In this document: positions 1 to 64,000 of the stretch, one piece after another
Layout: each line of letters starts with the position of its first letter
Position numbering within the stretch: the first letter of the stretch is position 1
Source of the DNA: Bacillus multifaciens
GTDB taxonomy: Bacteria > Bacillota > Bacilli > Bacillales > Bacillaceae_G
Reading direction: 5' to 3'
Length of the DNA stretch: 64,000 bases
NCBI RefSeq assembly: GCF_030756675.1
Contig: NZ_JAVBXD010000008.1
Span: 1-64,000, forward strand
Notes under the pieces: model-generated
Database searches by the model: none
Seen by the model: only the letters and a program-made list of their open reading frames with translations
Told to the model about the DNA's origin: nothing
Translations under genes and position numbers: made by a program

Positions 1-74
1 TGAATCAAGCCGCTTAGTATTTTCAAAACCCCCACCTCTAAAATTCTGTCCATCCAACTCAGGAAAAGAAACAA

Positions 75-155
75 TTATGAAATTGATTCATTCAATAATA
101 ATTGTTTATTTTCTATTAATAACTGTTTAAAGGATTTTCTTATTCTTTTTCGCAT
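75..155 (-). CDS. FbpB-like small basic protein (26 aa)
   Basis: An ATG preceded by a strong ribosome binding site (AAAGGAGG, 10 bases upstream) opens a 26-codon frame. The product starts MRKRIRKSFKQLLIENKQ and ends in TAA. The basic N-terminus followed by a K-S-F-x-x-L-x-x-E-N-K core resembles the Fur-regulated basic protein B family (FbpB), small proteins that help the iron-sparing response in B. subtilis. It is shorter than the usual 40-50 residues, so it may be a truncated or short member. A degenerate Fur-box-like palindrome lies at about 263-278. Family assignment is from motif resemblance only. Confidence 0.5.
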   Translation of the reverse strand: MRKRIRKSFKQLLIENKQLLLNESIS

Positions 156-405
156 ACCAATCTTCCTCCTTTATTATTACAAGTGAGATCCCCCTATCTT
201 CTTCGTTTCTCTTTGAACGGGGGAACTCATACATACGAGATAAAAAATTTTATTTATATAAAAGATAAATAATTATCTGTATTGTTGTAATAATAAAAGA
301 TTCGTGTGAAATCCATTTGAATTTGAAATGAAAACTACGTATATTTTTAATCTATATCATTCTTCTATTCAAACGTAAATTTGCCAACAACTTGTTTACT
401 ATATA
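156..405. other. Intergenic region upstream of the FbpB-like gene
   Basis: AT-rich region without a long gene. On the minus strand a 17-codon frame without a clear ribosome binding site ends just before the FbpB-like ribosome binding site. Around it, a run of C (near 191-195) and a run of G (near 220-224) can form a short GC stem. An imperfect palindrome, AGATAAATAATTATCT (263-278), resembles a Fur box but has one extra base between half sites. No confident promoter was identified. Confidence 0.3.
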
Positions 406-604
406 TATCCAAATTAAAAAACCGACATAAAAACCTCTTTCTTTTTAGGGGAGGACGAGAGCATCTGGCCGTGCATAGAAGCGGTCAGGGCCTTTTCCTG
501 TCACATGCGATGTTTTAAAACAAAGGGAAAAAGCGAGTACAGGTGGTGTTGCAGTCTGCATAACAGCAACTTATATGTCGAAAAATTAAAATTGATTTAT
601 ATAT
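406..604 (+). repeat. bcr1-like interspersed repeat, copy 1
   Basis: First of six related elements in the window. The core reads GACGAGAGCATCTGGCCGTG, then a second hairpin-rich part, ending near an ATATGTCGAAAAATT motif. The outer edges (ATCCAAATT on the left, AATTGATTTATA on the right) form an imperfect inverted repeat, as in a small non-autonomous mobile element. There is no open frame. Length and mobile-element look fit bcr1, the B. cereus-group repeat of roughly 155 bp, but the name is from memory. Edges are approximate. Confidence 0.6.
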
Positions 605-655
605 CTTTATAAAGAAGAACGATTTTTTATCTCTTCTATTTATCTTTATATAAAT

Positions 656-696
656 AATAACGCCCCATCAAATTCGTAATTTGATGGGGCGTTATT
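656..696 (-). terminator. Intrinsic terminator after ypcP
   Basis: A perfect 19-bp stem (AATAACGCCCCATCAAATT and its complement) with a three-base loop lies just downstream of the ypcP stop codon. It is symmetrical and could stop transcription in both directions. Confidence 0.8.
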
Positions 697-727
697 TCTA
701 ATATAAGTTCTGTACAAAAGCTATTTT

Positions 728-1594
728 CTATAACATATTTACAAATATTTCTGGTCTGCCCCAGTTCATTTGCTCACAAACCAATTGTATTTTTTCCTTA
801 TCAATTGTGTGAAATGCTTCTTCTAATTGGCACGAAATTGGTACCTCACAATGAATTTGTGCAAGTTGTAGTGACATGTGCAAATTGTCTAAGTCACTCT
901 CGATCTTTGTACGCTGTGCTTTTGTTAATGATATAATGTTTTCCAAAACACCCGCAACTGTTCCATGCTCTTGGATAAGCTTATAAGCTGTCTTTTCACC
1001 AATGCCTTTAACACCTGGATAGTTGTCACTTGAATCACCCATAAATGCCTTTGCATGAACAATTTGCCATGGTTCTACGCCTTTTTCTTCCATAATTTTC
1101 CCAGGTGTGTAAAATTCATAATTTCCAATTCCTTTTCGAAGTAGCATGACTGTAGTTTTTGTATCAACTAGCTGTAGCAAATCTGTATCACCTGTTAAAA
1201 TAAACACTTCTGCTTCATGTTGATACACTTTTGCTAGTGTTCCAATACAGTCATCAGCTTCATATCCTTTCATACCAATAACCGGGATCGATAAATGGGC
1301 AGTCATTTCTTGCACTAGATCAAATTGTGGAATTAATTCTTCTGGCGGTGCTCCGCGATTCGCCTTATAGTTTGAAAATGCTTCTGTTCGAAACGTTGTA
1401 CTCCCCATATCCCAGCACGTTACAATATGAGTCGGTTCAATTGTACTAGCTGCTGTTAATAAATGCTTCATATAACCATGAATCCCGTTCGTTGGAATAC
1501 CATCTTGTCTTTTCATAAATTGTCCATACACACTTGTTGCATAAAAGGCACGAAATAATAGTGCCATACCATCTACTAATAATACTTTTTTCAT
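728..1594 (-). CDS. ypcP: 5'-3' exonuclease family protein YpcP
   Basis: Protein of 288 aa matching the stand-alone 5'-3' exonuclease/FEN family, the counterpart of the N-terminal domain of DNA polymerase I. It is expected to remove RNA primers or flaps during replication and repair. The metal-binding acidic residues are visible: VDGMALLFRAFY at the N-terminus, GYEADDCIG, LTGDTDLLQL, and MGDSSDNYPGVKGIGEKTA, the last combining the metal site and the helix-3-turn-helix DNA-binding motif. The start is the first ATG, after an AGGAGATG ribosome binding site. It is separated by terminators from both neighbours, so is probably a single-gene unit. Confidence 0.93.
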   Translation of the reverse strand: MKKVLLVDGMALLFRAFYATSVYGQFMKRQDGIPTNGIHGYMKHLLTAASTIEPTHIVTCWDMGSTTFRTEAFSNYKANRGAPPEELIPQFDLVQEMTAHLSIPVIGMKGYEADDCIGTLAKVYQHEAEVFILTGDTDLLQLVDTKTTVMLLRKGIGNYEFYTPGKIMEEKGVEPWQIVHAKAFMGDSSDNYPGVKGIGEKTAYKLIQEHGTVAGVLENIISLTKAQRTKIESDLDNLHMSLQLAQIHCEVPISCQLEEAFHTIDKEKIQLVCEQMNWGRPEIFVNML

Positions 1595-1612
1595 AATTCA
1601 TCTCCTAATGAC

Positions 1613-1643
1613 AAAAATAAAAACCTCACGTCATGACGCAAGG
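1613..1643 (-). terminator. Intrinsic terminator after the truncated ATPase gene
   Basis: On the minus strand the hairpin CCTTGCGTCATGACGTGAGG is followed by TTTTTATTTTT. It lies about 70 bases past the stop codon of the P-type ATPase fragment. Confidence 0.75.
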
Positions 1644-1711
1644 TTGTATAATCAATTAATGATTGTAACTGTTATTATACAATGATTTGCTTTATTTAGC
1701 ATCCATAAATA

Positions 1712-2434
1712 TTACTTACAACATTGATGTAATAATTCCACATACGTATTATTTCCAGTGGAAACAACAACTGCTTTTGCTGTTCCGCTAACAATGTGAG
1801 TACCTTGATAGCATAAATTTTCAAGACAAAGTGGATTATAATCTTTTATGCGTTTTAACGGCATAAATCGTTTTTTTTCAATGTGATAACAGCTTTCATA
1901 CTTTTCTACAAGCATCTCTTTTCCTGTTAAAGGAGATTCATCAACTAGTACATCTTTTGCGTAAATAATGCGAGCGTCAGCCGGTACAGTATCACCTGCA
2001 GAAAGGCAAATCACATCTCCTGGGACCAATTCTTCTGTTGGAATATTCATTATTTCAGAATCTGTATCTATCCCATTCACTTTATCATTTGCTACTCTTA
2101 AAACAGTAACTGACTTTGATGTTATTATGTTCGTTTGATTCGCTTCCTTTTCGAACAAACTTACTTTTCCCATCAACTTCATCATCATATGAGTAAACAT
2201 CACTTTTTTATTCACATATCGTTCATTTTTCCCATATTGTACAATACGTCTTTTTGCCTCTTTAACAGAAAGGCCATTTCTTGTTGTTTTAAAATAAGCA
2301 TACACAGATTTTACATCTCGAATCGCAACTTCCATCAGCATTTCATTATTCTTTTGTAAAACCTCTTGTACTTTTATCGTTTTTTTATGAGTTATATTAT
2401 TTATAATTCCTTCTCGTTTGTTTACATATAACAC
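1712..2434 (-). CDS. Truncated MgtA-like P-type ATPase (no TM or P domain)
   Basis: Protein of 240 aa resembling the N-terminal quarter of Mg2+-importing P-type ATPases (MgtA). Visible parts are the cation-ATPase N-terminal domain (GLSVKEAKRRIVQYGKNE) and the actuator domain (IPTEELVPGDVICLSAGDTV, then VDESPLTGKEMLVEK, where full-length pumps have the dephosphorylation loop). The TM1-TM2 hairpin that should separate them is missing, and the frame stops before TM3 and the DKTGT phosphorylation site. It cannot be a pump. The start is GTG (the next in-frame ATG is codon 32), with GGAGG eight bases upstream. An intact M-box upstream suggests it is, or recently was, Mg2+-regulated. It may be a decaying mgtA or a kept soluble fragment. 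Confidence 0.75.
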   Translation of the reverse strand: MLYVNKREGIINNITHKKTIKVQEVLQKNNEMLMEVAIRDVKSVYAYFKTTRNGLSVKEAKRRIVQYGKNERYVNKKVMFTHMMMKLMGKVSLFEKEANQTNIITSKSVTVLRVANDKVNGIDTDSEIMNIPTEELVPGDVICLSAGDTVPADARIIYAKDVLVDESPLTGKEMLVEKYESCYHIEKKRFMPLKRIKDYNPLCLENLCYQGTHIVSGTAKAVVVSTGNNTYVELLHQCCK

Positions 2435-2484
2435 CGTCCGTCTCCTCCTTCACACATGCAGGAAGAAACTCATTGTTTCTCAAT

Positions 2485-2589
2485 TTATCTAATTACAGAT
2501 ATAGAGGGAGGAACAAGTCGTTTCCTACCTACATTACACATTCTATTTTCGAAATACCTGGGTAACGGAACCGAGTCCGAAGCTGACAT
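2485..2589 (-). CDS. Putative proline-rich leader peptide (34 aa)
   Basis: Small frame between the M-box terminator and the ATPase fragment, with a very strong ribosome binding site (TAAGGAGGTGAGGAGCA then ATG). The product begins MSASDSVPLPRYFENRMC and later has a VPPS segment. The acidic residue followed by PLPR is reminiscent of the enterobacterial MgtL leader (which also contains PLPR) controlling mgtA by proline-dependent ribosome behaviour. I know of no such leader in Bacillus. The resemblance is short and could be chance; the ribosome binding site and position are what is seen. It ends 50 bases before the ATPase start codon. Confidence 0.5.
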   Translation of the reverse strand: MSASDSVPLPRYFENRMCNVGRKRLVPPSISVIR

Positions 2590-2646
2590 TGCTCCTCACC
2601 TCCTTATATGATTACTTTTAGTTATGTATAACAGATACACCCTAAT

Positions 2647-2681
2647 AAAAAAGACCTTTACCCGAGAGCGAGTAAAGGTCT
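2647..2681 (-). terminator. M-box expression-platform terminator
   Basis: Minus-strand hairpin AGACCTTTACTCGC...GGGTAAAGGTCT followed by six T. It lies downstream of the aptamer and upstream of the leader ORF, as expected for Mg2+-induced termination. Confidence 0.85.
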
Positions 2682-2699
2682 GAACATACATAAATAAGC

Positions 2700-2906
2700 A
2701 ACGCTTAATATAACTACGTATTATGTAGCCTATATTAAAAACAATTGCACCTCTCCCTCGCCGAGCTTTAGCACTGTATAGCATAGGTTCTTAACCAGCT
2801 ACATTAAAAAAGACCTTAATTCGATCATTCTTGTTGACCCATTGGCGTCTCTCGACATTTTTGGGCAGTAGCATCTCTCTATACAGGAGCCTCACCTAAC
2901 AGAGAC
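2700..2906 (-). promoter_or_regulatory. M-box (ykoK) magnesium riboswitch
   Basis: The minus strand carries the hallmark M-box segments in order: GTTAGGTGAGGCTCCTGTAT, GCTACTGCCC, GACGCCAATGGGTCAACA, and ATACAGTGCTAAAGCTC. This Mg2+-sensing RNA normally controls magnesium transporters such as ykoK/mgtE and mgtA, and terminates transcription when Mg2+ is plentiful. Here the next gene is a truncated MgtA-like ATPase. The 3' limit is approximate. Confidence 0.93.
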
Positions 2907-2925
2907 ATATTTAGTTACAAGAAAA

Positions 2926-2954
2926 ATGTTACTCCTATTTAAAATAGATGTCAA
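2926..2954 (-). promoter_or_regulatory. Sigma-A promoter of the M-box transcript
   Basis: Perfect -35 box TTGACA (2949-2954), 17-bp spacer, -10 box TAACAT (2926-2931). The start would be about 15 bases ahead of the conserved aptamer sequence. Confidence 0.75.
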
Positions 2955-2987
2955 CACTTTGTATTCAAACTTTTCCTTGTGAGGTTT

Positions 2988-3374
2988 TTAATATGTTAAA
3001 CACCCAGCAATCACAACTCCGATGGAAATTGATAAAAACATAAGAAAAAGTCCGACAGCCTGGTTATCTTCTTCAATGCTTTGATTAATATTGAAACGTG
3101 GTGTGCACAATTCGGCTAAATAAAATACAACGATTTGTGCTAAAACTCCAATCGCTCCCCATAATGCCATATCCATTAGTGAAACAGAATGAGCAGCAGT
3201 AGAATACAAGACGATAGCAAGACCAAGAAGTCTTCCTCCAAGCACGTAGCTTGCTGCTTTATTTCCTTTAGCTATTAATGAAAATTCCTTCACTTTTGTT
3301 GTCACTTCCATAAGAAATAAACCGATACTTAAAAGACCGAACGAAACAGTTACATAAAGTAAAAAGTTCATCAA
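2988..3374 (-). CDS. DUF350 (YjfL-like) membrane protein
   Basis: 128 aa, strongly hydrophobic with four likely membrane helices (residues about 4-24, 44-64, 68-88 and 106-127). It matches DUF350/YjfL-type proteins in character. Its start overlaps the end of the upstream ATP-grasp gene by four bases (ATGA), so the two are translationally coupled. DUF350 proteins are repeatedly found beside glutathionylspermidine-synthase-like genes, as in the E. coli yjfKLMC cluster. Function unknown; a membrane partner for the ATP-grasp enzyme is an inference. Confidence 0.75.
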   Translation of the reverse strand: MMNFLLYVTVSFGLLSIGLFLMEVTTKVKEFSLIAKGNKAASYVLGGRLLGLAIVLYSTAAHSVSLMDMALWGAIGVLAQIVVFYLAELCTPRFNINQSIEEDNQAVGLFLMFLSISIGVVIAGCLTY

Positions 3375-4603
3375 TTACAATCCCCCTTTTTAATCCCAAC
3401 AGGTAAATAATAAGATTCATTTCCCGTAATTTTTTCACCGGCACGTATACCAATACTACTTGGTTTCCCAGCAATTAAAAACGATCCAAACACATACGAT
3501 AGCTCCTCGTTCCCTTTTTCAGTCTCAAGAGAAACAACTGGAAGCGTTATATATTTTTGAAATACGGGAAGTTCCTTTTTATACGTTTGATTTGAATTTT
3601 GAATCATAATACTCTTGTCTTTGTCACGAATTATAACCGTGTCACCTTCTCTGCCAAACGAGGGTTTTTGAACAAAAGAACTTTTTCCTAAAAATAAATC
3701 TGGTTCTAAGTAAGTAGGAAGCATATATTCCTTAATCCATTGTCGTTCCTCACTCGTATAAAAAGCACCTATCTCAGCTAATCCCCAAACCAAGCATTGA
3801 ATCGATTTCGGCTGAAGTAGAAAGGATGAAACAGGATTTATAATAAAAAGCTTTCCTTTCTCTACAAGTTGCAATAACTCAAGCCCGACAAAGTCCCCAG
3901 TTTTAGGATCCCGATCCACAACTAAATCTTCGATAGGATATGTTTGACGATACAAAATATCAATTGGCACACCGTCTCTGTCGACCAAAGCATCTTCAGT
4001 AATTCGAAGCTCTGACATTGACACCATTTTATTTTTCACCTGACATAGCTGACTCAAATACATAGTAGTATTCCAATCTTCTATATGCTCATGATGGGCT
4101 GTGAAGACAACGTTTGGCATTCTCATCCCTTTAGCAGCTTCCATTACGGCTTTTGTGATACCAGAAGAAAGAAGACGGTCCTGATTCTCGTTTGGGTCAT
4201 GATAATTGAATTCTTTGCATACTATGCCATTCATTTGGAAGCATTCCACAATAAAAGTTGGGGTATCACTATTAAACTCAAGCATTTTGATACCACCATC
4301 CGTCAAAGCAAAATCAAACCGTGAAATAATAGATTCAGGAAACAGAGATTTCATTCTGATAAAAGGCAGACTTGAAGATGGAAAACCAAGTTCAAGAAGC
4401 TGATCATCAGGCAAGGTTCGAAGAAGGCTAGCAGTCTTAAAAAATACTTTTCCCATTCGTTCTGTTGCTAATTGCAACTGCCTAATAGTTTGTTCAGTTA
4501 TTTCAAAAACATGAAAAAGGCTATACTCACTTCCGTACAAGTCAGACCAAAAGTAAGGAACCCTTGAGTAAAATTGCCTTCGTTCCTTTATGTAAAACGA
4601 CAT
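3371..4603 (-). CDS. Glutathionylspermidine synthase-like ATP-grasp ligase (YjfC type)
   Basis: 410 aa with the preATP-grasp/ATP-grasp architecture of glutathionylspermidine synthetase. Conserved segments include RFDFALTDGGIKMLEFNSDT (arginine, aspartate, glutamate and asparagine that bind metal and the acyl substrate) and FVQKPSFGREGDTVIIRD (glycine-rich ATP loop). It lacks the amidase domain of the E. coli bifunctional enzyme and has the size of the YjfC group, whose substrate is not known to me. It should form an amide bond with ATP, but bacilli do not make glutathione, so the true substrate is open. It lies between a lipoprotein and a DUF350 membrane protein in one operon. Confidence 0.8.
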   Translation of the reverse strand: MSFYIKERRQFYSRVPYFWSDLYGSEYSLFHVFEITEQTIRQLQLATERMGKVFFKTASLLRTLPDDQLLELGFPSSSLPFIRMKSLFPESIISRFDFALTDGGIKMLEFNSDTPTFIVECFQMNGIVCKEFNYHDPNENQDRLLSSGITKAVMEAAKGMRMPNVVFTAHHEHIEDWNTTMYLSQLCQVKNKMVSMSELRITEDALVDRDGVPIDILYRQTYPIEDLVVDRDPKTGDFVGLELLQLVEKGKLFIINPVSSFLLQPKSIQCLVWGLAEIGAFYTSEERQWIKEYMLPTYLEPDLFLGKSSFVQKPSFGREGDTVIIRDKDKSIMIQNSNQTYKKELPVFQKYITLPVVSLETEKGNEELSYVFGSFLIAGKPSSIGIRAGEKITGNESYYLPVGIKKGDCN

Positions 4604-4606
4604 GAT

Positions 4607-4918
4607 TTAACCTCCAGATCCGCCCTTTGAACCGCTTCCAATTCCTCCTTTAAAATTAGAAGAAGATTGATAAGACTTAAATTCAGGTGAACTTTTAAAA
4701 GTTGATTTATTTTGATAATAATTACCACTGTAATAATAATGCCCATGATAACTTGAATGATTGTCATCACATCTCCACACTCCAAGTTCATCATCAAAGT
4801 CCCAATCGGAACAGCTTCTATCATTTGGTTTTGGAGGGAGATCTTTTGTACAGCCAGATAAAGTGCCGGCCATTAAAGAAGAAAGAACGCCTGTTACTAA
4901 CAATTTTGTTTTTGTCAC
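4607..4918 (-). CDS. Small lipoprotein with Gly/Ser-rich tail
   Basis: 103 aa. A signal peptide with lipobox (LSGC, cysteine at about residue 22) is followed by a short domain with two more cysteines (SCSDWDFDDELGVWRCDD), a Tyr/His-rich stretch (HGHYYYSGNYY), and a C-terminal tail rich in Gly, Ser and Lys. It is the first gene of the operon with the GSP-synthase-like enzyme, three bases apart. Comparable secreted proteins (YjfM/DUF1190-like) accompany YjfC-like enzymes elsewhere, so it may be the acceptor or a surface partner; that is inference. Confidence 0.7.
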   Translation of the reverse strand: MTKTKLLVTGVLSSLMAGTLSGCTKDLPPKPNDRSCSDWDFDDELGVWRCDDNHSSYHGHYYYSGNYYQNKSTFKSSPEFKSYQSSSNFKGGIGSGSKGGSGG

Positions 4919-4999
4919 CTTTCCACGCCCCTTATATATTATATTTTTATTATAAAAGAATTCATGATAAAATAGAAGAAAAAGGAAGAGGGATTACGA

Positions 5000-5449
5000 T
5001 TGCGGTTAGAATATCGACTCAATGATGAAGCTAAACAATATCCTGCCTTATGGAACTATCCATATATTTCCATTTCCGAAACTGTCGCAAGGATGACTTG
5101 TGAGTATTTCATTAAAGAAGGGGATACGTATATCGTAACCGCGACTGCGATGGACTCTGATGGAACAGCAGTAATATATGTCAAAAAAGAAAAGTTCTTC
5201 GATGATTCTTCAGAAACAATATATTCCCATATAGGTTTTGAGATTAGAGAACTACAAGAAGAAAATTCGATTTTAATAGAAAGTAAAGATGTATGGAATC
5301 ATGAGGAAATCTTAACACATCTCCATTCAGATATTTTGTATGTTCAAAGGGACGGAATATTAATGGAATTTTCCTTAGACTCTAGGGAGATTGATGAAGA
5401 TCGAAAATGCTATGTTTATTATGGAGAATTTACAGGCGAATGTAGGTAA
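5000..5449 (+). CDS. Hypothetical protein, 149 aa
   Basis: Divergent from the lipoprotein operon. The likely start is TTG at 5000, with AGGAAGAGG upstream. The product is acidic and predicted soluble, with alternating beta-strand-like segments (YIVTATAMDSDGTAVIYVKK). I recognise no motif. It ends 16 bases before a bcr1-like repeat. It is clearly a real frame by length and ribosome binding site, but no function can be given. Confidence 0.65.
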   Translation: MRLEYRLNDEAKQYPALWNYPYISISETVARMTCEYFIKEGDTYIVTATAMDSDGTAVIYVKKEKFFDDSSETIYSHIGFEIRELQEENSILIESKDVWNHEEILTHLHSDILYVQRDGILMEFSLDSREIDEDRKCYVYYGEFTGECR

Positions 5450-5465
5450 ATTTAAAAATCCTATA

Positions 5466-5648
5466 CTATATATACAAGTTTAAAAACCTCCTTTCTTTTT
5501 AGGGGGACGAGAGCATCTGGCCATGCATAGAAACGGTCAGGACTTGTTTCTGCCACATGCGATATTTAAAACAAATGGAAAAAGCTAATAACAGGTATGT
5601 TGTATGGCAGCGACTTATATGTCGAAAAATTCAAATGAATATACATAC
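5466..5648 (+). repeat. bcr1-like interspersed repeat, copy 2
   Basis: Same order of blocks as copy 1 (GACGAGAGCATCTGGCCATG, ACGGTCAGGAC, CACATGCGAT, ACTTATATGTCGAAAAATT), with scattered substitutions and small deletions. It sits between the 149-aa gene and the tandem structured-RNA locus. Confidence 0.6.
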
Positions 5649-5725
5649 ATTTGAATCACACGAATATTTTTTATGTTATCCACACAATAAAACTCAAATT
5701 ATTCCTAGTAGACTTACAAAAAAAT

Positions 5726-5758
5726 AAAAACCTTACGTATAAAACGTAAGGTTTTTTT
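5726..5758 (-). terminator. Terminator of the tandem structured RNA
   Basis: Perfect hairpin AAAAACCTTACGT / ACGTAAGGTTTTT with T-rich flanks on both sides. On the minus strand it follows RNA element A within a few bases. Confidence 0.85.
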
Positions 5759-5761
5759 ATT

Positions 5762-5936
5762 CCCACATATGCCGTTCTCATTTAGATGTCCATAAACCCA
5801 CTCTCGCAGGTGGATGTTCTCAAAAAGGCTTTCATCTTCCTTCTTAAAAAGATGGCTTGATGGCCACATTTTAATATTGAACTTCCGTATTACTATCATT
5901 GGTTTAAGACATACACAAGCTACGTACATCGTAGGC
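5762..5936 (-). ncRNA. Unidentified structured RNA, element A
   Basis: 175-base unit closely related to element B next to it. It can fold as a closed structure. The outer stem pairs CCTACG-ATGT with GCATATGTGGG. A second stem pairs ATGTC..AAACC with GGTTT..GACAT. A small hairpin CCTGC-GAGA-GTGGG has a GNRA-type loop. Conserved segments between stems include GATAGTAATACGGAAGTTC and GAACATCCACCTGCGAG. It has no good reading frame and ends in a strong terminator. I do not recognise a named family (6S, SRP, tmRNA and T-box were considered and did not fit). Confidence 0.6.
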
Positions 5937-5966
5937 AGTTATTATTAATCATAAGTATAAATAGAA

Positions 5967-6141
5967 CCCCGCACGTGCCGTCTCTCGTAAATGTCCAAAA
6001 ACCCGCTACTCGCAGGTGGATGTTCTCACAGTTGCCTTTCATCTTCCTTCTCAAAGAAAGGCATGATGTTGGCATCTAAATATCGAACTTCCGTATTACT
6101 ATCATCGGTTTTAGACATAAATAAGTTACGCACACCGCAGG
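5967..6141 (-). ncRNA. Unidentified structured RNA, element B
   Basis: Second 175-base copy, exactly the same length as element A and 30 bases upstream of it on the minus strand. Compared with A, at least two base pairs of the outer stem change from A-T to G-C with both partners altered, one pair of the second stem flips from T-A to A-T, and the small hairpin changes a G-T to G-C. This is the pattern expected from selection on RNA structure. No terminator separates B from A, so a joint transcript of about 430 bases is likely. Confidence 0.6.
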
Positions 6142-6162
6142 ATGTTTTATTTATTTGTCGTT

Positions 6163-6191
6163 ATCTTATCACATTGTTCGCAATGTGTAAA
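6163..6191 (-). promoter_or_regulatory. Promoter of the tandem RNA with a palindrome in the spacer
   Basis: -35 TTTACA (6186-6191), 17-bp spacer, -10 TAAGAT (6163-6168) on the minus strand. The spacer holds an inverted repeat, CACATTG-TTCG-CAATGTG (6170-6187), that overlaps the -35 box. This position suits binding by a repressor or a MerR-like activator; which one cannot be told. Confidence 0.55.
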
Positions 6192-6261
6192 ATAATTTGT
6201 TTTTTAAGTATTTCTTGTTTGTGCTCCTATTGTAATACAAATTTTTTTGACGTGCAATAGG

Positions 6262-7095
6262 CTACTGTTCTTCTTTTACAATTGTATTTTCAGGATAAGA
6301 AATCCAATCGCTCCAGCTACCTACATACAATTTTATATTTGTAAACCCTACCATTTTTAATGTTAATACGTTTGGACATGCCGTTACACCAGATCCGCAA
6401 TAAACAATCGTTTCTTTCTTTTTATCAAGATGGATAAAACGATTTTCTTGTGCCTTCTGCTCCTTAAAAGCACCAGAGTCTGTTACACCATCTTTCCAAA
6501 AATAATTTTGCGCAGTTGGAATGTGACCAGCTGCTTTATCAACTAATTCTTCTAATCCTTCATAACGTTTTGGTTCACGCGAGTCAATCAGTGTAACATC
6601 TGCATGTTTGCTAATTTTAGCTTGCAGCTCTTCCATTGTTACAACAGTATCATGTTGTATAGATGGAACGAATGTCTTAGGTGCAAAGACTGCTAGCTCA
6701 TTCGTTACTTCAAAATTTTGTTCTTTCCACGCTGGGAAACCGCCATTTAACACATATGTTTTGTTATGCCCAAGATACGTTAAGAGCCACCATAGACGAG
6801 AAGCCATTGCTCCGCCTTGGCTATCATATGCCACAACTGTCGTATGCTCATCAATCCCAGCTTGTGAAAGCTTTTGTACAAATTCTTCTATACATGGAAG
6901 CGGATGACGTCCGCCATGCTTTGTAACCAGACTTGATAAATCTTTATTTAAATCAAAATAGAGCGCAAACGGAATATGTGCTTCATTATATTGTTCTCTT
7001 CCCCAATTTGCATTCGCTAAATCAAAACGGCAATCGATAATTCGAACCTGCTCATCTTGTATATGTTCGTGTAACCATTCGGCTGTAACGATCAT
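6262..7095 (-). CDS. Sulfurtransferase (tandem rhodanese domains)
   Basis: 277 aa with two rhodanese domains: an inactive N-terminal one (about 1-120) and a catalytic C-terminal one. The active loop is CGSGVTACP with the catalytic cysteine. It matches thiosulfate/3-mercaptopyruvate sulfurtransferases, which move sulfane sulfur to cyanide or thiols. The CGSGVTAC loop is the form often annotated as 3-mercaptopyruvate sulfurtransferase, but substrate preference cannot be fixed from sequence. It follows ypbS by two bases, so is probably co-transcribed. Confidence 0.9.
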   Translation of the reverse strand: MIVTAEWLHEHIQDEQVRIIDCRFDLANANWGREQYNEAHIPFALYFDLNKDLSSLVTKHGGRHPLPCIEEFVQKLSQAGIDEHTTVVAYDSQGGAMASRLWWLLTYLGHNKTYVLNGGFPAWKEQNFEVTNELAVFAPKTFVPSIQHDTVVTMEELQAKISKHADVTLIDSREPKRYEGLEELVDKAAGHIPTAQNYFWKDGVTDSGAFKEQKAQENRFIHLDKKKETIVYCGSGVTACPNVLTLKMVGFTNIKLYVGSWSDWISYPENTIVKEEQ

Positions 7096-7097
7096 AC

Positions 7098-7370
7098 TTA
7101 ACGACCTTCTTTCTCTTTTAAACGTCCTACGTATTCCATTACCATATCTTCTGTTACAATCTTACGTTGCTGTGCAATACCGTTTTTTGCAAGTTCATTA
7201 ATTTGTTTCGTTACCATATTAATTACATCAACGGAGAAAGATTTCCCATTTAACGCAAGTGATACAGCCGCTTCAATCGCCGCTTCACGCTGTGCGTCTA
7301 ACTGTAGAAAAGCTTTCACCACTTCATTTTGTTTACGAGAATGCGCTGTAATTGCTACATGTACTTCCAT
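7098..7370 (-). CDS. ypbS: YpbS, DUF2533 family protein
   Basis: 90 aa, highly charged and mostly helical, matching the DUF2533 family represented by B. subtilis YpbS. As in B. subtilis it is a close neighbour of the dynamin gene ypbR/dynA. It lies between a GNAT acetyltransferase gene and the rhodanese gene, with a good ribosome binding site (GGGGGAAGAG). No biochemical role is known to me. Confidence 0.75.
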   Translation of the reverse strand: MEVHVAITAHSRKQNEVVKAFLQLDAQREAAIEAAVSLALNGKSFSVDVINMVTKQINELAKNGIAQQRKIVTEDMVMEYVGRLKEKEGR

Positions 7371-7382
7371 GTTCTCTTCCCC

Positions 7383-7844
7383 CTAATTTAAGTCCATCGT
7401 AAGCCGAATCATATCACGACATACAATGCCATTTTCCATAATCTCTTCTTCATAATGCTTGGAAAAGTAATCAAAATCAATAGAAAAAATGCGAAATCCA
7501 CATTTTTGATACAAAGCAAGCTGCGAGACACTAGAATTACCCGTTCCAATTTCAAGTGTGTGCATGTTTTGTCCTTTTACCGTTTGAATCGCATGCTGTA
7601 ACAGCTGCTTTCCGATGCCCTTTCCTTGTTCCCCATCAGAAACAGCAATATTCATGATTTCCATTGTATTAGGACGCGTTTCTAACAATACATATACACC
7701 AATCACATGTTCAAAACGCTTTGCGACATAAATGATGCCCCGATAAAGATACGATTTCAATTGTCGTTCGCTTGGATCAGCAAGTAATAGTAGCTGGAGC
7801 GGCGCTTCATTTGGTGAAACACGTTCAATTACTAATTCTTCCAT
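7383..7844 (-). CDS. GNAT family N-acetyltransferase
   Basis: 153 aa from the ATG at 7844, chosen because AGGAGAGAG lies directly upstream; a longer frame extends to 7952 but has no such site and overlaps the divergent gene. The acetyl-CoA loop is visible as GEQGKGIGKQLLQHA (Q/R-x-x-G-x-G/A motif) at about residues 72-86, followed by the usual N-G/SSxSQLALYQKCGF segment. The acceptor substrate cannot be predicted. First gene of a probable operon with ypbS and the rhodanese gene. Confidence 0.85.
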   Translation of the reverse strand: MEELVIERVSPNEAPLQLLLLADPSERQLKSYLYRGIIYVAKRFEHVIGVYVLLETRPNTMEIMNIAVSDGEQGKGIGKQLLQHAIQTVKGQNMHTLEIGTGNSSVSQLALYQKCGFRIFSIDFDYFSKHYEEEIMENGIVCRDMIRLTMDLN

Positions 7845-7914
7845 AAAAATTCTCTCTCCTCTTTGTTCTAAACCATACTTGTCTTCCATAAGTAATACAA
7901 AGGAGGTCATCATT

Positions 7915-8169
7915 ATGGACAACAATGAAAAGAAGTGCAATATAATCTCCATTGATGAGAAGAAAAAGAAAAACGGTACGTACTCCTATCCAAAATTAGT
8001 GATAGAAGGAAAACCATATGAGTTCTCTTCCTTCGTCTTATGCGGCGAAACGCCAGATGGAAGACGTCTCGTCCTAACTCATATGGTTTCCTCAGATGAA
8101 TTTGCCGGATTTGTAAAATCATTAGATACTGTACTACAAAAACGGATTGAACGTATTTTTTTCTCTTAA
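7915..8169 (+). CDS. Hypothetical protein, 84 aa
   Basis: Start ATG at 7915 follows a near-consensus ribosome binding site (AAAGGAGGTC, eight bases). The protein is Lys-rich at the N-terminus (ISIDEKKKKNGTYSYPKL), then has a compact hydrophobic part (YEFSSFVLCGETPDGRRLVL). It is transcribed toward dynA and the two stop codons overlap by four bases. I do not recognise the family; the position between the GNAT operon and dynA suggests only local conservation. Confidence 0.65.
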   Translation: MDNNEKKCNIISIDEKKKKNGTYSYPKLVIEGKPYEFSSFVLCGETPDGRRLVLTHMVSSDEFAGFVKSLDTVLQKRIERIFFS

Positions 8170-11100
8170 TACTTTTCTTCTAGTTCAACTTCTATTTTTT
8201 GTAACTTCTTTCTTAATTCTTCTTTTCTCTGTTCGTATGCAGAAACATCAATTGTTTCCAATAACGCGAATAATAAACTTTCATAGTATTGTGTGATATC
8301 TTGCATCATAGCTGTTTTCACAAGTTGCCATCTATGAAGCCATTCTTGTTTATAATGACTAATAAATAGGCGTTGTTCTTCTGTTACGTAATCTGCTACA
8401 AACGGTTCTAACGTTTGCTTCATTTCTTCTTGCATCAATGCTTTATCATTTTTCTCGAAGAAATTTTTCTCACTTTTAAAATGAGCTAGCGCTCTTCTAA
8501 ATTGTTTTTCTTCTATATTAGGAAACGGGTTTTCATGAGTACGAACGCGATAGTCATATGTTACATCTGTATGAACTACAAGCTGTTCATTTCTTGTCAC
8601 ACATTGCTCTATTACTTCATCTTGTGCATGTCTCATCGTTTCATTTATCCATTTTTCAAGACGCAGTGAAGTTGCACGCATTTCTTGTAATAAGTCATGT
8701 TGTAAGAAAGCAATTAACTCCATCATGCACTCTTGTAATTTATCTTTCACATTCCCTTGCGTTCGTAAAGAAGCTGGATTAATAAATTCTGTGAATACAT
8801 CATTGTAACGTAAAAATAACCGTTGTTTTACATAATACAGAAGTTCTTTTATTTCATTTTCCAAAGACTTTTCCTCTGTGATAACACTGTGGGAAGAAAT
8901 CATGTGAAGCAGTTCTTCGCGTTCTGCTTCATATTTTTTTCGTTGCTGTTCTTTTACCTCATTTCCTTGCATTGCGCTTTCAATCATATTTGCAAGAAGC
9001 TTATAACCATTTTGAAGTGCGCCGTGTAAAGAATGAACCGATACAAGCATTAAATCTCTCATAATAAACGAAGTGAAGGCTTGTTCAAATTGTGCTAAGC
9101 CAGATTGTTGTAAAATGCCATACGCTTCTTTCGAAATCTCTTTTCCTTGTTTTTCTTCTAATGCAAATAAGCTAGATATTGCGAACAAACGTGGATTACG
9201 AATTCCATACTGTAATAATTGATCGCTAATATATCCTTTTACTGTTTGTGATTCCTCTTCAGACTGTGCTAAATCAGCCGCATTAATTAAGAAAAACATT
9301 TTATCAAGTGCAAATGTATCTTTCACACGACCAAGTTGAATTAAAAACTCTCGATCTGCTCGTGAAAACACGTGGTTATAATATGTTACAAATAAAATTG
9401 CATCTGCATTCTTTATATATTGGAACGCTACGTCTGTATGGCGAGCGTTAATAGAATCTGCCCCCGGCGTATCCACAAGTGCAATGCCCTGCCTTGTTAA
9501 TTCACAATCAAAATAAAGCTCCATGTACTCTACAAAACATGATTTTTCTTCGTTGGTAACATAATCAGCAAATTCAGCTAATGTTACATGAGATTGCTCT
9601 CCTAAACGTTGCTTTACATCATCATATCCACGCTGCACAGCACGTAAAAAACTAAACGTTGTTTTTTGTCTACCACTTGGTGCTGGATATTGCAAGACAT
9701 CATCAATTTGCAGAAGCGCTTCTTCCAAGGAAGTAATCTCGCGATAAAATAATTTATAAACAGCTTTTAAATCCTCAAAAAGTGCCGTTTCTGATTTAAA
9801 CTGTACAATTACCGTACCATGCGGTTTCTCATCTGTTACAGGCAAAATTTGATTAATTGTTGCTGTTGTAGGATTTGGTGATACTGGTAATACCTTTTCT
9901 CCTAATAATGCGTTCGCAAAGGAAGATTTCCCAGCACTAAACGCTCCAAATAGCGCCACTGTAAACTGTTTCGCTTCCACACGTTTCCTTTTCTCTATGA
10001 TTTCTTGTTGTACATGTTTAAGAACTGGAATATGCTGCAAAACATCTTCTGCATCCTTAACATGCTCTATAATCTGTGCAATGTTAAGCTTTGTTTCCTT
10101 GTTTGGTTCGGACTCATTGACAGTGAGTTCATCCTCTACTTCGAATTGTGCTTGTAATTGAAATTTTTCGTTTGTTACTTTCTTTGTTTGTTGTAACGCT
10201 TTTTCAATATCTATAGTTTGTGGAACTGAAAAACGATTGTGCCAAATATCTTGTAAATAGTTTTCATACTGATCATACTCTTGCATGCACTGTAATTTTA
10301 TATCCTTTGCCTTTTGAATCGCTTCATATTGCGTTATTTCTTCTCGTACATGTTGACTATCAGCTTGTACTTTGCTGTGCAAGAGCGGCAAACTTTTCTC
10401 AAATATATTTTGTGCTTCGCGGCGATAACGTTTCTTCAATTCATTTGCTACATCTTCTGTATAATGAAGCAAATAATCGCCAGTAAATCCTGCTCCTTGT
10501 TTAATCGTCGCTTCCAGTAATGCAGGAGTAAAGTCTGCATTTAAGTCATGTATTACTTTTCCAAGTTCTTCTGTGAATAGCTCTTTTTTCTTAAAAAAGG
10601 AGACAACGTACTCTTTCATATGAAAATCAAGCTGCGTCTCTACCGTTTTATGTAGTTCCTCATAAAACGCTTCTAAACGACGCTGTTTTTCTTGCTCAGT
10701 TTTTCCTTTTGAAAACAGTAAACCAACTTTAAATTTTGTGAGCTTCGTTTCTAAATATTGATTTGCTAAATCCCGCATCTCAAACGGCATTAAATATGCA
10801 TTGTCTAAAATATTTTGCAAGCCACTAAAAAACTGTTCTTTCACTTGCGGTACTGTATTTGTAACATGTGTTTCTTTTTCCGCAAGCTGTTCTAAAATCG
10901 CTGTTACATCTTGAAGCGATAACATCGATGCTAACTCTTTTTGAAACGGCTCTAATTGTTTTTCATATTGTGAATGTAAAAACGAGAAATGTTCTTGTAA
11001 CAAATAAGATACTTCTCTCTCCATTCCTCTTTTCACATACATATCTTTTTCCTTTATAATTGAGGAAAGGCGTTGCTCAAGCTGGCCTAATTCGTTATGT

Positions 11101-11828
11101 GAATGATTCTGCATACGTAAAGACGTATAATAGATACCGTCAACTTCTATATTCCAATTAAAAAATGATTGCGCTACGCTTTGTTGATATACCTCGAAAG
11201 GTAGCTCATTTTCTTTATGTTTATCAATTTGATTCACAACAAGATAAACGGTTTTGTTACGCTGTTTTAACTCTTTAACAAACTGTAAATTTACTTCTGA
11301 TTGCACATGATTGTAATCCATCATATAAAATATTACATCAGCAAGATGCAATGTCGATTCTGTTGCAAGTTGATGGGCATCATCAGTTGAATCAATACCC
11401 GGCGTGTCAACAAGAACAACATCATCTGAAAGCGGTGCATCATTACGATAAATATGAATGCCAATCACTTCATCGCCATTTTTGCAAAGCTCTTTTAATT
11501 CTTCTGCTGTATACATACCGTCATACTCGTATTTCTGTCCTGATTTTAAAATAACGACAACGCGATTCGGTCCTTTTTCTATCTTTACAACATTCGCGCT
11601 CGTTGGAATCGGACTAGTTGGCAACAATTGATTTTTAAATAAATAGTTCATCATTGTTGATTTTCCAGCAGAAAAATGCCCGCAAAATGCTATCATCAGT
11701 TGGTCATCTTTATACTTACGTACAACTTCAAGCAACTTCTCGCTATGTTCTATATCACCTTTTTTCTGCCATTCTTCATAAAAACAAACGAGCTTTTGTA
11801 AACTGTTTGTTTGCAATGTGTTTGTCAT
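8166..11828 (-). CDS. dynA: Double dynamin-like GTPase DynA (YpbR)
   Basis: 1220 aa, the size of B. subtilis DynA (about 1190). Two complete bacterial dynamin modules are fused in tandem. The first P-loop is GHFSAGKST at residues 50-58 with its DTPGIDST switch, and the second is GAFSAGKSS near residue 625 with DTPGADS. Long helical stalks follow each GTPase domain, with hydrophobic patches that could insert in membrane. Known DynA tethers and fuses membranes and helps cells survive membrane damage and phage infection. It is transcribed alone, with its 3' end overlapping the convergent 84-aa gene. Confidence 0.95.
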   Translation of the reverse strand: MTNTLQTNSLQKLVCFYEEWQKKGDIEHSEKLLEVVRKYKDDQLMIAFCGHFSAGKSTMMNYLFKNQLLPTSPIPTSANVVKIEKGPNRVVVILKSGQKYEYDGMYTAEELKELCKNGDEVIGIHIYRNDAPLSDDVVLVDTPGIDSTDDAHQLATESTLHLADVIFYMMDYNHVQSEVNLQFVKELKQRNKTVYLVVNQIDKHKENELPFEVYQQSVAQSFFNWNIEVDGIYYTSLRMQNHSHNELGQLEQRLSSIIKEKDMYVKRGMEREVSYLLQEHFSFLHSQYEKQLEPFQKELASMLSLQDVTAILEQLAEKETHVTNTVPQVKEQFFSGLQNILDNAYLMPFEMRDLANQYLETKLTKFKVGLLFSKGKTEQEKQRRLEAFYEELHKTVETQLDFHMKEYVVSFFKKKELFTEELGKVIHDLNADFTPALLEATIKQGAGFTGDYLLHYTEDVANELKKRYRREAQNIFEKSLPLLHSKVQADSQHVREEITQYEAIQKAKDIKLQCMQEYDQYENYLQDIWHNRFSVPQTIDIEKALQQTKKVTNEKFQLQAQFEVEDELTVNESEPNKETKLNIAQIIEHVKDAEDVLQHIPVLKHVQQEIIEKRKRVEAKQFTVALFGAFSAGKSSFANALLGEKVLPVSPNPTTATINQILPVTDEKPHGTVIVQFKSETALFEDLKAVYKLFYREITSLEEALLQIDDVLQYPAPSGRQKTTFSFLRAVQRGYDDVKQRLGEQSHVTLAEFADYVTNEEKSCFVEYMELYFDCELTRQGIALVDTPGADSINARHTDVAFQYIKNADAILFVTYYNHVFSRADREFLIQLGRVKDTFALDKMFFLINAADLAQSEEESQTVKGYISDQLLQYGIRNPRLFAISSLFALEEKQGKEISKEAYGILQQSGLAQFEQAFTSFIMRDLMLVSVHSLHGALQNGYKLLANMIESAMQGNEVKEQQRKKYEAEREELLHMISSHSVITEEKSLENEIKELLYYVKQRLFLRYNDVFTEFINPASLRTQGNVKDKLQECMMELIAFLQHDLLQEMRATSLRLEKWINETMRHAQDEVIEQCVTRNEQLVVHTDVTYDYRVRTHENPFPNIEEKQFRRALAHFKSEKNFFEKNDKALMQEEMKQTLEPFVADYVTEEQRLFISHYKQEWLHRWQLVKTAMMQDITQYYESLLFALLETIDVSAYEQRKEELRKKLQKIEVELEEKY

Positions 11829-11897
11829 CCCCTCGTGCCCCTTTATTCCATGATGTATCCATCTATTATATTACTAAATTTTCAGCATCTTCACAGT

Positions 11898-11945
11898 AAA
11901 AAAATAAAAAAATCCCTTTCATCTCTATGGAAACGAAAAGGATTT
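11898..11945 (-). terminator. Terminator after the 28-aa Fur-controlled gene
   Basis: Minus-strand stem AAATCCTTTTC / GAAAGGGATTT followed by a T-rich tract. It lies about 20 bases beyond the microprotein stop codon and before dynA. Confidence 0.75.
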
Positions 11946-11962
11946 CTATGTAGTATAGTTCA

Positions 11963-12049
11963 TTATTTAGTTGCTCCTACTCGATGTAACACATGCTTTG
12001 TTACAACTGCATATAAAACAATTGTTCCTCCTAAAAATGCATATACCAT
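11963..12049 (-). CDS. Fur-controlled membrane microprotein (28 aa)
   Basis: 28-codon frame with a ribosome binding site (AAGGTG, nine bases upstream), its own promoter with two Fur boxes and its own terminator, so a complete transcription unit. The product, MVYAFLGGTIVLYAVVTKHV and eight further residues (LHRVGATK), is one membrane helix (residues 2-16) with a basic, His-containing C-terminal tail. B. subtilis has small Fur-repressed proteins (FbpA, B, C) but I see no sequence match. Expected to be made under iron limitation; function unknown. Confidence 0.65.
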   Translation of the reverse strand: MVYAFLGGTIVLYAVVTKHVLHRVGATK

Positions 12050-12069
12050 AATTATCACACCTTATCTTT

Positions 12070-12124
12070 TGATAATGATTATCAATTTTAAATATATTTT
12101 ATCATTAAAGAGAATGATTATCAA
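12070..12124 (-). promoter_or_regulatory. Fur-repressed promoter with two Fur boxes
   Basis: TGATAATGATTATCA at 12070-12084 is a perfect 7-1-7 Fur box. A second box at 12109-12123 matches 12 of 14 positions. The promoter reads TTGATA (12119-12124), 17-bp spacer, TAAAAT (12096-12101), so the upstream box covers the -35 and the perfect box covers the start site. Confidence 0.85.
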
Positions 12125-12132
12125 TATATATT

Positions 12133-12164
12133 TAAAAAAGAAAAGCTCCCTTTCAGAGAGCTTT
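12133..12164 (-). terminator. Stand-alone minus-strand terminator
   Basis: Stem AAAGCTCTCT-GAA-AGGGAGCTTT then TTCTTTTTT on the minus strand, upstream of the Fur-controlled promoter. No gene lies behind it; a TATAAT box about 55 bases upstream (near 12210-12215) could make a short RNA ending here. Confidence 0.6.
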
Positions 12165-12316
12165 CATACTGCCTATTTTAAAGGAGTCGTAGATAGTTGT
12201 GCATTCTAATTATAACTCAAAGGCGCAATGTTAACAGTTGAAAAATTTTGGAAATATATATACCTTACCATTCATACTGTAATATACTTAAAGAAATATC
12301 GATAAGGAGATGAAGT

Positions 12317-13483
12317 ATGAACAGCATTTCACCAAACGAAAGAATTCATTCTATTGATATTATAAGGGGGATTGCCATCTTTGGTATTTTCCTTGTAAAT
12401 TGGCCTATATTAGCTGGAGTCGACTCTCGAGATTTAACAACTGTTTACGAAGGATTTGATCAGTACATTCGATTATTTTATGATCTATTTGTTCAAACAA
12501 AATTTTACACAATTTTTTCTTTTTTATTTGGTCTTGGTTTTTATATTTTTATGAAGCGCGCTGAAGAAAAGACACCTCACCCAAAATTATTATTTATACG
12601 GCGACTACTTATATTATTCTTATTCGGATTTTTACATTATGTACTACTTTGGGATGGTGACATTTTACATAGTTATGCAATAGCTGGCTTCGTACTACTT
12701 TTCTTTTATAAAAGACAACCAAAAACGTTATTAATTTGGGCACTTATTTTATTAAGTATTTGGGAACTTCTTGTGTTGCTTATGAATTTAGCAATTCTGT
12801 TCACTCCCCCCGAGACACTTGGCGCTCTTTCTGCTCCTGTCGTTCCCTTATTAGATTGGGGCTTGCAAGTTCAAGATCGCTTTACTGCTTTTTACTCAGA
12901 AGAAATTAGTGCTTCTCTTATCATGCTACCCGAAACAGTCGGTCTCTTTTTACTCGGTCTATATGCGGGAAAAAAAGAAATGTTTCGCCGCGTAAACGAG
13001 ATAGACCCAAAGCTAAAGAAATGGCAAATCATTACCTTCTTCGCTACTTTGCCAACATGGGGAATTATTGTTATCTACTTTACTATGAACGATCTATACG
13101 TACCATTTTCAATGATTTCCTTTATTACGCTAAGCGGAAAAACACTATTCATTTTTTATATTTTTACACTTATGCGTCTCTTGCAGCATGCGAAATGGCA
13201 AAACATATTCCGCCCTTTCCAATATGTTGGCCGCATGGCATTAACGAACTATATCTCGCAAACGGTCGTCACGTTATTCGTATTCGGATTACTATTTAAA
13301 GCAAATATCGTATTCCCACTATGGGGCGGTACACTTTTTTGCATTGGCTTCTATACCATTCAAATCTTTATCAGCCGCTGGTGGCTCTCTCATTATCAAT
13401 ACGGACCGCTTGAATATATTTGGCGCCTTGGCACATACGGAAAAAGTATGCCGATAAAAAAACAAAGCAGTATCTCATCTTGA
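12317..13483 (+). CDS. DUF418 (YeiB-type) membrane protein
   Basis: 388 aa with about ten membrane helices. It opens with RIHSIDIIRGIAIFGIFLVN, the typical start of DUF418/YeiB proteins, and has the family C-terminal half with GRMALTNYISQT and a YGPLEYIWR ending. The start follows AAGGAG. Proteins of this group are thought to act as membrane acyltransferase or transporter-like proteins; no specific substrate is established. It is a single gene that converges on pbuX across a shared terminator. Confidence 0.85.
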   Translation: MNSISPNERIHSIDIIRGIAIFGIFLVNWPILAGVDSRDLTTVYEGFDQYIRLFYDLFVQTKFYTIFSFLFGLGFYIFMKRAEEKTPHPKLLFIRRLLILFLFGFLHYVLLWDGDILHSYAIAGFVLLFFYKRQPKTLLIWALILLSIWELLVLLMNLAILFTPPETLGALSAPVVPLLDWGLQVQDRFTAFYSEEISASLIMLPETVGLFLLGLYAGKKEMFRRVNEIDPKLKKWQIITFFATLPTWGIIVIYFTMNDLYVPFSMISFITLSGKTLFIFYIFTLMRLLQHAKWQNIFRPFQYVGRMALTNYISQTVVTLFVFGLLFKANIVFPLWGGTLFCIGFYTIQIFISRWWLSHYQYGPLEYIWRLGTYGKSMPIKKQSSISS

Positions 13484-13494
13484 GATACTGCTTT
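13464..13494. terminator. Bidirectional terminator between the DUF418 gene and pbuX
   Basis: AAAGCAGTATCTCA / TGAGATACTGCTTT perfect hairpin. It overlaps the end of the DUF418 coding region and lies just past the pbuX stop. Confidence 0.8.
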
Positions 13495-13497
13495 CTA

Positions 13498-15428
<1,931 letters not shown>

Positions 15429-15438
15429 TTATGCAAAT

Positions 15439-15493
15439 AAAAAACTCCATAAGCAGCCTTCACCCAATACAAGTGAGAGACGTGCTTTTGGAG
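15439..15493 (-). terminator. Guanine riboswitch terminator
   Basis: Minus-strand CTCCAAAAGCA ... TGCTTATGGAG stem with a long loop, followed by six T. It lies between aptamer and xpt start and should form when guanine or hypoxanthine is bound. Confidence 0.85.
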
Positions 15494-15536
15494 CTTTGCA
15501 AAGAAAAGAATGCAACTATAGCAATATATTCGTCCT

Positions 15537-15607
15537 CACTCATAGTCGAAGCATTTACGGTACTTCGGTAGAAACTTGCAGGCCATATCCCTGCTATTAT
15601 ATGAGTG
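15537..15607 (-). promoter_or_regulatory. Guanine (purine) riboswitch aptamer
   Basis: Minus strand CACTCATATAATAGC, GATATGGC, GCAAGTTTCTACC, TACCGTAAATG and GACTATGAGTG fit the purine aptamer almost base for base with that of B. subtilis xpt. The specificity base in GACTATG is C, so it binds guanine/hypoxanthine and not adenine. Confidence 0.96.
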
Positions 15608-15635
15608 TTGCTAACTTATTTAATTTAATAAAAGG

Positions 15636-15664
15636 ATTATAACGCACTTTTTTTACTTTGAAAA
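15636..15664 (-). promoter_or_regulatory. xpt-pbuX promoter
   Basis: -10 TATAAT (15636-15641), 17-bp spacer, weak -35 TTTTCA (15659-15664), about 30 bases upstream of the aptamer. Confidence 0.65.
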
Positions 15665-15991
15665 GCACCCTCTTTAAAAAACACGTACAAAAATTATTTC
15701 TTATCCAATTTCGTTCGACTTTTGTAACCCTTTTCATTCCATGATCATAATCCACAAATTTCAAAATCAATGTCCTTAATCATATCGCAGATTCAACATG
15801 AACTTCACATTTCTTTCACATTTCCTCATTACAAAATCAGTAATATATCACGATTTATCAATTTTTCATCATAAACATAGTTTTAATTGTATCAATGAAC
15901 AATTTTTGAAAGCAGCGCTAACAATATAGAAATTATCAGAATTTTTCGTATCATAAAAATGTAAGATTCACTTTCTTAGGGAGGGAGAAAC
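15665..15991. other. Intergenic region between xpt and the ba3 oxidase operon
   Basis: Very AT-rich. It must hold the promoter of the oxidase operon but I see no convincing -35/-10 pair. An imperfect cre-like stretch (GAAAGCAGCGCTAACA near 15909) deviates too much from consensus to call. No open frame with a ribosome binding site was found until 15992. Confidence 0.4.
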
Positions 15992-16138
15992 ATGGGAGAA
16001 CGTAAATTACAACAATCGATGAAAAGAAAACAAAGAGAGCGCTCACTCAAGGGCACATTAATTTTTGTTTTTGTACTTGGCTTCTTTTTAATTTTCACAT
16101 GGTTTAGTGTATATCAAATTTTTTTAAATCGATTGTAG
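15992..16138 (+). CDS. Cytochrome c oxidase subunit IIa (CoxIIa-like, 48 aa)
   Basis: Short frame with a strong ribosome binding site (GGGAGGGAG). The product has a basic N-terminus (MGERKLQQSMKRKQRERS) and one membrane helix (LIFVFVLGFFLIFTWFSVY), ending at residue 48. Position directly before subunit II and the one-helix layout match subunit IIa of ba3-type oxidases, where it replaces the first helix missing in subunit II. Too small for most gene finders. Confidence 0.75.
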   Translation: MGERKLQQSMKRKQRERSLKGTLIFVFVLGFFLIFTWFSVYQIFLNRL

Positions 16139-16168
16139 TGTTAATGAGAAACAAGGGGGAGATGAGAT

Positions 16169-16642
16169 ATGCACTTGCATAAGTACGAAAAAATTTGGCT
16201 CATTTTCGGTATCGGTTCATTATTTGTATTTTTAGCCGTAATCGGAGTAAGCGCGTTTTATATGGGAAACCAACCGCCTAGCTGCTTAACGACAATCGAC
16301 CCAGAAAAAGTAAATGCGACTGCTCCCTTTGATCATCCTGGTGTAAAGCAAGTCGGTAAAGATCATTATCAAGTAACAATTGTCTCACAAGCATTTTCCT
16401 TTACACCAAATGTCATTAAAGTGCCGAAAGGAGCCAAAGTTGACTTTGTTGTCGCAACGAAAGATGTTGTACATGGCTTTGAAATTGCGGGAACAAATGT
16501 AAATATGATGATTGAGCCCGGCTATGTGAGTACAGCTTCTCAAGTGTTTCACAAAGCTGGTGAGTATTTAATCGTATGTAATGAATATTGCGGAACAGGC
16601 CATCATATGATGAGCGCGAAAGTAGAGGTGACTGAGAAATGA
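16169..16642 (+). CDS. cbaB: ba3-type cytochrome c oxidase subunit II (CuA)
   Basis: 157 aa. One N-terminal membrane helix (about 8-30) anchors an external cupredoxin domain. The CuA ligands are visible: the histidine in VVHGFEIAG and CNEYCGTGHHMM with both cysteines, the second histidine and the methionine. It accepts electrons from cytochrome c and passes them to subunit I. The stop codon overlaps the start of subunit I by four bases (ATGA). Confidence 0.93.
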   Translation: MHLHKYEKIWLIFGIGSLFVFLAVIGVSAFYMGNQPPSCLTTIDPEKVNATAPFDHPGVKQVGKDHYQVTIVSQAFSFTPNVIKVPKGAKVDFVVATKDVVHGFEIAGTNVNMMIEPGYVSTASQVFHKAGEYLIVCNEYCGTGHHMMSAKVEVTEK

Positions 16643-18288
16643 TCGCATTGCAAGATAAAATAAGTAAACGAGATGCAAAATTAGCAATGGCTCATATACA
16701 TGTTGCATTTATCGCTCTATTTTTAGGAGGATTATGCGGGCTATTGCAAGTACTTGTCCGGTCCGGAAAGTTTAGTCTTCCAGCTAATATCGGTTATTAT
16801 CAAGTGTTAACAACGCATGGTGTCTTACTAGGACTCGTATTAACAACATTTTTTATTATCGGCTTTTTATTTGCTTGTATGAGCAAAACAACTGGTACTC
16901 TTTCAAAAGGAGTGCGCAGGACAGGTTGGATTGGTTTTTGGCTAATGACAATTGGGACCGCTATTACTGCTGTTTTTATACTATTAAATAAGGCTACCGT
17001 TCTCTATACATTTTATGCTCCGTTAAAAGCTCATCCTGGTTTTTACATCGGTCTTACCCTCGTAATTGTCGGTAGTTGGTTTAGCGGTTTTGCCATGTTC
17101 GCTCACTATCGCACATGGAAGAAACACAATAAAGGAAAAGTCGGTCCCTTACTGAGCTTTATGGCTGTTATTACAATGCTACTTTGGCTTGTTGCAACTC
17201 TTGGCGTTGCTGCAACAGCACTTGTACAATTCATTCCTTGGAGCTTAGGTTTCGTGGATAAAATTGATGTTCTTGTCAGTAGAACATTATTCTGGTACTT
17301 TGGCCACCCGCTCGTCTATTTTTGGCTTCTCCCTGCTTATATGGCATGGTATGTCATCATTCCAAAAATTATTGGTGGCAAAGTCTTTAGTGATTCTCTC
17401 GCTCGTTTATCATTTATTTTGTTCTTATTGTTTTCCGTTCCAGTTGGATTTCACCACCAATTAACAGAACCTGGAATTGACCCTGGGTGGAAATACTTAC
17501 AAGTTGTCTTAACATTCATGGTTATCATCCCGTCCTTAATGACTGCATTCTCTCTATTTGCATCATTTGAACAATATGGCCGCTCAAGAGGAGCAACGGG
17601 CCTATTTGGCTGGCTTCGTGTGCTTCCATGGTCCGATGCCAGATTCTTTGCACCGTTCGTTGGAATGCTTATGTTTATTCCAGCAGGAGCAGGCGGGCTA
17701 GTGAATGCAAGCCATCAATTAAACCAAGTGGTTCACAATACAATTTGGATAACAGGGCATTTTCATTTAACGTTGGCCACATCTGTCGTGCTAACATTTT
17801 TTGGAATCGGCTATTGGCTAATCCCCCATTTAACAGGGCGTGTTATGACCAAAGAAATGAATCGCCTTGCGATGATTCAAACTTGTGTATGGACACTTGG
17901 AATGCTATTCATGTCTGCTGGAATGCACTTCGCTGGATTATTAGGGGCTCCGCGCCGCTCTTCTTTTTCCACATATGGCAACGCACCGCAAGCGATTGAA
18001 TGGATACCATATCAAATTGCCCAAGCAGTTGGCGGCACGATTTTATTTGTCGGAATTATTTTGGCTATCATTATTTTCCTAGACCTTACTTTCTTCGCAC
18101 CAAAAGGTCATACTGAATTTCCGGTTGCAGAAGTATCTGATGCATCTGATCAACCACCAATGGTCTTTGAGAACTGGAAACTATGGCTCGGCATTACAGC
18201 ACTGCTTATTTTATTCGCATACACGATTCCGTTTATAGATATGATTCAAAATGCCCCGCCTGGTTCGAAAGGCTTTAAATTGTGGTAA
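16639..18288 (+). CDS. cbaA: ba3-type cytochrome c oxidase subunit I
   Basis: 549 aa, about 13 membrane helices, B-family heme-copper oxidase. Signature segments are YFGHPLVYFWLLPAYMAWY (CuB histidine and cross-linked tyrosine region), FHHQLTEPG (CuB histidines) and TGHFHLTLAT (heme ligands). It reduces O2 to water and pumps protons with fewer channels than A-type oxidases, suiting low oxygen. Ends before a strong terminator. Operon: IIa, II, I. Confidence 0.95.
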   Translation: MIALQDKISKRDAKLAMAHIHVAFIALFLGGLCGLLQVLVRSGKFSLPANIGYYQVLTTHGVLLGLVLTTFFIIGFLFACMSKTTGTLSKGVRRTGWIGFWLMTIGTAITAVFILLNKATVLYTFYAPLKAHPGFYIGLTLVIVGSWFSGFAMFAHYRTWKKHNKGKVGPLLSFMAVITMLLWLVATLGVAATALVQFIPWSLGFVDKIDVLVSRTLFWYFGHPLVYFWLLPAYMAWYVIIPKIIGGKVFSDSLARLSFILFLLFSVPVGFHHQLTEPGIDPGWKYLQVVLTFMVIIPSLMTAFSLFASFEQYGRSRGATGLFGWLRVLPWSDARFFAPFVGMLMFIPAGAGGLVNASHQLNQVVHNTIWITGHFHLTLATSVVLTFFGIGYWLIPHLTGRVMTKEMNRLAMIQTCVWTLGMLFMSAGMHFAGLLGAPRRSSFSTYGNAPQAIEWIPYQIAQAVGGTILFVGIILAIIIFLDLTFFAPKGHTEFPVAEVSDASDQPPMVFENWKLWLGITALLILFAYTIPFIDMIQNAPPGSKGFKLW

Positions 18289-18293
18289 ATATA

Positions 18294-18318
18294 AAGCAGA
18301 GGGAGCTCCCCTCTGCTT
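18294..18318 (+). terminator. Terminator of the ba3 oxidase operon
   Basis: AAGCAGAGGG-AGCT-CCCCTCTGCTT hairpin right after the subunit I stop codon. Only a short T-rich tail follows. Confidence 0.75.
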
Positions 18319-18357
18319 CATTTCAAGTAAAGCTATTGAATCCATGCACCTGCAGGT

Positions 18358-18822
18358 CTAAATCGTATACATCATTTTTAAAAACTCAAAGCAACTACCA
18401 TTTGTCTCTTGAACAAATGTACCAACTGCTTCAAGTCCTACTTTTTCATACACTTTTATTGCTCTTTTATTAAAGGTCGCTACCGATAGCGTTACATACT
18501 TAGGCCGATATTTTTTTACGCAAAACTCTAGGCCTGCCTTCATAAATGCCAAACCCAAGCCCTTTCCAGTCAAGTTTGGTTCCATTCCCAGCCCAATATC
18601 CACTGTATGTATATCTATTTTATTAAAACTAAAAAATCCAACTATTTCATTATTCTCACAAACAGTAAATGTGGTTTCTCCACGCTCTTTAGGATCTAAA
18701 AACTCAGCCAAATCCTCTTGATCAGCTTCCATATCATAAAAAGAATACTTGTCCCCATAGTGCCAATTATACGCAATTTCTTCTGCTTGCTCTTGTGTCA
18801 TCACTTCAAAAGTATAATTCAC
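18358..18822 (-). CDS. GNAT family N-acetyltransferase (RimJ-like)
   Basis: 154 aa with the acetyl-CoA loop NLTGKGLGLAFMKAG and the C-terminal ATFNKRAIKVYEKVGL segment usual for ribosomal-protein-alanine-acetyltransferase-like GNATs. The N-terminal MNYTFEVMTQEQAEEIAYNW is common in this subgroup. It stands alone between the oxidase operon and ypwA. Substrate unknown. The ribosome binding site GGAGGC supports the start. Confidence 0.85.
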   Translation of the reverse strand: MNYTFEVMTQEQAEEIAYNWHYGDKYSFYDMEADQEDLAEFLDPKERGETTFTVCENNEIVGFFSFNKIDIHTVDIGLGMEPNLTGKGLGLAFMKAGLEFCVKKYRPKYVTLSVATFNKRAIKVYEKVGLEAVGTFVQETNGSCFEFLKMMYTI

Positions 18823-18869
18823 TTCTATGCCTCCTTAAGCAGCGCACATACAGTAAAATGCTAATTCAT

Positions 18870-18895
18870 AAAAAAGAGCCACATATATGCAGCTC
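18870..18895 (-). terminator. Terminator after ypwA
   Basis: Minus strand GAGCTGCATATATGTGGCTC hairpin followed by six T, ten bases past the ypwA stop codon. Confidence 0.75.
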
Positions 18896-18905
18896 CTTTT
18901 CCTTT

Positions 18906-20423
18906 TTATAATTCATAAATCTCTTTATACTTCGCCTCTAAATAATCGGCTAAATAGTTCGCATTCAATCCTTCACCCGTTACATCATGTAAAATTTCTA
19001 AAGGCTTTTTCGTTTTCCCATATTGGTGAATGTTTTTTGTTAACCATTCACGAATTGGCGTCACATTTCCTTCTGCTAGCAATGCATCGAAGTTAGGAAT
19101 TTCTTCTAGCATCTTATGTTTAAATTGTGCTGCGTACATATAACCAAGTGCATAAGATGGGAAGTAGCCAAACGATCCATCTGACCAATGCACATCTTGC
19201 AGTACACCTTGTGCATCCGTTTCTGGACGTATACCTAAATAACTTTCCATTTTATCATTCCATGTTGCCGGCAAGTCTTTTACTTCTAATGTTCCATCAA
19301 ATAATTCTTTCTCCAGTTCATAACGAACCATAACATGAAGCGGATATGTAAGTTCATCTGCTTCAATACGAATAAAGGAAGGTTTTGACTCATTGATTGC
19401 ATCATAGAATTCATCTACTGATACACCTTCAAATTGGCCATTACTAAATTGTTTCAATACATCATAATTTTTCTTCCAAAATGATTTATTACGTCCAATA
19501 AAGTTTTCAAAGAATAGTGATTGTGATTCGTGAATTCCCATTGACGTACCACTGCAAAGCGGTGTTCCTTCTAATTCTTCTGAAATATTTTGTTCATATA
19601 CAGCATGTCCACATTCATGAATCGTTCCGAAAACTGCCATACGGAAGTCATTCTCATCATAGCGAGTCGTAATCCGAACATCCCCTCTATTTAATGTAAT
19701 TTCAAAAGGATGTATCGTTTCATCTAGACGACCGGCCTCGAAATTATAATTTAATTGTTTTAGTAATCCTAAAGTGAAATTCTTTTGTTGCTCTTTTGAA
19801 AAATGTTCAAATAAAACATTTGTTTTTAATTCTTTATCGGACTTGGAAATTTCTTTTACAAGCGGAACAATACGCTCACGTAGTTGTCCAAATACATGAT
19901 CTAATACTTCTACCGTAATACCTGGCTCATACATATCTAAAAGCGTATTATATTTATAAGTTTCATAACCCCAATATGTAATAAATTTCTTCTTATATTC
20001 AACAATTTTTTCTAAGTATGGTCGGAACATTTCAAAATCAGATTTTTCACGAGCTTCTCCCCAAACACTTTCCGATTTTGCTTGTAATTTGACAAACTCT
20101 TCATACTCGATTTGTGGAATTTTTTTATTTCGATCATACTCTTTGCGGCACTCTTCTACAATTTTCTTCGTTGTTTCAGAAATTTTATTATCTACAATTA
20201 GCTGTTCTAATTCTTTTAAATATCTTCCCATCTCATCAGAAGTCGATAATGAAAATACCTCTGATGAAAGCATTCCTATTACTTCCGAACGTTGATCGAC
20301 ACCTTTCTTCGGTGCCCCTGTTCGTAAATCCCAAAATATTAGGCTTAATGCTTCCCCATAATTTTCTATCTTTTTCACATATGCTAAAAATTCTTTTTCT
20401 ACTTCATATGTAACAATCGTCAT
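18906..20423 (-). CDS. ypwA: M32 family metallocarboxypeptidase YpwA
   Basis: 505 aa, the usual length of thermostable carboxypeptidase 1-type enzymes. The zinc motif HECGH (in GTIHECGHAVYEQ) is intact, as are the downstream GIHESQSLFFENFIGR (third zinc ligand region) and RIEADELTYPLHVMVRYELE motifs typical of M32. It trims C-terminal residues from peptides in the cytoplasm. The start at 20423 is chosen for its AAAGGAGG site; a longer frame to 20540 runs through a terminator hairpin and is not credible. Confidence 0.93.
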   Translation of the reverse strand: MTIVTYEVEKEFLAYVKKIENYGEALSLIFWDLRTGAPKKGVDQRSEVIGMLSSEVFSLSTSDEMGRYLKELEQLIVDNKISETTKKIVEECRKEYDRNKKIPQIEYEEFVKLQAKSESVWGEAREKSDFEMFRPYLEKIVEYKKKFITYWGYETYKYNTLLDMYEPGITVEVLDHVFGQLRERIVPLVKEISKSDKELKTNVLFEHFSKEQQKNFTLGLLKQLNYNFEAGRLDETIHPFEITLNRGDVRITTRYDENDFRMAVFGTIHECGHAVYEQNISEELEGTPLCSGTSMGIHESQSLFFENFIGRNKSFWKKNYDVLKQFSNGQFEGVSVDEFYDAINESKPSFIRIEADELTYPLHVMVRYELEKELFDGTLEVKDLPATWNDKMESYLGIRPETDAQGVLQDVHWSDGSFGYFPSYALGYMYAAQFKHKMLEEIPNFDALLAEGNVTPIREWLTKNIHQYGKTKKPLEILHDVTGEGLNANYLADYLEAKYKEIYEL

Positions 20424-20492
20424 ACTATAAAAACCTCCTTTTTCTACCTCACCCTTATTTCGACATAAACAAATAAATTCCTTTTCTAATAG

Positions 20493-20521
20493 AAAAAAAG
20501 CTTGGCAACCGCCAAGCTTTT
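20493..20521 (-). terminator. Terminator upstream of ypwA
   Basis: AAAGCTTGGCGGTTGCCAAGC then seven T on the minus strand. It insulates ypwA from ypvA and the bcr1-like repeat. Confidence 0.85.
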
Positions 20522-20527
20522 TCCGAT

Positions 20528-20714
20528 TATATGAATCCATTTTGATTTTCCGACATATAGATTGCTGCTACGCAGACAAAAAGGAGCTTCCACTCGCTTT
20601 CTCCCTTTGCTTAAACTTCACATGTGGCAAGAAAAGACCCTGACCGCTTCTATGCACGGCCAGATGCTCTCGCCCCCCCTATTTTATGCCGTTTTTTAAA
20701 TTTGGATTTATATA
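20528..20714 (-). repeat. bcr1-like interspersed repeat, copy 3 (inverted)
   Basis: The only copy in the window in minus orientation. It keeps GCGAGAGCATCTGGCCGTG, GAAGCGGTCAGGG and ATATGTCGGAAAATC. Its ends, TATAAATCCAAATTT and AAAATGGATTCATATA, show the imperfect terminal inverted repeat most clearly. Confidence 0.6.
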
Positions 20715-20733
20715 GAAAGAGAAAGATGTCACT

Positions 20734-22671
20734 CTATAACACTGTAGCTTCTACTGGAAGCACTTGTTTCACAGCTTCTACTACTTTTTCATTTTCATCT
20801 TCTGATAGGAATAATGAAATATACCCTTCATCTTCACTCGTACGAATTAAACGGCCGATTCCTTGACGAAGACGTAAAATCATATATGGTACATCAACAT
20901 CCCAGAATGGATCATTTACGTGCTTACGCTTTGCTTCAAATACAGGATCATTTGGAGGGAATGGAAGCGACCAAATAATAACATGAGATAAGGATGAGCC
21001 TGGAATATCTAAACCTTCCCATAAATGAACTGCACAAAGCACAGTCTCTTCTTCATTTTGGAAACGAGAAACAAGCTGACTAATTTCTTGGTCTCCTTCA
21101 TATAAGAACGGAACAGACATTTGCTCTTTATTCACATATTCTTTGAATGCCGCAAGCTCTTGTGTTGTACGGAATAATACAAGCGTGCGTCCATTAGTTT
21201 TTTGAATATTCTCAAGGGTATACTGACATTTTCGTTCCCATTCATTTTCCTTCGTATACGACGGTAAGTACACTTTCATTTGTTCTTCATAATCAAATGG
21301 TGAAGCAACCGAGAATGATAAATAATCTTTTACCCCTAAGCTATTTGCAGTAAATGCAAATGAATTATTTTCTGATAATGTTGCAGATGAGAAGATGTAC
21401 GGGATTTTTTTGGAGAATACTTTTTCTTGCAACACTTCTTCTACAGCACGAGGCATAATCACAAGCGTAAAGGAACCATCGTTTTCTTCTCCCCACGTAA
21501 TTACATTTTTCTCATGCATAAACAAACGTAATGAGTGCTCTAATACATCTAGATGCTCATCAACAATATTTAAATCATATGTGTTTACTGTGTACATTTC
21601 ACTTTCGAAAACTAGTGCATCGCCGACTTCAGAGATTTTTGCATATAGGCGTTTTGCTTCTTTTGAGACTTTTTCTGTTAATTGAATTTCTAAACGAGCA
21701 GAACCAGCAATTTCTTTCTTACTTTCTTTTAGTGCTTCAAAAAACTGCTCTGTTTGCCAAATTGTTTCTTCTACTAAATGAGCAAACTCTTCACGAATAT
21801 CGTTTTGTAATAACCTTGTTAAAAGTTGTTCCATCATTGTTTGTTTTAAACGATACGTAAGTGCTTTTTGCGCTGCATACTCAACGAGATGACCTTCATC
21901 AAAGACGACGCAGCTACTTTCTGGTAACAATGGCATTTGTCCTTCACGCTTACGTGCTTCATATGTCCAAATATGGTCCATATAGAAATCTTGCGAACAA
22001 ATAATTAAGTCTGCCGCTTTACGATAATGTTCACGAGATAATGTTTGTCCGCAGCGATGACGGGACTCACATGTAAAACAATCTTGGAAATAATCCCACG
22101 ATACTTTAGACCACTCGTCGTCGTTTAATAACGGAAATTCTTTGCGATCACCATAATGAGTAAAGTTTTGCAGCGTTCCATGATCAAATACAAATTGCGG
22201 CAATTCATAATATAAATCTTCAATTACTTCCGGAGCTCGTCCACTCATTACATCTTCAAGTTTACGTAAGCATAGATAATTATCCATCGATTTTGCTAGA
22301 CGTACATCAACTGATAAACCTAATGCTTCTGATAACTTCGCAATGTCGCCTTCTTCTTTTACGAGCTGTTCAATTAACGTTTCGTCTGCACAGGCAATAA
22401 CAGCTGGCTTTCCTATATAGCGTGCATAACAAATCGCATACAGAAGATATACAATCGTTTTTCCTGTTCCAACGCCTGCTTCAGCAAACATTACTTTTTT
22501 CTCTTGAAATGCTCGTTCTAATTGAAACGCCATAAAAATTTGCTCATCGCGCTCTTCAAATCCCTTTTCTGGTAAAACGTCGTAAAAAACGTCTCCAATC
22601 CATTCATTCAACTTGTCGAAAAAATTATCTTGTTTTCCCACTTCAAATGGCAGCTTTTGCTTCGTAAACAT
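20734..22671 (-). CDS. ypvA: DinG/XPD-family ATP-dependent helicase YpvA
   Basis: 645 aa, superfamily 2 DNA helicase. Walker A is EAGVGTGKTIVYLL, the DEAH-type box appears as DEGH, and motif VI is RQGIGRLIRTSEDEG. Cysteines at NYLCLRKLED and CFTCESRHRC provide the four ligands of an XPD-type iron-sulfur cluster, so unlike the DinG protein further right this one should carry a 4Fe-4S cluster. Likely unwinds DNA with 5' tails during repair. Next to ypwA as in B. subtilis. Confidence 0.92.
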   Translation of the reverse strand: MFTKQKLPFEVGKQDNFFDKLNEWIGDVFYDVLPEKGFEERDEQIFMAFQLERAFQEKKVMFAEAGVGTGKTIVYLLYAICYARYIGKPAVIACADETLIEQLVKEEGDIAKLSEALGLSVDVRLAKSMDNYLCLRKLEDVMSGRAPEVIEDLYYELPQFVFDHGTLQNFTHYGDRKEFPLLNDDEWSKVSWDYFQDCFTCESRHRCGQTLSREHYRKAADLIICSQDFYMDHIWTYEARKREGQMPLLPESSCVVFDEGHLVEYAAQKALTYRLKQTMMEQLLTRLLQNDIREEFAHLVEETIWQTEQFFEALKESKKEIAGSARLEIQLTEKVSKEAKRLYAKISEVGDALVFESEMYTVNTYDLNIVDEHLDVLEHSLRLFMHEKNVITWGEENDGSFTLVIMPRAVEEVLQEKVFSKKIPYIFSSATLSENNSFAFTANSLGVKDYLSFSVASPFDYEEQMKVYLPSYTKENEWERKCQYTLENIQKTNGRTLVLFRTTQELAAFKEYVNKEQMSVPFLYEGDQEISQLVSRFQNEEETVLCAVHLWEGLDIPGSSLSHVIIWSLPFPPNDPVFEAKRKHVNDPFWDVDVPYMILRLRQGIGRLIRTSEDEGYISLFLSEDENEKVVEAVKQVLPVEATVL

Positions 22672-22771
22672 GCTATTCCTCCAACTACTTAATTTCTATA
22701 TAAAAAAGACAGAGCAACTACTCATAAAAAAGCAGTTGCTGGTTTCTTGTTGTTTGCACTACAATTGAGCG

Positions 22772-22803
22772 AAAAAAGTTTTCCTGAATGCAGGAAAACT
22801 TTT
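22772..22803 (-). terminator. Terminator after the 61-aa gene
   Basis: Perfect AAGTTTTCCTG / CAGGAAAACTT hairpin followed by T's on the minus strand, abutting the stop codon. A second, weaker hairpin (AGCAACT...AGTTGCT, about 22710-22740) follows before ypvA. Confidence 0.8.
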
Positions 22804-22989
22804 CTACTCTATCAATGATTTTAAATATTGCTTATCAATTAAAGTTTCATGTGATAAAGCCGACAAATACTCTTCACGTGCTCTTGTTAACTCATAATTG
22901 GCTACGCCGTGAAGGTTTACTTCTTTTTCTAATTCATCATACGTTCGATGAATAGCCTTTTGAATAATGGAAAATTGCAAACCATCCAT
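22804..22989 (-). CDS. Small helical protein of unknown function (61 aa)
   Basis: Start at 22989 chosen for its AAAGGAGGAAG site; upstream in-frame codons lack one. The product (MDGLQFSIIQKAIHRTYDEL...) is predicted to be all helical, charged and soluble. It lies 63 bases after the RlmL-like gene and before a strong terminator, so the two are probably co-transcribed. I do not recognise the family. Confidence 0.65.
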   Translation of the reverse strand: MDGLQFSIIQKAIHRTYDELEKEVNLHGVANYELTRAREEYLSALSHETLIDKQYLKSLIE

Positions 22990-23052
22990 TAGCGCTTCCT
23001 CCTTTAGATTATCGCATAATAGCAAGTATATGCGTTCTAAAGAAGTTTTATA

Positions 23053-24189
23053 CTAATCGCGCGGCGGGCGTTTACCGAAATACTGGTAATAATCAGTGCG
23101 AATAAATCCATTAAATAACTTTCGTTTCTTCGATGCATCTTTGCCATACCATTTCTCAAATTCAGGATGGCTTGTTAATACATATAAAGACCAAGTATCT
23201 AGCGGACGGAATGCCTGTCCCATCTCCGCATACATTTTTTCAACAAGAGGCTTTTCACTTAAACGTTCTCCGTATGGAGGATTCGTCACAACATAACCAT
23301 ATTCCTCTTTTGTTGTAAAATCTTTTACTTGCATTTGCTTAAATGTAATAAGATCACCAAGTCCTACTTCATCAGCATTATCCTGCGCGACTTGTACCAT
23401 GCGGTGATCAATGTCTGATCCGATAATTTGCAAAGGTTGATCATAATTCGCTAAATCTTCAACTTCTTGACGAGCCTCATCCCAATTTTTCTTACCGATC
23501 CAGCCCCATCCATCAGAAGCAAAATCACGGTTAAATCCTGGCGCAATATTTTGCCCAATTAACGCTGCTTCAAGTGGAATTGTACCAGAACCACAAAACG
23601 GGTCTACAAACGGGCGATCTGGCTTCCAATTTGTTAACATAATTAACGAAGCTGCTAATGTTTCTTTTAACGGTGCATCCCCTTGTCCAACACGGTATCC
23701 ACGCTTATGAAGTCCAACACCACTTGCATCAATTGTCAACGTTGCTACATCTTTTAATAGTGCGATCTCAATACGAAATAGCGGGCCATTTTCTTCAAAC
23801 CATGTTGTACGTTTATATGTACTTTTCAGTTTTTCCACGACTGCTTTTTTTACGATACTTTGACAGTCCGGCACACTAAACAATGTAGATTTGATTGATT
23901 TACCGATAACAGGGAATTCTCCGTTTTCTGGAATATAATCTCCCCAATTTAAAGCCTTTGTTTTTTCAAATAATTCATCAAATGTTGTTGCCTTAAATTC
24001 ACCAACTTTAATTTTCACACGATCCGCTGTGCGAAGCCATAAATTACTGCGACAAATCGCTTTTTCGTCCGCTTCAAACGTTACTTTCCCATTATCTACA
24101 TGGCATTCATAACCGAGATTGCGAACTTCTCTTGCAACAAGCGCTTCAATTCCCATTGCAGCAGTTGCAATTAAAGTAACTTTTCCCAT
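23053..24189 (-). CDS. ypsC: RlmL-like 23S rRNA methyltransferase (YpsC)
   Basis: 378 aa from ATG at 24189 (GAGGAG upstream). An N-terminal THUMP RNA-binding domain (about 5-160) is followed by an AdoMet-dependent methyltransferase with DPFCGSGTIPLEAALIG (AdoMet loop) and TNPPYGERL (NPPY catalytic motif for N2-guanine/N6-adenine methylation). Family members modify 23S rRNA G2445; target here is by homology. It neighbours rnpB and gpsB as in B. subtilis. Confidence 0.92.
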   Translation of the reverse strand: MGKVTLIATAAMGIEALVAREVRNLGYECHVDNGKVTFEADEKAICRSNLWLRTADRVKIKVGEFKATTFDELFEKTKALNWGDYIPENGEFPVIGKSIKSTLFSVPDCQSIVKKAVVEKLKSTYKRTTWFEENGPLFRIEIALLKDVATLTIDASGVGLHKRGYRVGQGDAPLKETLAASLIMLTNWKPDRPFVDPFCGSGTIPLEAALIGQNIAPGFNRDFASDGWGWIGKKNWDEARQEVEDLANYDQPLQIIGSDIDHRMVQVAQDNADEVGLGDLITFKQMQVKDFTTKEEYGYVVTNPPYGERLSEKPLVEKMYAEMGQAFRPLDTWSLYVLTSHPEFEKWYGKDASKKRKLFNGFIRTDYYQYFGKRPPRD

Positions 24190-24336
24190 CTTCATTCTCC
24201 TCATAATGTATAATCTAACACTAATCAGCAATACATTCTCCTCTGCTGATCAATTCATTCATAACATCTTCATTCAATTTTATTAAGTTTACAAAACTTT
24301 CTTTACCATTTTAACTCACATTCCAAAACTTCATAC

Positions 24337-24370
24337 AAATAAAAAGCCCTCCTCTTACGAAGGAGAGCTG
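24337..24370 (-). terminator. rnpB terminator
   Basis: AGCTCTCCTTCGTAAGAGGAGGGCT followed by TTTTTATTT on the minus strand. Confidence 0.85.
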
Positions 24371-24373
24371 AAC

Positions 24374-24794
24374 ACATTCATGATTGGTTCATAACGTTCT
24401 GTAAGCCATGTTCTGTACCTTTGTACTGCAAACGGCCCACGCCTCGTACTCCGGTGGCAATCATCTATCTACAGAGCAATTGCATCTGTCCTTTCCCATC
24501 GTTCATTTCCTTAGGAAAAGTTCCCCTACCAATATTTGGGTTTCTCGCTCGTGGGGTTTACCTCGTTCCACTCCCGTCATTTCTTCCGGGACTTCGTCAC
24601 TGTGGCACTTTAAAGGTAGTCAAACCATATCCAGATGGACTTAGGCTTTTTCCCTGCCGTTAATCCAGCTTTACGCCAAATTACCCTAGCTTATGACTTC
24701 GCTAGGCACGAACACTACGACCATCTCAGGTCGTGCGAGCATGGACTTTCCTCTACAACAAAGCGTTGCAGCGATTACCCAAACGTTATGACAT
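24374..24794 (-). ncRNA. rnpB: RNase P RNA (type B)
   Basis: The catalytic RNA of ribonuclease P, which matures tRNA 5' ends. The minus strand carries GAGGAAAGTCCATGCTCGCA, CGAAGTCATAAGCTAGGG, AAAGTGCCACAGTGACGAAG, GAGCGAGAAACCCAAAT, TGTAGATAGATGATTGCC and the closing CTTACAGAACGTTA, in the same order as B. subtilis type-B RNA. Length about 420 bases with defined promoter and terminator. Confidence 0.97.
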
Positions 24795-24799
24795 GAATT

Positions 24800-24828
24800 A
24801 GTATAGTGGAAACATAAATATTTTGCAA
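24800..24828 (-). promoter_or_regulatory. rnpB promoter
   Basis: -35 TTGCAA (24823-24828), 17-bp spacer, -10 TATACT (24800-24805). The predicted start is about seven bases further, at the 5' end of the RNA. Confidence 0.8.
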
Positions 24829-24873
24829 CGTTTTTTATCCGAAAAATACTGCGAACTTATTTATTCTCTTCCA

Positions 24874-25215
24874 TTACTCGTACAGTTTACTTCCAAATAC
24901 AGCTTTCTCCAAATTCGAAAGACGTTTTAAAATATCTGTATTTGTATTGTTATATACTGGTTGCGGAGTAGAAATTGGAGATGGTGTTGGTTGTACTTGT
25001 ACACTCAACGCTTTTTGCTTTTGTTCTTCCAATTCTTGTTTTAAACGTGCATTTTGCTGTTTTAATTGCTCAACTTCCTTATGAAATGCTTCATAGTCCT
25101 TAATAATTAAGTCTAAAAACTTATCAACTTCTTCTTGTTGATATCCTCGCATTCCTGTTTTAAACTCTTTTTCTAAAATATCTTTTGCTGTTAACTTAAT
25201 TTTATCAGAAATCAT
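24874..25215 (-). CDS. gpsB: Cell division regulator GpsB
   Basis: 113 aa DivIVA-like protein. The N-terminal membrane-binding/partner domain reads [19 protein letters not shown] then [19 protein letters not shown], followed by a coiled coil (about 40-72), a Pro/Thr-rich linker and a short C-terminal trimerisation helix ([14 protein letters not shown]). GpsB coordinates septal and lateral wall synthesis and binds PBP1, whose gene ponA lies 6 kb away. Stands between rnpB and ypsA. Confidence 0.95.
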
Positions 25216-25285
25216 TCATTCCACCTCAAGTCTTTACCAAAACTTTCATTACTTAAATTTTTTCAGAAACAGCTCATTTTGTCAA

Positions 25286-25840
25286 TCATATATCTTTATT
25301 CCACTGCTCTTCTTCTATTATATCTTGTAAATCAGAAAAAAGTATGAAATAACATGGATAATTTTGAGTTTCTGCTTTTTTTCTTCCTACTTCCACCATA
25401 TATTTAGGGCTTCCTGGTTTTTCTTCATCATACATAGCAAGCAGAATATCACTTTTTTCAATTAAAAATTGATTCTTTAAACGGAATTGCTCCGGGCTTT
25501 CATATTTTCGCTTTGTTATGCTATCTACATGATCCGCTTGCGAAAGAATGAATTCATAATACTCCCTATTGTTTTCTTTCCAATTTTCTTCCTGTTCTAA
25601 AAAGGGAGTAAATACAGCTAACCTTAAGTCTGGATAATCTAATTGTAAATCAAATACTACTTCAGCTGTCCATAGCTCCACTCCTAATTGCCCACTAATA
25701 ATTACCCATTCTAACCCTTCTTCCAACATAGAAAGTAATCTTTTGCGTACCGCTTTTTTTATGTACTCTACACCAGGATGTTCATTTGAAAAAAGCCCCA
25801 GTTCAAATGGTTTATATCCTGTAACAGCTACAACTTTCAA
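25286..25840 (-). CDS. ypsA: YpsA, SLOG-superfamily protein (DUF1273)
   Basis: 184 aa. The N-terminal [12 protein letters not shown] and the [13 protein letters not shown] segment mark the SLOG/DUF1273 Rossmann-like fold, with late [21 protein letters not shown] proteins bind nucleotide-derived ligands; B. subtilis YpsA influences cell division together with GpsB, and the two genes are adjacent here. Molecular activity not established. Confidence 0.9.
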
Positions 25841-25904
25841 TACAAAACGCCTCTTTTCGTCTCAAAAAAAAAGAACTAGCAATTTGCTAGTTCTAGCATA
25901 GCAC

Positions 25905-26447
25905 TTACTTTTTAAACATGCCACCTACATTTGGACCCATGTTTGCTGCTGGTGATACAGCTTGCGGGCTCATATTCGGTCCAAATGGTGATACTTGACC
26001 ACATGGAACACATCCGCCAAATCCTCCAACTCCAGGACCAGGACCGCCAAATCCTCCAACTCCAGGGCCAGGGCCGCCAAATCCTCCAACTCCAGGGCCA
26101 GGGCCGCCAAATCCTCCAACTCCAGGACCAGGGCCGCCAAATCCTCCAACTCCAGGGCCAGGGCCGCCAAATCCTCCAACTCCAGGACCAGGACCGCCAA
26201 ATCCTCCAACAACTGTTGGAGGAGCAGGTTGGATAACATTCACATTAGAGTTTGTTTGCGGGAAATAGTGTTGCTCTTGTACTACCTGATGGTGAACGTG
26301 TTTCATATGCGTTGGATGGATATGAGGTACCACCGTTTTTGAAAATGTGTGTGTTTCACAACATTTAGTCGGATGCACAATCGGAGGTGTTGTTGATATT
26401 GGTGAAACTGGACCCATTCCTCCAAAACAAGGATGACAATGATACAT
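25905..26447 (-). CDS. cotD: CotD-like spore coat protein with Gly-Pro repeats
   Basis: 180 aa. N-terminal part MYHCHPCFGGMGPVSPI, CCETHTFSKTVVPHIHPTH and HVHHQVVQEQHYFP is typical of CotD inner-coat proteins (His- and Cys-rich). The C-terminal half is six full copies of GGFGGPGPGV plus a partial seventh, not part of B. subtilis CotD. A sigma-K promoter lies 44 bases upstream, agreeing with late mother-cell expression. Repeat number is likely to vary between strains. Confidence 0.85.
   Translation of the reverse strand: MYHCHPCFGGMGPVSPISTTPPIVHPTKCCETHTFSKTVVPHIHPTHMKHVHHQVVQEQHYFPQTNSNVNVIQPAPPTVVGGFGGPGPGVGGFGGPGPGVGGFGGPGPGVGGFGGPGPGVGGFGGPGPGVGGFGGPGPGVGGFGGCVPCGQVSPFGPNMSPQAVSPAANMGPNVGGMFKK
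26014..26212 (-). repeat. 30-bp tandem repeat within cotD
   Basis: Six to seven near-identical 30-bp units (plus strand CCGCCAAATCCTCCAACTCC plus ten more bases) that differ only at third codon positions (GGA/GGG for glycine-coding complement). Unit length is a multiple of three, so gain or loss keeps the frame. Confidence 0.95.
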
Positions 26448-26490
26448 AGTCTTTTCTCTCCTCTCACAAATTGAAAATAACCTTTCATTT

Positions 26491-26518
26491 TACAATATGT
26501 GAAAAGGGTAAAAGCCGT
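26491..26518 (-). promoter_or_regulatory. Sigma-K promoter of cotD
   Basis: -10 CATATTGTA (consensus CATAnnnTA) at 26491-26499 with the AC of the -35 seventeen bases upstream (26517-26518). Confidence 0.65.
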
Positions 26519-26885
26519 TTGTTACAAACACCTATTTCTATATTGGAAATTTGCCTATAAAAATTGTTTAAAGTTTGTGAAAATAAAAATTGTTAATGTA
26601 ATCATGACAAAAAACAAAAGTAGAATAACTTTCTTCACATTCGTCCTCTCCATATTCTATATTTTTAACGCTACTGTCATTGTAAAATGGATAGGAGGTC
26701 CGAACAACTCTTTTTTATGAAATTTCATTTTCCAAATTTGTGTATTTATCAGTCCCCGTATATCAAGATATTGTAATAGTCTTTCACACGTCTCTTCCTA
26801 TATAAATGACCTAACAAAATTACCCGGATGATTTCAATTTCTTCAATTAACCTTTCATTGGAAAAGCATTTATGAAAGATTAATT
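26519..26885. other. Intergenic region between cotD and yppG
   Basis: AT-rich with no confirmed gene. A plus-strand 38-codon frame from ATG 26604 to 26720 would encode a one-helix protein (MTKNKSRITFFTFVLSIF...) but it has no ribosome binding site, so it is not called. The rest shows no repeat or clear hairpin. Confidence 0.4.
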
Positions 26886-27266
26886 TCATTTTATAAAAAA
26901 GCCACCTACTTGTTTGACAATACCGGTAATTTGGTTCATTGCATTCATCATTTGACCTGCAGTACCCATCATTTTATTAATGTCATAATTTCCGTCAGTT
27001 GTTTTAAACTGCGACATAAAACTAGAAAATTGACCTGGCTGTTGCTTTGTGTAGTTTTGTTTATTCATCATTGGATATGGCGTATGTGGATAAAAAGAAG
27101 ATTGAGTAGGTTGTTTCGGTGGATAAAACGTTGGCTGATTCATGTGTGGAAGTTGAAACGGTTGAAAATAATTATTGTAATTCATATAGTAAGGCGTAAA
27201 AGGATACATATTGTAACGTAAATATGGGTCTTGTTCACTCTGATACATGTTAGAATGTTGAAACAT
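26886..27266 (-). CDS. yppG: YppG-like spore coat protein
   Basis: 126 aa, rich in Tyr, Pro, Asn, Gln and Met (MYPFTPYYMNYNNYFQPFQL, then FYPPKQPTQSSFYPH), with a more ordered C-terminal helix-like region (FKTTDGNYDINKMMGTAGQM ... QVGGFFIK) that is the conserved YppG part. Low-complexity composition suits a coat protein. A sigma-K promoter and a strong AGAGGAGGG site lie upstream. Its place next to yppF/yppE is as in B. subtilis. Confidence 0.85.
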   Translation of the reverse strand: MFQHSNMYQSEQDPYLRYNMYPFTPYYMNYNNYFQPFQLPHMNQPTFYPPKQPTQSSFYPHTPYPMMNKQNYTKQQPGQFSSFMSQFKTTDGNYDINKMMGTAGQMMNAMNQITGIVKQVGGFFIK

Positions 27267-27300
27267 GGATTCTCCCTCCTCTAACGGTTTTCTATATAGT

Positions 27301-27327
27301 TAGAATATGAAATCAAAAAGAAAATGT
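27301..27327 (-). promoter_or_regulatory. Sigma-K promoter of yppG
   Basis: -10 CATATTCTA at 27301-27309, AC sixteen bases upstream at 27326-27327. Same form as the cotD promoter. Confidence 0.65.
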
Positions 27328-27593
27328 GTAATTGTCCTATAAGTTGCAAAATTGGGTAGAACCTGCTTTATCTACCGATGAGAAAAATTTACTATCTAGA
27401 CATATGTCACCGATTACCTTCTATCTCTATTTCCTTTCGCTAAAAGTTTGAAATAAGGTTCTTACTGTCTGAAATAGCGTGATACCGTAGTACAAACCTT
27501 AATTTTTAAGAAATTTAAATTTTCGAAAAATAAAAAAGTAAGCGTTTGTATGCTACCATTAAATAGAAAAGATTCTTATGGGGAGGAATCAAC

Positions 27594-27803
27594 ATGGTGT
27601 TAGGGGACTTAAAACAAGAATTTGTCGTAAAAAAGGGGTATGAACCTGAAGATTTAAATGAGTTACTTGATTTCGCAAGACATTATTATCTACAAGGAAA
27701 AATTTGTTTATCAGAGTATAGAAGTGTAATACGTGAATTAGAAACAATAGGGGCTACAAAACCAACTTACGAAACAGAAAAAGATATTATAACTGAGGCA
27801 TAA
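27594..27803 (+). CDS. yppF: YppF family protein
   Basis: 69 aa, acidic and helical (LGDLKQEFVVKKGYEPEDLN, then LLDFARHYYLQGKI), matching the YppF family. The ribosome binding site GGGGAGG is ten bases upstream. Divergent from yppG and convergent with yppE across a shared terminator. No function is known to me. Confidence 0.8.
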   Translation: MVLGDLKQEFVVKKGYEPEDLNELLDFARHYYLQGKICLSEYRSVIRELETIGATKPTYETEKDIITEA

Positions 27804-27830
27804 AAAAAGAGGGGGCTTTCCCCTCTTTTT
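27803..27830. terminator. Bidirectional terminator between yppF and yppE
   Basis: AAAAAGAGGGG-GCTTT-CCCCTCTTTTT hairpin starting at the yppF stop and reaching the yppE stop. Confidence 0.9.
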
Positions 27831-28179
27831 ACTTACATTGTTCTAAAATATTTTGTAACGTATAATGAATTGCTTGATGCGTTTCAAAAAAACGTTTTCC
27901 ATTCATTTTCTTCGCAAAGCACTGTAAAGAATTATTTTGTAAATTTGTACATACTTGTTCAATTTGCTGTACATGTATGTATTTAGGCTTTGTACGCTGC
28001 AACCAATCCAAAGCGAGTCGTTTCCACTCTTCTAAGTTTTGATCCACTACAGATACAAATGGCTTTATATCATGATAAAAGTCAAATTCACATTCTTCAC
28101 TTTCTCGTTTTTTTATAATTGTTTCATCGTTATACTCAATTAGTTTTTTTGTTAATTCAATCAATGTTATATATTCCAC
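27829..28179 (-). CDS. yppE: YppE family protein (DUF1798)
   Basis: 116 aa if started at GTG 28179, five bases after TAGGTGG; an in-frame GTG three codons earlier overlaps that site and is less likely. Helical protein (YITLIELTKKLIEYNDETII ... QVCTNLQNNSLQCFAKK) fitting the four-helix DUF1798/YppE fold. It follows yppD by 13 bases. Function unknown. Confidence 0.78.
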   Translation of the reverse strand: MEYITLIELTKKLIEYNDETIIKKRESEECEFDFYHDIKPFVSVVDQNLEEWKRLALDWLQRTKPKYIHVQQIEQVCTNLQNNSLQCFAKKMNGKRFFETHQAIHYTLQNILEQCK

Positions 28180-28192
28180 TATTCCCACCTAC

Positions 28193-28435
28193 TTATATAC
28201 TAACGGCTACTATTTGAAACGTTTGTACCCAGTTACCTTTCTCTTCATGATTCAATAATTTCGTTTCCATATGTTTCATATGCATTTCCATTACTTCTAC
28301 TTTATTGACTACAAATTCTCTTTTATCCTTAAGCGCATGATCAACCATAAGCGACACGTTCATTTCAAGCAAATCAAGAGTATTTAACATCTGATCCATC
28401 TTTTTCATTACATCTTCTTTCTGAACCATTTTCAT
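28193..28435 (-). CDS. yppD: YppD-like small protein
   Basis: 80 aa from ATG 28435 (GGGAGG ten bases upstream; a TTG two codons earlier is possible). Met/Lys/Glu-rich helical protein with a heptad-like pattern (MDQMLNTLDLLEMNVSLMVD). The symbol rests mainly on position between yppE and sspM, the B. subtilis order, and on length; the sequence itself carries no motif. Confidence 0.6.
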   Translation of the reverse strand: MKMVQKEDVMKKMDQMLNTLDLLEMNVSLMVDHALKDKREFVVNKVEVMEMHMKHMETKLLNHEEKGNWVQTFQIVAVSI

Positions 28436-28597
28436 CTTCAATACGCCTCCCTCTTTGCTTTTTCTTTGTCAAGTTAATTCGACAGCTCTATTTTTACTCC
28501 TGCATGCTTGACAAAACTAGTTGTAATTCGGCAAAGAAAGTGATTTTTTGTATGAAGTTTATGAAAGTGGCAACAATACGAAAGGGAGGTGTCGACA

Positions 28598-28705
28598 TTG
28601 GCTAAAAACAAAAATGAAAACAAGAAAAAACAACCTCAAAACAAACAAAATAAACCAGAAACAGGAAATCCAAAATTAGACGGCCCAAATTTCCCTGCGA
28701 CATAA
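28598..28705 (+). CDS. sspM: Small acid-soluble spore protein M (SspM-like)
   Basis: 35 codons starting at TTG with a strong AAAGGGAGGTG site. The product is Lys/Asn/Gln-rich (AKNKNENKKKQPQNKQNK) and ends KLDGPNFPAT, resembling the KLGGPNRPST end of B. subtilis SspM. It is divergent from yppD and followed by a strong terminator. Minor SASPs of this kind are forespore-specific. Below normal gene-finder size. Confidence 0.75.
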   Translation: MAKNKNENKKKQPQNKQNKPETGNPKLDGPNFPAT

Positions 28706-28735
28706 TAATGATCATTTTTCTTACGGATGGTTTCA

Positions 28736-28767
28736 ATCCCGCTTTCCGCAAAGCGGGATTTTTTTTA
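28736..28767 (+). terminator. sspM terminator
   Basis: ATCCCGCTTTCCGCAAAGCGGGAT followed by eight T. Confidence 0.9.
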
Positions 28768-28846
28768 TTATATCATGAATATAAAACTCTCCACTTATTT
28801 TATTGATGTACAGACATTCTCCATTTCCTCTTCTACATAACTCACG

Positions 28847-29848
28847 CTAAAAGAAACTTTGTACTGAAGCAAAGAAATGTAATTGCTTCTGTTTTTGTAA
28901 AAACCATTCTGTTATTTCAACTTCTTCTTTCGGCTTTTCAAATAAAAATAGCTCTTCTACATCCACTCCTGACTGAAACCAATCTTTTTCTGCCTTACGG
29001 TGATGGGAAACAACAGAAAATACATCACGAAGCTGCGGCGTATCTTGTTCCTTAGATAAATTGAGATATTGTTCATAATCGAATCTGGATCCCGTGTGAA
29101 CTGTTTGAGAAGAAAATGTATCAAATAACTCCTTATAAGTTGGACTAAACAACAACCATGCTAATTGTTTTCCTAATTCAATTCTCTTTGTTAATGTTTC
29201 AAATTGATGGACAGAAAAACCGTATAAATTCCCAGCTATTGTCGGAAAAATTACTGCACTAAAATGAAATAACTCTTGAAATTTAAACATTAATGTTTGA
29301 AAAATATGCTTTTGATAAAAAGGATGCTCAATTACAGGTTCTTGAATCGTGCATTGTTCATTAATAATAAGAGCTGTCATAAGTCGTTCTTCTTTTTTTT
29401 GCTCCCAAAAACGAGACCATTCCCCTTCCATAAATACTGAAACGGAGAACATTTGTAATAAATGAAACAATGGCTTTTTCATTCGTTTACTATATTCGTA
29501 CAATAACAGCTGTGGATATGCATCTAAAAAAATGAGCCAATTCGCACGTTCATATGTAAGAAATAACTGTTTCCGTATCTCCTGCGATAAAACTTTTGGA
29601 TAATATTTTCCTTCTAAATCTGTCATATTCCAACCTGCATTTCGAGACACCATACTAGCTAAAAATGACCAACGAATTTCTTTATTACGCTCATAGTATT
29701 CCTTATAAGCATGTGTACGCGAAATGTTGTCAGCATTCGCAAGAATCGTTTGTTGCTGAATATAATTTACAAGCTCTTTTTCTTCATTTGTATAAGAAGA
29801 TATCTTTCTTTTTCGTCTTATTTTTTCATATTCACGTTGCATAAACAC
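28847..29848 (-). CDS. yppC: YppC, DUF2515 family protein
   Basis: 333 aa matching DUF2515/YppC. Segments such as ISRTHAYKEYYERNKEIRWS near the N-terminus and NAGWNMTDLEG are characteristic. The start at GTG 29848 is supported by AGGAG 11 bases upstream; an ATG two codons later is the alternative. Divergent from recU, as in B. subtilis. No known activity; sequence suggests a soluble, mostly helical protein. Confidence 0.8.
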   Translation of the reverse strand: MFMQREYEKIRRKRKISSYTNEEKELVNYIQQQTILANADNISRTHAYKEYYERNKEIRWSFLASMVSRNAGWNMTDLEGKYYPKVLSQEIRKQLFLTYERANWLIFLDAYPQLLLYEYSKRMKKPLFHLLQMFSVSVFMEGEWSRFWEQKKEERLMTALIINEQCTIQEPVIEHPFYQKHIFQTLMFKFQELFHFSAVIFPTIAGNLYGFSVHQFETLTKRIELGKQLAWLLFSPTYKELFDTFSSQTVHTGSRFDYEQYLNLSKEQDTPQLRDVFSVVSHHRKAEKDWFQSGVDVEELFLFEKPKEEVEITEWFLQKQKQLHFFASVQSFF

Positions 29849-29951
29849 AATGCTTTCATCTCCTATCTCTCCAAAAAAATAGCCTATTTTTTATTTTTTT
29901 TGATATAATCACCTTTGTAAGTAATTCTATGCAATTTGGAGTGGACAAATT

Positions 29952-30557
29952 ATGACCATTCGTTATCCAAACGGAAGAAAGTATACTCAGACTCAACCAA
30001 CCCATAACCTATCACCTATAAGAAAACACACTTATAGTAATAGGGGGATGTCCCTTGAAGAGGAGTTGAATGAAACAAATCAATACTATTTAACTCACAA
30101 TATTGCTTGTGTGCATAAAAAGCCGACACCTCTTCAAATCGTAAAGGTCGATTATCCAAAACGAAGCGCTGCCGTAATTAAAGAAGCGTACTTTAAGCAA
30201 CCTTCTACAACTGATTACAACGGTGTATACAAAGGCAAGTACATTGATTTTGAAGCGAAAGAAACGAGAAATAAAACGAGCTTCCCTTTGCAAAACTTCC
30301 ATCTTCATCAAATCAATCATATGAAAGAAGTATTAGCTCATAACGGAATTGCCTTTGTTATTATTAAATTTACTCTTTACGATGAATTTTATTTATTGGA
30401 AGCGAAACATATCATTACATTTTGGAATCGACAAGAAGATGGTGGGCGTAAATCCATTACAAAAGAAGAAATAGAAAAATGTGGGTACTTATTACAATGC
30501 GGATATCATCCCCGCATTGATTATATTCACACACTAGACACACTTTATTTTTCGTGA
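29952..30557 (+). CDS. recU: Holliday junction resolvase RecU
   Basis: 201 aa, full length. Start [11 protein letters not shown] and the nuclease core ([40 protein letters not shown] with the metal-binding Asp-Glu-x-Lys set) are typical of RecU. It cleaves four-way junctions during recombination and chromosome segregation. It is followed by ponA 65 bases on, the conserved recU-ponA pair. Confidence 0.96.
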
Positions 30558-30622
30558 TAGAGTCAACAATAAGGCTCATTTTTCGACTTTTGGGGAGAAA
30601 ATGAAAGGTAGGAGAAAGTATA

Positions 30623-33196
30623 ATGTCAGAAAATTATCGTTCTCGTGAAGAACGAAAACAAGTTAAAAAACAGAAGCAAGAACATCCTAAAAAAGAGAAA
30701 CCAAAGAAAAAAGGTTCTTTTCTACGTAAATTTCTAATCACTTGCTTATTAATCGGCATTGTGACACTAGTAGCTGGAGTTTCTGCTTTCTTTGTTATGG
30801 TAAAAGATGCTCCAAAACTAGATAAAGCAAAGCTTGAAGTTCCATTATCAACAAAATTTTATGATAAAGATGGAAAATTCCTCTATGAATACGGCGCTGA
30901 GAAACGAACGAAGGTCACATATGATCAAATTCCGAAAGTAGTAGAAAATGCCTTCATAGCTACAGAAGATTCACGCTTTTATGAGCACAACGGGATTGAT
31001 TTTAAGCGTACGACGAAAGCCATCTTCGAAAACGTAACAGGTGGTTTTGGTTCTCAAGGTGGTAGTACCATTACACAGCAAGTTATTAAAAACTATTTCT
31101 TGACGATGGAAAAAACAACGAAACGTAAAGTACAAGAATGGTATTTAGCTTACAAACTAGAGCAGCAATATTCAAAACATGAAATTCTAGAGATGTATCT
31201 AAACAAAATTAACTTAGGTAACCGCTCATACGGAATTGCAACTGCTGCGCAAAATTATTATGGGAAAGAATTAAAAGATTTAAAATTAAACGAAGCAGCG
31301 ATGCTTGCAGGATTACCACAAGGTCCTAATAAATTTGATCCTACAAAGCAAGAAAATGTGAAAGCTGCCACTGAACGACGCGACACAGTATTATATTTAA
31401 TGAACAGACATGGCTATATTACAAAGCAAGAGATGGACGATGCCAGGAAAATTCCAGTAACAGACGGTCTTAAACCAGCTCAAGAAGCAACGCAAATGCC
31501 ATATCCAGCTTTTATAGATGGTGCTGTAAAAGAACTTGAGGCAGCAGATAAAGATGTAAACATTGGTTCTGATGGTCTTAATATCTATCTAACATTAGAT
31601 ACAAAAGCTCAAGAATATGCGGATAAAATGTTGAACACAGAAGAAATCATTAACTACCCGGATGAAAAATTCCAAGGTGCATTCGTATTTATGGATACGG
31701 AAACAGGTGAAGTTCGTGCACTCGGGAGCGGACGCGGTGAAAATAAAGCAACATTTAAAGGGCAAAATATGGCTATTGACATGCAGCGCCAAGTTGGTTC
31801 AACAATGAAACCAGTCTTTGACTACGGCCCTGCTATTGAATACAAACAATGGTCTACGTATCATCAAGTTGATGACTCAACGTACTATTATGAAACCGAT
31901 CGAAAACGAGAGGTTCGAAATTTTGACAACGGTCATAAAGGTATGATGTCAAGCCGTGAAGCATTAGCGCAGTCACGTAACGTTCCAGCTGTAAAAATAG
32001 CAAATGAAGTCGGCCGTGATAAAGCTCAAGCTTTCGCAGAAGGACTTGGTTTTACATTTGGAAAAGATGGTGCGGTAGAATCAACAGCAATTGGTAGTAA
32101 TCACTCTTCTCCTCTTACAGTTGCAGGAGCATATGCAGCTTACGGAAGTGGCGGTGTATATCATAAACCGCATTTCGTTACAAAAGTAGTCTATCCTGAT
32201 GGGAAAGAAGTAAACTATACTCAAAAAGGAAAACGAGTAATGAAAGATTCTACAGCATACATGGTTACTGATATGATGCGTAGTGTTGTAAAATCTGGTA
32301 CTGGTAAAGCAGCAAATATTCCTTCATTAGACGTTGCTGGTAAAACAGGAACAACAAACTATGATGCGAAACAATTACGTGATTATGATTTCCCTGCTTC
32401 CGCAAGTCCTGATAGCTGGTTTGCAGGTTATACACCACAATATACAATGGCTGTATGGACAGGATATAATAAACAAAGTGAAGGATATATTGACAAAAAC
32501 TCATCAGTTATCGCACAGCGTCTGTTTAAAGCGATGATGAGTGAATTTGGAAGTGATACATCCCGCTTTGAAATGCCAAGTAGTGTAGAACGCATCGGTA
32601 GCGAACTTTATGTTAAAGGTGCGAAAAAAGATGATGTTCCAAAAGTCAACGTAGATGGACCAGCTGGAATCACTCCATCATATGATGCGGCATCACAAAC
32701 TATATCATTAAGTTGGTCTGCGTCATCCGATTCAGACGTATCATATTCACTAAGCTATAAAGGTAGTGACGGTTCTAGCGGCAGTCCAAAAATAAGTGGT
32801 ACAAGCGCATCAATTAGCGGTGTCAAACCTGGTGCTACTTATACAATTTCTCTTGTAGCGAAAAAGAACGGTAGCTCTAGTGATCCCGTAACAATAACGT
32901 ATGTAGTACCTGGTGGCGATGATACGAAGAAAAAGGCGGAGGAAGACGCAGCTAAGAAAAAAGCTGAAGATGACGCTAAGAAAAAAGCCGAAGATGACGC
33001 TAAGAAAAAAGCTGAAGAAGATGCGAAAAAGAAAGCTGAAGAAGATAAACAGAATCAAAATCAAAACAATGGAAATAACCAAAATGGCGGAGGAACGCCT
33101 ACAACGGGTGACGGAAATACCGGAAATGGTGGGGGAAATAATCAAAATCCAAATCCACCAACCGGCGGAGGAACCCCCAATAAACCGAATCAATAA
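30623..33196 (+). CDS. ponA: Penicillin-binding protein 1A (PonA)
   Basis: 857 aa bifunctional class A PBP. A cytoplasmic Lys-rich tail is followed by a membrane anchor (about 32-55) and a GT51 glycosyltransferase domain (ATEDSRFYEHNGIDFKR, then GGSTITQQVIKNYF). The transpeptidase domain has STMK (in QVGSTMKPVFDYG), SRN and KTG (VAGKTGTTNYD). Next come a fibronectin type III-like domain (about 675-765) and a C-terminal KKKAEDDA repeat and Asn/Gly-rich tail. It polymerises and cross-links peptidoglycan, and is a known partner of GpsB. Confidence 0.96.
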   Translation: MSENYRSREERKQVKKQKQEHPKKEKPKKKGSFLRKFLITCLLIGIVTLVAGVSAFFVMVKDAPKLDKAKLEVPLSTKFYDKDGKFLYEYGAEKRTKVTYDQIPKVVENAFIATEDSRFYEHNGIDFKRTTKAIFENVTGGFGSQGGSTITQQVIKNYFLTMEKTTKRKVQEWYLAYKLEQQYSKHEILEMYLNKINLGNRSYGIATAAQNYYGKELKDLKLNEAAMLAGLPQGPNKFDPTKQENVKAATERRDTVLYLMNRHGYITKQEMDDARKIPVTDGLKPAQEATQMPYPAFIDGAVKELEAADKDVNIGSDGLNIYLTLDTKAQEYADKMLNTEEIINYPDEKFQGAFVFMDTETGEVRALGSGRGENKATFKGQNMAIDMQRQVGSTMKPVFDYGPAIEYKQWSTYHQVDDSTYYYETDRKREVRNFDNGHKGMMSSREALAQSRNVPAVKIANEVGRDKAQAFAEGLGFTFGKDGAVESTAIGSNHSSPLTVAGAYAAYGSGGVYHKPHFVTKVVYPDGKEVNYTQKGKRVMKDSTAYMVTDMMRSVVKSGTGKAANIPSLDVAGKTGTTNYDAKQLRDYDFPASASPDSWFAGYTPQYTMAVWTGYNKQSEGYIDKNSSVIAQRLFKAMMSEFGSDTSRFEMPSSVERIGSELYVKGAKKDDVPKVNVDGPAGITPSYDAASQTISLSWSASSDSDVSYSLSYKGSDGSSGSPKISGTSASISGVKPGATYTISLVAKKNGSSSDPVTITYVVPGGDDTKKKAEEDAAKKKAEDDAKKKAEDDAKKKAEEDAKKKAEEDKQNQNQNNGNNQNGGGTPTTGDGNTGNGGGNNQNPNPPTGGGTPNKPNQ

Positions 33197-33211
33197 TTAC
33201 GATAGTGAAAA

Positions 33212-33248
33212 AAGAAGCCATCTTCCTAACGGGAAGATGGCTTCTTTT
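33212..33248. terminator. Terminator of ponA overlapping the ypoC 3' end
   Basis: AAGAAGCCATCTTCC / GGAAGATGGCTTCTT perfect stem followed by TTTGC. It includes the last codons and stop of the convergent gene ypoC. Confidence 0.85.
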
Positions 33249-33738
33249 GCATAATCAGTATTTTTGCATATAATTTTTCCATTTCTTCATACAACTGTGT
33301 GAGCTGAATAAAAGAATGATAATGATTCGGCTTATTTATAATGAATGAATAACGTTCTAAAAAGTTAACTGGCTTTTTCTCTAGTCTTTCCATTTGTTCG
33401 CTCATATTTTGTAAACTTGTAACAGGTATTCCATTCATCCAATGTAAAATAGATAAAAGATGCCCAGCAAATTGGACCATCGGTGCTTTTGCTTCTTTTC
33501 GATTACGAAAGAATGTAGAAAGTTCTTCTTTTTTTACTTTCCATACACTTAATACAGCAGCAATACTTACTTCTATTTCATTCCATGGCTTATATTGCTG
33601 CTCGATATCAAAGAGAAAGCATGTTTCTTCTACTAGCTCTCCAAAGGATTTCTCTGCATCGTATGCAATGATAGTCGCATCTTCAAAGAAAGGAACACGC
33701 CGAAAGTCATTTGGTATTTCAAGTACTTGCTTCATCAT
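33226..33738 (-). CDS. ypoC: YpoC family protein
   Basis: 170 aa. N-terminal IPNDFRRVPFFEDATIIAYD and later KPWNEIEVSIAAVLSVWKVK, then AGHLLSILHWMNG, fit the Bacillus YpoC family. Helical and soluble; no catalytic motif. Start overlaps the nth stop by four bases, as in B. subtilis nth-ypoC. Its last nine codons lie inside the ponA terminator hairpin. Confidence 0.85.
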   Translation of the reverse strand: MMKQVLEIPNDFRRVPFFEDATIIAYDAEKSFGELVEETCFLFDIEQQYKPWNEIEVSIAAVLSVWKVKKEELSTFFRNRKEAKAPMVQFAGHLLSILHWMNGIPVTSLQNMSEQMERLEKKPVNFLERYSFIINKPNHYHSFIQLTQLYEEMEKLYAKILIMQKKPSSR

Positions 33739-34388
33739 TTTTCCGTTCCCTTCATACGCTTCTTTCCTTCACGGCATAACTCTAATAACTTGCATTCTTC
33801 ACATTGTGGGCGCTGCGCTTTGCAGTGATAACGCCCAAAGAAAATCATGCGGTGGTGTGTTACTCCCCACTCTTCCATCGGTACTTTCTTCATTAACGTC
33901 TTCTCTACTTCTAATACAGAATCTTTCCATTTACAAATGGCAAGTCGCTTACTCACACGTTCTACATGCGTATCAACTGCAATGGCTGGAACACCAAATG
34001 CAACAGAGACAACAACGTTTGCTGTTTTTCGTCCTACGCCTGGCAGCTTCGTTAACTCATCTCGATCTTGCGGCACCTCTCCATCATATTCATCAATAAG
34101 CATACGACATAGTTTTTGAATATTTTTTGCTTTATTTCTGTACAAACCAATAGAGCGAATATCTTGCTGCAACTCTTCTATAGACACACTTAAATAATCT
34201 TCTGGTGTTTTATATTTCTGAAATAAACTTTTTGTTACTTTATTGACAAGAACATCTGTGCACTGTGCAGACAATGCAACCGCAATAACAAGTTCAAATG
34301 CGTTGTCATGATTCAGTTCACAATGCGCTTCTGGGTACATCTCTCCCATGACATCGAGACAGTATCTAATTTGTGTTTTATTTAGCAT
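33735..34388 (-). CDS. nth: Endonuclease III
   Basis: 217 aa DNA glycosylase/AP lyase for oxidised pyrimidines. The helix-hairpin-helix LPGVGRKTANVVVS holds the catalytic lysine, and the catalytic aspartate is in AIAVDTHVERVS. The 4Fe-4S ligands are in CKAQRPQCEECKLLELC (C-x6-C-x2-C-x5-C). Lies between dnaD and ypoC as in B. subtilis. Confidence 0.96.
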   Translation of the reverse strand: MLNKTQIRYCLDVMGEMYPEAHCELNHDNAFELVIAVALSAQCTDVLVNKVTKSLFQKYKTPEDYLSVSIEELQQDIRSIGLYRNKAKNIQKLCRMLIDEYDGEVPQDRDELTKLPGVGRKTANVVVSVAFGVPAIAVDTHVERVSKRLAICKWKDSVLEVEKTLMKKVPMEEWGVTHHRMIFFGRYHCKAQRPQCEECKLLELCREGKKRMKGTEK

Positions 34389-34403
34389 TATTTCCTCCTA
34401 CCA

Positions 34404-35111
34404 TTACTGCTCTAGCCAATTATAAAATGGCACTTTTCCAGTATACTTCGTTTCTTGGCGTGATACTTGCTGATTCCGCTGTTGACTTTCTCTAAATTTC
34501 CGGCCTTGATTTTGTGCTTGATCCACCGTTTTAATTCCGTTCTTCTTCCATTCAAACAATATACGATCAATATATCGGAAGTTCAATTTTCCACTCATAA
34601 CTGCTTCACGAAGAGCAGTTTGGATTAAAAGTGGATCGTGATGATCTTGATCTTGCCACATCGCTAATGTCTCACATTCAAATGGAGATAAAGGTCTGCC
34701 AAATTCATGCTCAAATACTGTATATAAATTGATTTGTAATTGTTTTTGTTCTCGCTCTTCCTCTTCAATATTTTCACTCATTAAAAAATGTAATATTTTT
34801 TCCCACAGAGGCTGTAGTGAGTAACTTTCACAAATCATTGCGGCAGATTTCCGACCTCCTTCTAACGCTAAAAAACCTTTTTGAATTAACGTCTGAATAA
34901 TCTCCATACACTTTGTTTGTGTAATCGTCATCCGCTCTGCAATTTCTCCTGGTGTTGGGAAGGAGTTTCCTGATTCTAAAAATGTATGAACATGCAACAG
35001 CACCATAAATTCAATTTCATTCAAACCGAGTTTTTTGTAATGCATCATTAATAATTTTGGAATTACAATACTACCTTGTTCAAACCACTCTAACATAATT
35101 TTCTTCTTCAT
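34404..35111 (-). CDS. dnaD: Replication initiation protein DnaD
   Basis: 235 aa from ATG 35111 (GAGGTG seven bases upstream). N-terminal winged-helix domain (IPKLLMMHYKKLGLNEIEFM) and C-terminal DnaD domain with YxxxIRxI-like SGKLNFRYIDRILFEWKKNG. It remodels oriC and restart DNA for helicase loading. A terminator just upstream separates it from aspB. The asnS gene that sits between them in B. subtilis is absent. Confidence 0.94.
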   Translation of the reverse strand: MKKKIMLEWFEQGSIVIPKLLMMHYKKLGLNEIEFMVLLHVHTFLESGNSFPTPGEIAERMTITQTKCMEIIQTLIQKGFLALEGGRKSAAMICESYSLQPLWEKILHFLMSENIEEEEREQKQLQINLYTVFEHEFGRPLSPFECETLAMWQDQDHHDPLLIQTALREAVMSGKLNFRYIDRILFEWKKNGIKTVDQAQNQGRKFRESQQRNQQVSRQETKYTGKVPFYNWLEQ

Positions 35112-35174
35112 ACTCAAACACCTCGCTTTCTAGTATAACACACCTCTTCATATTTCTTTTTGGCACAATTCGTC

Positions 35175-35203
35175 AAAAAAACCTCCCTTTCATATAGGGA
35201 GGT
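35175..35203 (-). terminator. Terminator between aspB and dnaD
   Basis: ACCTCCCTATATGAAAGGGAGGT followed by seven T on the minus strand. Confidence 0.9.
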
Positions 35204-35258
35204 ATCATTTGAACTGTCTTATAAACAGTTTGTAGAAGTAAGAACGAAAGAGCCGTGC

Positions 35259-36446
35259 TTAGCCTTCCATTTTGTTTTTCATAAATCTATGAATACGTTC
35301 TAGTGCTTTCTCTAACTGTTCAAGTGAAGTCGCATACGATAAACGAACGTTGTTCGGTGCCCCGAACCCTGTTCCTGGAACAAGGGCAACTTTTTCTTCT
35401 TCTAGTAATGCCTTTGCCCATTCATCAACCGTTTCATAACCAGCTAATGCGACTGCTTCTTTTACATTTGGGAACAAATAGAACGCTCCTTGCGGTTTAA
35501 TACAAGAGAACCCAGGAATTTGAATTAACTTATCATATACGATATTTAATCGCTCTTCAAATGCTCTGCGCATAATTTCTACAGGCTGTTGATCTCCAGC
35601 ATAAGCAGCAATCGTTCCGTACTGTGCAATTGAAGTAGGGTTTGACGTACTGTGGCTCGCTAAGTTTGTCATCGCCTTAATGAGCTCTTTATTACCAGCT
35701 GCATAGCCAATGCGCCATCCTGTCATTGAATGCGATTTTGATACCCCGTTAATAATAAGCGTCTGTTCTTGTAATTCGTTAGAAAGCTGCGCAATTGATG
35801 TATACTCTGCATCGCCATAAATTAATTTCTCATAAATTTCATCAGAAACGATTAAAATGTCATGCTCTAAACATACTTGCCCAAGCTGCTGCAGCTCTTC
35901 TTTACTATAAATCATCCCTGTTGGGTTGCTAGGTGAGTTAATAATGACAGCTTTCGTTTTTTCTGTAATTACTTGACGTAATTGCTCCGGTGTAATTTTG
36001 TAATGATTTTCTTCCAAACCATCTACATACACTGGCTCTCCGCCTGCAAGCTTCACTTGTTCTGGGTAGCTTACCCAATACGGAGTTGGAATAATAACCT
36101 CGTCACCTTCATCAAGCAATACTTGAAACAACGTATATAAAGCGTGCTTTGCACCGTTACATACAATGATTTGAGATGGTTCATATGATAAGCCTTGATC
36201 ACGCTCAAACTTTTTCATAATTTCTTGTTTTAGCGCAGCTAATCCACCTGTTGGCGTATATTTTGTATGACCTTCTAGCATTGCTTTATAAGCAGCCTCT
36301 ATAATATGCTCTGGCGTATTAAAGTCAGGCTCTCCTGCTCCTAAACCAATCACATCATGTCCTTCCGCTTTTAACGCTTGTGCCTTTGCTGTAATTTCTA
36401 ACGTTGAAGATGGTGTTAGAGCAGCTACTCGCTTTGCTAATTTCAT
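35259..36446 (-). CDS. aspB: Aspartate aminotransferase AspB
   Basis: 395 aa, class I PLP aminotransferase. The PLP lysine is in NGVSKSHSMTGWRIGYAAG, preceded by NSPSNPTGMIYS and followed by the arginine in NVRLSYATS that binds the substrate carboxylate. It interconverts aspartate and oxaloacetate. The start at 36446 (AGGGGGAACTCAGG upstream) is preferred over an upstream GTG. Last gene of the ypmA-ypmB-aspB run. Confidence 0.94.
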   Translation of the reverse strand: MKLAKRVAALTPSSTLEITAKAQALKAEGHDVIGLGAGEPDFNTPEHIIEAAYKAMLEGHTKYTPTGGLAALKQEIMKKFERDQGLSYEPSQIIVCNGAKHALYTLFQVLLDEGDEVIIPTPYWVSYPEQVKLAGGEPVYVDGLEENHYKITPEQLRQVITEKTKAVIINSPSNPTGMIYSKEELQQLGQVCLEHDILIVSDEIYEKLIYGDAEYTSIAQLSNELQEQTLIINGVSKSHSMTGWRIGYAAGNKELIKAMTNLASHSTSNPTSIAQYGTIAAYAGDQQPVEIMRRAFEERLNIVYDKLIQIPGFSCIKPQGAFYLFPNVKEAVALAGYETVDEWAKALLEEEKVALVPGTGFGAPNNVRLSYATSLEQLEKALERIHRFMKNKMEG

Positions 36447-36464
36447 CCTGAGTTCCCCCTGCAC

Positions 36465-36941
36465 TTATTTTTCAATACTATATCGTTTCAAAAACTTACC
36501 ATCTTTAAAGGCAAGATAATAATAAGTATAACGATTTTCATCATCAATATATGTAACTTCCCATAATGGAACATTGTTTTCAGCGCCTAATTTTGCTTTC
36601 ACGAATTCTTTTGGTTTTCGTTCTTTCGCAACAATTTGCAATGCTTGTTTTTCAGAGATACCTTCGCTCGCTTTTTGCACGAGAATATCTCCTTTTTTCT
36701 CAGGCACCCATACGATATATTGTTCTCCTTTTTCATTCACACCTTGTACAACTTCATATGGAGTTTTGCCGTTATAATAATCAATTTTTGTTACATTTGT
36801 GAGTTTTGCTTTTTCCTTTGCAATCTCAACTGATTTCGATTCTTTTGGGACTTTTTTCTCCATGGTCGTATTATAAATGTGGCCCCCGTATAAAACAACT
36901 GCAACGATTACAATTAAAATTGTCAAGATCCACTTTTTCAT
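36465..36941 (-). CDS. ypmB: YpmB, secreted/membrane-anchored PepSY-like protein
   Basis: 158 aa. One N-terminal helix (WILTILIVIVAVVLYGGHIY) anchors or exports an extracytoplasmic domain with PepSY-like repeats, ending WEVTYIDDENRYTYYYLAFK. Matches YpmB/DUF5590. Start at 36941 fits the GTAGGG site and gives a clean N-terminus; longer frame rejected. Role unknown. Between ypmA and aspB. Confidence 0.85.
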   Translation of the reverse strand: MKKWILTILIVIVAVVLYGGHIYNTTMEKKVPKESKSVEIAKEKAKLTNVTKIDYYNGKTPYEVVQGVNEKGEQYIVWVPEKKGDILVQKASEGISEKQALQIVAKERKPKEFVKAKLGAENNVPLWEVTYIDDENRYTYYYLAFKDGKFLKRYSIEK

Positions 36942-36948
36942 TGTATCC

Positions 36949-37119
36949 CTACGTTCTGTAAATCGTAAAAATTGCTGTCTCTTTTTCATTTTCGTCTAAT
37001 GCTAATCCGAACATCAGATCTTTTTCTTTTAATGTTCGATTTAAACTATCAACAACCTTATATAAATCAGACGAGTACGTCAGACGCGTCGTTGATAATA
37101 CTTCAATTTTCTTCTCCAT
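36949..37119 (-). CDS. ypmA: YpmA, DUF4264 family protein
   Basis: 56 aa, MEKKIEVLSTTRLTYSSDLY then KVVDSLNRTLKEKDLMFG. Matches the small conserved YpmA family. The start follows ACGGAGGAG. First gene of the operon with ypmB and aspB; a TATAAT box is present at about 37219-37224 on the same strand. Function unknown. Confidence 0.83.
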   Translation of the reverse strand: MEKKIEVLSTTRLTYSSDLYKVVDSLNRTLKEKDLMFGLALDENEKETAIFTIYRT

Positions 37120-37322
37120 GAAAACTCCTCCGTTACACAAAAATTTCTAATTATAAAAGAACGCATTGCGGTTACAATAAGGGTACATTCTTTCTAACCC
37201 CTGCTTCATCACCCATCTATTATAGCAGGACATGTTCTTCAAAAAAAGGTTTGAAGACGAAAACCAATGTATTTCTATATTTAATGTAAGAAAAAATAAA
37301 AATTCCTCCTACCCACATGGTA

Positions 37323-37348
37323 CGCCTGAAGTAAATTTACTTCAGGCG
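37323..37348. terminator. Perfect 26-bp palindrome after dinG
   Basis: CGCCTGAAGTAAA / TTTACTTCAGGCG, directly past the dinG stop codon. There is no T tract on the minus side, so it may be a weak terminator or an mRNA-protecting hairpin. Confidence 0.55.
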
Positions 37349-37355
37349 TTAACTT

Positions 37356-40145
37356 TTATTTCATTTTTTTTATTAAGTCGTCTAGTGGTCCTTCATACAA
37401 CGGGACACTTGGAAGCGATTGAAGAAATCGTTTTCCATAAAAAGATGCAGTAAGACGACGATCTAACACAAACACTGTTCCTGTATCCGCCGTTGTACGA
37501 ATAAGGCGTCCAAATCCTTGTTTAAATCGAAGAATTGCTTGCGGCAAAGCAAGCTGTGTGAATGGGTCTTCTCCCTTTTCCTTTAATCGCTCACCTTTTG
37601 CTTGCATCATCGGTTGATGCGGTGATGTGAACGGAAGACGCACAATAACAAGACAACTTAACGCTTCTCCTGGTATGTCAATCCCTTCCCAAAAACTGCT
37701 CGTTCCTAATAAAATAGCCTTTTCAAACTCTTGAAACTTTCGAATCATTCGGCTACGACTACGGTTATGAACACTTTGTGTTAATAACAAAAATTCTTCT
37801 AACTCATCTTCCTTCTTTAATACCCCATATACTTCTTTTAACATTTCGTATGATGTAAATAAAACAAGCATTCGACCATTAGTAGCTTTCGCAATTTTTG
37901 TAATATGCTTCGAAACCGCTCTTACATACTCTTCTTCGCTTACATGTTTAATATGAGGAACATCTGTTGAAACCATTAGCTTTACTTTCTCTTCATAATG
38001 AAACGGTGATGGAATTGTTACTGTATTTGGTGTAAAATCCTCTAAACCAAGCTCCCCTTCTATATAATCAAACGTATCATTTACTGTTAAAGTAGCTGAT
38101 GTGAAAATTACACTTCGTTTACGTGCCAAAAATTGATCAGCAAATAAATCACTAATATGAACTGGCTGTGCGTATAAAATCGTTGAATGAATGGTTCCTT
38201 TCGTTTCAGCTTCCATCCATGTCACATGACTCGTTTCTTCTAAAATAAGCATCCGTAAAGATTGGATCATTTTAGAAAGAACTTCAGTAAGATGAACAAA
38301 CTCTCCCGTAACCACATGCAGTTCCCATTCACTTTGCTTTTGCAACATTTCACATTGTTTTTCTAATAGTGTAAGTGCTCGCCCTATCTGGTGAACAAAA
38401 CGATCCGTTAATTCCACAATACTGCGCCAAAGCTTACCTCTTTCCTTTTTAACATCATAACGATAAATAAGCGGTATATTTCCAACTACGTGTTCCTGCT
38501 TTGTTTTTTGAAATATAAACGTACGCAGCATTTGAAATAATTCATCTGCATCAAATTTTATTTCTTTCAACATATAGCTAATCGTTTGAAAAGTAGAACG
38601 TGTAGCAATTTGTGATTGCTTCATCATCTCATACACTTTATTAAGCACATTAGATGTTTCTAGCGTACCAAACCGAGATAATACGAGTTGAAAATACATA
38701 CAAGAAAATTGCTCTCCTAACGCCCGGCTTGCCGTTTCTTCAAGATGGTGAGCCTCATCAAAAATAATGTGTTCACATGAAGCAAGCAACGGTTCACTAC
38801 TTACAAAATCTTGAAATAATAAAGTGTGATTTGTGACTACAACATCTGCAAATAATGCTTTGTTTTTTGCACGTTGATAAAAGCAACGGCTAAACCAAGC
38901 GCTTTTCATCCTACTCGGACTATGAGCATCACTGCAAATTCGATCCCACAATAGCTTCCCGCCAGCTGGAATATTCAACTCATCTCGATCTCCTGATTCT
39001 GTATCAAGAAGCCATACTAAAATTTTCGCTTTCGTTAATGCATCATCATAATTGTTTTCAATTTCTCCCAATGCATGCTCAAATTTATGTAAACACAAAT
39101 AATGTTTTCTCCCTTTTAACATTGCTACTTCAAACGGAAATGGAAGTATTGTTTTCAGCAGTGGGATTTCTTTTGCTAAAATTTGTTGCTGCAGCTGCAC
39201 AGTTTGTGTGCTAATAACGACCGGTTGTTCTTTTTCTTTCGCATAAAAAATACTTGGGAGTAAATATGCTAATGTTTTCCCCGTACCTGTTCCCGCTTCA
39301 ATTAATGAAAAACGGGAATCCCGAAGCGCCTCGTAAACCTCATTTATCATCATTTGCTGCCCTTCTCTTTCTTCAAAAGACAGCATTACTTCCTTTAAAC
39401 GCTGCATCGTTTCTGTTAAAAAAGAAGAAAAATCAGTAGGAGAATCTTCTTCAATCTGCAATGTATAATTGCGTTTACCTAAAGCAATATTTCGGTATAT
39501 ATCATATTCTTTCTCATCATCTGTTCCATGCATCATTTTGTTTAAAATACATGCAGACATAATCTCTCCTATGTTGCTTTGAAACATATCACTTAACTCA
39601 TATAGTGATTGCAGCGTAACTAGAGGCAAACTATCCATTTTAGAAAGGAATTGTAAAAAGATCTCTGCTGTCACCATTGCATCACTATCAGCACGATGAG
39701 GCTGATCATGATCAAAACCATATCTTTTAGCTAAATCACGTAATTTATAACTATCAGCTGTCGGCAATAAAATTTGCGCCAGTTCAACTGTATCAATTTT
39801 CGAACATGTTACTTCTGAGAATCCAGCCTGCCGTAATTCTTCTTTCAAAAAATTCCAATCAAAATGAACGTTATGCGCAACGAAGTACGCACCTTGTAAT
39901 AGTTCAACAATCATCGGCGCCACATCTCGGAATAACGGAGCTTGTTTCACAAGTGTTTCATCAATCCCCGTCAATTCTGTAATAAATGGTGGAATGTCCC
40001 GTTCGGGGTTTACAAAAGAAGAGAAAATTTCAAGGATTTCTCCATCCTCTACAACAACTGCTGCAATTTGAGTAATTTTATCTTTCCCATCTTTCCAGGC
40101 ATTCCCTGTCGTTTCTATATCGACTACGACGTAACGCTTACTCAT
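37356..40145 (-). CDS. dinG: DinG helicase with N-terminal 3'-5' exonuclease
   Basis: 929 aa from ATG 40145 (GAGGTG six bases upstream). The N-terminal DEDDh exonuclease shows VDIETTG, NVHFDWNFLKEE and HRADSDAMVT (residues about 5-165). The helicase part has EAGTGTGKTLAYLLPS, DEAHH and QGFGRLIRT. Only three scattered cysteines lie in the XPD cluster region, so unlike YpvA an iron-sulfur cluster is unlikely. This exonuclease-DinG fusion is usual in Firmicutes. Confidence 0.93.
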   Translation of the reverse strand: MSKRYVVVDIETTGNAWKDGKDKITQIAAVVVEDGEILEIFSSFVNPERDIPPFITELTGIDETLVKQAPLFRDVAPMIVELLQGAYFVAHNVHFDWNFLKEELRQAGFSEVTCSKIDTVELAQILLPTADSYKLRDLAKRYGFDHDQPHRADSDAMVTAEIFLQFLSKMDSLPLVTLQSLYELSDMFQSNIGEIMSACILNKMMHGTDDEKEYDIYRNIALGKRNYTLQIEEDSPTDFSSFLTETMQRLKEVMLSFEEREGQQMMINEVYEALRDSRFSLIEAGTGTGKTLAYLLPSIFYAKEKEQPVVISTQTVQLQQQILAKEIPLLKTILPFPFEVAMLKGRKHYLCLHKFEHALGEIENNYDDALTKAKILVWLLDTESGDRDELNIPAGGKLLWDRICSDAHSPSRMKSAWFSRCFYQRAKNKALFADVVVTNHTLLFQDFVSSEPLLASCEHIIFDEAHHLEETASRALGEQFSCMYFQLVLSRFGTLETSNVLNKVYEMMKQSQIATRSTFQTISYMLKEIKFDADELFQMLRTFIFQKTKQEHVVGNIPLIYRYDVKKERGKLWRSIVELTDRFVHQIGRALTLLEKQCEMLQKQSEWELHVVTGEFVHLTEVLSKMIQSLRMLILEETSHVTWMEAETKGTIHSTILYAQPVHISDLFADQFLARKRSVIFTSATLTVNDTFDYIEGELGLEDFTPNTVTIPSPFHYEEKVKLMVSTDVPHIKHVSEEEYVRAVSKHITKIAKATNGRMLVLFTSYEMLKEVYGVLKKEDELEEFLLLTQSVHNRSRSRMIRKFQEFEKAILLGTSSFWEGIDIPGEALSCLVIVRLPFTSPHQPMMQAKGERLKEKGEDPFTQLALPQAILRFKQGFGRLIRTTADTGTVFVLDRRLTASFYGKRFLQSLPSVPLYEGPLDDLIKKMK

Positions 40146-40261
40146 CTTTGACACCTCAATTTCTTACCTTTGCACAACAAAAATTTCTATAGTGTTACTA
40201 TACCACGTTTTCCTTCATCTTAATGAATAGATACAAAAAATGAAATAATTTTACTTTAACA

Positions 40262-40301
40262 TAAGAAAAGCTATCCCTTTTTTCAGAGATAGCTTTTCTT
40301 A
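40262..40301 (-). terminator. Terminator of the panBCD operon
   Basis: AAGAAAAGCTATCTCTGAAAAAAGGGATAGCTTTTCTT long stem directly past the panD stop codon. Confidence 0.85.
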
Positions 40302-40305
40302 TTCA

Positions 40306-40689
40306 TTATAAAATCGTGCCTGCTTTTTCCGCTCCAAGCATTTCCACAATTTGATTATTATCATCTAAAACAGCAATTTTCGGAATATGCGTTAATACTT
40401 TCTCTTCTGAAACGAGTCCGTAACAAATAATAATAACTTTATCTCCTGGTTGAACAAGGCGAGCTGCTGCTCCATTTAAACAAATGACTCCCGTACCGCG
40501 TTCTCCTTTTATAACATATGTTTCTAAACGTGCACCATTATTATTGTTCACAATTTGTACTTTCTCATTTTCCACAATTCCTACTGCATCCATTAAATCT
40601 TCATCAATTGTAATACTTCCTACATAATTTAAATTTGCTTCTGTTACTGTACCACGATGTAACTTCGCTCTCATCATTGTGCGAAACAT
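40306..40689 (-). CDS. panD: Aspartate 1-decarboxylase
   Basis: 127 aa pro-enzyme, standard length. It is cleaved within YVGSITID (Gly24-Ser25) to give the pyruvoyl cofactor; downstream [13 protein letters not shown] and [10 protein letters not shown] are conserved. It makes beta-alanine from aspartate for pantothenate. Third gene of panB-panC-panD, 12 bases after panC. Confidence 0.96.
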
Positions 40690-40701
40690 AGTTGCTCCCC
40701 C

Positions 40702-41550
40702 TTATTGAACCGTAAGTGTAATATTATCAATTAGTCGTGCATTTTCAAACTTCACAGCAATTGCAAGAATGATTTGGCCGTTTATTTGTTCAACTTGCGT
40801 TAAGTGTGGATATGCATAAAGATCAGCATAATCGACAACACCATTTGTGTTCGTTTCAATATATTCTTTAATAAAGTTCGTAACCTTTTCTGGGCTACGC
40901 TCCCCATTAACAATCTGCTCTTTTGCCATACATAAACTTTTATATAAATGCGGTGCTTCTTGGCGTTCTCTTTCAGATAAGTAAACATTTCGAGAACTGC
41001 GCGCTAATCCATCTTCTTCCCTTACAATGTCAACTGGTACAATAGTAACAGGAATATTATAATCACCGACAAATCCCTCAATAACTGCTACTTGCTGTGC
41101 ATCTTTCATCCCAAAATACGCACGATTTGGCATTGTAATATTGAAAAGTTTCATCAATACCGTTACTACGCCTGCAAAATGACCAGGTCGCTGCTTTCCA
41201 CATAAAACATCTGTACGCTTTATCACTTCAATATTCGTTGTTCGCTCTCCTGGATACATTTCTTCAACGCTTGGATAAAATAAATAATCCACTTCTACTT
41301 CACGCGCTAGACGCTCATCACGCTCAATATCACGTGGATAACGGTCTAAATCTTCATTCGGTCCAAATTGCAACGGATTTACAAATATACTTAACATGAC
41401 GATATCATTTTCTTTTTTCGCTTGTCTCAGTAACGTCAAATGACCTTCATGCAAAAATCCCATCGTTGGAACGAATCCAACCTTTTTTCCGCTTGCACGA
41501 AGCTCACTTGCGATTTGCTGCATCTCTTGCACTGTTGTAATAATATTCAT
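40702..41550 (-). CDS. panC: Pantothenate synthetase
   Basis: 282 aa from ATG 41550 (ACGGAGG upstream). Motifs [16 protein letters not shown] (HIGH-like), [18 protein letters not shown], and [12 protein letters not shown]-like [10 protein letters not shown], then YFGMKDAQQ and SSRNVYLS. It joins pantoate and beta-alanine using ATP. Its ATG overlaps the panB stop by one base. Confidence 0.96.
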
Positions 41551-42386
41551 TACTGTTTTCCTCCGTATAACGCTAAGCATTCTTCTTCTTTCATCGTAAA
41601 TGAATGTGCTTTCTCTGGAAATTGTTTCAGCTTCACTTCATGAACATATTGTCCAATCCCTCTTACAATTTCTTCTTGTACAGACGTATATTGCTTCACA
41701 AATTTCGGAACACGATTAACGCCATACGTAATCAGATCATGATAGACAAGAACTTGACCATCTGTTTGATTCCCAGCGCCAATACCAATAGTCGGAATCA
41801 ATAATTGCTTTGTTACAAATTCCGCTAATTGCATCGGTACACACTCTAATACAAGTGCAATTGCTCCTGCCTCTTCACACTTTTTCGCATCTTCAAGCAA
41901 TTGTTTCGCACTTTCTGCATCTTTCCCTTGCACTTTATAGCCACCTAACACACCAACAGATTGCGGAGTTAACCCTAAATGAGCTACAACTGGAACACCT
42001 GCATTCGTAAGGAAACGAATGATTGATACAACTTCATCTGCTCCTTCAACTTTTACAGCATGCGCACCGCTTTCTTGAATAATGCGGCGTGCATTATGCA
42101 TCGTTTCTTGTAGTGAAACGTGATAAGACATAAATGGCATATCCGTTACAACGAATGTATTTTTCGCACCGCGGCGCACTGCTTTTGTATGATGAATCAT
42201 ATCATCGACAGTTACAGGAATTGTTGAATCATAGCCGAGGACAACCATTCCAAGCGAGTCTCCCACCAAAATCATATCAACTTCTGCTTCTTCAGCAAAC
42301 TTTGCGGATGGATAATCATACGCAGTTACCATCGCAATCGGTTCATTTTGTTCTTTCATTTTCAAAAAATCCGTCACAGTTTTCAC
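41550..42386 (-). CDS. panB: Ketopantoate hydroxymethyltransferase
   Basis: 278 aa with a GTG start at 42386, set by AAAGGAGG eight bases upstream; the longer frame would run into the leader terminator. Motifs [33 protein letters not shown] and GLTPQSV are typical. It forms ketopantoate from ketoisovalerate. First gene of the operon, preceded by a leader with pan motifs and a terminator. Confidence 0.95.
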
Positions 42387-42440
42387 AAATTTCTCCTCCT
42401 TTATCTGGAGAGAGGAGATGACCGGATGAAAAAACATATA

Positions 42441-42473
42441 AAAAACCCTTCTGACCGTAAAAAGGCAGAAGGG
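42441..42473 (-). terminator. Leader terminator ahead of panB
   Basis: CCCTTCTGCC...GGTCAGAAGGG then six T on the minus strand, about 55 bases before the panB start. As it stands between promoter and gene it is probably a controlled attenuator. Confidence 0.8.
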
Positions 42474-42500
42474 TAGTATCATTCGGCAATATTCATCCCT

Positions 42501-42588
42501 CTGTCCCAGTCCTATTTTGGATCAAGGCAGAACCACATGTTTATTTTGATTTTTCCACATAGCGGTGCAGTTCCAATCGATACTGCCC
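42501..42588 (-). promoter_or_regulatory. Tandem pan RNA motifs in the panB leader
   Basis: Two hairpins (42564-42588 and 42501-42530, read on the minus strand) have the same plan: two short helices, each with one unpaired A, on opposite strands. First: GGGCAGTATC with GGAACTGCACC. Second: CTGCCTTGATCC with GGACTGGGACAG. Two bulged adenines and tandem arrangement upstream of panB are the described features of the pan motif. Ligand not known to me. Confidence 0.75.
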
Positions 42589-42600
42589 ATATTCGCCCTT

Positions 42601-42631
42601 ATTATAACAAATAGCAAAACATAATTGCTAT
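42601..42631 (-). promoter_or_regulatory. panB promoter with inverted repeat
   Basis: -10 TATAAT (42601-42606). The -35 region is weak (TAGCAA at 18 bp) and is covered by an inverted repeat TAGCAA-n7-TTGCTA (42612-42630), which may be an operator. Confidence 0.5.
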
Positions 42632-42665
42632 ACTTTTCTAAAAAAGAAAATCATTTTCCATAAAC

Positions 42666-42694
42666 TAAAACCCTTCGCTTTTGTAAGCAAAGGG
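42666..42694 (-). terminator. Terminator of the ypjD-birA operon
   Basis: CCCTTTGCTTACAAAAGCGAAGGG followed by TTTTAG on the minus strand, about 80 bases past birA. Confidence 0.8.
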
Positions 42695-42774
42695 CTATAT
42701 ATTGATGTTAATCTATTAAGAAATGAGATTTCGTTTTTCATAAGCAAAGAAGTAAAGAATAACTGCTAAACCTT

Positions 42775-43755
42775 TCACTTTACTTCAATATCAGCGGAAT
42801 GAATATGATGTACAACCCCGTCATGATCTTCAAGTATAAGGACACCATCAGCTGTAATTCCTTTTGCAATTCCCGTGATTGTATTTGTCATCGTCCGTGC
42901 TGTAATTTCTTTTCCAATACTTACAGCATAACTTTCCCAAAGTAGCTTAATCACTGAAAAACCGCGTTCTAAATATTCTTTATATAGCTTTTCCATCTGC
43001 AAGAAAATTTGCTGCATCACTTCAGCTCGTACAATTGCTTTTCCTGATTCAATTGCTAAAGAAGTAGCTATGTGCTGGATATCTTCAGCAAAATGTTCTT
43101 GCTTTTGATTCACATTAATGCCAATTCCAATAATAACAGCATTAATTTTATCAGGATCTGCTTGCATTTCTGTTAAAATGCCAACCACTTTCTTCCCATT
43201 AATTAAAATATCATTTGGCCATTTTATGCCAACGGAAAGATTTGTGCACTTTTCAATGGCTTGCGCTACGCTAACAGCAGCAAGCAATGTTAATTGCGGA
43301 GCTTGATGAATCGGAAGTGCCGGGCGTAAAATAATGCTCATCCAAATCCCTGTCCCTTTTGGCGAGTGCCACTTTCTGCTTAATCGGCCACGACCTGCTG
43401 TTTGCTCCTCTGCAACAACAACAGTTCCTTCAGCTGCTCCTTCATAAGCAAGACGAGCTGCAATTTGCTGTGTAGACGTTACCGATTCTTCAAAGTATAC
43501 CGTTCGGCCTAAAAACTCTGTTTGTAAACCAAGCTGAATTTCATTTGCCGTTACTTTGTCTGGCTTACTTGCAATGCGATAACCTAAGCGTCGTACAGCT
43601 TCTAGCTCATATCCTTCTTCTCTAAGGACCTCCATATGTTTCCATACAGCTGTTCTTGAGCACCCAAGCTTCTCGCTAATCGTTTGTCCCGATAGGAATT
43701 CGCCATTAGCTTCAGAAAAGATTTGCAATAACTGTTTTCTTATAGCAGATTGCAT
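42775..43755 (-). CDS. birA: Biotin ligase / biotin operon repressor BirA
   Basis: 326 aa. N-terminal winged helix (GQTISEKLGCSRTAVWKHME) binds the bio operator; the central ligase domain has TAGRGRLSRKWHSPKGTGIW (biotinyl-AMP loop) and GIKWPNDILINGKKVVGIL, and there is an SH3-like C-terminus. Activates biotin, modifies carboxylases and represses biotin genes. Its start overlaps the end of cca by 16 bases. Last gene of the operon. Confidence 0.95.
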   Translation of the reverse strand: MQSAIRKQLLQIFSEANGEFLSGQTISEKLGCSRTAVWKHMEVLREEGYELEAVRRLGYRIASKPDKVTANEIQLGLQTEFLGRTVYFEESVTSTQQIAARLAYEGAAEGTVVVAEEQTAGRGRLSRKWHSPKGTGIWMSIILRPALPIHQAPQLTLLAAVSVAQAIEKCTNLSVGIKWPNDILINGKKVVGILTEMQADPDKINAVIIGIGINVNQKQEHFAEDIQHIATSLAIESGKAIVRAEVMQQIFLQMEKLYKEYLERGFSVIKLLWESYAVSIGKEITARTMTNTITGIAKGITADGVLILEDHDGVVHHIHSADIEVK

Positions 43756-44933
43756 TTATGCAGCCACTCCTTTATACACTCTTTCTCATTTTTTAATCGG
43801 CCGGATACGACTTCTTCTTCAATTTTTTGCAATGCATTTGCAACCCATGGTCCTGCCTGTTCCTTTGACCACGATAACAAATCGTTACCACTGACTTGCA
43901 ACTCTTGACGATTACAAATTGGTAAATCATCATATACCTTCTCTACACGGCTGGCATTCGAATGTAAATATGTATTCATAATTCCTTCATATACGCGCTC
44001 TGCCATAACGGCAACATCTTTCCCGGCTTTATATAATAAAAGTGCATCCCATTCTTGTTTTTCTCGTGCTTTTACATATAATAGAACGGATACAATCTCT
44101 TTTATTTTTTTATTCGAGAATTTCCATTGTCGTAAAAAAACAGATGGATGTTCTTCTCTCATGCAATATAAGAAAAACGCCCACGACTCCGTATCGCTTT
44201 TGAAAAAGTTCCAATCATACTCTGCTGCTTTTGCAATATACTCCCCGCACATTTGTAAATAAGGTAAATGCTCATATAATTTCGTTTCTACCAATAACTG
44301 AAGTGCTTTTGCACAGTGTGTACCAACAAGTAACTTTTCAAATTCAACTGCAATTCTTTCAATTGCGATATGTTCTAGTAAATGTCCATACTCTATAATG
44401 GCTTGTTTCGTTCCTTCTTCTAAGGTAAAACCTAGTGTACTAACAAAGCGAATACCACGCATCATTCGAAGAGCATCCTCTTGAAAGCGATCGACTGGTT
44501 TTCCAACAGTTGCAATTTCCTTCTTAACAATTGCTTCTTGTCCGCCAAATAAATCAACGATATCTCCCGTTTCTTTCATAGCAATTGCATTCATTGTAAA
44601 ATCACGGCGTTGCAAATCTTCATCCAATGAACGAACAAATTGCACACTGCTAGGACGCCGAAAATCTTCATAATCACCTTCTGTTCGAAACGTTGTTACT
44701 TCATATGGAATATCTTCTTGTAAAACAATAACCGTCCCGTGTTCAATTCCAACAGGAACGTGACGCGGAAATAGACGCATTACATCTTCTGGCAAAGCAG
44801 ATGTCGCAATATCAATATCTCCAATTGTTCTACCAATGATATAATCGCGCACGCTCCCACCTACAAAATACGCTTCAAAGCCGTTCTCTGTTAACGTCTT
44901 AATAATTGAAGCCGCTCGTTTAAATCGTTCCAT
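43740..44933 (-). CDS. cca: CCA-adding enzyme (tRNA nucleotidyltransferase)
   Basis: 397 aa from ATG 44933 (AAGGG nine bases upstream). Class II nucleotidyltransferase: [20 protein letters not shown] holds the catalytic DxD, then [12 protein letters not shown] and [17 protein letters not shown]. It builds or repairs the CCA end of tRNAs. The start lies within the end of bshA (14-base overlap), so the two are coupled. Confidence 0.95.
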
Positions 44934-46065
44934 GTTTGTCATCCCTTAATATGTCATAATAAATTGCTTCATATTGTGAAACTATCTCTTCTGAGCTAAA
45001 TTGTTCGTTCACTACTTGCATAGAACGCTGCGCCATTTTACGATGTAATGCATCGTCTTGAAGAAGTGATAGTGCTTGCTGTGCGATGCCTTCTGTATCT
45101 CCTATTTCACATATGTATCCCGTTTCTCCGTGCTGAATGACTTCAGGGATTCCCCCAGTACGTGTACCAATACAAGGGACACCGCACGCCATCGCTTCCA
45201 GTAATACGAGTCCAAAACTTTCTTTTTCAGACAACAACAGCATGAGGTCGCTCATTGCCAGAAGCTCTGCTACATTGTCTTGTTTTCCTAGAAATAAGAC
45301 TCTGTCCTCAATTCCTAACTGCTTCACAAGCTGAACAATCGTACAAAACTCAGGACCATCACCAACAAGTAATAATTTTGCTTTTACTTGTTTTACAATG
45401 AGGGCAAATGATTTCACAACATCATGAACACGCTTTACCTTACGAAAGTTCGAAATATGAATTAAGACTTTTTCGTCTTCTTGTATACCATATTCTTTTC
45501 GTAACTGTGACATATCTCGCTGAAAATACACACGCTCATCAATAAAGTTATAAACTGTTTCAATTTCTTTTTGCGTACTTATTAAATCATACGTTTCTTC
45601 AATAAGTGAATGTGATACAGCCGTCACAACGTCCGATTGTTCAATTCCAAAACGAATTAAATTATTGAGAGAAGGATCAGATCCTAATATTGTAATGTCT
45701 GTTCCATGCAATGTCGTGACAATTTTAATGTTCTCTCCAATCATTTGCTTCGCCAAATATGCACAAATCGCATGTGGAATTGCGTAGTGTACATGCAATA
45801 TATCTAACTTTTCTCTCTGCGCTACTTCTGCCATTTTACTTGCTAACGCTAAGTCATACGGAGGGTATTGAAAAACAGAATATTGATTCACTGTCACTTC
45901 ATGAAAATAAATATTCGGATACACTTTATTTAAACGAAACGGCAATCCTGATGTAATAAAATGAATTTCATGTCCGCGCTCCGCTAATAATTTTCCTAAT
46001 TCCGTCCCAACTACTCCTGAACCGCCAACAGAAGGATAACAAGTAATCCCTATTTTTAATTTCAT
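44920..46065 (-). CDS. bshA: BshA, N-acetylglucosaminyl-malate synthase
   Basis: 381 aa GT4 glycosyltransferase, the first enzyme of bacillithiol synthesis (UDP-GlcNAc plus malate). N-terminal [20 protein letters not shown] and [10 protein letters not shown]-terminal [20 protein letters not shown] with the E-x7-E donor motif. Start overlaps bshB1 stop by four bases. Bacillithiol is the main low-molecular thiol in bacilli. Confidence 0.95.
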
Positions 46066-46766
46066 TTTACTCCCCCTATTAAATCTTCATCTAATAGAAT
46101 TGGTCTTTTGCTCATAAACCCTTCTGCATACTTCACGCCAACTTCTTTTCCAAACATTTTCTCCCGTGCTACAACTGTCTCTACATATCCTTCCGTCAAC
46201 GGAGTAATCACACCGTCCGGTCCTTTTGTAAACTGACTTTCATACGCTTCTAGCGCAGCAATCTTATCAGAAATATAAGAACTAATATCGATACAAAAAT
46301 CCGGTTTATGAAAACCATTAATCATGTAGAAATAGAGTGATTGTACCCGATGCGGCGCAATTTCCGGCATATATTTACGAATTCCTGCTGAAAATATAGC
46401 TTCTTCTACAAGTTTTGCACAGTTTGCATGATCCGGATGACGATCTTCATAAAATGGTACGAACACTAGTTGCGGTTTATATGTACGGATGATCTTCACA
46501 ATCTCTTGAATATACTCTTCCTTCATATAAAGGCCTCGGTCTGGTATCGCTAAGTTCAAACGCTCCTGTACACCAAGTACGCGGGCTGCTTTCAGCGCTT
46601 CCTGTTTTCTCAGTTCCACTGTTCCATTAGAAGAAAGATTTGCCTCTGTTAAATCACAAATCCCTACTTCATATCCTTGTTTCGTATATTTTGCAATCGT
46701 GCCCGCCATACCGATTTCAACATCATCGGCATGGGCACCGAAAGCCAATATATGTAATCCGCTCAT
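46062..46766 (-). CDS. bshB1: BshB1, GlcNAc-malate deacetylase
   Basis: 234 aa PIG-L/LmbE family zinc deacetylase. Zinc/catalytic motif [15 protein letters not shown] and the later [15 protein letters not shown] are intact. It performs the second step of bacillithiol synthesis. It is adjacent to bshA and one base after mgsA, the B. subtilis order. Confidence 0.95.
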
Positions 46767-46767
46767 A

Positions 46768-47172
46768 TTATTCCCCTCGTTTTCGTAACTTTCGATAATC
46801 TAAATCACCGCGCTCTAATGCATGCATTAAAAGCTCCGCACTCGCCATATTCGTCGCAAGTGGAATAGAATATACATCACATAAACGAAGAAGTGCATTC
46901 ACATCTGGTTCATGTGGTTGTGATGTCAACGGATCACGGAAGAAGATCACCATGTCTAAGTCATTTTTTGCAATCATTGCACCAATTTCTTGATCTCCAC
47001 CAAGCGGACCGGATTGATATCTTGTCACAGACATACCTGTCGCCTCCATAATCCGAAGACCTGTCGTTCCAGTTGCAAATAAAATATGTTTTTCTAAAAT
47101 CGGCTGGTATGCATACGCAAACGAGACCATATCATTTTTCTTTTTATCATGGGCAATTAAGGCAATCTTCAT
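46768..47172 (-). CDS. mgsA: Methylglyoxal synthase
   Basis: 134 aa from ATG 47172 (AAAGGGG nine bases upstream; an ATG two codons earlier is too close). Motifs [27 protein letters not shown] with the catalytic Asp, and [14 protein letters not shown]. It turns dihydroxyacetone phosphate into toxic methylglyoxal. Next to bacillithiol genes, whose product detoxifies methylglyoxal. Confidence 0.94.
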
Positions 47173-47186
47173 CTTCATTTTCCCCT

Positions 47187-47987
47187 TTAGTCAATAATAT
47201 TTTCTAAACCATATACAAGATGATCTAAATTCATCACTGTTTCAATAGAAAGTTTTACTCCTGACATAAACGATGCACGGTTAAAGGAATCGTGACGAAT
47301 TGTTAGCATTTGTCCATCTCCGCCAAATAGTACTTCTTGATGTGCAATTAATCCTGGTAAACGTACGCTATGAATATGAATACCATCAACATTTGCACCG
47401 CGTGCACCTTCTAATTGTTCTGTTTCATCCGGATGCCCTTGTTGTTTTGATTCACGATTTTGACGAATTAAATCCGCCGTTTTCACAGCTGTACCAGACG
47501 GAGCATCTAACTTTTGATCGTGATGTAATTCAATGATTTCAACATCTTGAAAATACTTTGCTGCCATTTGTGAAAACTTCATCATTAAAACTGCGCCAAC
47601 CGCAAAGTTTGGTGCAATGATTGTACCAACTTGTTTTTCTTTTGCCGTTTCTGTTAATTGTTGCAATTCTTCTTCTGTAAAACCTGTTGTTCCGATAACA
47701 GAACGAATCCCTCGCTCTACTGCAAGTGTTACATGTTTTTTCCCGATTTCTGGTGTTGTTAAATCTAGTAAAACATCCGCTTCTACTTCATCTAAACAAG
47801 TATGTAAATCTGTATAAATTGGAGCATCTATGTTAGGTAATCCAGCAATGTCAGAAATTTTCTTTCCACCATGTTTATAATCAACAGCAGCAACTAAATT
47901 GAAATGCGGTGTTCTTTCCATAAGAAGTACCGCCTCTTGCCCCATACGGCCTCTCGGTCCTGCAATAATTACTTTAATTTCTTTCAT
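47187..47987 (-). CDS. dapB: 4-hydroxy-tetrahydrodipicolinate reductase
   Basis: 266 aa. NAD(P) loop [14 protein letters not shown], catalytic [20 protein letters not shown], and VIGTTGF. Makes tetrahydrodipicolinate for lysine and peptidoglycan diaminopimelate; also feeds dipicolinate in spores. Its ATG overlaps the ypjD stop by one base. Confidence 0.96.
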
Positions 47988-48328
47988 TATTCTTTCTCTC
48001 CCTCATCTTTACGTGTCCAGCGATCTTTATCACGCGTATTAAATTTTTCCATAACTATATTATGAGCTGTTTCTAAATCAATGTTTAAGCTATTTGCCAT
48101 ACAGATCATCACAAATAACACATCGCCAAGCTCTTCTTCAATTGTACGCTCTTTTTCTGTGCTTTTCTTTGGCTTTTCACCATAATAATGATTAATTTCC
48201 CTCGCAAGCTCTCCCATTTCTTCTGTCAAACGAGCTAGCATCGCAAGCGGACTAAAGTATCCTTCTTTAAATTGACCAATATATGCATCTACTTCCTTTT
48301 GCATATCTTTCATTGTTTTTTGTTCCAT
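47987..48328 (-). CDS. ypjD: MazG-like nucleotide pyrophosphohydrolase YpjD
   Basis: 113 aa from ATG 48328 (GAGGTG six bases upstream). MazG fold: [18 protein letters not shown] carries the EExxE metal motif and [17 protein letters not shown] the ExxD motif. It probably hydrolyses non-canonical or excess NTPs. First gene of the ypjD-dapB-mgsA-bshB1-bshA-cca-birA operon. Confidence 0.9.
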
Positions 48329-48553
48329 GTCATTCACCTCAAATCCTTCAATTATCATGTTAGCCAATTCATAGCGATTTGACAAATGTTATCGCTTATT
48401 TATCACGTTTTTGAGGATACAGATTCCCACCTAATCTTAATGAGACAATTTCCTCCTTCTCCGTGTGAAGTTTTCTTGCCAATTTTTCTATATATTACGT
48501 ATACTATCCATAAGAACAAGCTACGATCATCACTACATACTAGGGGGATTCGC

Positions 48554-49435
48554 ATGAAACTAAACTTAAAAATTCAAAACATTCTTTTCATTCTAGTTGG
48601 TTCTGCTATTTTCTCATTTGGCATCGTTAATATTAATATTGAGAATCATCTAGCAGAAGGCGGTTTTACTGGGATTACATTGCTGCTTTACTTTCTATTT
48701 TCACTGGATCCTTCCTATACAAACTTACTCTTAAATATACCCATCTTTTTTATTGGTTGGAAAATGCTTGGTCGTACGACATTTTTTTATACATTAATCG
48801 GGACATTTAGTGTTTCATTATTTCTTTGGGTTTTCCAGCGTTATGATGCGTTTAATTTACATTTAAACTTACAAAACGATATGACACTTGCCGCTTTGTT
48901 TGCTGGTTTATTTATCGGGGTAGGATTAGGGATTATTTTCAAGTATGGCGGCACAACAGGCGGTGTTGATATTATTGCACGATTAGCTCATAAATATATC
49001 GGCTGGAGTATGGGAAAAACGATGTTTATGTTTGATGCTGTTGTTATTATCTTATCAATCCTTACATATTTATCATACCGAGAAGGAATGTATACGTTAG
49101 TCGCTGTCTTTATCGGGGCAAAAGTCATTGATTTTATGCAAGAAGGTGCCTATGCTGCAAAAGGAGCAACTATTATATCTGAGAAAAATGATGAAATCGC
49201 CGCGAAAATTTTATCAGAAATGGACCGCGGCGCAACTTTCTTAAAAGGAATTGGAACATACACAAAAGTGGAACGACACGTTTTATATTGCGTCGTTGCA
49301 AAAAATGAAATTGTAAAACTAAAAAGCATTATTACATCTGTTGATCCTCATGCTTTCGTTGCTGTCAGTGATGTGCATGATGTTGTTGGGGAAGGGTTTA
49401 CATTGGATGAGAATAAAAATCCGTTACATAATTAA
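48554..49435 (+). CDS. YitT family membrane protein (DUF161/DUF2179)
   Basis: 293 aa from ATG 48554 (GGGGG upstream); the longer frame overlaps the ypjD promoter region and is rejected. Five or so helices in the DUF161 part (FSFGIVNINIENHLAEGGFT, then GLGIIFKYGGTTGGVDIIAR) and a C-terminal DUF2179 domain (GATFLKGIGTYTK). In B. subtilis ypjC of this family lies at the same place. Transport role suspected, not shown. Confidence 0.88.
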   Translation: MKLNLKIQNILFILVGSAIFSFGIVNINIENHLAEGGFTGITLLLYFLFSLDPSYTNLLLNIPIFFIGWKMLGRTTFFYTLIGTFSVSLFLWVFQRYDAFNLHLNLQNDMTLAALFAGLFIGVGLGIIFKYGGTTGGVDIIARLAHKYIGWSMGKTMFMFDAVVIILSILTYLSYREGMYTLVAVFIGAKVIDFMQEGAYAAKGATIISEKNDEIAAKILSEMDRGATFLKGIGTYTKVERHVLYCVVAKNEIVKLKSIITSVDPHAFVAVSDVHDVVGEGFTLDENKNPLHN

Positions 49436-49440
49436 CTATA

Positions 49441-49634
49441 CGAGTTATTAAAAAACACATAAAAACCTTTCTTTTTTATGGTGGACGAGAGTCTCTGGCC
49501 ATGCATTGGAGCGGTCAGGACCTTTTTTGTCCTCATGCAATGTTTCAAACAAAGGGAGACAGCGAGCGTATAACTTGTTGTATTTACATAGTAGTGACTT
49601 TGATGGCAAAGAGTTAAAATGAATTTATATATAC
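49441..49634 (+). repeat. bcr1-like interspersed repeat, copy 4
   Basis: More diverged copy (GACGAGAGTCTCTGGCCATG, GAGCGGTCAGGACC), starting right at the stop of the YitT-family gene. Its right end joins copy 5 head to tail. Confidence 0.55.
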
Positions 49635-49790
49635 GACATACCTCTCTTTTTTGGGAAGACGAGAGCCTCTGGCCGCGCATAGAAGCGGTCAGGGCTTTTT
49701 TTGGCCGCATGCGACGTTTCAAACAAAGCGAGAAAGCAAGTAGCGGGCTTGTTGTATTTGCTTAGCAGCGACTTAGATGCTAAAACATTT
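49635..49790 (+). repeat. bcr1-like interspersed repeat, copy 5
   Basis: Second member of the direct tandem pair (GACGAGAGCCTCTGGCCGCG, GAAGCGGTCAGGGC). It lacks part of the AT-rich left end and runs up to the stop codon of the convergent glycosylase-like gene. Confidence 0.55.
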
Positions 49791-49792
49791 AA

Positions 49793-50425
49793 TTAAATAT
49801 GCTCCCTCAATTTTTCTAAATCTTCATAAATCAACTCCAATAAACTGCGATTATAAAAAATAGAAGCGGGGTGGAATGTCGGAAAAATGGTATAGGCCCT
49901 CTCTGTCCAAGTATAGGTTGTGCTATTAGAATTTGCTAGTTGCCGAACAGGTTGAGTAAACAATTGACCGTGCATCTCTGACACCTTTTTGTCTGAACCA
50001 ACTAAACGTTTAAGGGCAATGTTTCCTAGTGTAACAATAATCGGTGCTTGAATATGCTCAATTTCGTAATCTAAAATGGGAGCGTGAGCAAGTATTTCCT
50101 GCTGATTTGGCGTACGGTTGTATTTCCGCTTCACGATTTCTCCGTTCCGTTCTCGTTTCTCGCCCCATTTATACGGTCGACTACGCACTGCACTCGTAAT
50201 GTATACTTCTTCTCTCGTTACACCAATTCGCTTTAGAAAATCCATAAGTTGCTTACCAGCTCTTCCGCTAAAAGGTATCCCGTTATGAATTTCCGTTTCC
50301 CCTGGCGCTTCTCCGACAAGCATCATTTTTGGATGTTGTGACCCTTTTCCATATACAAAACCTTCAACAGGATAGGGAGATATTCGCTCTCTCGCTTGCT
50401 CCACTAATTGCTCTGGATACTTCAT
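49793..50425 (-). CDS. Uracil-DNA glycosylase superfamily protein
   Basis: 210 aa from ATG 50425 (AGAGGTG upstream). The fold signatures MLVGEAPGETEIHNGIPFSG (GEAPG motif) and FPTFHPASIF (HPA motif) match family 4-like glycosylases/SPO1 DNA polymerase-related proteins. It contains no cysteine at all, so the 4Fe-4S cluster of true family-4 enzymes cannot form. Probably acts on damaged bases, but substrate is uncertain. Confidence 0.85.
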   Translation of the reverse strand: MKYPEQLVEQARERISPYPVEGFVYGKGSQHPKMMLVGEAPGETEIHNGIPFSGRAGKQLMDFLKRIGVTREEVYITSAVRSRPYKWGEKRERNGEIVKRKYNRTPNQQEILAHAPILDYEIEHIQAPIIVTLGNIALKRLVGSDKKVSEMHGQLFTQPVRQLANSNSTTYTWTERAYTIFPTFHPASIFYNRSLLELIYEDLEKLREHI

Positions 50426-50564
50426 GTTTTTCACCTCTTGCAAGTTTTACTTTGATTAAAACCCTTTTTTCCACCAATTTAAAATAGACAAATTTCTTCC
50501 CCCTATACATTACATATTTATAGTACCATCTCTTGTTATCATCATGAAAACAAAAATACAAAAG

Positions 50565-50594
50565 AAAAAAGACTATCAAAATCGATAGTCTTTA
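50565..50594 (-). terminator. Terminator after yugP
   Basis: AAAGACTATC-GATTT-TGATAGTCTTT followed by T's on the minus strand, touching the yugP stop. Confidence 0.85.
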
Positions 50595-51275
50595 ATCATC
50601 ATTACGTTGCATGCCTGTATATATTAATACAAGACGAAGCAGTTCAAATACTGCTACGGCAGCTGCTGCGACATACGTAAGAGCTGCTGCATTTAATACT
50701 TTACGAGCTTGTCCATATTCATCCGTTGATACAATTCCAAGTGTTTCAATTTGCTTCATTGCCCGTTTTGATGCATCAAATTCAACTGGTAATGTAATAA
50801 GTTGGAATAACACACCTGCTGCCATCAGGATAATCCCTAAAAACAATAAGTTTGCCATATGCGCAAACATACCAATCATAATGAAAACCCATGACATATT
50901 TGAACCAAAATTTGCAACAGGAACAAGAGAATGACGGAAACGCATAAAGTTATAATCTTTCGCATCTTGAATCGCATGCCCAACTTCATGTGCAGCTACC
51001 GCTGTCCCTGCTACAGAATGACCATAATAGTTATCTGTTGATAAACGAACTGTTTTCGATCTTGGATCATAATGGTCAGATAAATGTCCTCGTGTTTCTT
51101 CTACCGCTACATTGTACAAACCATTCTCATCTAAAATCTTGCGAGCCACTTCTGCTCCTGTCATACCAGAAGTTGAATACACTTGTGAGTATTTACTATA
51201 TGCGCTGCGTACTCTAGACTGTGCATACATCGGTATGATCATGATGATAGCAAAGTAAATTAAGTAGAAACCCAT
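50592..51275 (-). CDS. yugP: Membrane zinc metallopeptidase YugP
   Basis: 227 aa from ATG 51275 (GGGAGG six bases upstream). One N-terminal helix, zinc motif AAHEVGHAIQ (HExxH) near residue 105, and three further helices. Zn_peptidase_2 family; a membrane protease of unknown target. Stand-alone unit between the glycosylase gene and ypjB. Confidence 0.9.
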   Translation of the reverse strand: MGFYLIYFAIIMIIPMYAQSRVRSAYSKYSQVYSTSGMTGAEVARKILDENGLYNVAVEETRGHLSDHYDPRSKTVRLSTDNYYGHSVAGTAVAAHEVGHAIQDAKDYNFMRFRHSLVPVANFGSNMSWVFIMIGMFAHMANLLFLGIILMAAGVLFQLITLPVEFDASKRAMKQIETLGIVSTDEYGQARKVLNAAALTYVAAAAVAVFELLRLVLIYTGMQRNDD

Positions 51276-51396
51276 CATGAACCTCCCATTCATTTTTGTT
51301 ATATAGTAATAACCATTCTATTTTCTTCACATAATATTGTCAACAAAGAAACCTTACAACATCGTTTCTATCTTTCACTTCGTTTGAAAAGCAAAC

Positions 51397-52179
51397 CTAT
51401 CTATTTTTGGAATGCAGCGTACTTTTTTGTTTCTCTTTTTCTCCTTTATATTTTCTCCAGCCAACATACGTTAATGTAAAAATAATAATGCCTCCAGTTA
51501 CAGTCATAAACCATATGAGTGAAGAATCTACTTCATCCTTTTTCGCTGTACGAAAAATTTTTTTCAAATCATCTTTTATAATTTTCACTTGTGTTTGTCC
51601 GCTCTTATTTTTGATCATCATATAACGAAATTCATCTAAATACGACAAATGAGAATTCACACGGTGCAACTCTTCTTCTGGCAAATCAATCATTAAACTC
51701 GGATAAATAATGTCAAATTCATGCAAAAATACGTTTAATGCTTGTTGAAAACGATCATGTTCTTCCTTTTGCATTGCATTTTCAATTTTCCCAAATGCAC
51801 TCATTACATTTTCTTCTCGTTCCATCCAAAGCGGCTGATATTTCGACACTTCTGCATCTAACACAAGACGAAGAGCAAGCACATCATCTATTTTTATTTG
51901 TTTCTGAATCCCTTGTCCTTCTAATGATTGCATTGCTTTATCATAAGCAAGAGAGATCACACGAATATGTTCAGGTGCTATTTTCTTTTTTGGATCAGCG
52001 TTTAAAAATTGCTGAGAAAAATGCGTTAATAGTTGCGTCGCTTTGTCATACTCTTCTTGTTTTACAAATTGGAGCGAGTCATCTAACAACCCAGTTAACT
52101 CATTCCAAGTAGCTGCATATATACGAATAGGAAACAATATAAACATAAACGCTATAATTCCAGCTAATACTTTTTTCAT
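51397..52179 (-). CDS. ypjB: Sporulation protein YpjB
   Basis: 260 aa from ATG 52179 (GGGGGG upstream). Signal peptide (VLAGIIAFMFILFPIRIYA), helical extracytoplasmic domain with WNELTGLLDDSLQFVKQEEY, and a C-terminal membrane helix (about 230-248) with a basic tail. Matches the YpjB family linked to sporulation in B. subtilis. Precedes ypjA region as in that species. Confidence 0.85.
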   Translation of the reverse strand: MKKVLAGIIAFMFILFPIRIYAATWNELTGLLDDSLQFVKQEEYDKATQLLTHFSQQFLNADPKKKIAPEHIRVISLAYDKAMQSLEGQGIQKQIKIDDVLALRLVLDAEVSKYQPLWMEREENVMSAFGKIENAMQKEEHDRFQQALNVFLHEFDIIYPSLMIDLPEEELHRVNSHLSYLDEFRYMMIKNKSGQTQVKIIKDDLKKIFRTAKKDEVDSSLIWFMTVTGGIIIFTLTYVGWRKYKGEKEKQKSTLHSKNR

Positions 52180-52264
52180 TCTTGTCCCCCCTATACCTTC
52201 TAGTACAATATATGAACTAGTGGACAAGAATAGACCTTGAACCAATCCAAATTAAAGCGAACGT

Positions 52265-52963
52265 TTACTTTTCAGTTGCGGCATTCCGACTCCCTGCATG
52301 AACGCCTCTCTTTCTCATAAAAAAACGATATAAACAATAACAACAAGCACTCCCAAACAAAATCAGCAATAAAATGATACAGGCTGCATGCATAAAGAAT
52401 TGTTCTGGCAACATACGAATAATAGGATCAGTCTCTGGATCAAACAACCAATAATCGTTTTGAAAAAGAAGTTCATGGAAAAATACAAAACTCTTTTCAA
52501 AATTGATTGCGATTGGGAGTATGAGTACGATTGGAAAAACAATTGTAAGAATCGCTGCATAGAACAAAAACTTTTCCTTTTGTTTTCGTATTAAATAAAC
52601 TCCCCCGATAAAAGATATAAAAATACTTATATACATAGCATATTGAATTGCAACAATAATATTTTTCACATCAACAAAATGAACTCTTCCCTTCTCAGAC
52701 ATTTCTAAAGTTGGGAAATGTAATGGTTTATTATAAAAAGGAGAAAGATACGTAATGAGCGCATCATAATTTTGAATAATTGCTTCCTTTGTCATATTTG
52801 CCATTTCCGGAATATTTAACACGTCAATCTCTACGTAATAAATTCCTTTCCCATATACAACACACATAACTGCGATTGAAAAAATACTAAAAGCAATACA
52901 AAAAGGAACAATACATAATAAGATTCCATTCCAAAATTTCGAATATATGCTATGTGAATTCAT
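52265..52963 (-). CDS. DUF1461 / TIGR01906 family membrane protein
   Basis: 232 aa with four helices: residues about 12-35, 108-125, 135-155 and 192-212. A conserved extracytoplasmic loop (EAIIQNYDALITYLSPFYNK) lies between the first two. Fits the TIGR01906/DUF1461 integral membrane family. Not part of the B. subtilis ypj cluster as I remember it, so it may be an insertion between ypjB and ypjA. Function unknown. Confidence 0.75.
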   Translation of the reverse strand: MNSHSIYSKFWNGILLCIVPFCIAFSIFSIAVMCVVYGKGIYYVEIDVLNIPEMANMTKEAIIQNYDALITYLSPFYNKPLHFPTLEMSEKGRVHFVDVKNIIVAIQYAMYISIFISFIGGVYLIRKQKEKFLFYAAILTIVFPIVLILPIAINFEKSFVFFHELLFQNDYWLFDPETDPIIRMLPEQFFMHAACIILLLILFGSACCYCLYRFFMRKRGVHAGSRNAATEK

Positions 52964-53023
52964 TCATCTTCCCCATTCCCTATTTTTTATTTAATCTAGA
53001 CCTACACTGTCCGAAGTTTCACT

Positions 53024-53614
53024 TTATAAAGAAAGCGTTAATCTTTTCTCTCTTAGACAAAAATAATATGTAGTAGCCAAAACAACGATACTAAGCCAAA
53101 ATGTAAAATAACCAATTTGGCGGTCATACATATACATAACACTATATTTTGGCATTTGCCCCCATACATAATCAATTACATCATTATGCAATGTCCAAAT
53201 AGCTGCAATGATAAAATGCCAATATTTCATTCGATAAAACGGTGCGTATAAAAGTCCTTGTACAGCCATTGCCATATGAAAAACAATGAGTATATATCCT
53301 TCTATTCCAATATAGCCGGTTACAATAAGAGTTAATACATTTACGACAACAGCCCAAATCCCGTACTTGACTAACGTTACAACTGCTAACGCTTCCATTA
53401 AACCCCAATTTTTTTTTTGTACAAACGCAATTAATACAAAAACAAAAAACAAACTAGCCGTTGGACTATCTGGGACAAACGGCAAAAAAATAGCTGGTGT
53501 TTCTATCAATTGATTTCCATACCAAATATACCCATAAACTGTTCCCAAAATATTAATAATGAGCAAAATCCATAGAAAAGAACGTTGTCTTAATAACAAA
53601 AATGTATATGCCAA
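53024..53614 (-). CDS. ypjA: YpjA, DUF1405 family membrane protein
   Basis: 196 aa, six predicted helices. The N-terminal LRQRSFLWILLIINILGTVY and GYIWYGNQL, then FVPDSPTASLFFV, are typical of DUF1405. The start is TTG at 53614 with GAGGT about ten bases upstream. Function unknown. Follows the qcr operon as in B. subtilis. Confidence 0.82.
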   Translation of the reverse strand: MAYTFLLLRQRSFLWILLIINILGTVYGYIWYGNQLIETPAIFLPFVPDSPTASLFFVFVLIAFVQKKNWGLMEALAVVTLVKYGIWAVVVNVLTLIVTGYIGIEGYILIVFHMAMAVQGLLYAPFYRMKYWHFIIAAIWTLHNDVIDYVWGQMPKYSVMYMYDRQIGYFTFWLSIVVLATTYYFCLREKRLTLSL

Positions 53615-53688
53615 AATAGAAATACCTCAACTTTCCAAAATATACATCACTGTGATGCATGAACCGTAGCATGAATGCATTTGATTAC

Positions 53689-53744
53689 AATCCCACTGCT
53701 ATTGGCGGGGAATACGTCTACACTGATAAAAGTTTTACTTTATT
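53689..53744 (+). repeat. Stem-loop repeat unit 1 (about 56 bp)
   Basis: Shares the pattern AATCCC...CTATT-GCGGG...CACTGAT...GTTTTACTTTATT with the unit at 53805. Contains a degenerate CCC/GGG stem. No coding potential. Confidence 0.45.
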
Positions 53745-53769
53745 ATAGCAAATTCCCTGCCTAAAATAG

Positions 53770-53798
53770 AAAAACTGACTACAAAGTTGTAGCCAGCT
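53770..53798 (-). terminator. Terminator between qcrC and ypjA
   Basis: CTGGCTACAACTTTGTAGTCAG followed by TTTTTCTATTTT on the minus strand. Confidence 0.85.
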
Positions 53799-53804
53799 CT
53801 CATT

Positions 53805-53858
53805 GATCCCGCTATTCGCGGGCAGTAAAACCCCCACTGATGGAGGTTTCACTTTATT
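53805..53858 (+). repeat. Stem-loop repeat unit 2 (about 54 bp)
   Basis: GATCCCGC-TATT-CGCGGG hairpin, then AAACC-n11-GGTTT, ending ACTTTATT across the qcrC stop codon. Better preserved than unit 1. Confidence 0.5.
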
Positions 53859-54621
53859 TTTTATTGTATTTCTCGATAAATTCCGATAATTTCTTTAACT
53901 CTTCATCTGTTCCTTTGAAAACTCCTTTTGGCATTGCACCTTTTCCATCTTTTGCAATTTTTGCAATTTCATCTGGCTTTAATGTCAAGTTTTGCAATGC
54001 TGGTGCAGCTGCTCCCCCTTGCAAGTTTTCACCGTGACATGTTAAACATGTATTTTTTTGCATAATTTTATAACCGTCATCATTTTTATCAACCTGTACC
54101 GTTTTTACAATTGCACCCTGCTTTTTCGCTGCTTCCCAGTCATGCGTAGCTACAGATTCCCACGTTAGGAAAACGATAGACGCTAACGCTAGCAGCATAA
54201 ATCCTGTTGCAACTGGACGTTTAAATGGCCCGCGTTCTGGTCCCCGATCAAGAAATGGAGCAAGTAATAATGCGCCAAATGCGATGCCTGGCATAATAAA
54301 TGCACCAATAACCGTATACGGACCAGATGCATAAGAATACTTTAACAACTGATACAGAAATAAGAAATACCAGTCTGGAAGTGGTATATATCCTGTATCT
54401 GTAGGATCTGCAATTCTTTCTAATGGCGATGGATGCGCTACTGTTAAACAAAGATAGCCAATTAAAAAGACGGCACCAACCATCCACTCTTTTAATAAAA
54501 AGTTTGGCCAAAATGCTTCTGTTTTCCCTGGATATTCTGAGTAATCTTTCGGAATATTCGGTTTTCTAACAGCAGGTACTCGCGAATCTCCGACAAACTT
54601 CATCCCTTTGCCGCGATGCAT
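53854..54621 (-). CDS. qcrC: Menaquinol:cytochrome c reductase, cytochrome b/c subunit
   Basis: 255 aa fusion of the C-terminal half of cytochrome b (helices at about 50-70, 100-130 and 150-168, with PLPDWYFLFLYQLLKYSY) and a cytochrome c domain with one heme site CLTCH and distal methionine near GAMPKG. Typical Bacillus arrangement. Passes electrons from the Rieske protein to cytochrome c, which feeds oxidases such as the ba3 enzyme in this window. Confidence 0.96.
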   Translation of the reverse strand: MHRGKGMKFVGDSRVPAVRKPNIPKDYSEYPGKTEAFWPNFLLKEWMVGAVFLIGYLCLTVAHPSPLERIADPTDTGYIPLPDWYFLFLYQLLKYSYASGPYTVIGAFIMPGIAFGALLLAPFLDRGPERGPFKRPVATGFMLLALASIVFLTWESVATHDWEAAKKQGAIVKTVQVDKNDDGYKIMQKNTCLTCHGENLQGGAAAPALQNLTLKPDEIAKIAKDGKGAMPKGVFKGTDEELKKLSEFIEKYNKK

Positions 54622-54665
54622 AGTCTCCCTCCTTTAATTATGTTCTTCCTTTAAATCTAATAATC

Positions 54666-55340
54666 TTATAGTGGACCAGAAATACCTTGTTTGCGAATCA
54701 TGATGAAGTGAACTGCCATCAATCCGAGAAGTGCAGCTGGTAAGAAGAATACGTGAATAGCAAAGAAGCGAGTTAATGTTTGGGCACCGACAATTTCGGA
54801 GTGGCCGGCAAGCAACGTTTTTACATAAGGTCCAATAAGTGGTGTTTGTTCTGCAATTTGAATCCCTACTTTTGTTGCGAATAATGCCTTCATATCCCAT
54901 GGTAATAAATACCCTGTAAAACCTAATCCTAACATAACAAAGAAAATAAGAACGCCAACAATCCAGTTTAATTCACGAGGCTTTTTATAAGCACCTTGAA
55001 AGAAAACTCGAAGTGTATGTAAAAACATCATCACGATAACGAGACTAGCTCCCCAGTGATGCATACCGCGAACAATTTGTCCATATGCCACTTCATTTTG
55101 TAAGTAATAGACAGATTCCCACGCATTTTTTATATCTGGTACGTAATACATCGTCAAAAACATTCCTGATAAAATTTGAATAACAGTTATAAAAAATGTA
55201 AGACCTCCAAAACAGTAAACAAAGGCAGAAAAGTGATGCGCTGGGTTCACATGTTCCGGCACTTCATGGTCTGCAATATCGCGCCACAGGGGCGTAATAT
55301 CAAGCCGCTCATCTACCCAATCATAAATTTTATTTAACAT
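54666..55340 (-). CDS. qcrB: Menaquinol:cytochrome c reductase, cytochrome b subunit
   Basis: 224 aa, four helices carrying the two b-heme histidine pairs (GMHHWGASLVIVMMFLHTLR and RFFAIHVFFLPAALLGLMAVH). The Qo-site segment includes WVGVLIFFV-like IVGVLIFFVMLGLGFTGYLL. Begins one base after qcrA ends. Core of the bc complex oxidising menaquinol. Confidence 0.96.
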   Translation of the reverse strand: MLNKIYDWVDERLDITPLWRDIADHEVPEHVNPAHHFSAFVYCFGGLTFFITVIQILSGMFLTMYYVPDIKNAWESVYYLQNEVAYGQIVRGMHHWGASLVIVMMFLHTLRVFFQGAYKKPRELNWIVGVLIFFVMLGLGFTGYLLPWDMKALFATKVGIQIAEQTPLIGPYVKTLLAGHSEIVGAQTLTRFFAIHVFFLPAALLGLMAVHFIMIRKQGISGPL

Positions 55341-55853
55341 CTACTTTGCACCCCCTTGTGGCTTCGCTTTACCTAAATAAAGCGTTCCATCTTTCACCTT
55401 TGACTCATATACATCAAGCGGTGCAAGCGGTGGTGTTCCCTTTATGTTCTTTCCATCTTTCGTATAACGTCCCCCGTGACACGGGCAATAAAATTGATTT
55501 GGATGTGCCTTGTCCGAATTCCAGTTTACTGTACATCCTAAATGCTTACAAATGGGAGAGAATGCCACAATGTCTCCGCTTTCATCTTTGTGTACCCATG
55601 CTGACTTTGGTTCTTCGGACTTATACCAACCGTCAACTTGTTTCACCTTAAAATCGAAGCGTTTTGGTTCAGTCGTAATATCTTTCACTTGCGCGACCGC
55701 AACCATCTCCCCCCCTGCTTCTTTCCTTAGAACTGGGTCAAGCGCAAAACGCGTCATTGGCATTAAAATCCCTGCCGCCATAAATCCTCCTACACCTGTA
55801 AGAGTGTAGTTTAAAAACTGTCTTCTTGACACCCTATGTTCTCTCTCACTCAC
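55341..55853 (-). CDS. qcrA: Menaquinol:cytochrome c reductase, Rieske iron-sulfur subunit
   Basis: 170 aa. N-terminal twin-arginine-like signal anchor (SRRQFLNYTLTGVGGFMAAG) and 2Fe-2S ligands CKHLGC and CPCHGGRYTKDG. Takes electrons from menaquinol at the outer membrane face. First gene of qcrABC, with GGGGGGAA upstream. Confidence 0.96.
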   Translation of the reverse strand: MSEREHRVSRRQFLNYTLTGVGGFMAAGILMPMTRFALDPVLRKEAGGEMVAVAQVKDITTEPKRFDFKVKQVDGWYKSEEPKSAWVHKDESGDIVAFSPICKHLGCTVNWNSDKAHPNQFYCPCHGGRYTKDGKNIKGTPPLAPLDVYESKVKDGTLYLGKAKPQGGAK

Positions 55854-55927
55854 GAAAATTTCCCCCCTCTATCAGAAATTGTCCCCCGTGAAAAATTGAA
55901 ATAAAAGATAAAGACTAGGACACTATC

Positions 55928-55956
55928 ATGATATAATACCCTACTACATTGGTCAA
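55928..55956 (-). promoter_or_regulatory. qcrABC promoter
   Basis: -35 TTGACC (55951-55956), 17-bp spacer, -10 TATCAT (55928-55933). An overlapping TTATAT could serve as an alternative -10. Confidence 0.6.
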
Positions 55957-55993
55957 TATCATACTAATGCCAATTATTAAAACCTTCTATTAA

Positions 55994-56452
55994 TTATTTA
56001 TTTTCCCATTTTTCAGTCAATATTTCCATAATATTTTTTATTTGTGCATAAATTATTTCTCTTTTCGCTTGATCACTAAGCTGATCTAACGGGAGTGCTG
56101 GTAAACAAAATAATTGTTCTGCTAGCTCATATTCAAATTCCTTCCAAGAAAAATCACTTGTAATTAGCGCAATATGCCGCAAGCCCTTCTCTTTTAAATA
56201 GTTCGTCCAATCACATAAACGTTGGCGCTCACTTACATGTGTTCCTTCTACATACGTAAATGATGGCAATAAAAATACTCTACCTTTATACTCCCTCTCT
56301 AGTTCTCTAGTTAAAGTAGAAATAAATTCTCCTTCTACAGCAGCTGTCTTCATCCCCTTTTCAAACGAAACTGAAAGAAGTGGTATAATTCCTGTATCAA
56401 TATATTCTCTTGTTTTTTCATATTGTTCTACATCTGCTACAGCCCATTTCAC
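55994..56452 (-). CDS. ypiF: YpiF, DUF2487 family protein
   Basis: 152 aa. MKWAVADVEQYEKTREYIDT and the later RQRLCDWTNYLKEKGLRHIA and FSWKEFEYELAEQLFCLPAL fit DUF2487/YpiF. Soluble alpha/beta protein with no known activity. It lies directly ahead of qcrA as in B. subtilis but with a promoter in between. Confidence 0.82.
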   Translation of the reverse strand: MKWAVADVEQYEKTREYIDTGIIPLLSVSFEKGMKTAAVEGEFISTLTRELEREYKGRVFLLPSFTYVEGTHVSERQRLCDWTNYLKEKGLRHIALITSDFSWKEFEYELAEQLFCLPALPLDQLSDQAKREIIYAQIKNIMEILTEKWENK

Positions 56453-56597
56453 TATTAATAGCCCCCTTTTTCCCTTCCTGCTCTTCTAACAAACAATGTG
56501 ACTTCCCCATGCTACTTGTCTATAAGAACTTAATTGACCCAACTGATTACCAAAAAAGTCCACTTTATTTCTATTAAACCATACAGATACAGGTAAA

Positions 56598-56636
56598 AAA
56601 AGAAAAACCATCTTTAAAAGATGGCTTTTCTTTAAA
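56598..56636 (-). terminator. Terminator after ypiB
   Basis: AAAGAAAAGCCATCTTTTAAAGATGGTTTTTCTTTTT on the minus strand, about 40 bases past the ypiB stop. Confidence 0.85.
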
Positions 56637-56676
56637 ATAATCTAAAAATTGTCACAATTGATTTTTACAAAGAAAT

Positions 56677-57213
56677 TTATAATCGTTTTAACTCTTCTGT
56701 TAACTTGCGGAATGCTTCTTCATCTTGAGTATCAAGTGCTTCATCAATTAATTTTAATAGTCGTTCTTTCCGAAATGAATATACACTTTCCTCTAAAAAT
56801 CGTTCTGCTAATAAACGATCTTTTTCATTTACTTCGATATTCTTCGGTAAGTATGGATTCTCTTCTAACACTGCAACATAGTTCGCATTTTGAAAAGATG
56901 ACTTAAAGTTAAGCTGAATATAAATATCTTCATCTCTGTTTAAACGAATATCATGAAAGGATTTTTCCGCGTCTGTCGTCATCACATTTTGTTTATAAAA
57001 ATGAAACGGTAAATCTTTCACACAATTTGCAGACATCACCAGACCACGCGGACAATATTTCGCATGCTCTACAAAATGCACCTTATCCATTAATTGATCA
57101 TGACTCATTAAATAATTTAAAATCCAAACACATTCTCGCTGTTTCAGTTGATAATTATTTAAAAACCATTTTACGAAATCTTTCTTTTCGTTCACAGAAA
57201 CAGGGGTATTCAT
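56677..57213 (-). CDS. ypiB: UPF0302 protein YpiB
   Basis: 178 aa. N-terminal [20 protein letters not shown] and [20 protein letters not shown] are the UPF0302/YpiB domain; C-terminal [20 protein letters not shown] is the short IDEAL motif that binds ClpC-type partners in related proteins. Probably co-transcribed with ypiA. Function not settled. Confidence 0.88.
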
Positions 57214-57285
57214 CGCACTTAATCCCTCCTCTGCCCTTCTCTTTTCTTTTTACATTCAAGAAGCAGCATTCAGTTTCCTTCCAAC

Positions 57286-58548
57286 TTAAGAAAAATCTTC
57301 TAAATTATATAATAATTCTTCAATATGAGTTTGTGTTGGATCTAGTTGTAATAAACGTGTAAATACTTCTTTCGCCTCTTTTCGCAACCCTTCTTCTAAC
57401 AGGAAGTAGCCGTATTCCTCTAAGAAGTCTGGATGATTCTTAAAAGAAGTATATGCACTTTGGTAATGTTTTAATGCATCTGAATACAATTCTAATTGTT
57501 TTTTCGCATAAGCAATATCCCAAAGTAATTGCGTATCTGTCTCTCCATTATCAATGGCTTTTTCTACAACATCAATAATCTCTTCATATCTTTCTTCTTC
57601 TTTTAAGATGTATGAATACTTTAATGTAGCCCCTAAATGTGAAGGATCGATCTCTAATGCTTTTTTCAGCGCAGCTTCCGCTTCGTATCTTTTTCCTAGT
57701 TTCGCTGCAACATTAGCAAACTCTACATAAAACGGTACCGATAATTCATCAATTTTTATTCCATCTTGAAGTGTTTCATAACTTTCTTGAAGCATCCCTT
57801 CTTTTTCATAGCATTTCGCCAAATACATGTATAAAGATGCATATTCTGGATCTAACTCTTTTAATTCTTCCCACACACCGATTGCTCTTTGATATTGTTC
57901 TCCTTGGTATAGCGTAAACGCAAATCCAAATAAAGAATGTATATCCTTCTGCTCTTCTAAACCTTCCTCATAATAAGAAATTGCTTCAACCCATTGTCCA
58001 AGTGCACTTAAATTTTCAGCTAAGCGAAGCGCAACAACAACACCGCCCATTACTTTATGCTCTGGAAGTAATAATTCATAATATGGAATGGCTTTACTAT
58101 CTTCACCTTTACTGCTATATAATTCTCCAAGTCCAAAAGCAACTACTGGCTCATCCGGCATAATTGCTTTTGCTTTTAGTAATTTTTGTTCTGCTACTTC
58201 GTCAAAACCTTGCATTTGATATAAATCAGATGCAAGTAATAGAGACTGAACATATAATTCATCACTTTCTGGAATACCGTGAAGCACTTCAATCGCTTCA
58301 TCTTCTTTATCTAAATCAATATATAATTCTGCTAAAAATAGCGTGAACTCACTTTCTTCTGGATATAACAAATGTAAATCTTCTGCTATTTCTAACGCTT
58401 GATCTACAAACCCTAGCGTGTAGTAATAACGGGCAATATCATACTTTTCTTCATCCGTACTTTGTTTTACTTGTTCCGCTAATAGTTGTAACCCTTTCTC
58501 TACTTCTCCGTTTTCAATATATGTAACAGCTTGTTCAAACTTTTGCAT
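57286..58548 (-). CDS. ypiA: Tetratricopeptide repeat protein YpiA
   Basis: 420 aa from ATG 58548 (AAAGGAGCGAG upstream). Built of about eleven TPR-like helical pairs (for example IARYYYTLGFVDQALEIAED, YVEFANVAAKLGKRYEAEAA). A protein-protein adaptor; adjacent ypiB and position next to aroA match B. subtilis. Partners unknown. Confidence 0.9.
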   Translation of the reverse strand: MQKFEQAVTYIENGEVEKGLQLLAEQVKQSTDEEKYDIARYYYTLGFVDQALEIAEDLHLLYPEESEFTLFLAELYIDLDKEDEAIEVLHGIPESDELYVQSLLLASDLYQMQGFDEVAEQKLLKAKAIMPDEPVVAFGLGELYSSKGEDSKAIPYYELLLPEHKVMGGVVVALRLAENLSALGQWVEAISYYEEGLEEQKDIHSLFGFAFTLYQGEQYQRAIGVWEELKELDPEYASLYMYLAKCYEKEGMLQESYETLQDGIKIDELSVPFYVEFANVAAKLGKRYEAEAALKKALEIDPSHLGATLKYSYILKEEERYEEIIDVVEKAIDNGETDTQLLWDIAYAKKQLELYSDALKHYQSAYTSFKNHPDFLEEYGYFLLEEGLRKEAKEVFTRLLQLDPTQTHIEELLYNLEDFS

Positions 58549-58626
58549 AACTCGCTCCTTTATATAAATACTTGTGTAAATTCCATAATAAACAACTACT
58601 TCTATGTAATCAACCGTCATGATGAA

Positions 58627-58658
58627 GAAAAGAACCTTCTCAAAAAGGAAAAGATTCT
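58627..58658 (-). terminator. Terminator after aroA
   Basis: AAGAATCTTTTC-n6-GAGAAGGTTCTT then TTCTTC on the minus strand, next to the aroA stop. Confidence 0.65.
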
Positions 58659-58659
58659 T

Positions 58660-59943
58660 TTATCTTTGTAGCATGTGTAACTGTTGAAAGAAATTTGGGT
58701 ATGACACAGCTACCGCTTCACTATTTTCTATGATAACTTCTCCATCTGCTATGCACGCTGCAATTCCTAACATCATCCCAATACGATGATCCCCATAACT
58801 ATTTACCGCATTTCCATGTAATTGCATTTTACCACGCACAATCATACCATCTTCGGTCGCTTCAATATTTGCCCCTAATTTTTTCAATTCATTCACAACT
58901 GTATCAATACGATTCGTTTCTTTTACTTTTAATTCTTCTGCATCCTTAATTACAGTTGTCCCTTCTGCTTGCGTTGCTAACAATGCTATAATTGGAATTT
59001 CATCAATGAGTTTTGGAATCAATGCACCACCAATTTCTATCCCTCTTAACTGTGAGGTTTCAACTGTAATATCACCGCATGGTTCAAACTCTTCATTCCG
59101 AATATTATCTATGGATAATGTTGCACCCATTTGTGATAGTACATCAAGAATCCCAGTTCTTGTTGGATTTAATCCTACATTTTTCAGTACAATTTTACTA
59201 TTAGGTACAATTGCACCTGCCGCTAAGAAAAAGGCAGCAGAAGAAATATCTCCTGGCACCTCAATATTCGTGCTAAAAAGCTCTTGTCCGCCTTGTAATG
59301 ATACAGTTAATTCATCAATAGTAACATCGCAACCGAATGCACGTAACATACGCTCTGTATGATCACGAGATTGTAGTGGTTCTGTTACAGTCGTGACGCC
59401 TTCCCCTTGTAATCCCGCAAGAAGAACGGCTGATTTCACCTGCGCGCTTGCTACAGGAGAAGAATAATGTATACCTTTTATATTCCCACCTCGAATCGAC
59501 AACGGGGTATACTGTCCATCTTCTCTTCCATCAATTTTAGCACCCATTTGCCGAAGGGGTACTGTAACACGTTTCATCGGACGTTTTCCAATTGAAGCAT
59601 CTCCAATAACTGTACAATGAAAGGGTACATTTGCGAGTATACCAAGCATTAACCGAATTGTCGTTCCTGAATTTCCAACATCTAATACTTCCGCTGGTTC
59701 TACTAATCCTTGTAACCCTTTTCCATATACAGTGACATCAGTACCATTTTGCTCAATCGTAATGCCTAACTTCTGAAAACAAGCAATCGTACTTAAGCAA
59801 TCTTCACCTTGAAGAAAATTCGTAATCTTCGTTACCCCTTCTGCAATCGCCCCAAACATGACAGCACGATGCGAAATGGACTTATCTCCAGGAATAAATA
59901 TCGTTCCGTTTAATCCATTCTTAAGCCTTGTTAATCGTTTCAC
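58660..59943 (-). CDS. aroA: 3-phosphoshikimate 1-carboxyvinyltransferase (EPSP synthase)
   Basis: 427 aa from GTG 59943 (GAGGTG six bases upstream); an earlier GTG lacks a site. Motifs [43 protein letters not shown], and [11 protein letters not shown] place it firmly; GNSGTT without the class I GNAGTA form suggests a class II-type enzyme. Makes EPSP from shikimate-3-phosphate and PEP. Separated from hisC by a hairpin. Confidence 0.96.
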
Positions 59944-60024
59944 CTCTAACACCTCGTTACTATTCACCTATGTATTCTCTCTTTATTGTACTTCTTTCTA
60001 TCTTCTTTTCGCAAATAAGATGAA

Positions 60025-60061
60025 AGAAACGACTCCTATTCATGGAGCCGTTTCTTTTTTT
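60025..60061. terminator. Hairpin between hisC and aroA
   Basis: AAAGAAACGACTCC-TATTCAT-GGAGCCGTTTCTTT. The T tract is on the plus side; on the minus strand it would be a weaker terminator after hisC. Confidence 0.65.
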
Positions 60062-61172
60062 ATGAATATGTCTCTTCTTTTCTCACATTTTTTTCTATGA
60101 GTTCAGTAAGCACTGCAATAATTTCGTCATTCTCTTCTTTCGTACCAACAGTAATACGAATACCATTTGGTAAACCAAGCGGACCACCAGAACGAACGAT
60201 GTATCCTTTTTGCAATAATCTTTCAAATACTTCATCACCTGAAAGCCCAAGGTCTAAAAAGATAAAATTCGTCTGTGATGGATAATAAAATACTTGATGC
60301 TTCTCACAAAAATCGTAATATTGTTGCAATCCTTCATTATTCACTTTCACACACTCTTGTAAAAAGGCTTGATCTTCAATTGCAGCTTGCGCAACTATCT
60401 GTGCAATTGAGGACGTATTAAATGGTAATCTAGCAATTTCTAATGAACGTATTAACTTTTCATTTCCTACTGCATAACCAATGCGGAATGACGCTAATCC
60501 GTATGCTTTTGAAAATGTGCGCAATACCATCAAATTTTCATATTTCTCTAGAAGTGGTAATGTTTGCGGATAATCTTTCGCTCCAGCATATTCAAAGTAT
60601 GCTTCATCCATAATAACAAGTGTTGTTTTCGGAACTGCCTCTAAGAATGAAAGTAATTGTTTTTCTGCTACATACGTTCCGGTCGGATTATTTGGGTTAC
60701 AAATCCACACAATTCGTGTATGCTCATCAACTTGCGCAAGCATTGCCTCTAAATCATGTATACCTTCTTTTAAAGGGACTTCACGTACTTCCGCTTTTTC
60801 AATTATGGCATGATGACGATACTGTGAAAATGTCGGCTTTGCCATAACAACATTTGTTCCTTCTTGTAAAAGAGCACGGCTAACCATTTGAATAACTTCA
60901 TCCAAACCGCTACCAAATAGAATTTGTTCTTCTTTCACACGAAGATGTGCTGCTAATTTCTCACGAAGAGCATACGCCCCGCCGTCCGGATAGAGCGCAT
61001 ATTGCCCAGCTAACGATGCCAACGCTTCATCTACACGTTGTGAACATCCAAATGGATTTTCATTTGACGCTAGTTTCACAATTTTAGATAGTCCATATTG
61101 TCTCTTTACTTCTTCAATATTTCTTCCTGGCACATACGCTTTAAGCGACAATAATTGCTCTTTTACTTTCAT
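60060..61172 (-). CDS. hisC: Histidinol-phosphate / aromatic aminotransferase HisC
   Basis: 370 aa class I/II PLP aminotransferase. Motifs [33 protein letters not shown], and the PLP lysine in [19 protein letters not shown]. In this aromatic cluster it serves tyrosine and phenylalanine transamination as well as histidine synthesis. Begins 14 bases after aroH. Confidence 0.94.
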
Positions 61173-61186
61173 TCAAATTCCCCCTG

Positions 61187-61549
61187 TCATTTTTGTAAAT
61201 CGGGCCTTAATCGTACCGCTTTCTCTAAATAGACATGTTGAATTTCATGTTGGTGTTTATTTGTCATAACCGTCATCATTACGCGAATACATTTCTCAAG
61301 AGCATCTGGCACTTCTATTTCTTGCATGCACATAACCGGTACATATGCCCAGCCTTCCATCTGTCTTAAAGCCGCAGCTGGGAAACACGCATTTATATCT
61401 GCTGTTGTTGAAATGAGTACAGATACAATATGATCAGGAGAAACTCTATTATCGCTTGCCATTTTTTTCACTAAACGCTCTGTTGCAGTCAATATTTGTT
61501 CAGTCTCATTATAACTGACTGTGGTTGCGCCGCGAATCGCGCGAATCAA
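61187..61549 (-). CDS. aroH: Chorismate mutase AroH
   Basis: 120 aa AroH-type monofunctional mutase. Conserved MIRAIRGATTV (Arg7), ISTTADINACFPAAALRQM and CIRVMMTVMTN with Arg90, Tyr108 region VYLEKAVRLRPDL. Converts chorismate to prephenate. Four-base overlap with the aroB stop. Confidence 0.95.
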   Translation of the reverse strand: MIRAIRGATTVSYNETEQILTATERLVKKMASDNRVSPDHIVSVLISTTADINACFPAAALRQMEGWAYVPVMCMQEIEVPDALEKCIRVMMTVMTNKHQHEIQHVYLEKAVRLRPDLQK

Positions 61550-62637
61550 ATAGACTCCCCCTCTCTTTGAAATGACTCTAAAGCTGTGCGGACGGTTTCA
61601 TCTGAAATAGATACGACATCCACTACCCCAATCTCCTGCATAACAACCATACGAATTGTTCCACCGTTCGCTTTTTTATCTTGTTTCATTACTTGAATAA
61701 GACGGTTCACATCAAGTCTATTCGACATACTTGGATAGCCATATGCCGTAAACCAACGTTTGATTTCCTTATATTGAAGGTCTTTTTCATAGATTTGTTC
61801 ACTTAAAAAGATTGCAAATAACATGCCAATTGCAACGCCGTCACCATGTGTTATGCTTCCATATCCCATCTCTTTTTCAAGTGCATGCCCAAGTGTATGC
61901 CCAAAATTCAAGTGAGCACGAATACCTTTTTCAGTTTCATCCTCTGCAACAATTTTTGCCTTTACTGGAATCGCTCGTTGCAATGTATAAATTAATTTAT
62001 CATCTCTTAAATCAGTCAGCTGTTTCACTTCTTTACGAAGCCAATGATAGAATTCTACATCTCCAATAAGCGAATGTTTAATGACTTCCGCAAAACCAGA
62101 GCGCCACTCTTCTTCTGAAAGCGAATTTAAAAATGGAGTATGATAAATCACCGCTTCTGGTTGATGAAATGCGCCAATCATATTTTTCCCAAGCGGATGA
62201 TTAATGGCCACTTTCCCTCCAACGGCACTATCATGCGCAAGTAATGTAGTTGGTATTTGGACAAATCGAATCCCTCTCATGAACGTCGCTGCAACAAATC
62301 CCGCTAAATCTCCAATCATTCCGCCGCCAAGCGCAAGAATGAGCGAATGACGATCCATACCATTTTCAAGCGCAAACGTTTGAGCCGCATAATAGTTTTC
62401 AAACGATTTTTCTTTCTCGCCACTTGGAACTACTAACGAAAATACTTCTTGTTTTACATGCAAAGTATTGATTACTTCGTCTAAATGAAATGATGCTACC
62501 GTTTCATCAGAAATCAGTAAAATATTTGAAACAGCTGGCTTCATATTTTCTATAAGCGTTGCTATTTGTGATAGTGCATTATTTCCGACATACACATCGT
62601 ATTGTTTAGAACTTGTTTGAATCTGTATTGTCTCCAT
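61546..62637 (-). CDS. aroB: 3-dehydroquinate synthase
   Basis: 363 aa. NAD and metal motifs ALGGGMIGDLAGFVAATFMR, IPTTLLAHDSAVGGKVAIN, RSGFAEVIKHSLI and HLNFGHTLGHALEKEMGYG (zinc histidines) are all present. Second step of the shikimate pathway. Its ATG overlaps the aroC stop by one base. Confidence 0.96.
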   Translation of the reverse strand: METIQIQTSSKQYDVYVGNNALSQIATLIENMKPAVSNILLISDETVASFHLDEVINTLHVKQEVFSLVVPSGEKEKSFENYYAAQTFALENGMDRHSLILALGGGMIGDLAGFVAATFMRGIRFVQIPTTLLAHDSAVGGKVAINHPLGKNMIGAFHQPEAVIYHTPFLNSLSEEEWRSGFAEVIKHSLIGDVEFYHWLRKEVKQLTDLRDDKLIYTLQRAIPVKAKIVAEDETEKGIRAHLNFGHTLGHALEKEMGYGSITHGDGVAIGMLFAIFLSEQIYEKDLQYKEIKRWFTAYGYPSMSNRLDVNRLIQVMKQDKKANGGTIRMVVMQEIGVVDVVSISDETVRTALESFQREGESI

Positions 62638-63809
62638 TAAAACTCCCTCGTATATTCGTTATGTTTCTTAATATTTTCACGAATTAAATCGATGCGATCC
62701 GTTCCAAATTGTTCAATGACAGCTGCGGCAAGCTCCCAAGCTACAACAGCTTCTGCTACAATACTTGCTGCTGGCACTGCACAACTATCAGAACGCTCAA
62801 TACTCGCTTGAAACACTTCTTTCGTATCAATATCTATACTTTGCAGCGGTTTATATAGAGTTGGAATTGGTTTCATAACCCCGCGAACAATAACTGGCAT
62901 CCCAGTCGTCATACCGCCTTCTAATCCACCGGCGTTATTTGTACGTCTTGTATACCCATGATCCTTGTCCCATAAAATCTCGTCATGAACAAGGCTTCCA
63001 GGTTTATGAGCTGCTTCAAAGCCAATTCCAATCTCTACACCTTTAAACGCATTAATACTCATGATCGCCGCTGCAAGTTTTGCATCCAATTTACGATCGT
63101 AATGTACATAACTTCCAACACCAATCGGCATCCCTTCGACAACAACTTCAACGATTCCTCCGATAGAATCTCCGTTTGTTTTCGCATTATCGATTGCCTG
63201 CATCATTTTCTTTCCTGCATCTTCATCTAAACATCGAACAGGAGATGCCTCTGTAATCATTTGTAGCTCTTCAATAGAGGAATACGATTGCTTTTCTGCT
63301 TTAACTCCCCCAATTTCAATAACATGCCCCGTTACTTTTATCCCCAATTCTTCTAAAATACGCTTTGCAACAGCTCCAGCAGCAACACGAACCGTTGTTT
63401 CCCTAGCAGAAGAACGTTCTAATACATTTCGCATATCACGATGGCCATATTTAATTGCTCCGTTTAAATCTGCATGTCCTGGACGAGGTCGTGTAATTTG
63501 CCGTTTTACTTCTTTTGATTCTTCATCTGTTAATGGCTCTGCCCCCATAATTTTTGTCCAATGTGTAAAATCACGATTTTCGACAACAAGTGTAATTGGT
63601 GCACCAATTGTATATCCATGACGAACACCGCTTAAAATTTGAACTTGATCTTTTTCGATTTGCATGCGGCGTCCACGGCCGTAGCCTTTTTGTCTTCTTT
63701 CTAACTCCGTATTAATATCATCTGCAACTAAAGATAAACCTGCCGGAATCCCCTCTAATATTGTCGTTAGTTGCGGTCCGTGAGATTCACCAGCTGTTAT
63801 ATATCTCAT
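62637..63809 (-). CDS. aroC: Chorismate synthase
   Basis: 390 aa (called aroF in B. subtilis). N-terminal [33 protein letters not shown], and [20 protein letters not shown] are signature motifs with the active-site histidines and arginines; needs reduced flavin. Final step to chorismate. First gene of the aroC-aroB-aroH-hisC run, with AGGGGAG upstream. Confidence 0.96.
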
Positions 63810-63881
63810 CGGTTACTCCCCTTTACTTCAGTATTTATGTAACACTATATCATAACCTTTATTGTTTCGTAACTAAATAAG

Positions 63882-64000
63882 CACAAATTAAAGACACGAC
63901 CTAAAAACCCTCTTTCTTCTTAGGGAGGACGAGAGCATCTGGCCGTGCATAGAAACGGTCAGGGCCTTTTCCTGCCACATGCGAGGTTTAAAACAAAGAG
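63882..64000 (+). repeat. bcr1-like interspersed repeat, copy 6 (cut by window end)
   Basis: Left part only (GACGAGAGCATCTGGCCGTG, GAAACGGTCAGGGCC, CACATGCGAG). It lies upstream of aroC, so the window begins and ends close to a repeat of the same kind and orientation. Confidence 0.6.

Follow-up and report, generated by a model that had tools for sequence, protein, structure and literature searches.

The 64,000-nucleotide stretch of Bacillus multifaciens DNA analysed here, called the window throughout, carries a pair of 6S RNAs on its minus strand, within positions 5726 to 6191. In an Rfam 15 scan of the window, the first copy, which occupies the ssrSA position, matched the 6S/SsrS RNA family (RF00013) at 6146-5962 with 95.7 bits (E 6.7e-18), and the second copy, in the ssrSB position, matched it at 5940-5756 with 99.0 bits (E 1.1e-18). 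The gathering score of the family is 46.4, and both copies span model positions 1 to 187, all 187 positions of the model, so that the two units are full-length members. Upstream of the pair lies a gene for a protein with two rhodanese stretches (6262-7095, minus strand; Pfam PF00581, E 7.7e-37), and downstream of it a gene for a glutathionylspermidine-synthase-like protein (3371-4603, minus strand; Pfam PF03738, E 1.1e-50). Two short open reading frames across the stretch, one of 71 amino acids (minus strand, 5714-5929) and one of 89 amino acids (plus strand, 5991-6260), were set aside because the RNA accounts for the conservation.

An initial annotation, made from the sequence alone, had seen two homologous structured units on this strand, and these are real. 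It gave the units a length of 175 bases and a spacing of 30; there are two of them, yet by Rfam each measures 185 bases with 21 between them. Its statement that the units belong to no recognised family is wrong because both match RF00013 strongly, and the Rfam search that it had itself proposed as a check thus returned a strong match to a known family. A new structured RNA family, merely resembling 6S RNA and having another role, has nothing to recommend it beyond that first impression. Both copies score about twice the gathering score over the complete model, and the tandem that PMC7726162 describes between like neighbours is one of 6S RNA genes, which makes a new family scarcely credible; it was rejected on the RF00013 matches of both copies.

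The window holds further RNA features away from this pair. An M-box (magnesium) riboswitch (minus strand, 2745-2910, 149.3 bits) lies upstream of a 240-amino-acid open reading frame (minus strand, 1712-2434) that matches the N-terminal domain of cation P-type ATPases and the first part of the E1-E2 domain only, and this ATPase gene looks cut short. Class B RNase P RNA (24397-24786), a purine riboswitch (15523-15624) and a pan motif (42497-42589), all on the minus strand, also scored above their Rfam gathering scores.

The layout of the 6S locus is compact. A candidate sigma-A-type promoter, TTTACA-17-TAAGAT with a TG before the -10 element, is found at 6163-6191 (minus strand) and agrees with the consensus at 9 of 12 positions, while ahead of the second copy the closest promoter-like stretch agrees at 8 of 12, both figures coming from consensus matching on sequence only. 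The first 6S transcript probably starts about 10 bases before the Rfam match. Between the two matches lies an A+U-rich linker of 21 bases (5941-5961, minus strand), presumed to be a processing region, and a terminator scan placed an intrinsic terminator with a 13-pair stem followed by a T-run at 5726-5756 (minus strand). Terminator-like sites are in excess over chance in this region (4 found, 0.4 expected), whereas promoter-like sites are not (4 found, 4.7 expected from shuffles). Of the promoter and strong terminator that had been assigned to the locus, a terminator candidate is present; so is a promoter-like site, yet by number such sites are no better than chance. A perfect inverted repeat, CACATTG-CGAA-CAATGTG, was read from the sequence at 6170-6187, with no strand assigned. 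It takes up most of the -35/-10 spacer of the candidate promoter and may serve as a binding site for a regulator.

The two window copies are 78-79% identical to each other. Folding of the first (upstream) copy compared with dinucleotide shuffles gave a z of -4.37, with none of 200 shuffles as good, and the second (downstream) copy gave a z of -2.79, with 1 of 200 as good; in the single fold of the second copy, pairs fill part of the central bubble. Standard pairs are present at 46 of the 51 RF00013 pairs in the first copy and at 44 of 51 in the second. When the copies were compared over the same 51 pairs, 34 were the same, 2 had changed on one side, 7 had changed at both partners without loss of pairing, and 8 were non-standard in at least one copy. 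The seven two-sided changes include, in the outer stem, G-C/A-U at 9-178 and at 12-175 and, in the inner stem, U-A/A-U at 75-117; these are the three paired double changes named in the initial annotation.

Covariation was further assessed in an alignment of 21 6S RNAs, consisting of both window copies and 19 sequences picked from fetched loci. The RNAalifold consensus has 39 pairs, in 21 of which both sides changed while pairing was maintained; 95.4% of the cells are paired. The covariation score is 0.419; the 500 shuffles averaged 0.168 and all fell below it, and six slid versions scored no higher than 0.095, a control that leans in favour of the consensus structure because that structure was derived from the sequences scored. 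Covariation over homologues is strong, and the window copies have the long, imperfectly paired hairpin and central bubble that it preserves. The conserved unpaired parts that had been singled out from the sequence form the two strands of the central bubble of 6S RNA, and the small hairpin noted beside them is the 3'-central-bubble hairpin known from B. subtilis 6S-1 (PMC8876501), whose four counted pairs (helix 8) are standard in 21 of the 21 aligned sequences. With a terminator and a promoter-like site at hand, the locus is rightly described as structured, co-varying small RNAs in a stand-alone tandem. The stretch expected to template pRNA differs between the window copies, being AAAACCGATG in one and TAAACCAATG in the other.

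A tandem of this kind has been described in the B. cereus group, where the two 6S genes are called ssrSA and ssrSB (PMC7726162); the introduction of that paper credits the tandem to Wehner et al. 2014. In B. thuringiensis BMB171, ssrSA (+1 to +193) and ssrSB (+215 to +398) are reported to be co-transcribed from one promoter, as judged by 5'-RACE, lacZ fusions and RT-PCR, with a start site and its -35 and -10 elements mapped upstream of ssrSA, and the same account reports no second promoter before ssrSB (PMC7726162). Its authors propose processing of a precursor and state that both mature 6S RNAs are seen in transcriptome data, mainly as separate RNAs (PMC7726162). The BMB171 genes are placed between a 'thiocyanase' gene and a glutathione spermidine synthase gene (PMC7726162). 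By Rfam and Pfam, set against that description, the window likewise has its 6S tandem flanked by a rhodanese ('thiocyanase') gene on one side and a glutathionylspermidine synthase gene on the other. In both, the two 6S genes are about 20 bases apart, with a promoter, in the window a candidate one, before the first and a terminator after the second. No difference between the two was found in this comparison, which was made with the description in PMC7726162 and not with the BMB171 sequence. On the strength of this gene order, the window looks like part of a B. cereus-group chromosome. The tandem pair and its operon layout are thus already in print, and the locus is an ordinary, known 6S gene pair.

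The feature is very probably the ssrSAB operon, whose sigma-A-dependent precursor would be cut into two 6S RNAs that occupy RNA polymerase and are freed by pRNA synthesis. In such an operon, a single sigma-A promoter would give rise to a precursor ending at the terminator, and cleavage in the A+U-rich flanks would release two 6S RNAs, each roughly 185-193 nt long. Both would form a long hairpin whose central bubble mimics an open promoter, so that sigma-A RNA polymerase would be occupied once growth has stopped. When growth resumes, the polymerase would use the 5' side of the bubble as template for a short pRNA, and this synthesis would cause the 6S RNA to refold and leave the polymerase. Open-promoter mimicry and release by pRNA synthesis are described for 6S RNA in PMC8876501 and PMC11077062, and by analogy we infer that both window RNAs bind sigma-A RNA polymerase and template pRNA.

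The pair might instead contain one working 6S RNA, the other copy being in decay or re-purposed, and the growth, spore and crystal phenotypes that PMC7726162 ascribes to deletion of 6S-1 could be taken in that sense. Yet the second copy scores slightly above the first against RF00013, the Rfam pairs are kept to nearly the same extent in the two copies, and both mature RNAs appear in transcriptome data according to PMC7726162, all of which makes a single working copy distinctly improbable.

6S genes and their tandems were also sought in other genomes. All 101 genomes searched in the family to which G001 belongs had an RF00013 match scoring above the cut-off. When 397 genomes of the order were searched at DNA level with the window tandem, 40 had matches, some of the weaker ones covering the terminator end only, and a single match, in genome G399, spans both copies. 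One 'distant' search of a plasmid collection returned no match to the tandem. All 6S genes were then searched for in 13 genomes, comprising 11 from the tandem DNA search together with G002 and with G442, in which a tandem had already been seen. Matches were present in 13 of 13, amounting to 30 in total, and tandem 6S genes in two of them, G399 and G442.

The G399 tandem (Bacillales, locus L085) resembles that of the window, with two 6S copies, 24 bases apart, beside rhodanese and dynamin-like GTPase genes and a terminator-like stretch after the second copy only. It differs in that tblastn found no homologue of the glutathionylspermidine synthase in the G399 locus. The G399 copies group with the single rhodanese-locus copies of G211 and G300 (100/99-100) and not with the window copies, a pattern that hints at an independent duplication or at concerted change.

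The G442 tandem (locus L144, plus strand, 3134-3330 and 3444-3640; G442:C21:66133-66329 and 66443-66639) consists of two nearly identical copies with 113 bases between them, and its genome has four 6S genes. Each copy has a similar upstream stretch and is followed by its own hairpin-and-T-run terminator-like stretch, as judged by eye. This tandem looks like a recent duplication.

In six of the 13 genomes (G071, G134, G211, G300, G380 and G399), a 6S gene adjoins a rhodanese homologue, beyond which lies a homologue of the dynamin-like GTPase, matching the order in the window, and three of these six (G071, G134 and G380) have a homologue of the window's 5'-3' exonuclease on the other side. In the other loci compared, tblastn found no homologue of the window's glutathionylspermidine synthase or of its DUF350 protein, so the gene order of the window is shared on one side only. 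Among named genomes, relatives of the window rhodanese were found at 75 loci, the best at 57% identity and none labelled B. cereus group. An Rfam scan of 60 of these 75 loci, with fetched flanks of mostly 3 kb, found a 6S RNA near none of the 60, which indicates that the rhodanese-6S linkage is restricted.

To place the two copies, trees of 43 and 55 rows were built without any sequence labelled bsrB. In the 43-row tree, a 100/100 branch splits 17 aspS-linked rows from 26 others, and both window copies are among the 26; within these, the window copies join the rhodanese-locus copies on an 80/90 branch, which is not firm. The probe proteins from locus L114 are, judging by resemblance, presumably AspS and TcdA (YrvM). 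In the 55-row tree, both window copies fall in one 15-row clade (100/97), with a long-branch warning on another row. An approximately unbiased (AU) test rejected the first copy when it was forced into the aspS-linked 6S-1 group (p-AU 0.026), but did not reject the second copy in that position (p-AU 0.197). The window copies as sisters gave a p-AU of 0.45.

The aspS-linked locus is bsrA, encoding 6S-1, in B. licheniformis and B. subtilis, and B. subtilis bsrA is described as a single gene between aspS and yrvM (PMC3871023, PMC11077062). The aspS-linked 6S RNAs, including B. subtilis 6S-1, share with the window copies the RF00013 family, the central bubble and the small 3'-bubble hairpin, but the window copies lie at another locus and fall outside the aspS clade in the free tree. 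In PMC7726162 the B. subtilis-group gene linked to aspS goes by the name ssrSB, whereas PMC3871023 and PMC11077062 call it BsrA (6S-1), so that the naming is inconsistent in the accounts given by these papers.

If the published names are followed, the tandem would consist of a B. subtilis 6S-1 orthologue that has moved beside a 6S-2 orthologue. The AU result for the second copy is compatible with such a relocation; the rejected placement of the first copy, the 100/100 branch that parts the aspS-linked rows from both window copies and the shared 15-row clade of the 55-row tree oppose it, and we consider it unlikely. The tree placement and the AU results make local duplication of a rhodanese-locus 6S gene the likelier, though not proven, history of the window pair. 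For the B. cereus group as a whole, the fuller proposal that the pair arose by local duplication of a non-6S-1 gene at the rhodanese/dynamin-GTPase locus, and that this locus was separately duplicated in G399, is one on which we are evenly divided.

With both copies outside the aspS-linked clade and near the rhodanese-locus 6S RNAs, the names 6S-1 and 6S-2 as applied to the tandem may not denote orthology with the B. subtilis genes, which is a modest addition to what is in print. An origin of the tandem from a rhodanese-locus 6S gene would bear on any comparison of what deletion of 6S-1 does in B. subtilis and in the B. cereus group. Loss of 6S-1 in B. thuringiensis is reported to lower stationary-phase growth, spore number and crystal content (PMC7726162), and the discussion of the same paper states that its loss in B. 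subtilis brings sporulation forward. If the local duplication is true, the differing effects of '6S-1' deletion on sporulation in the two groups would come from a comparison of non-equivalent genes.
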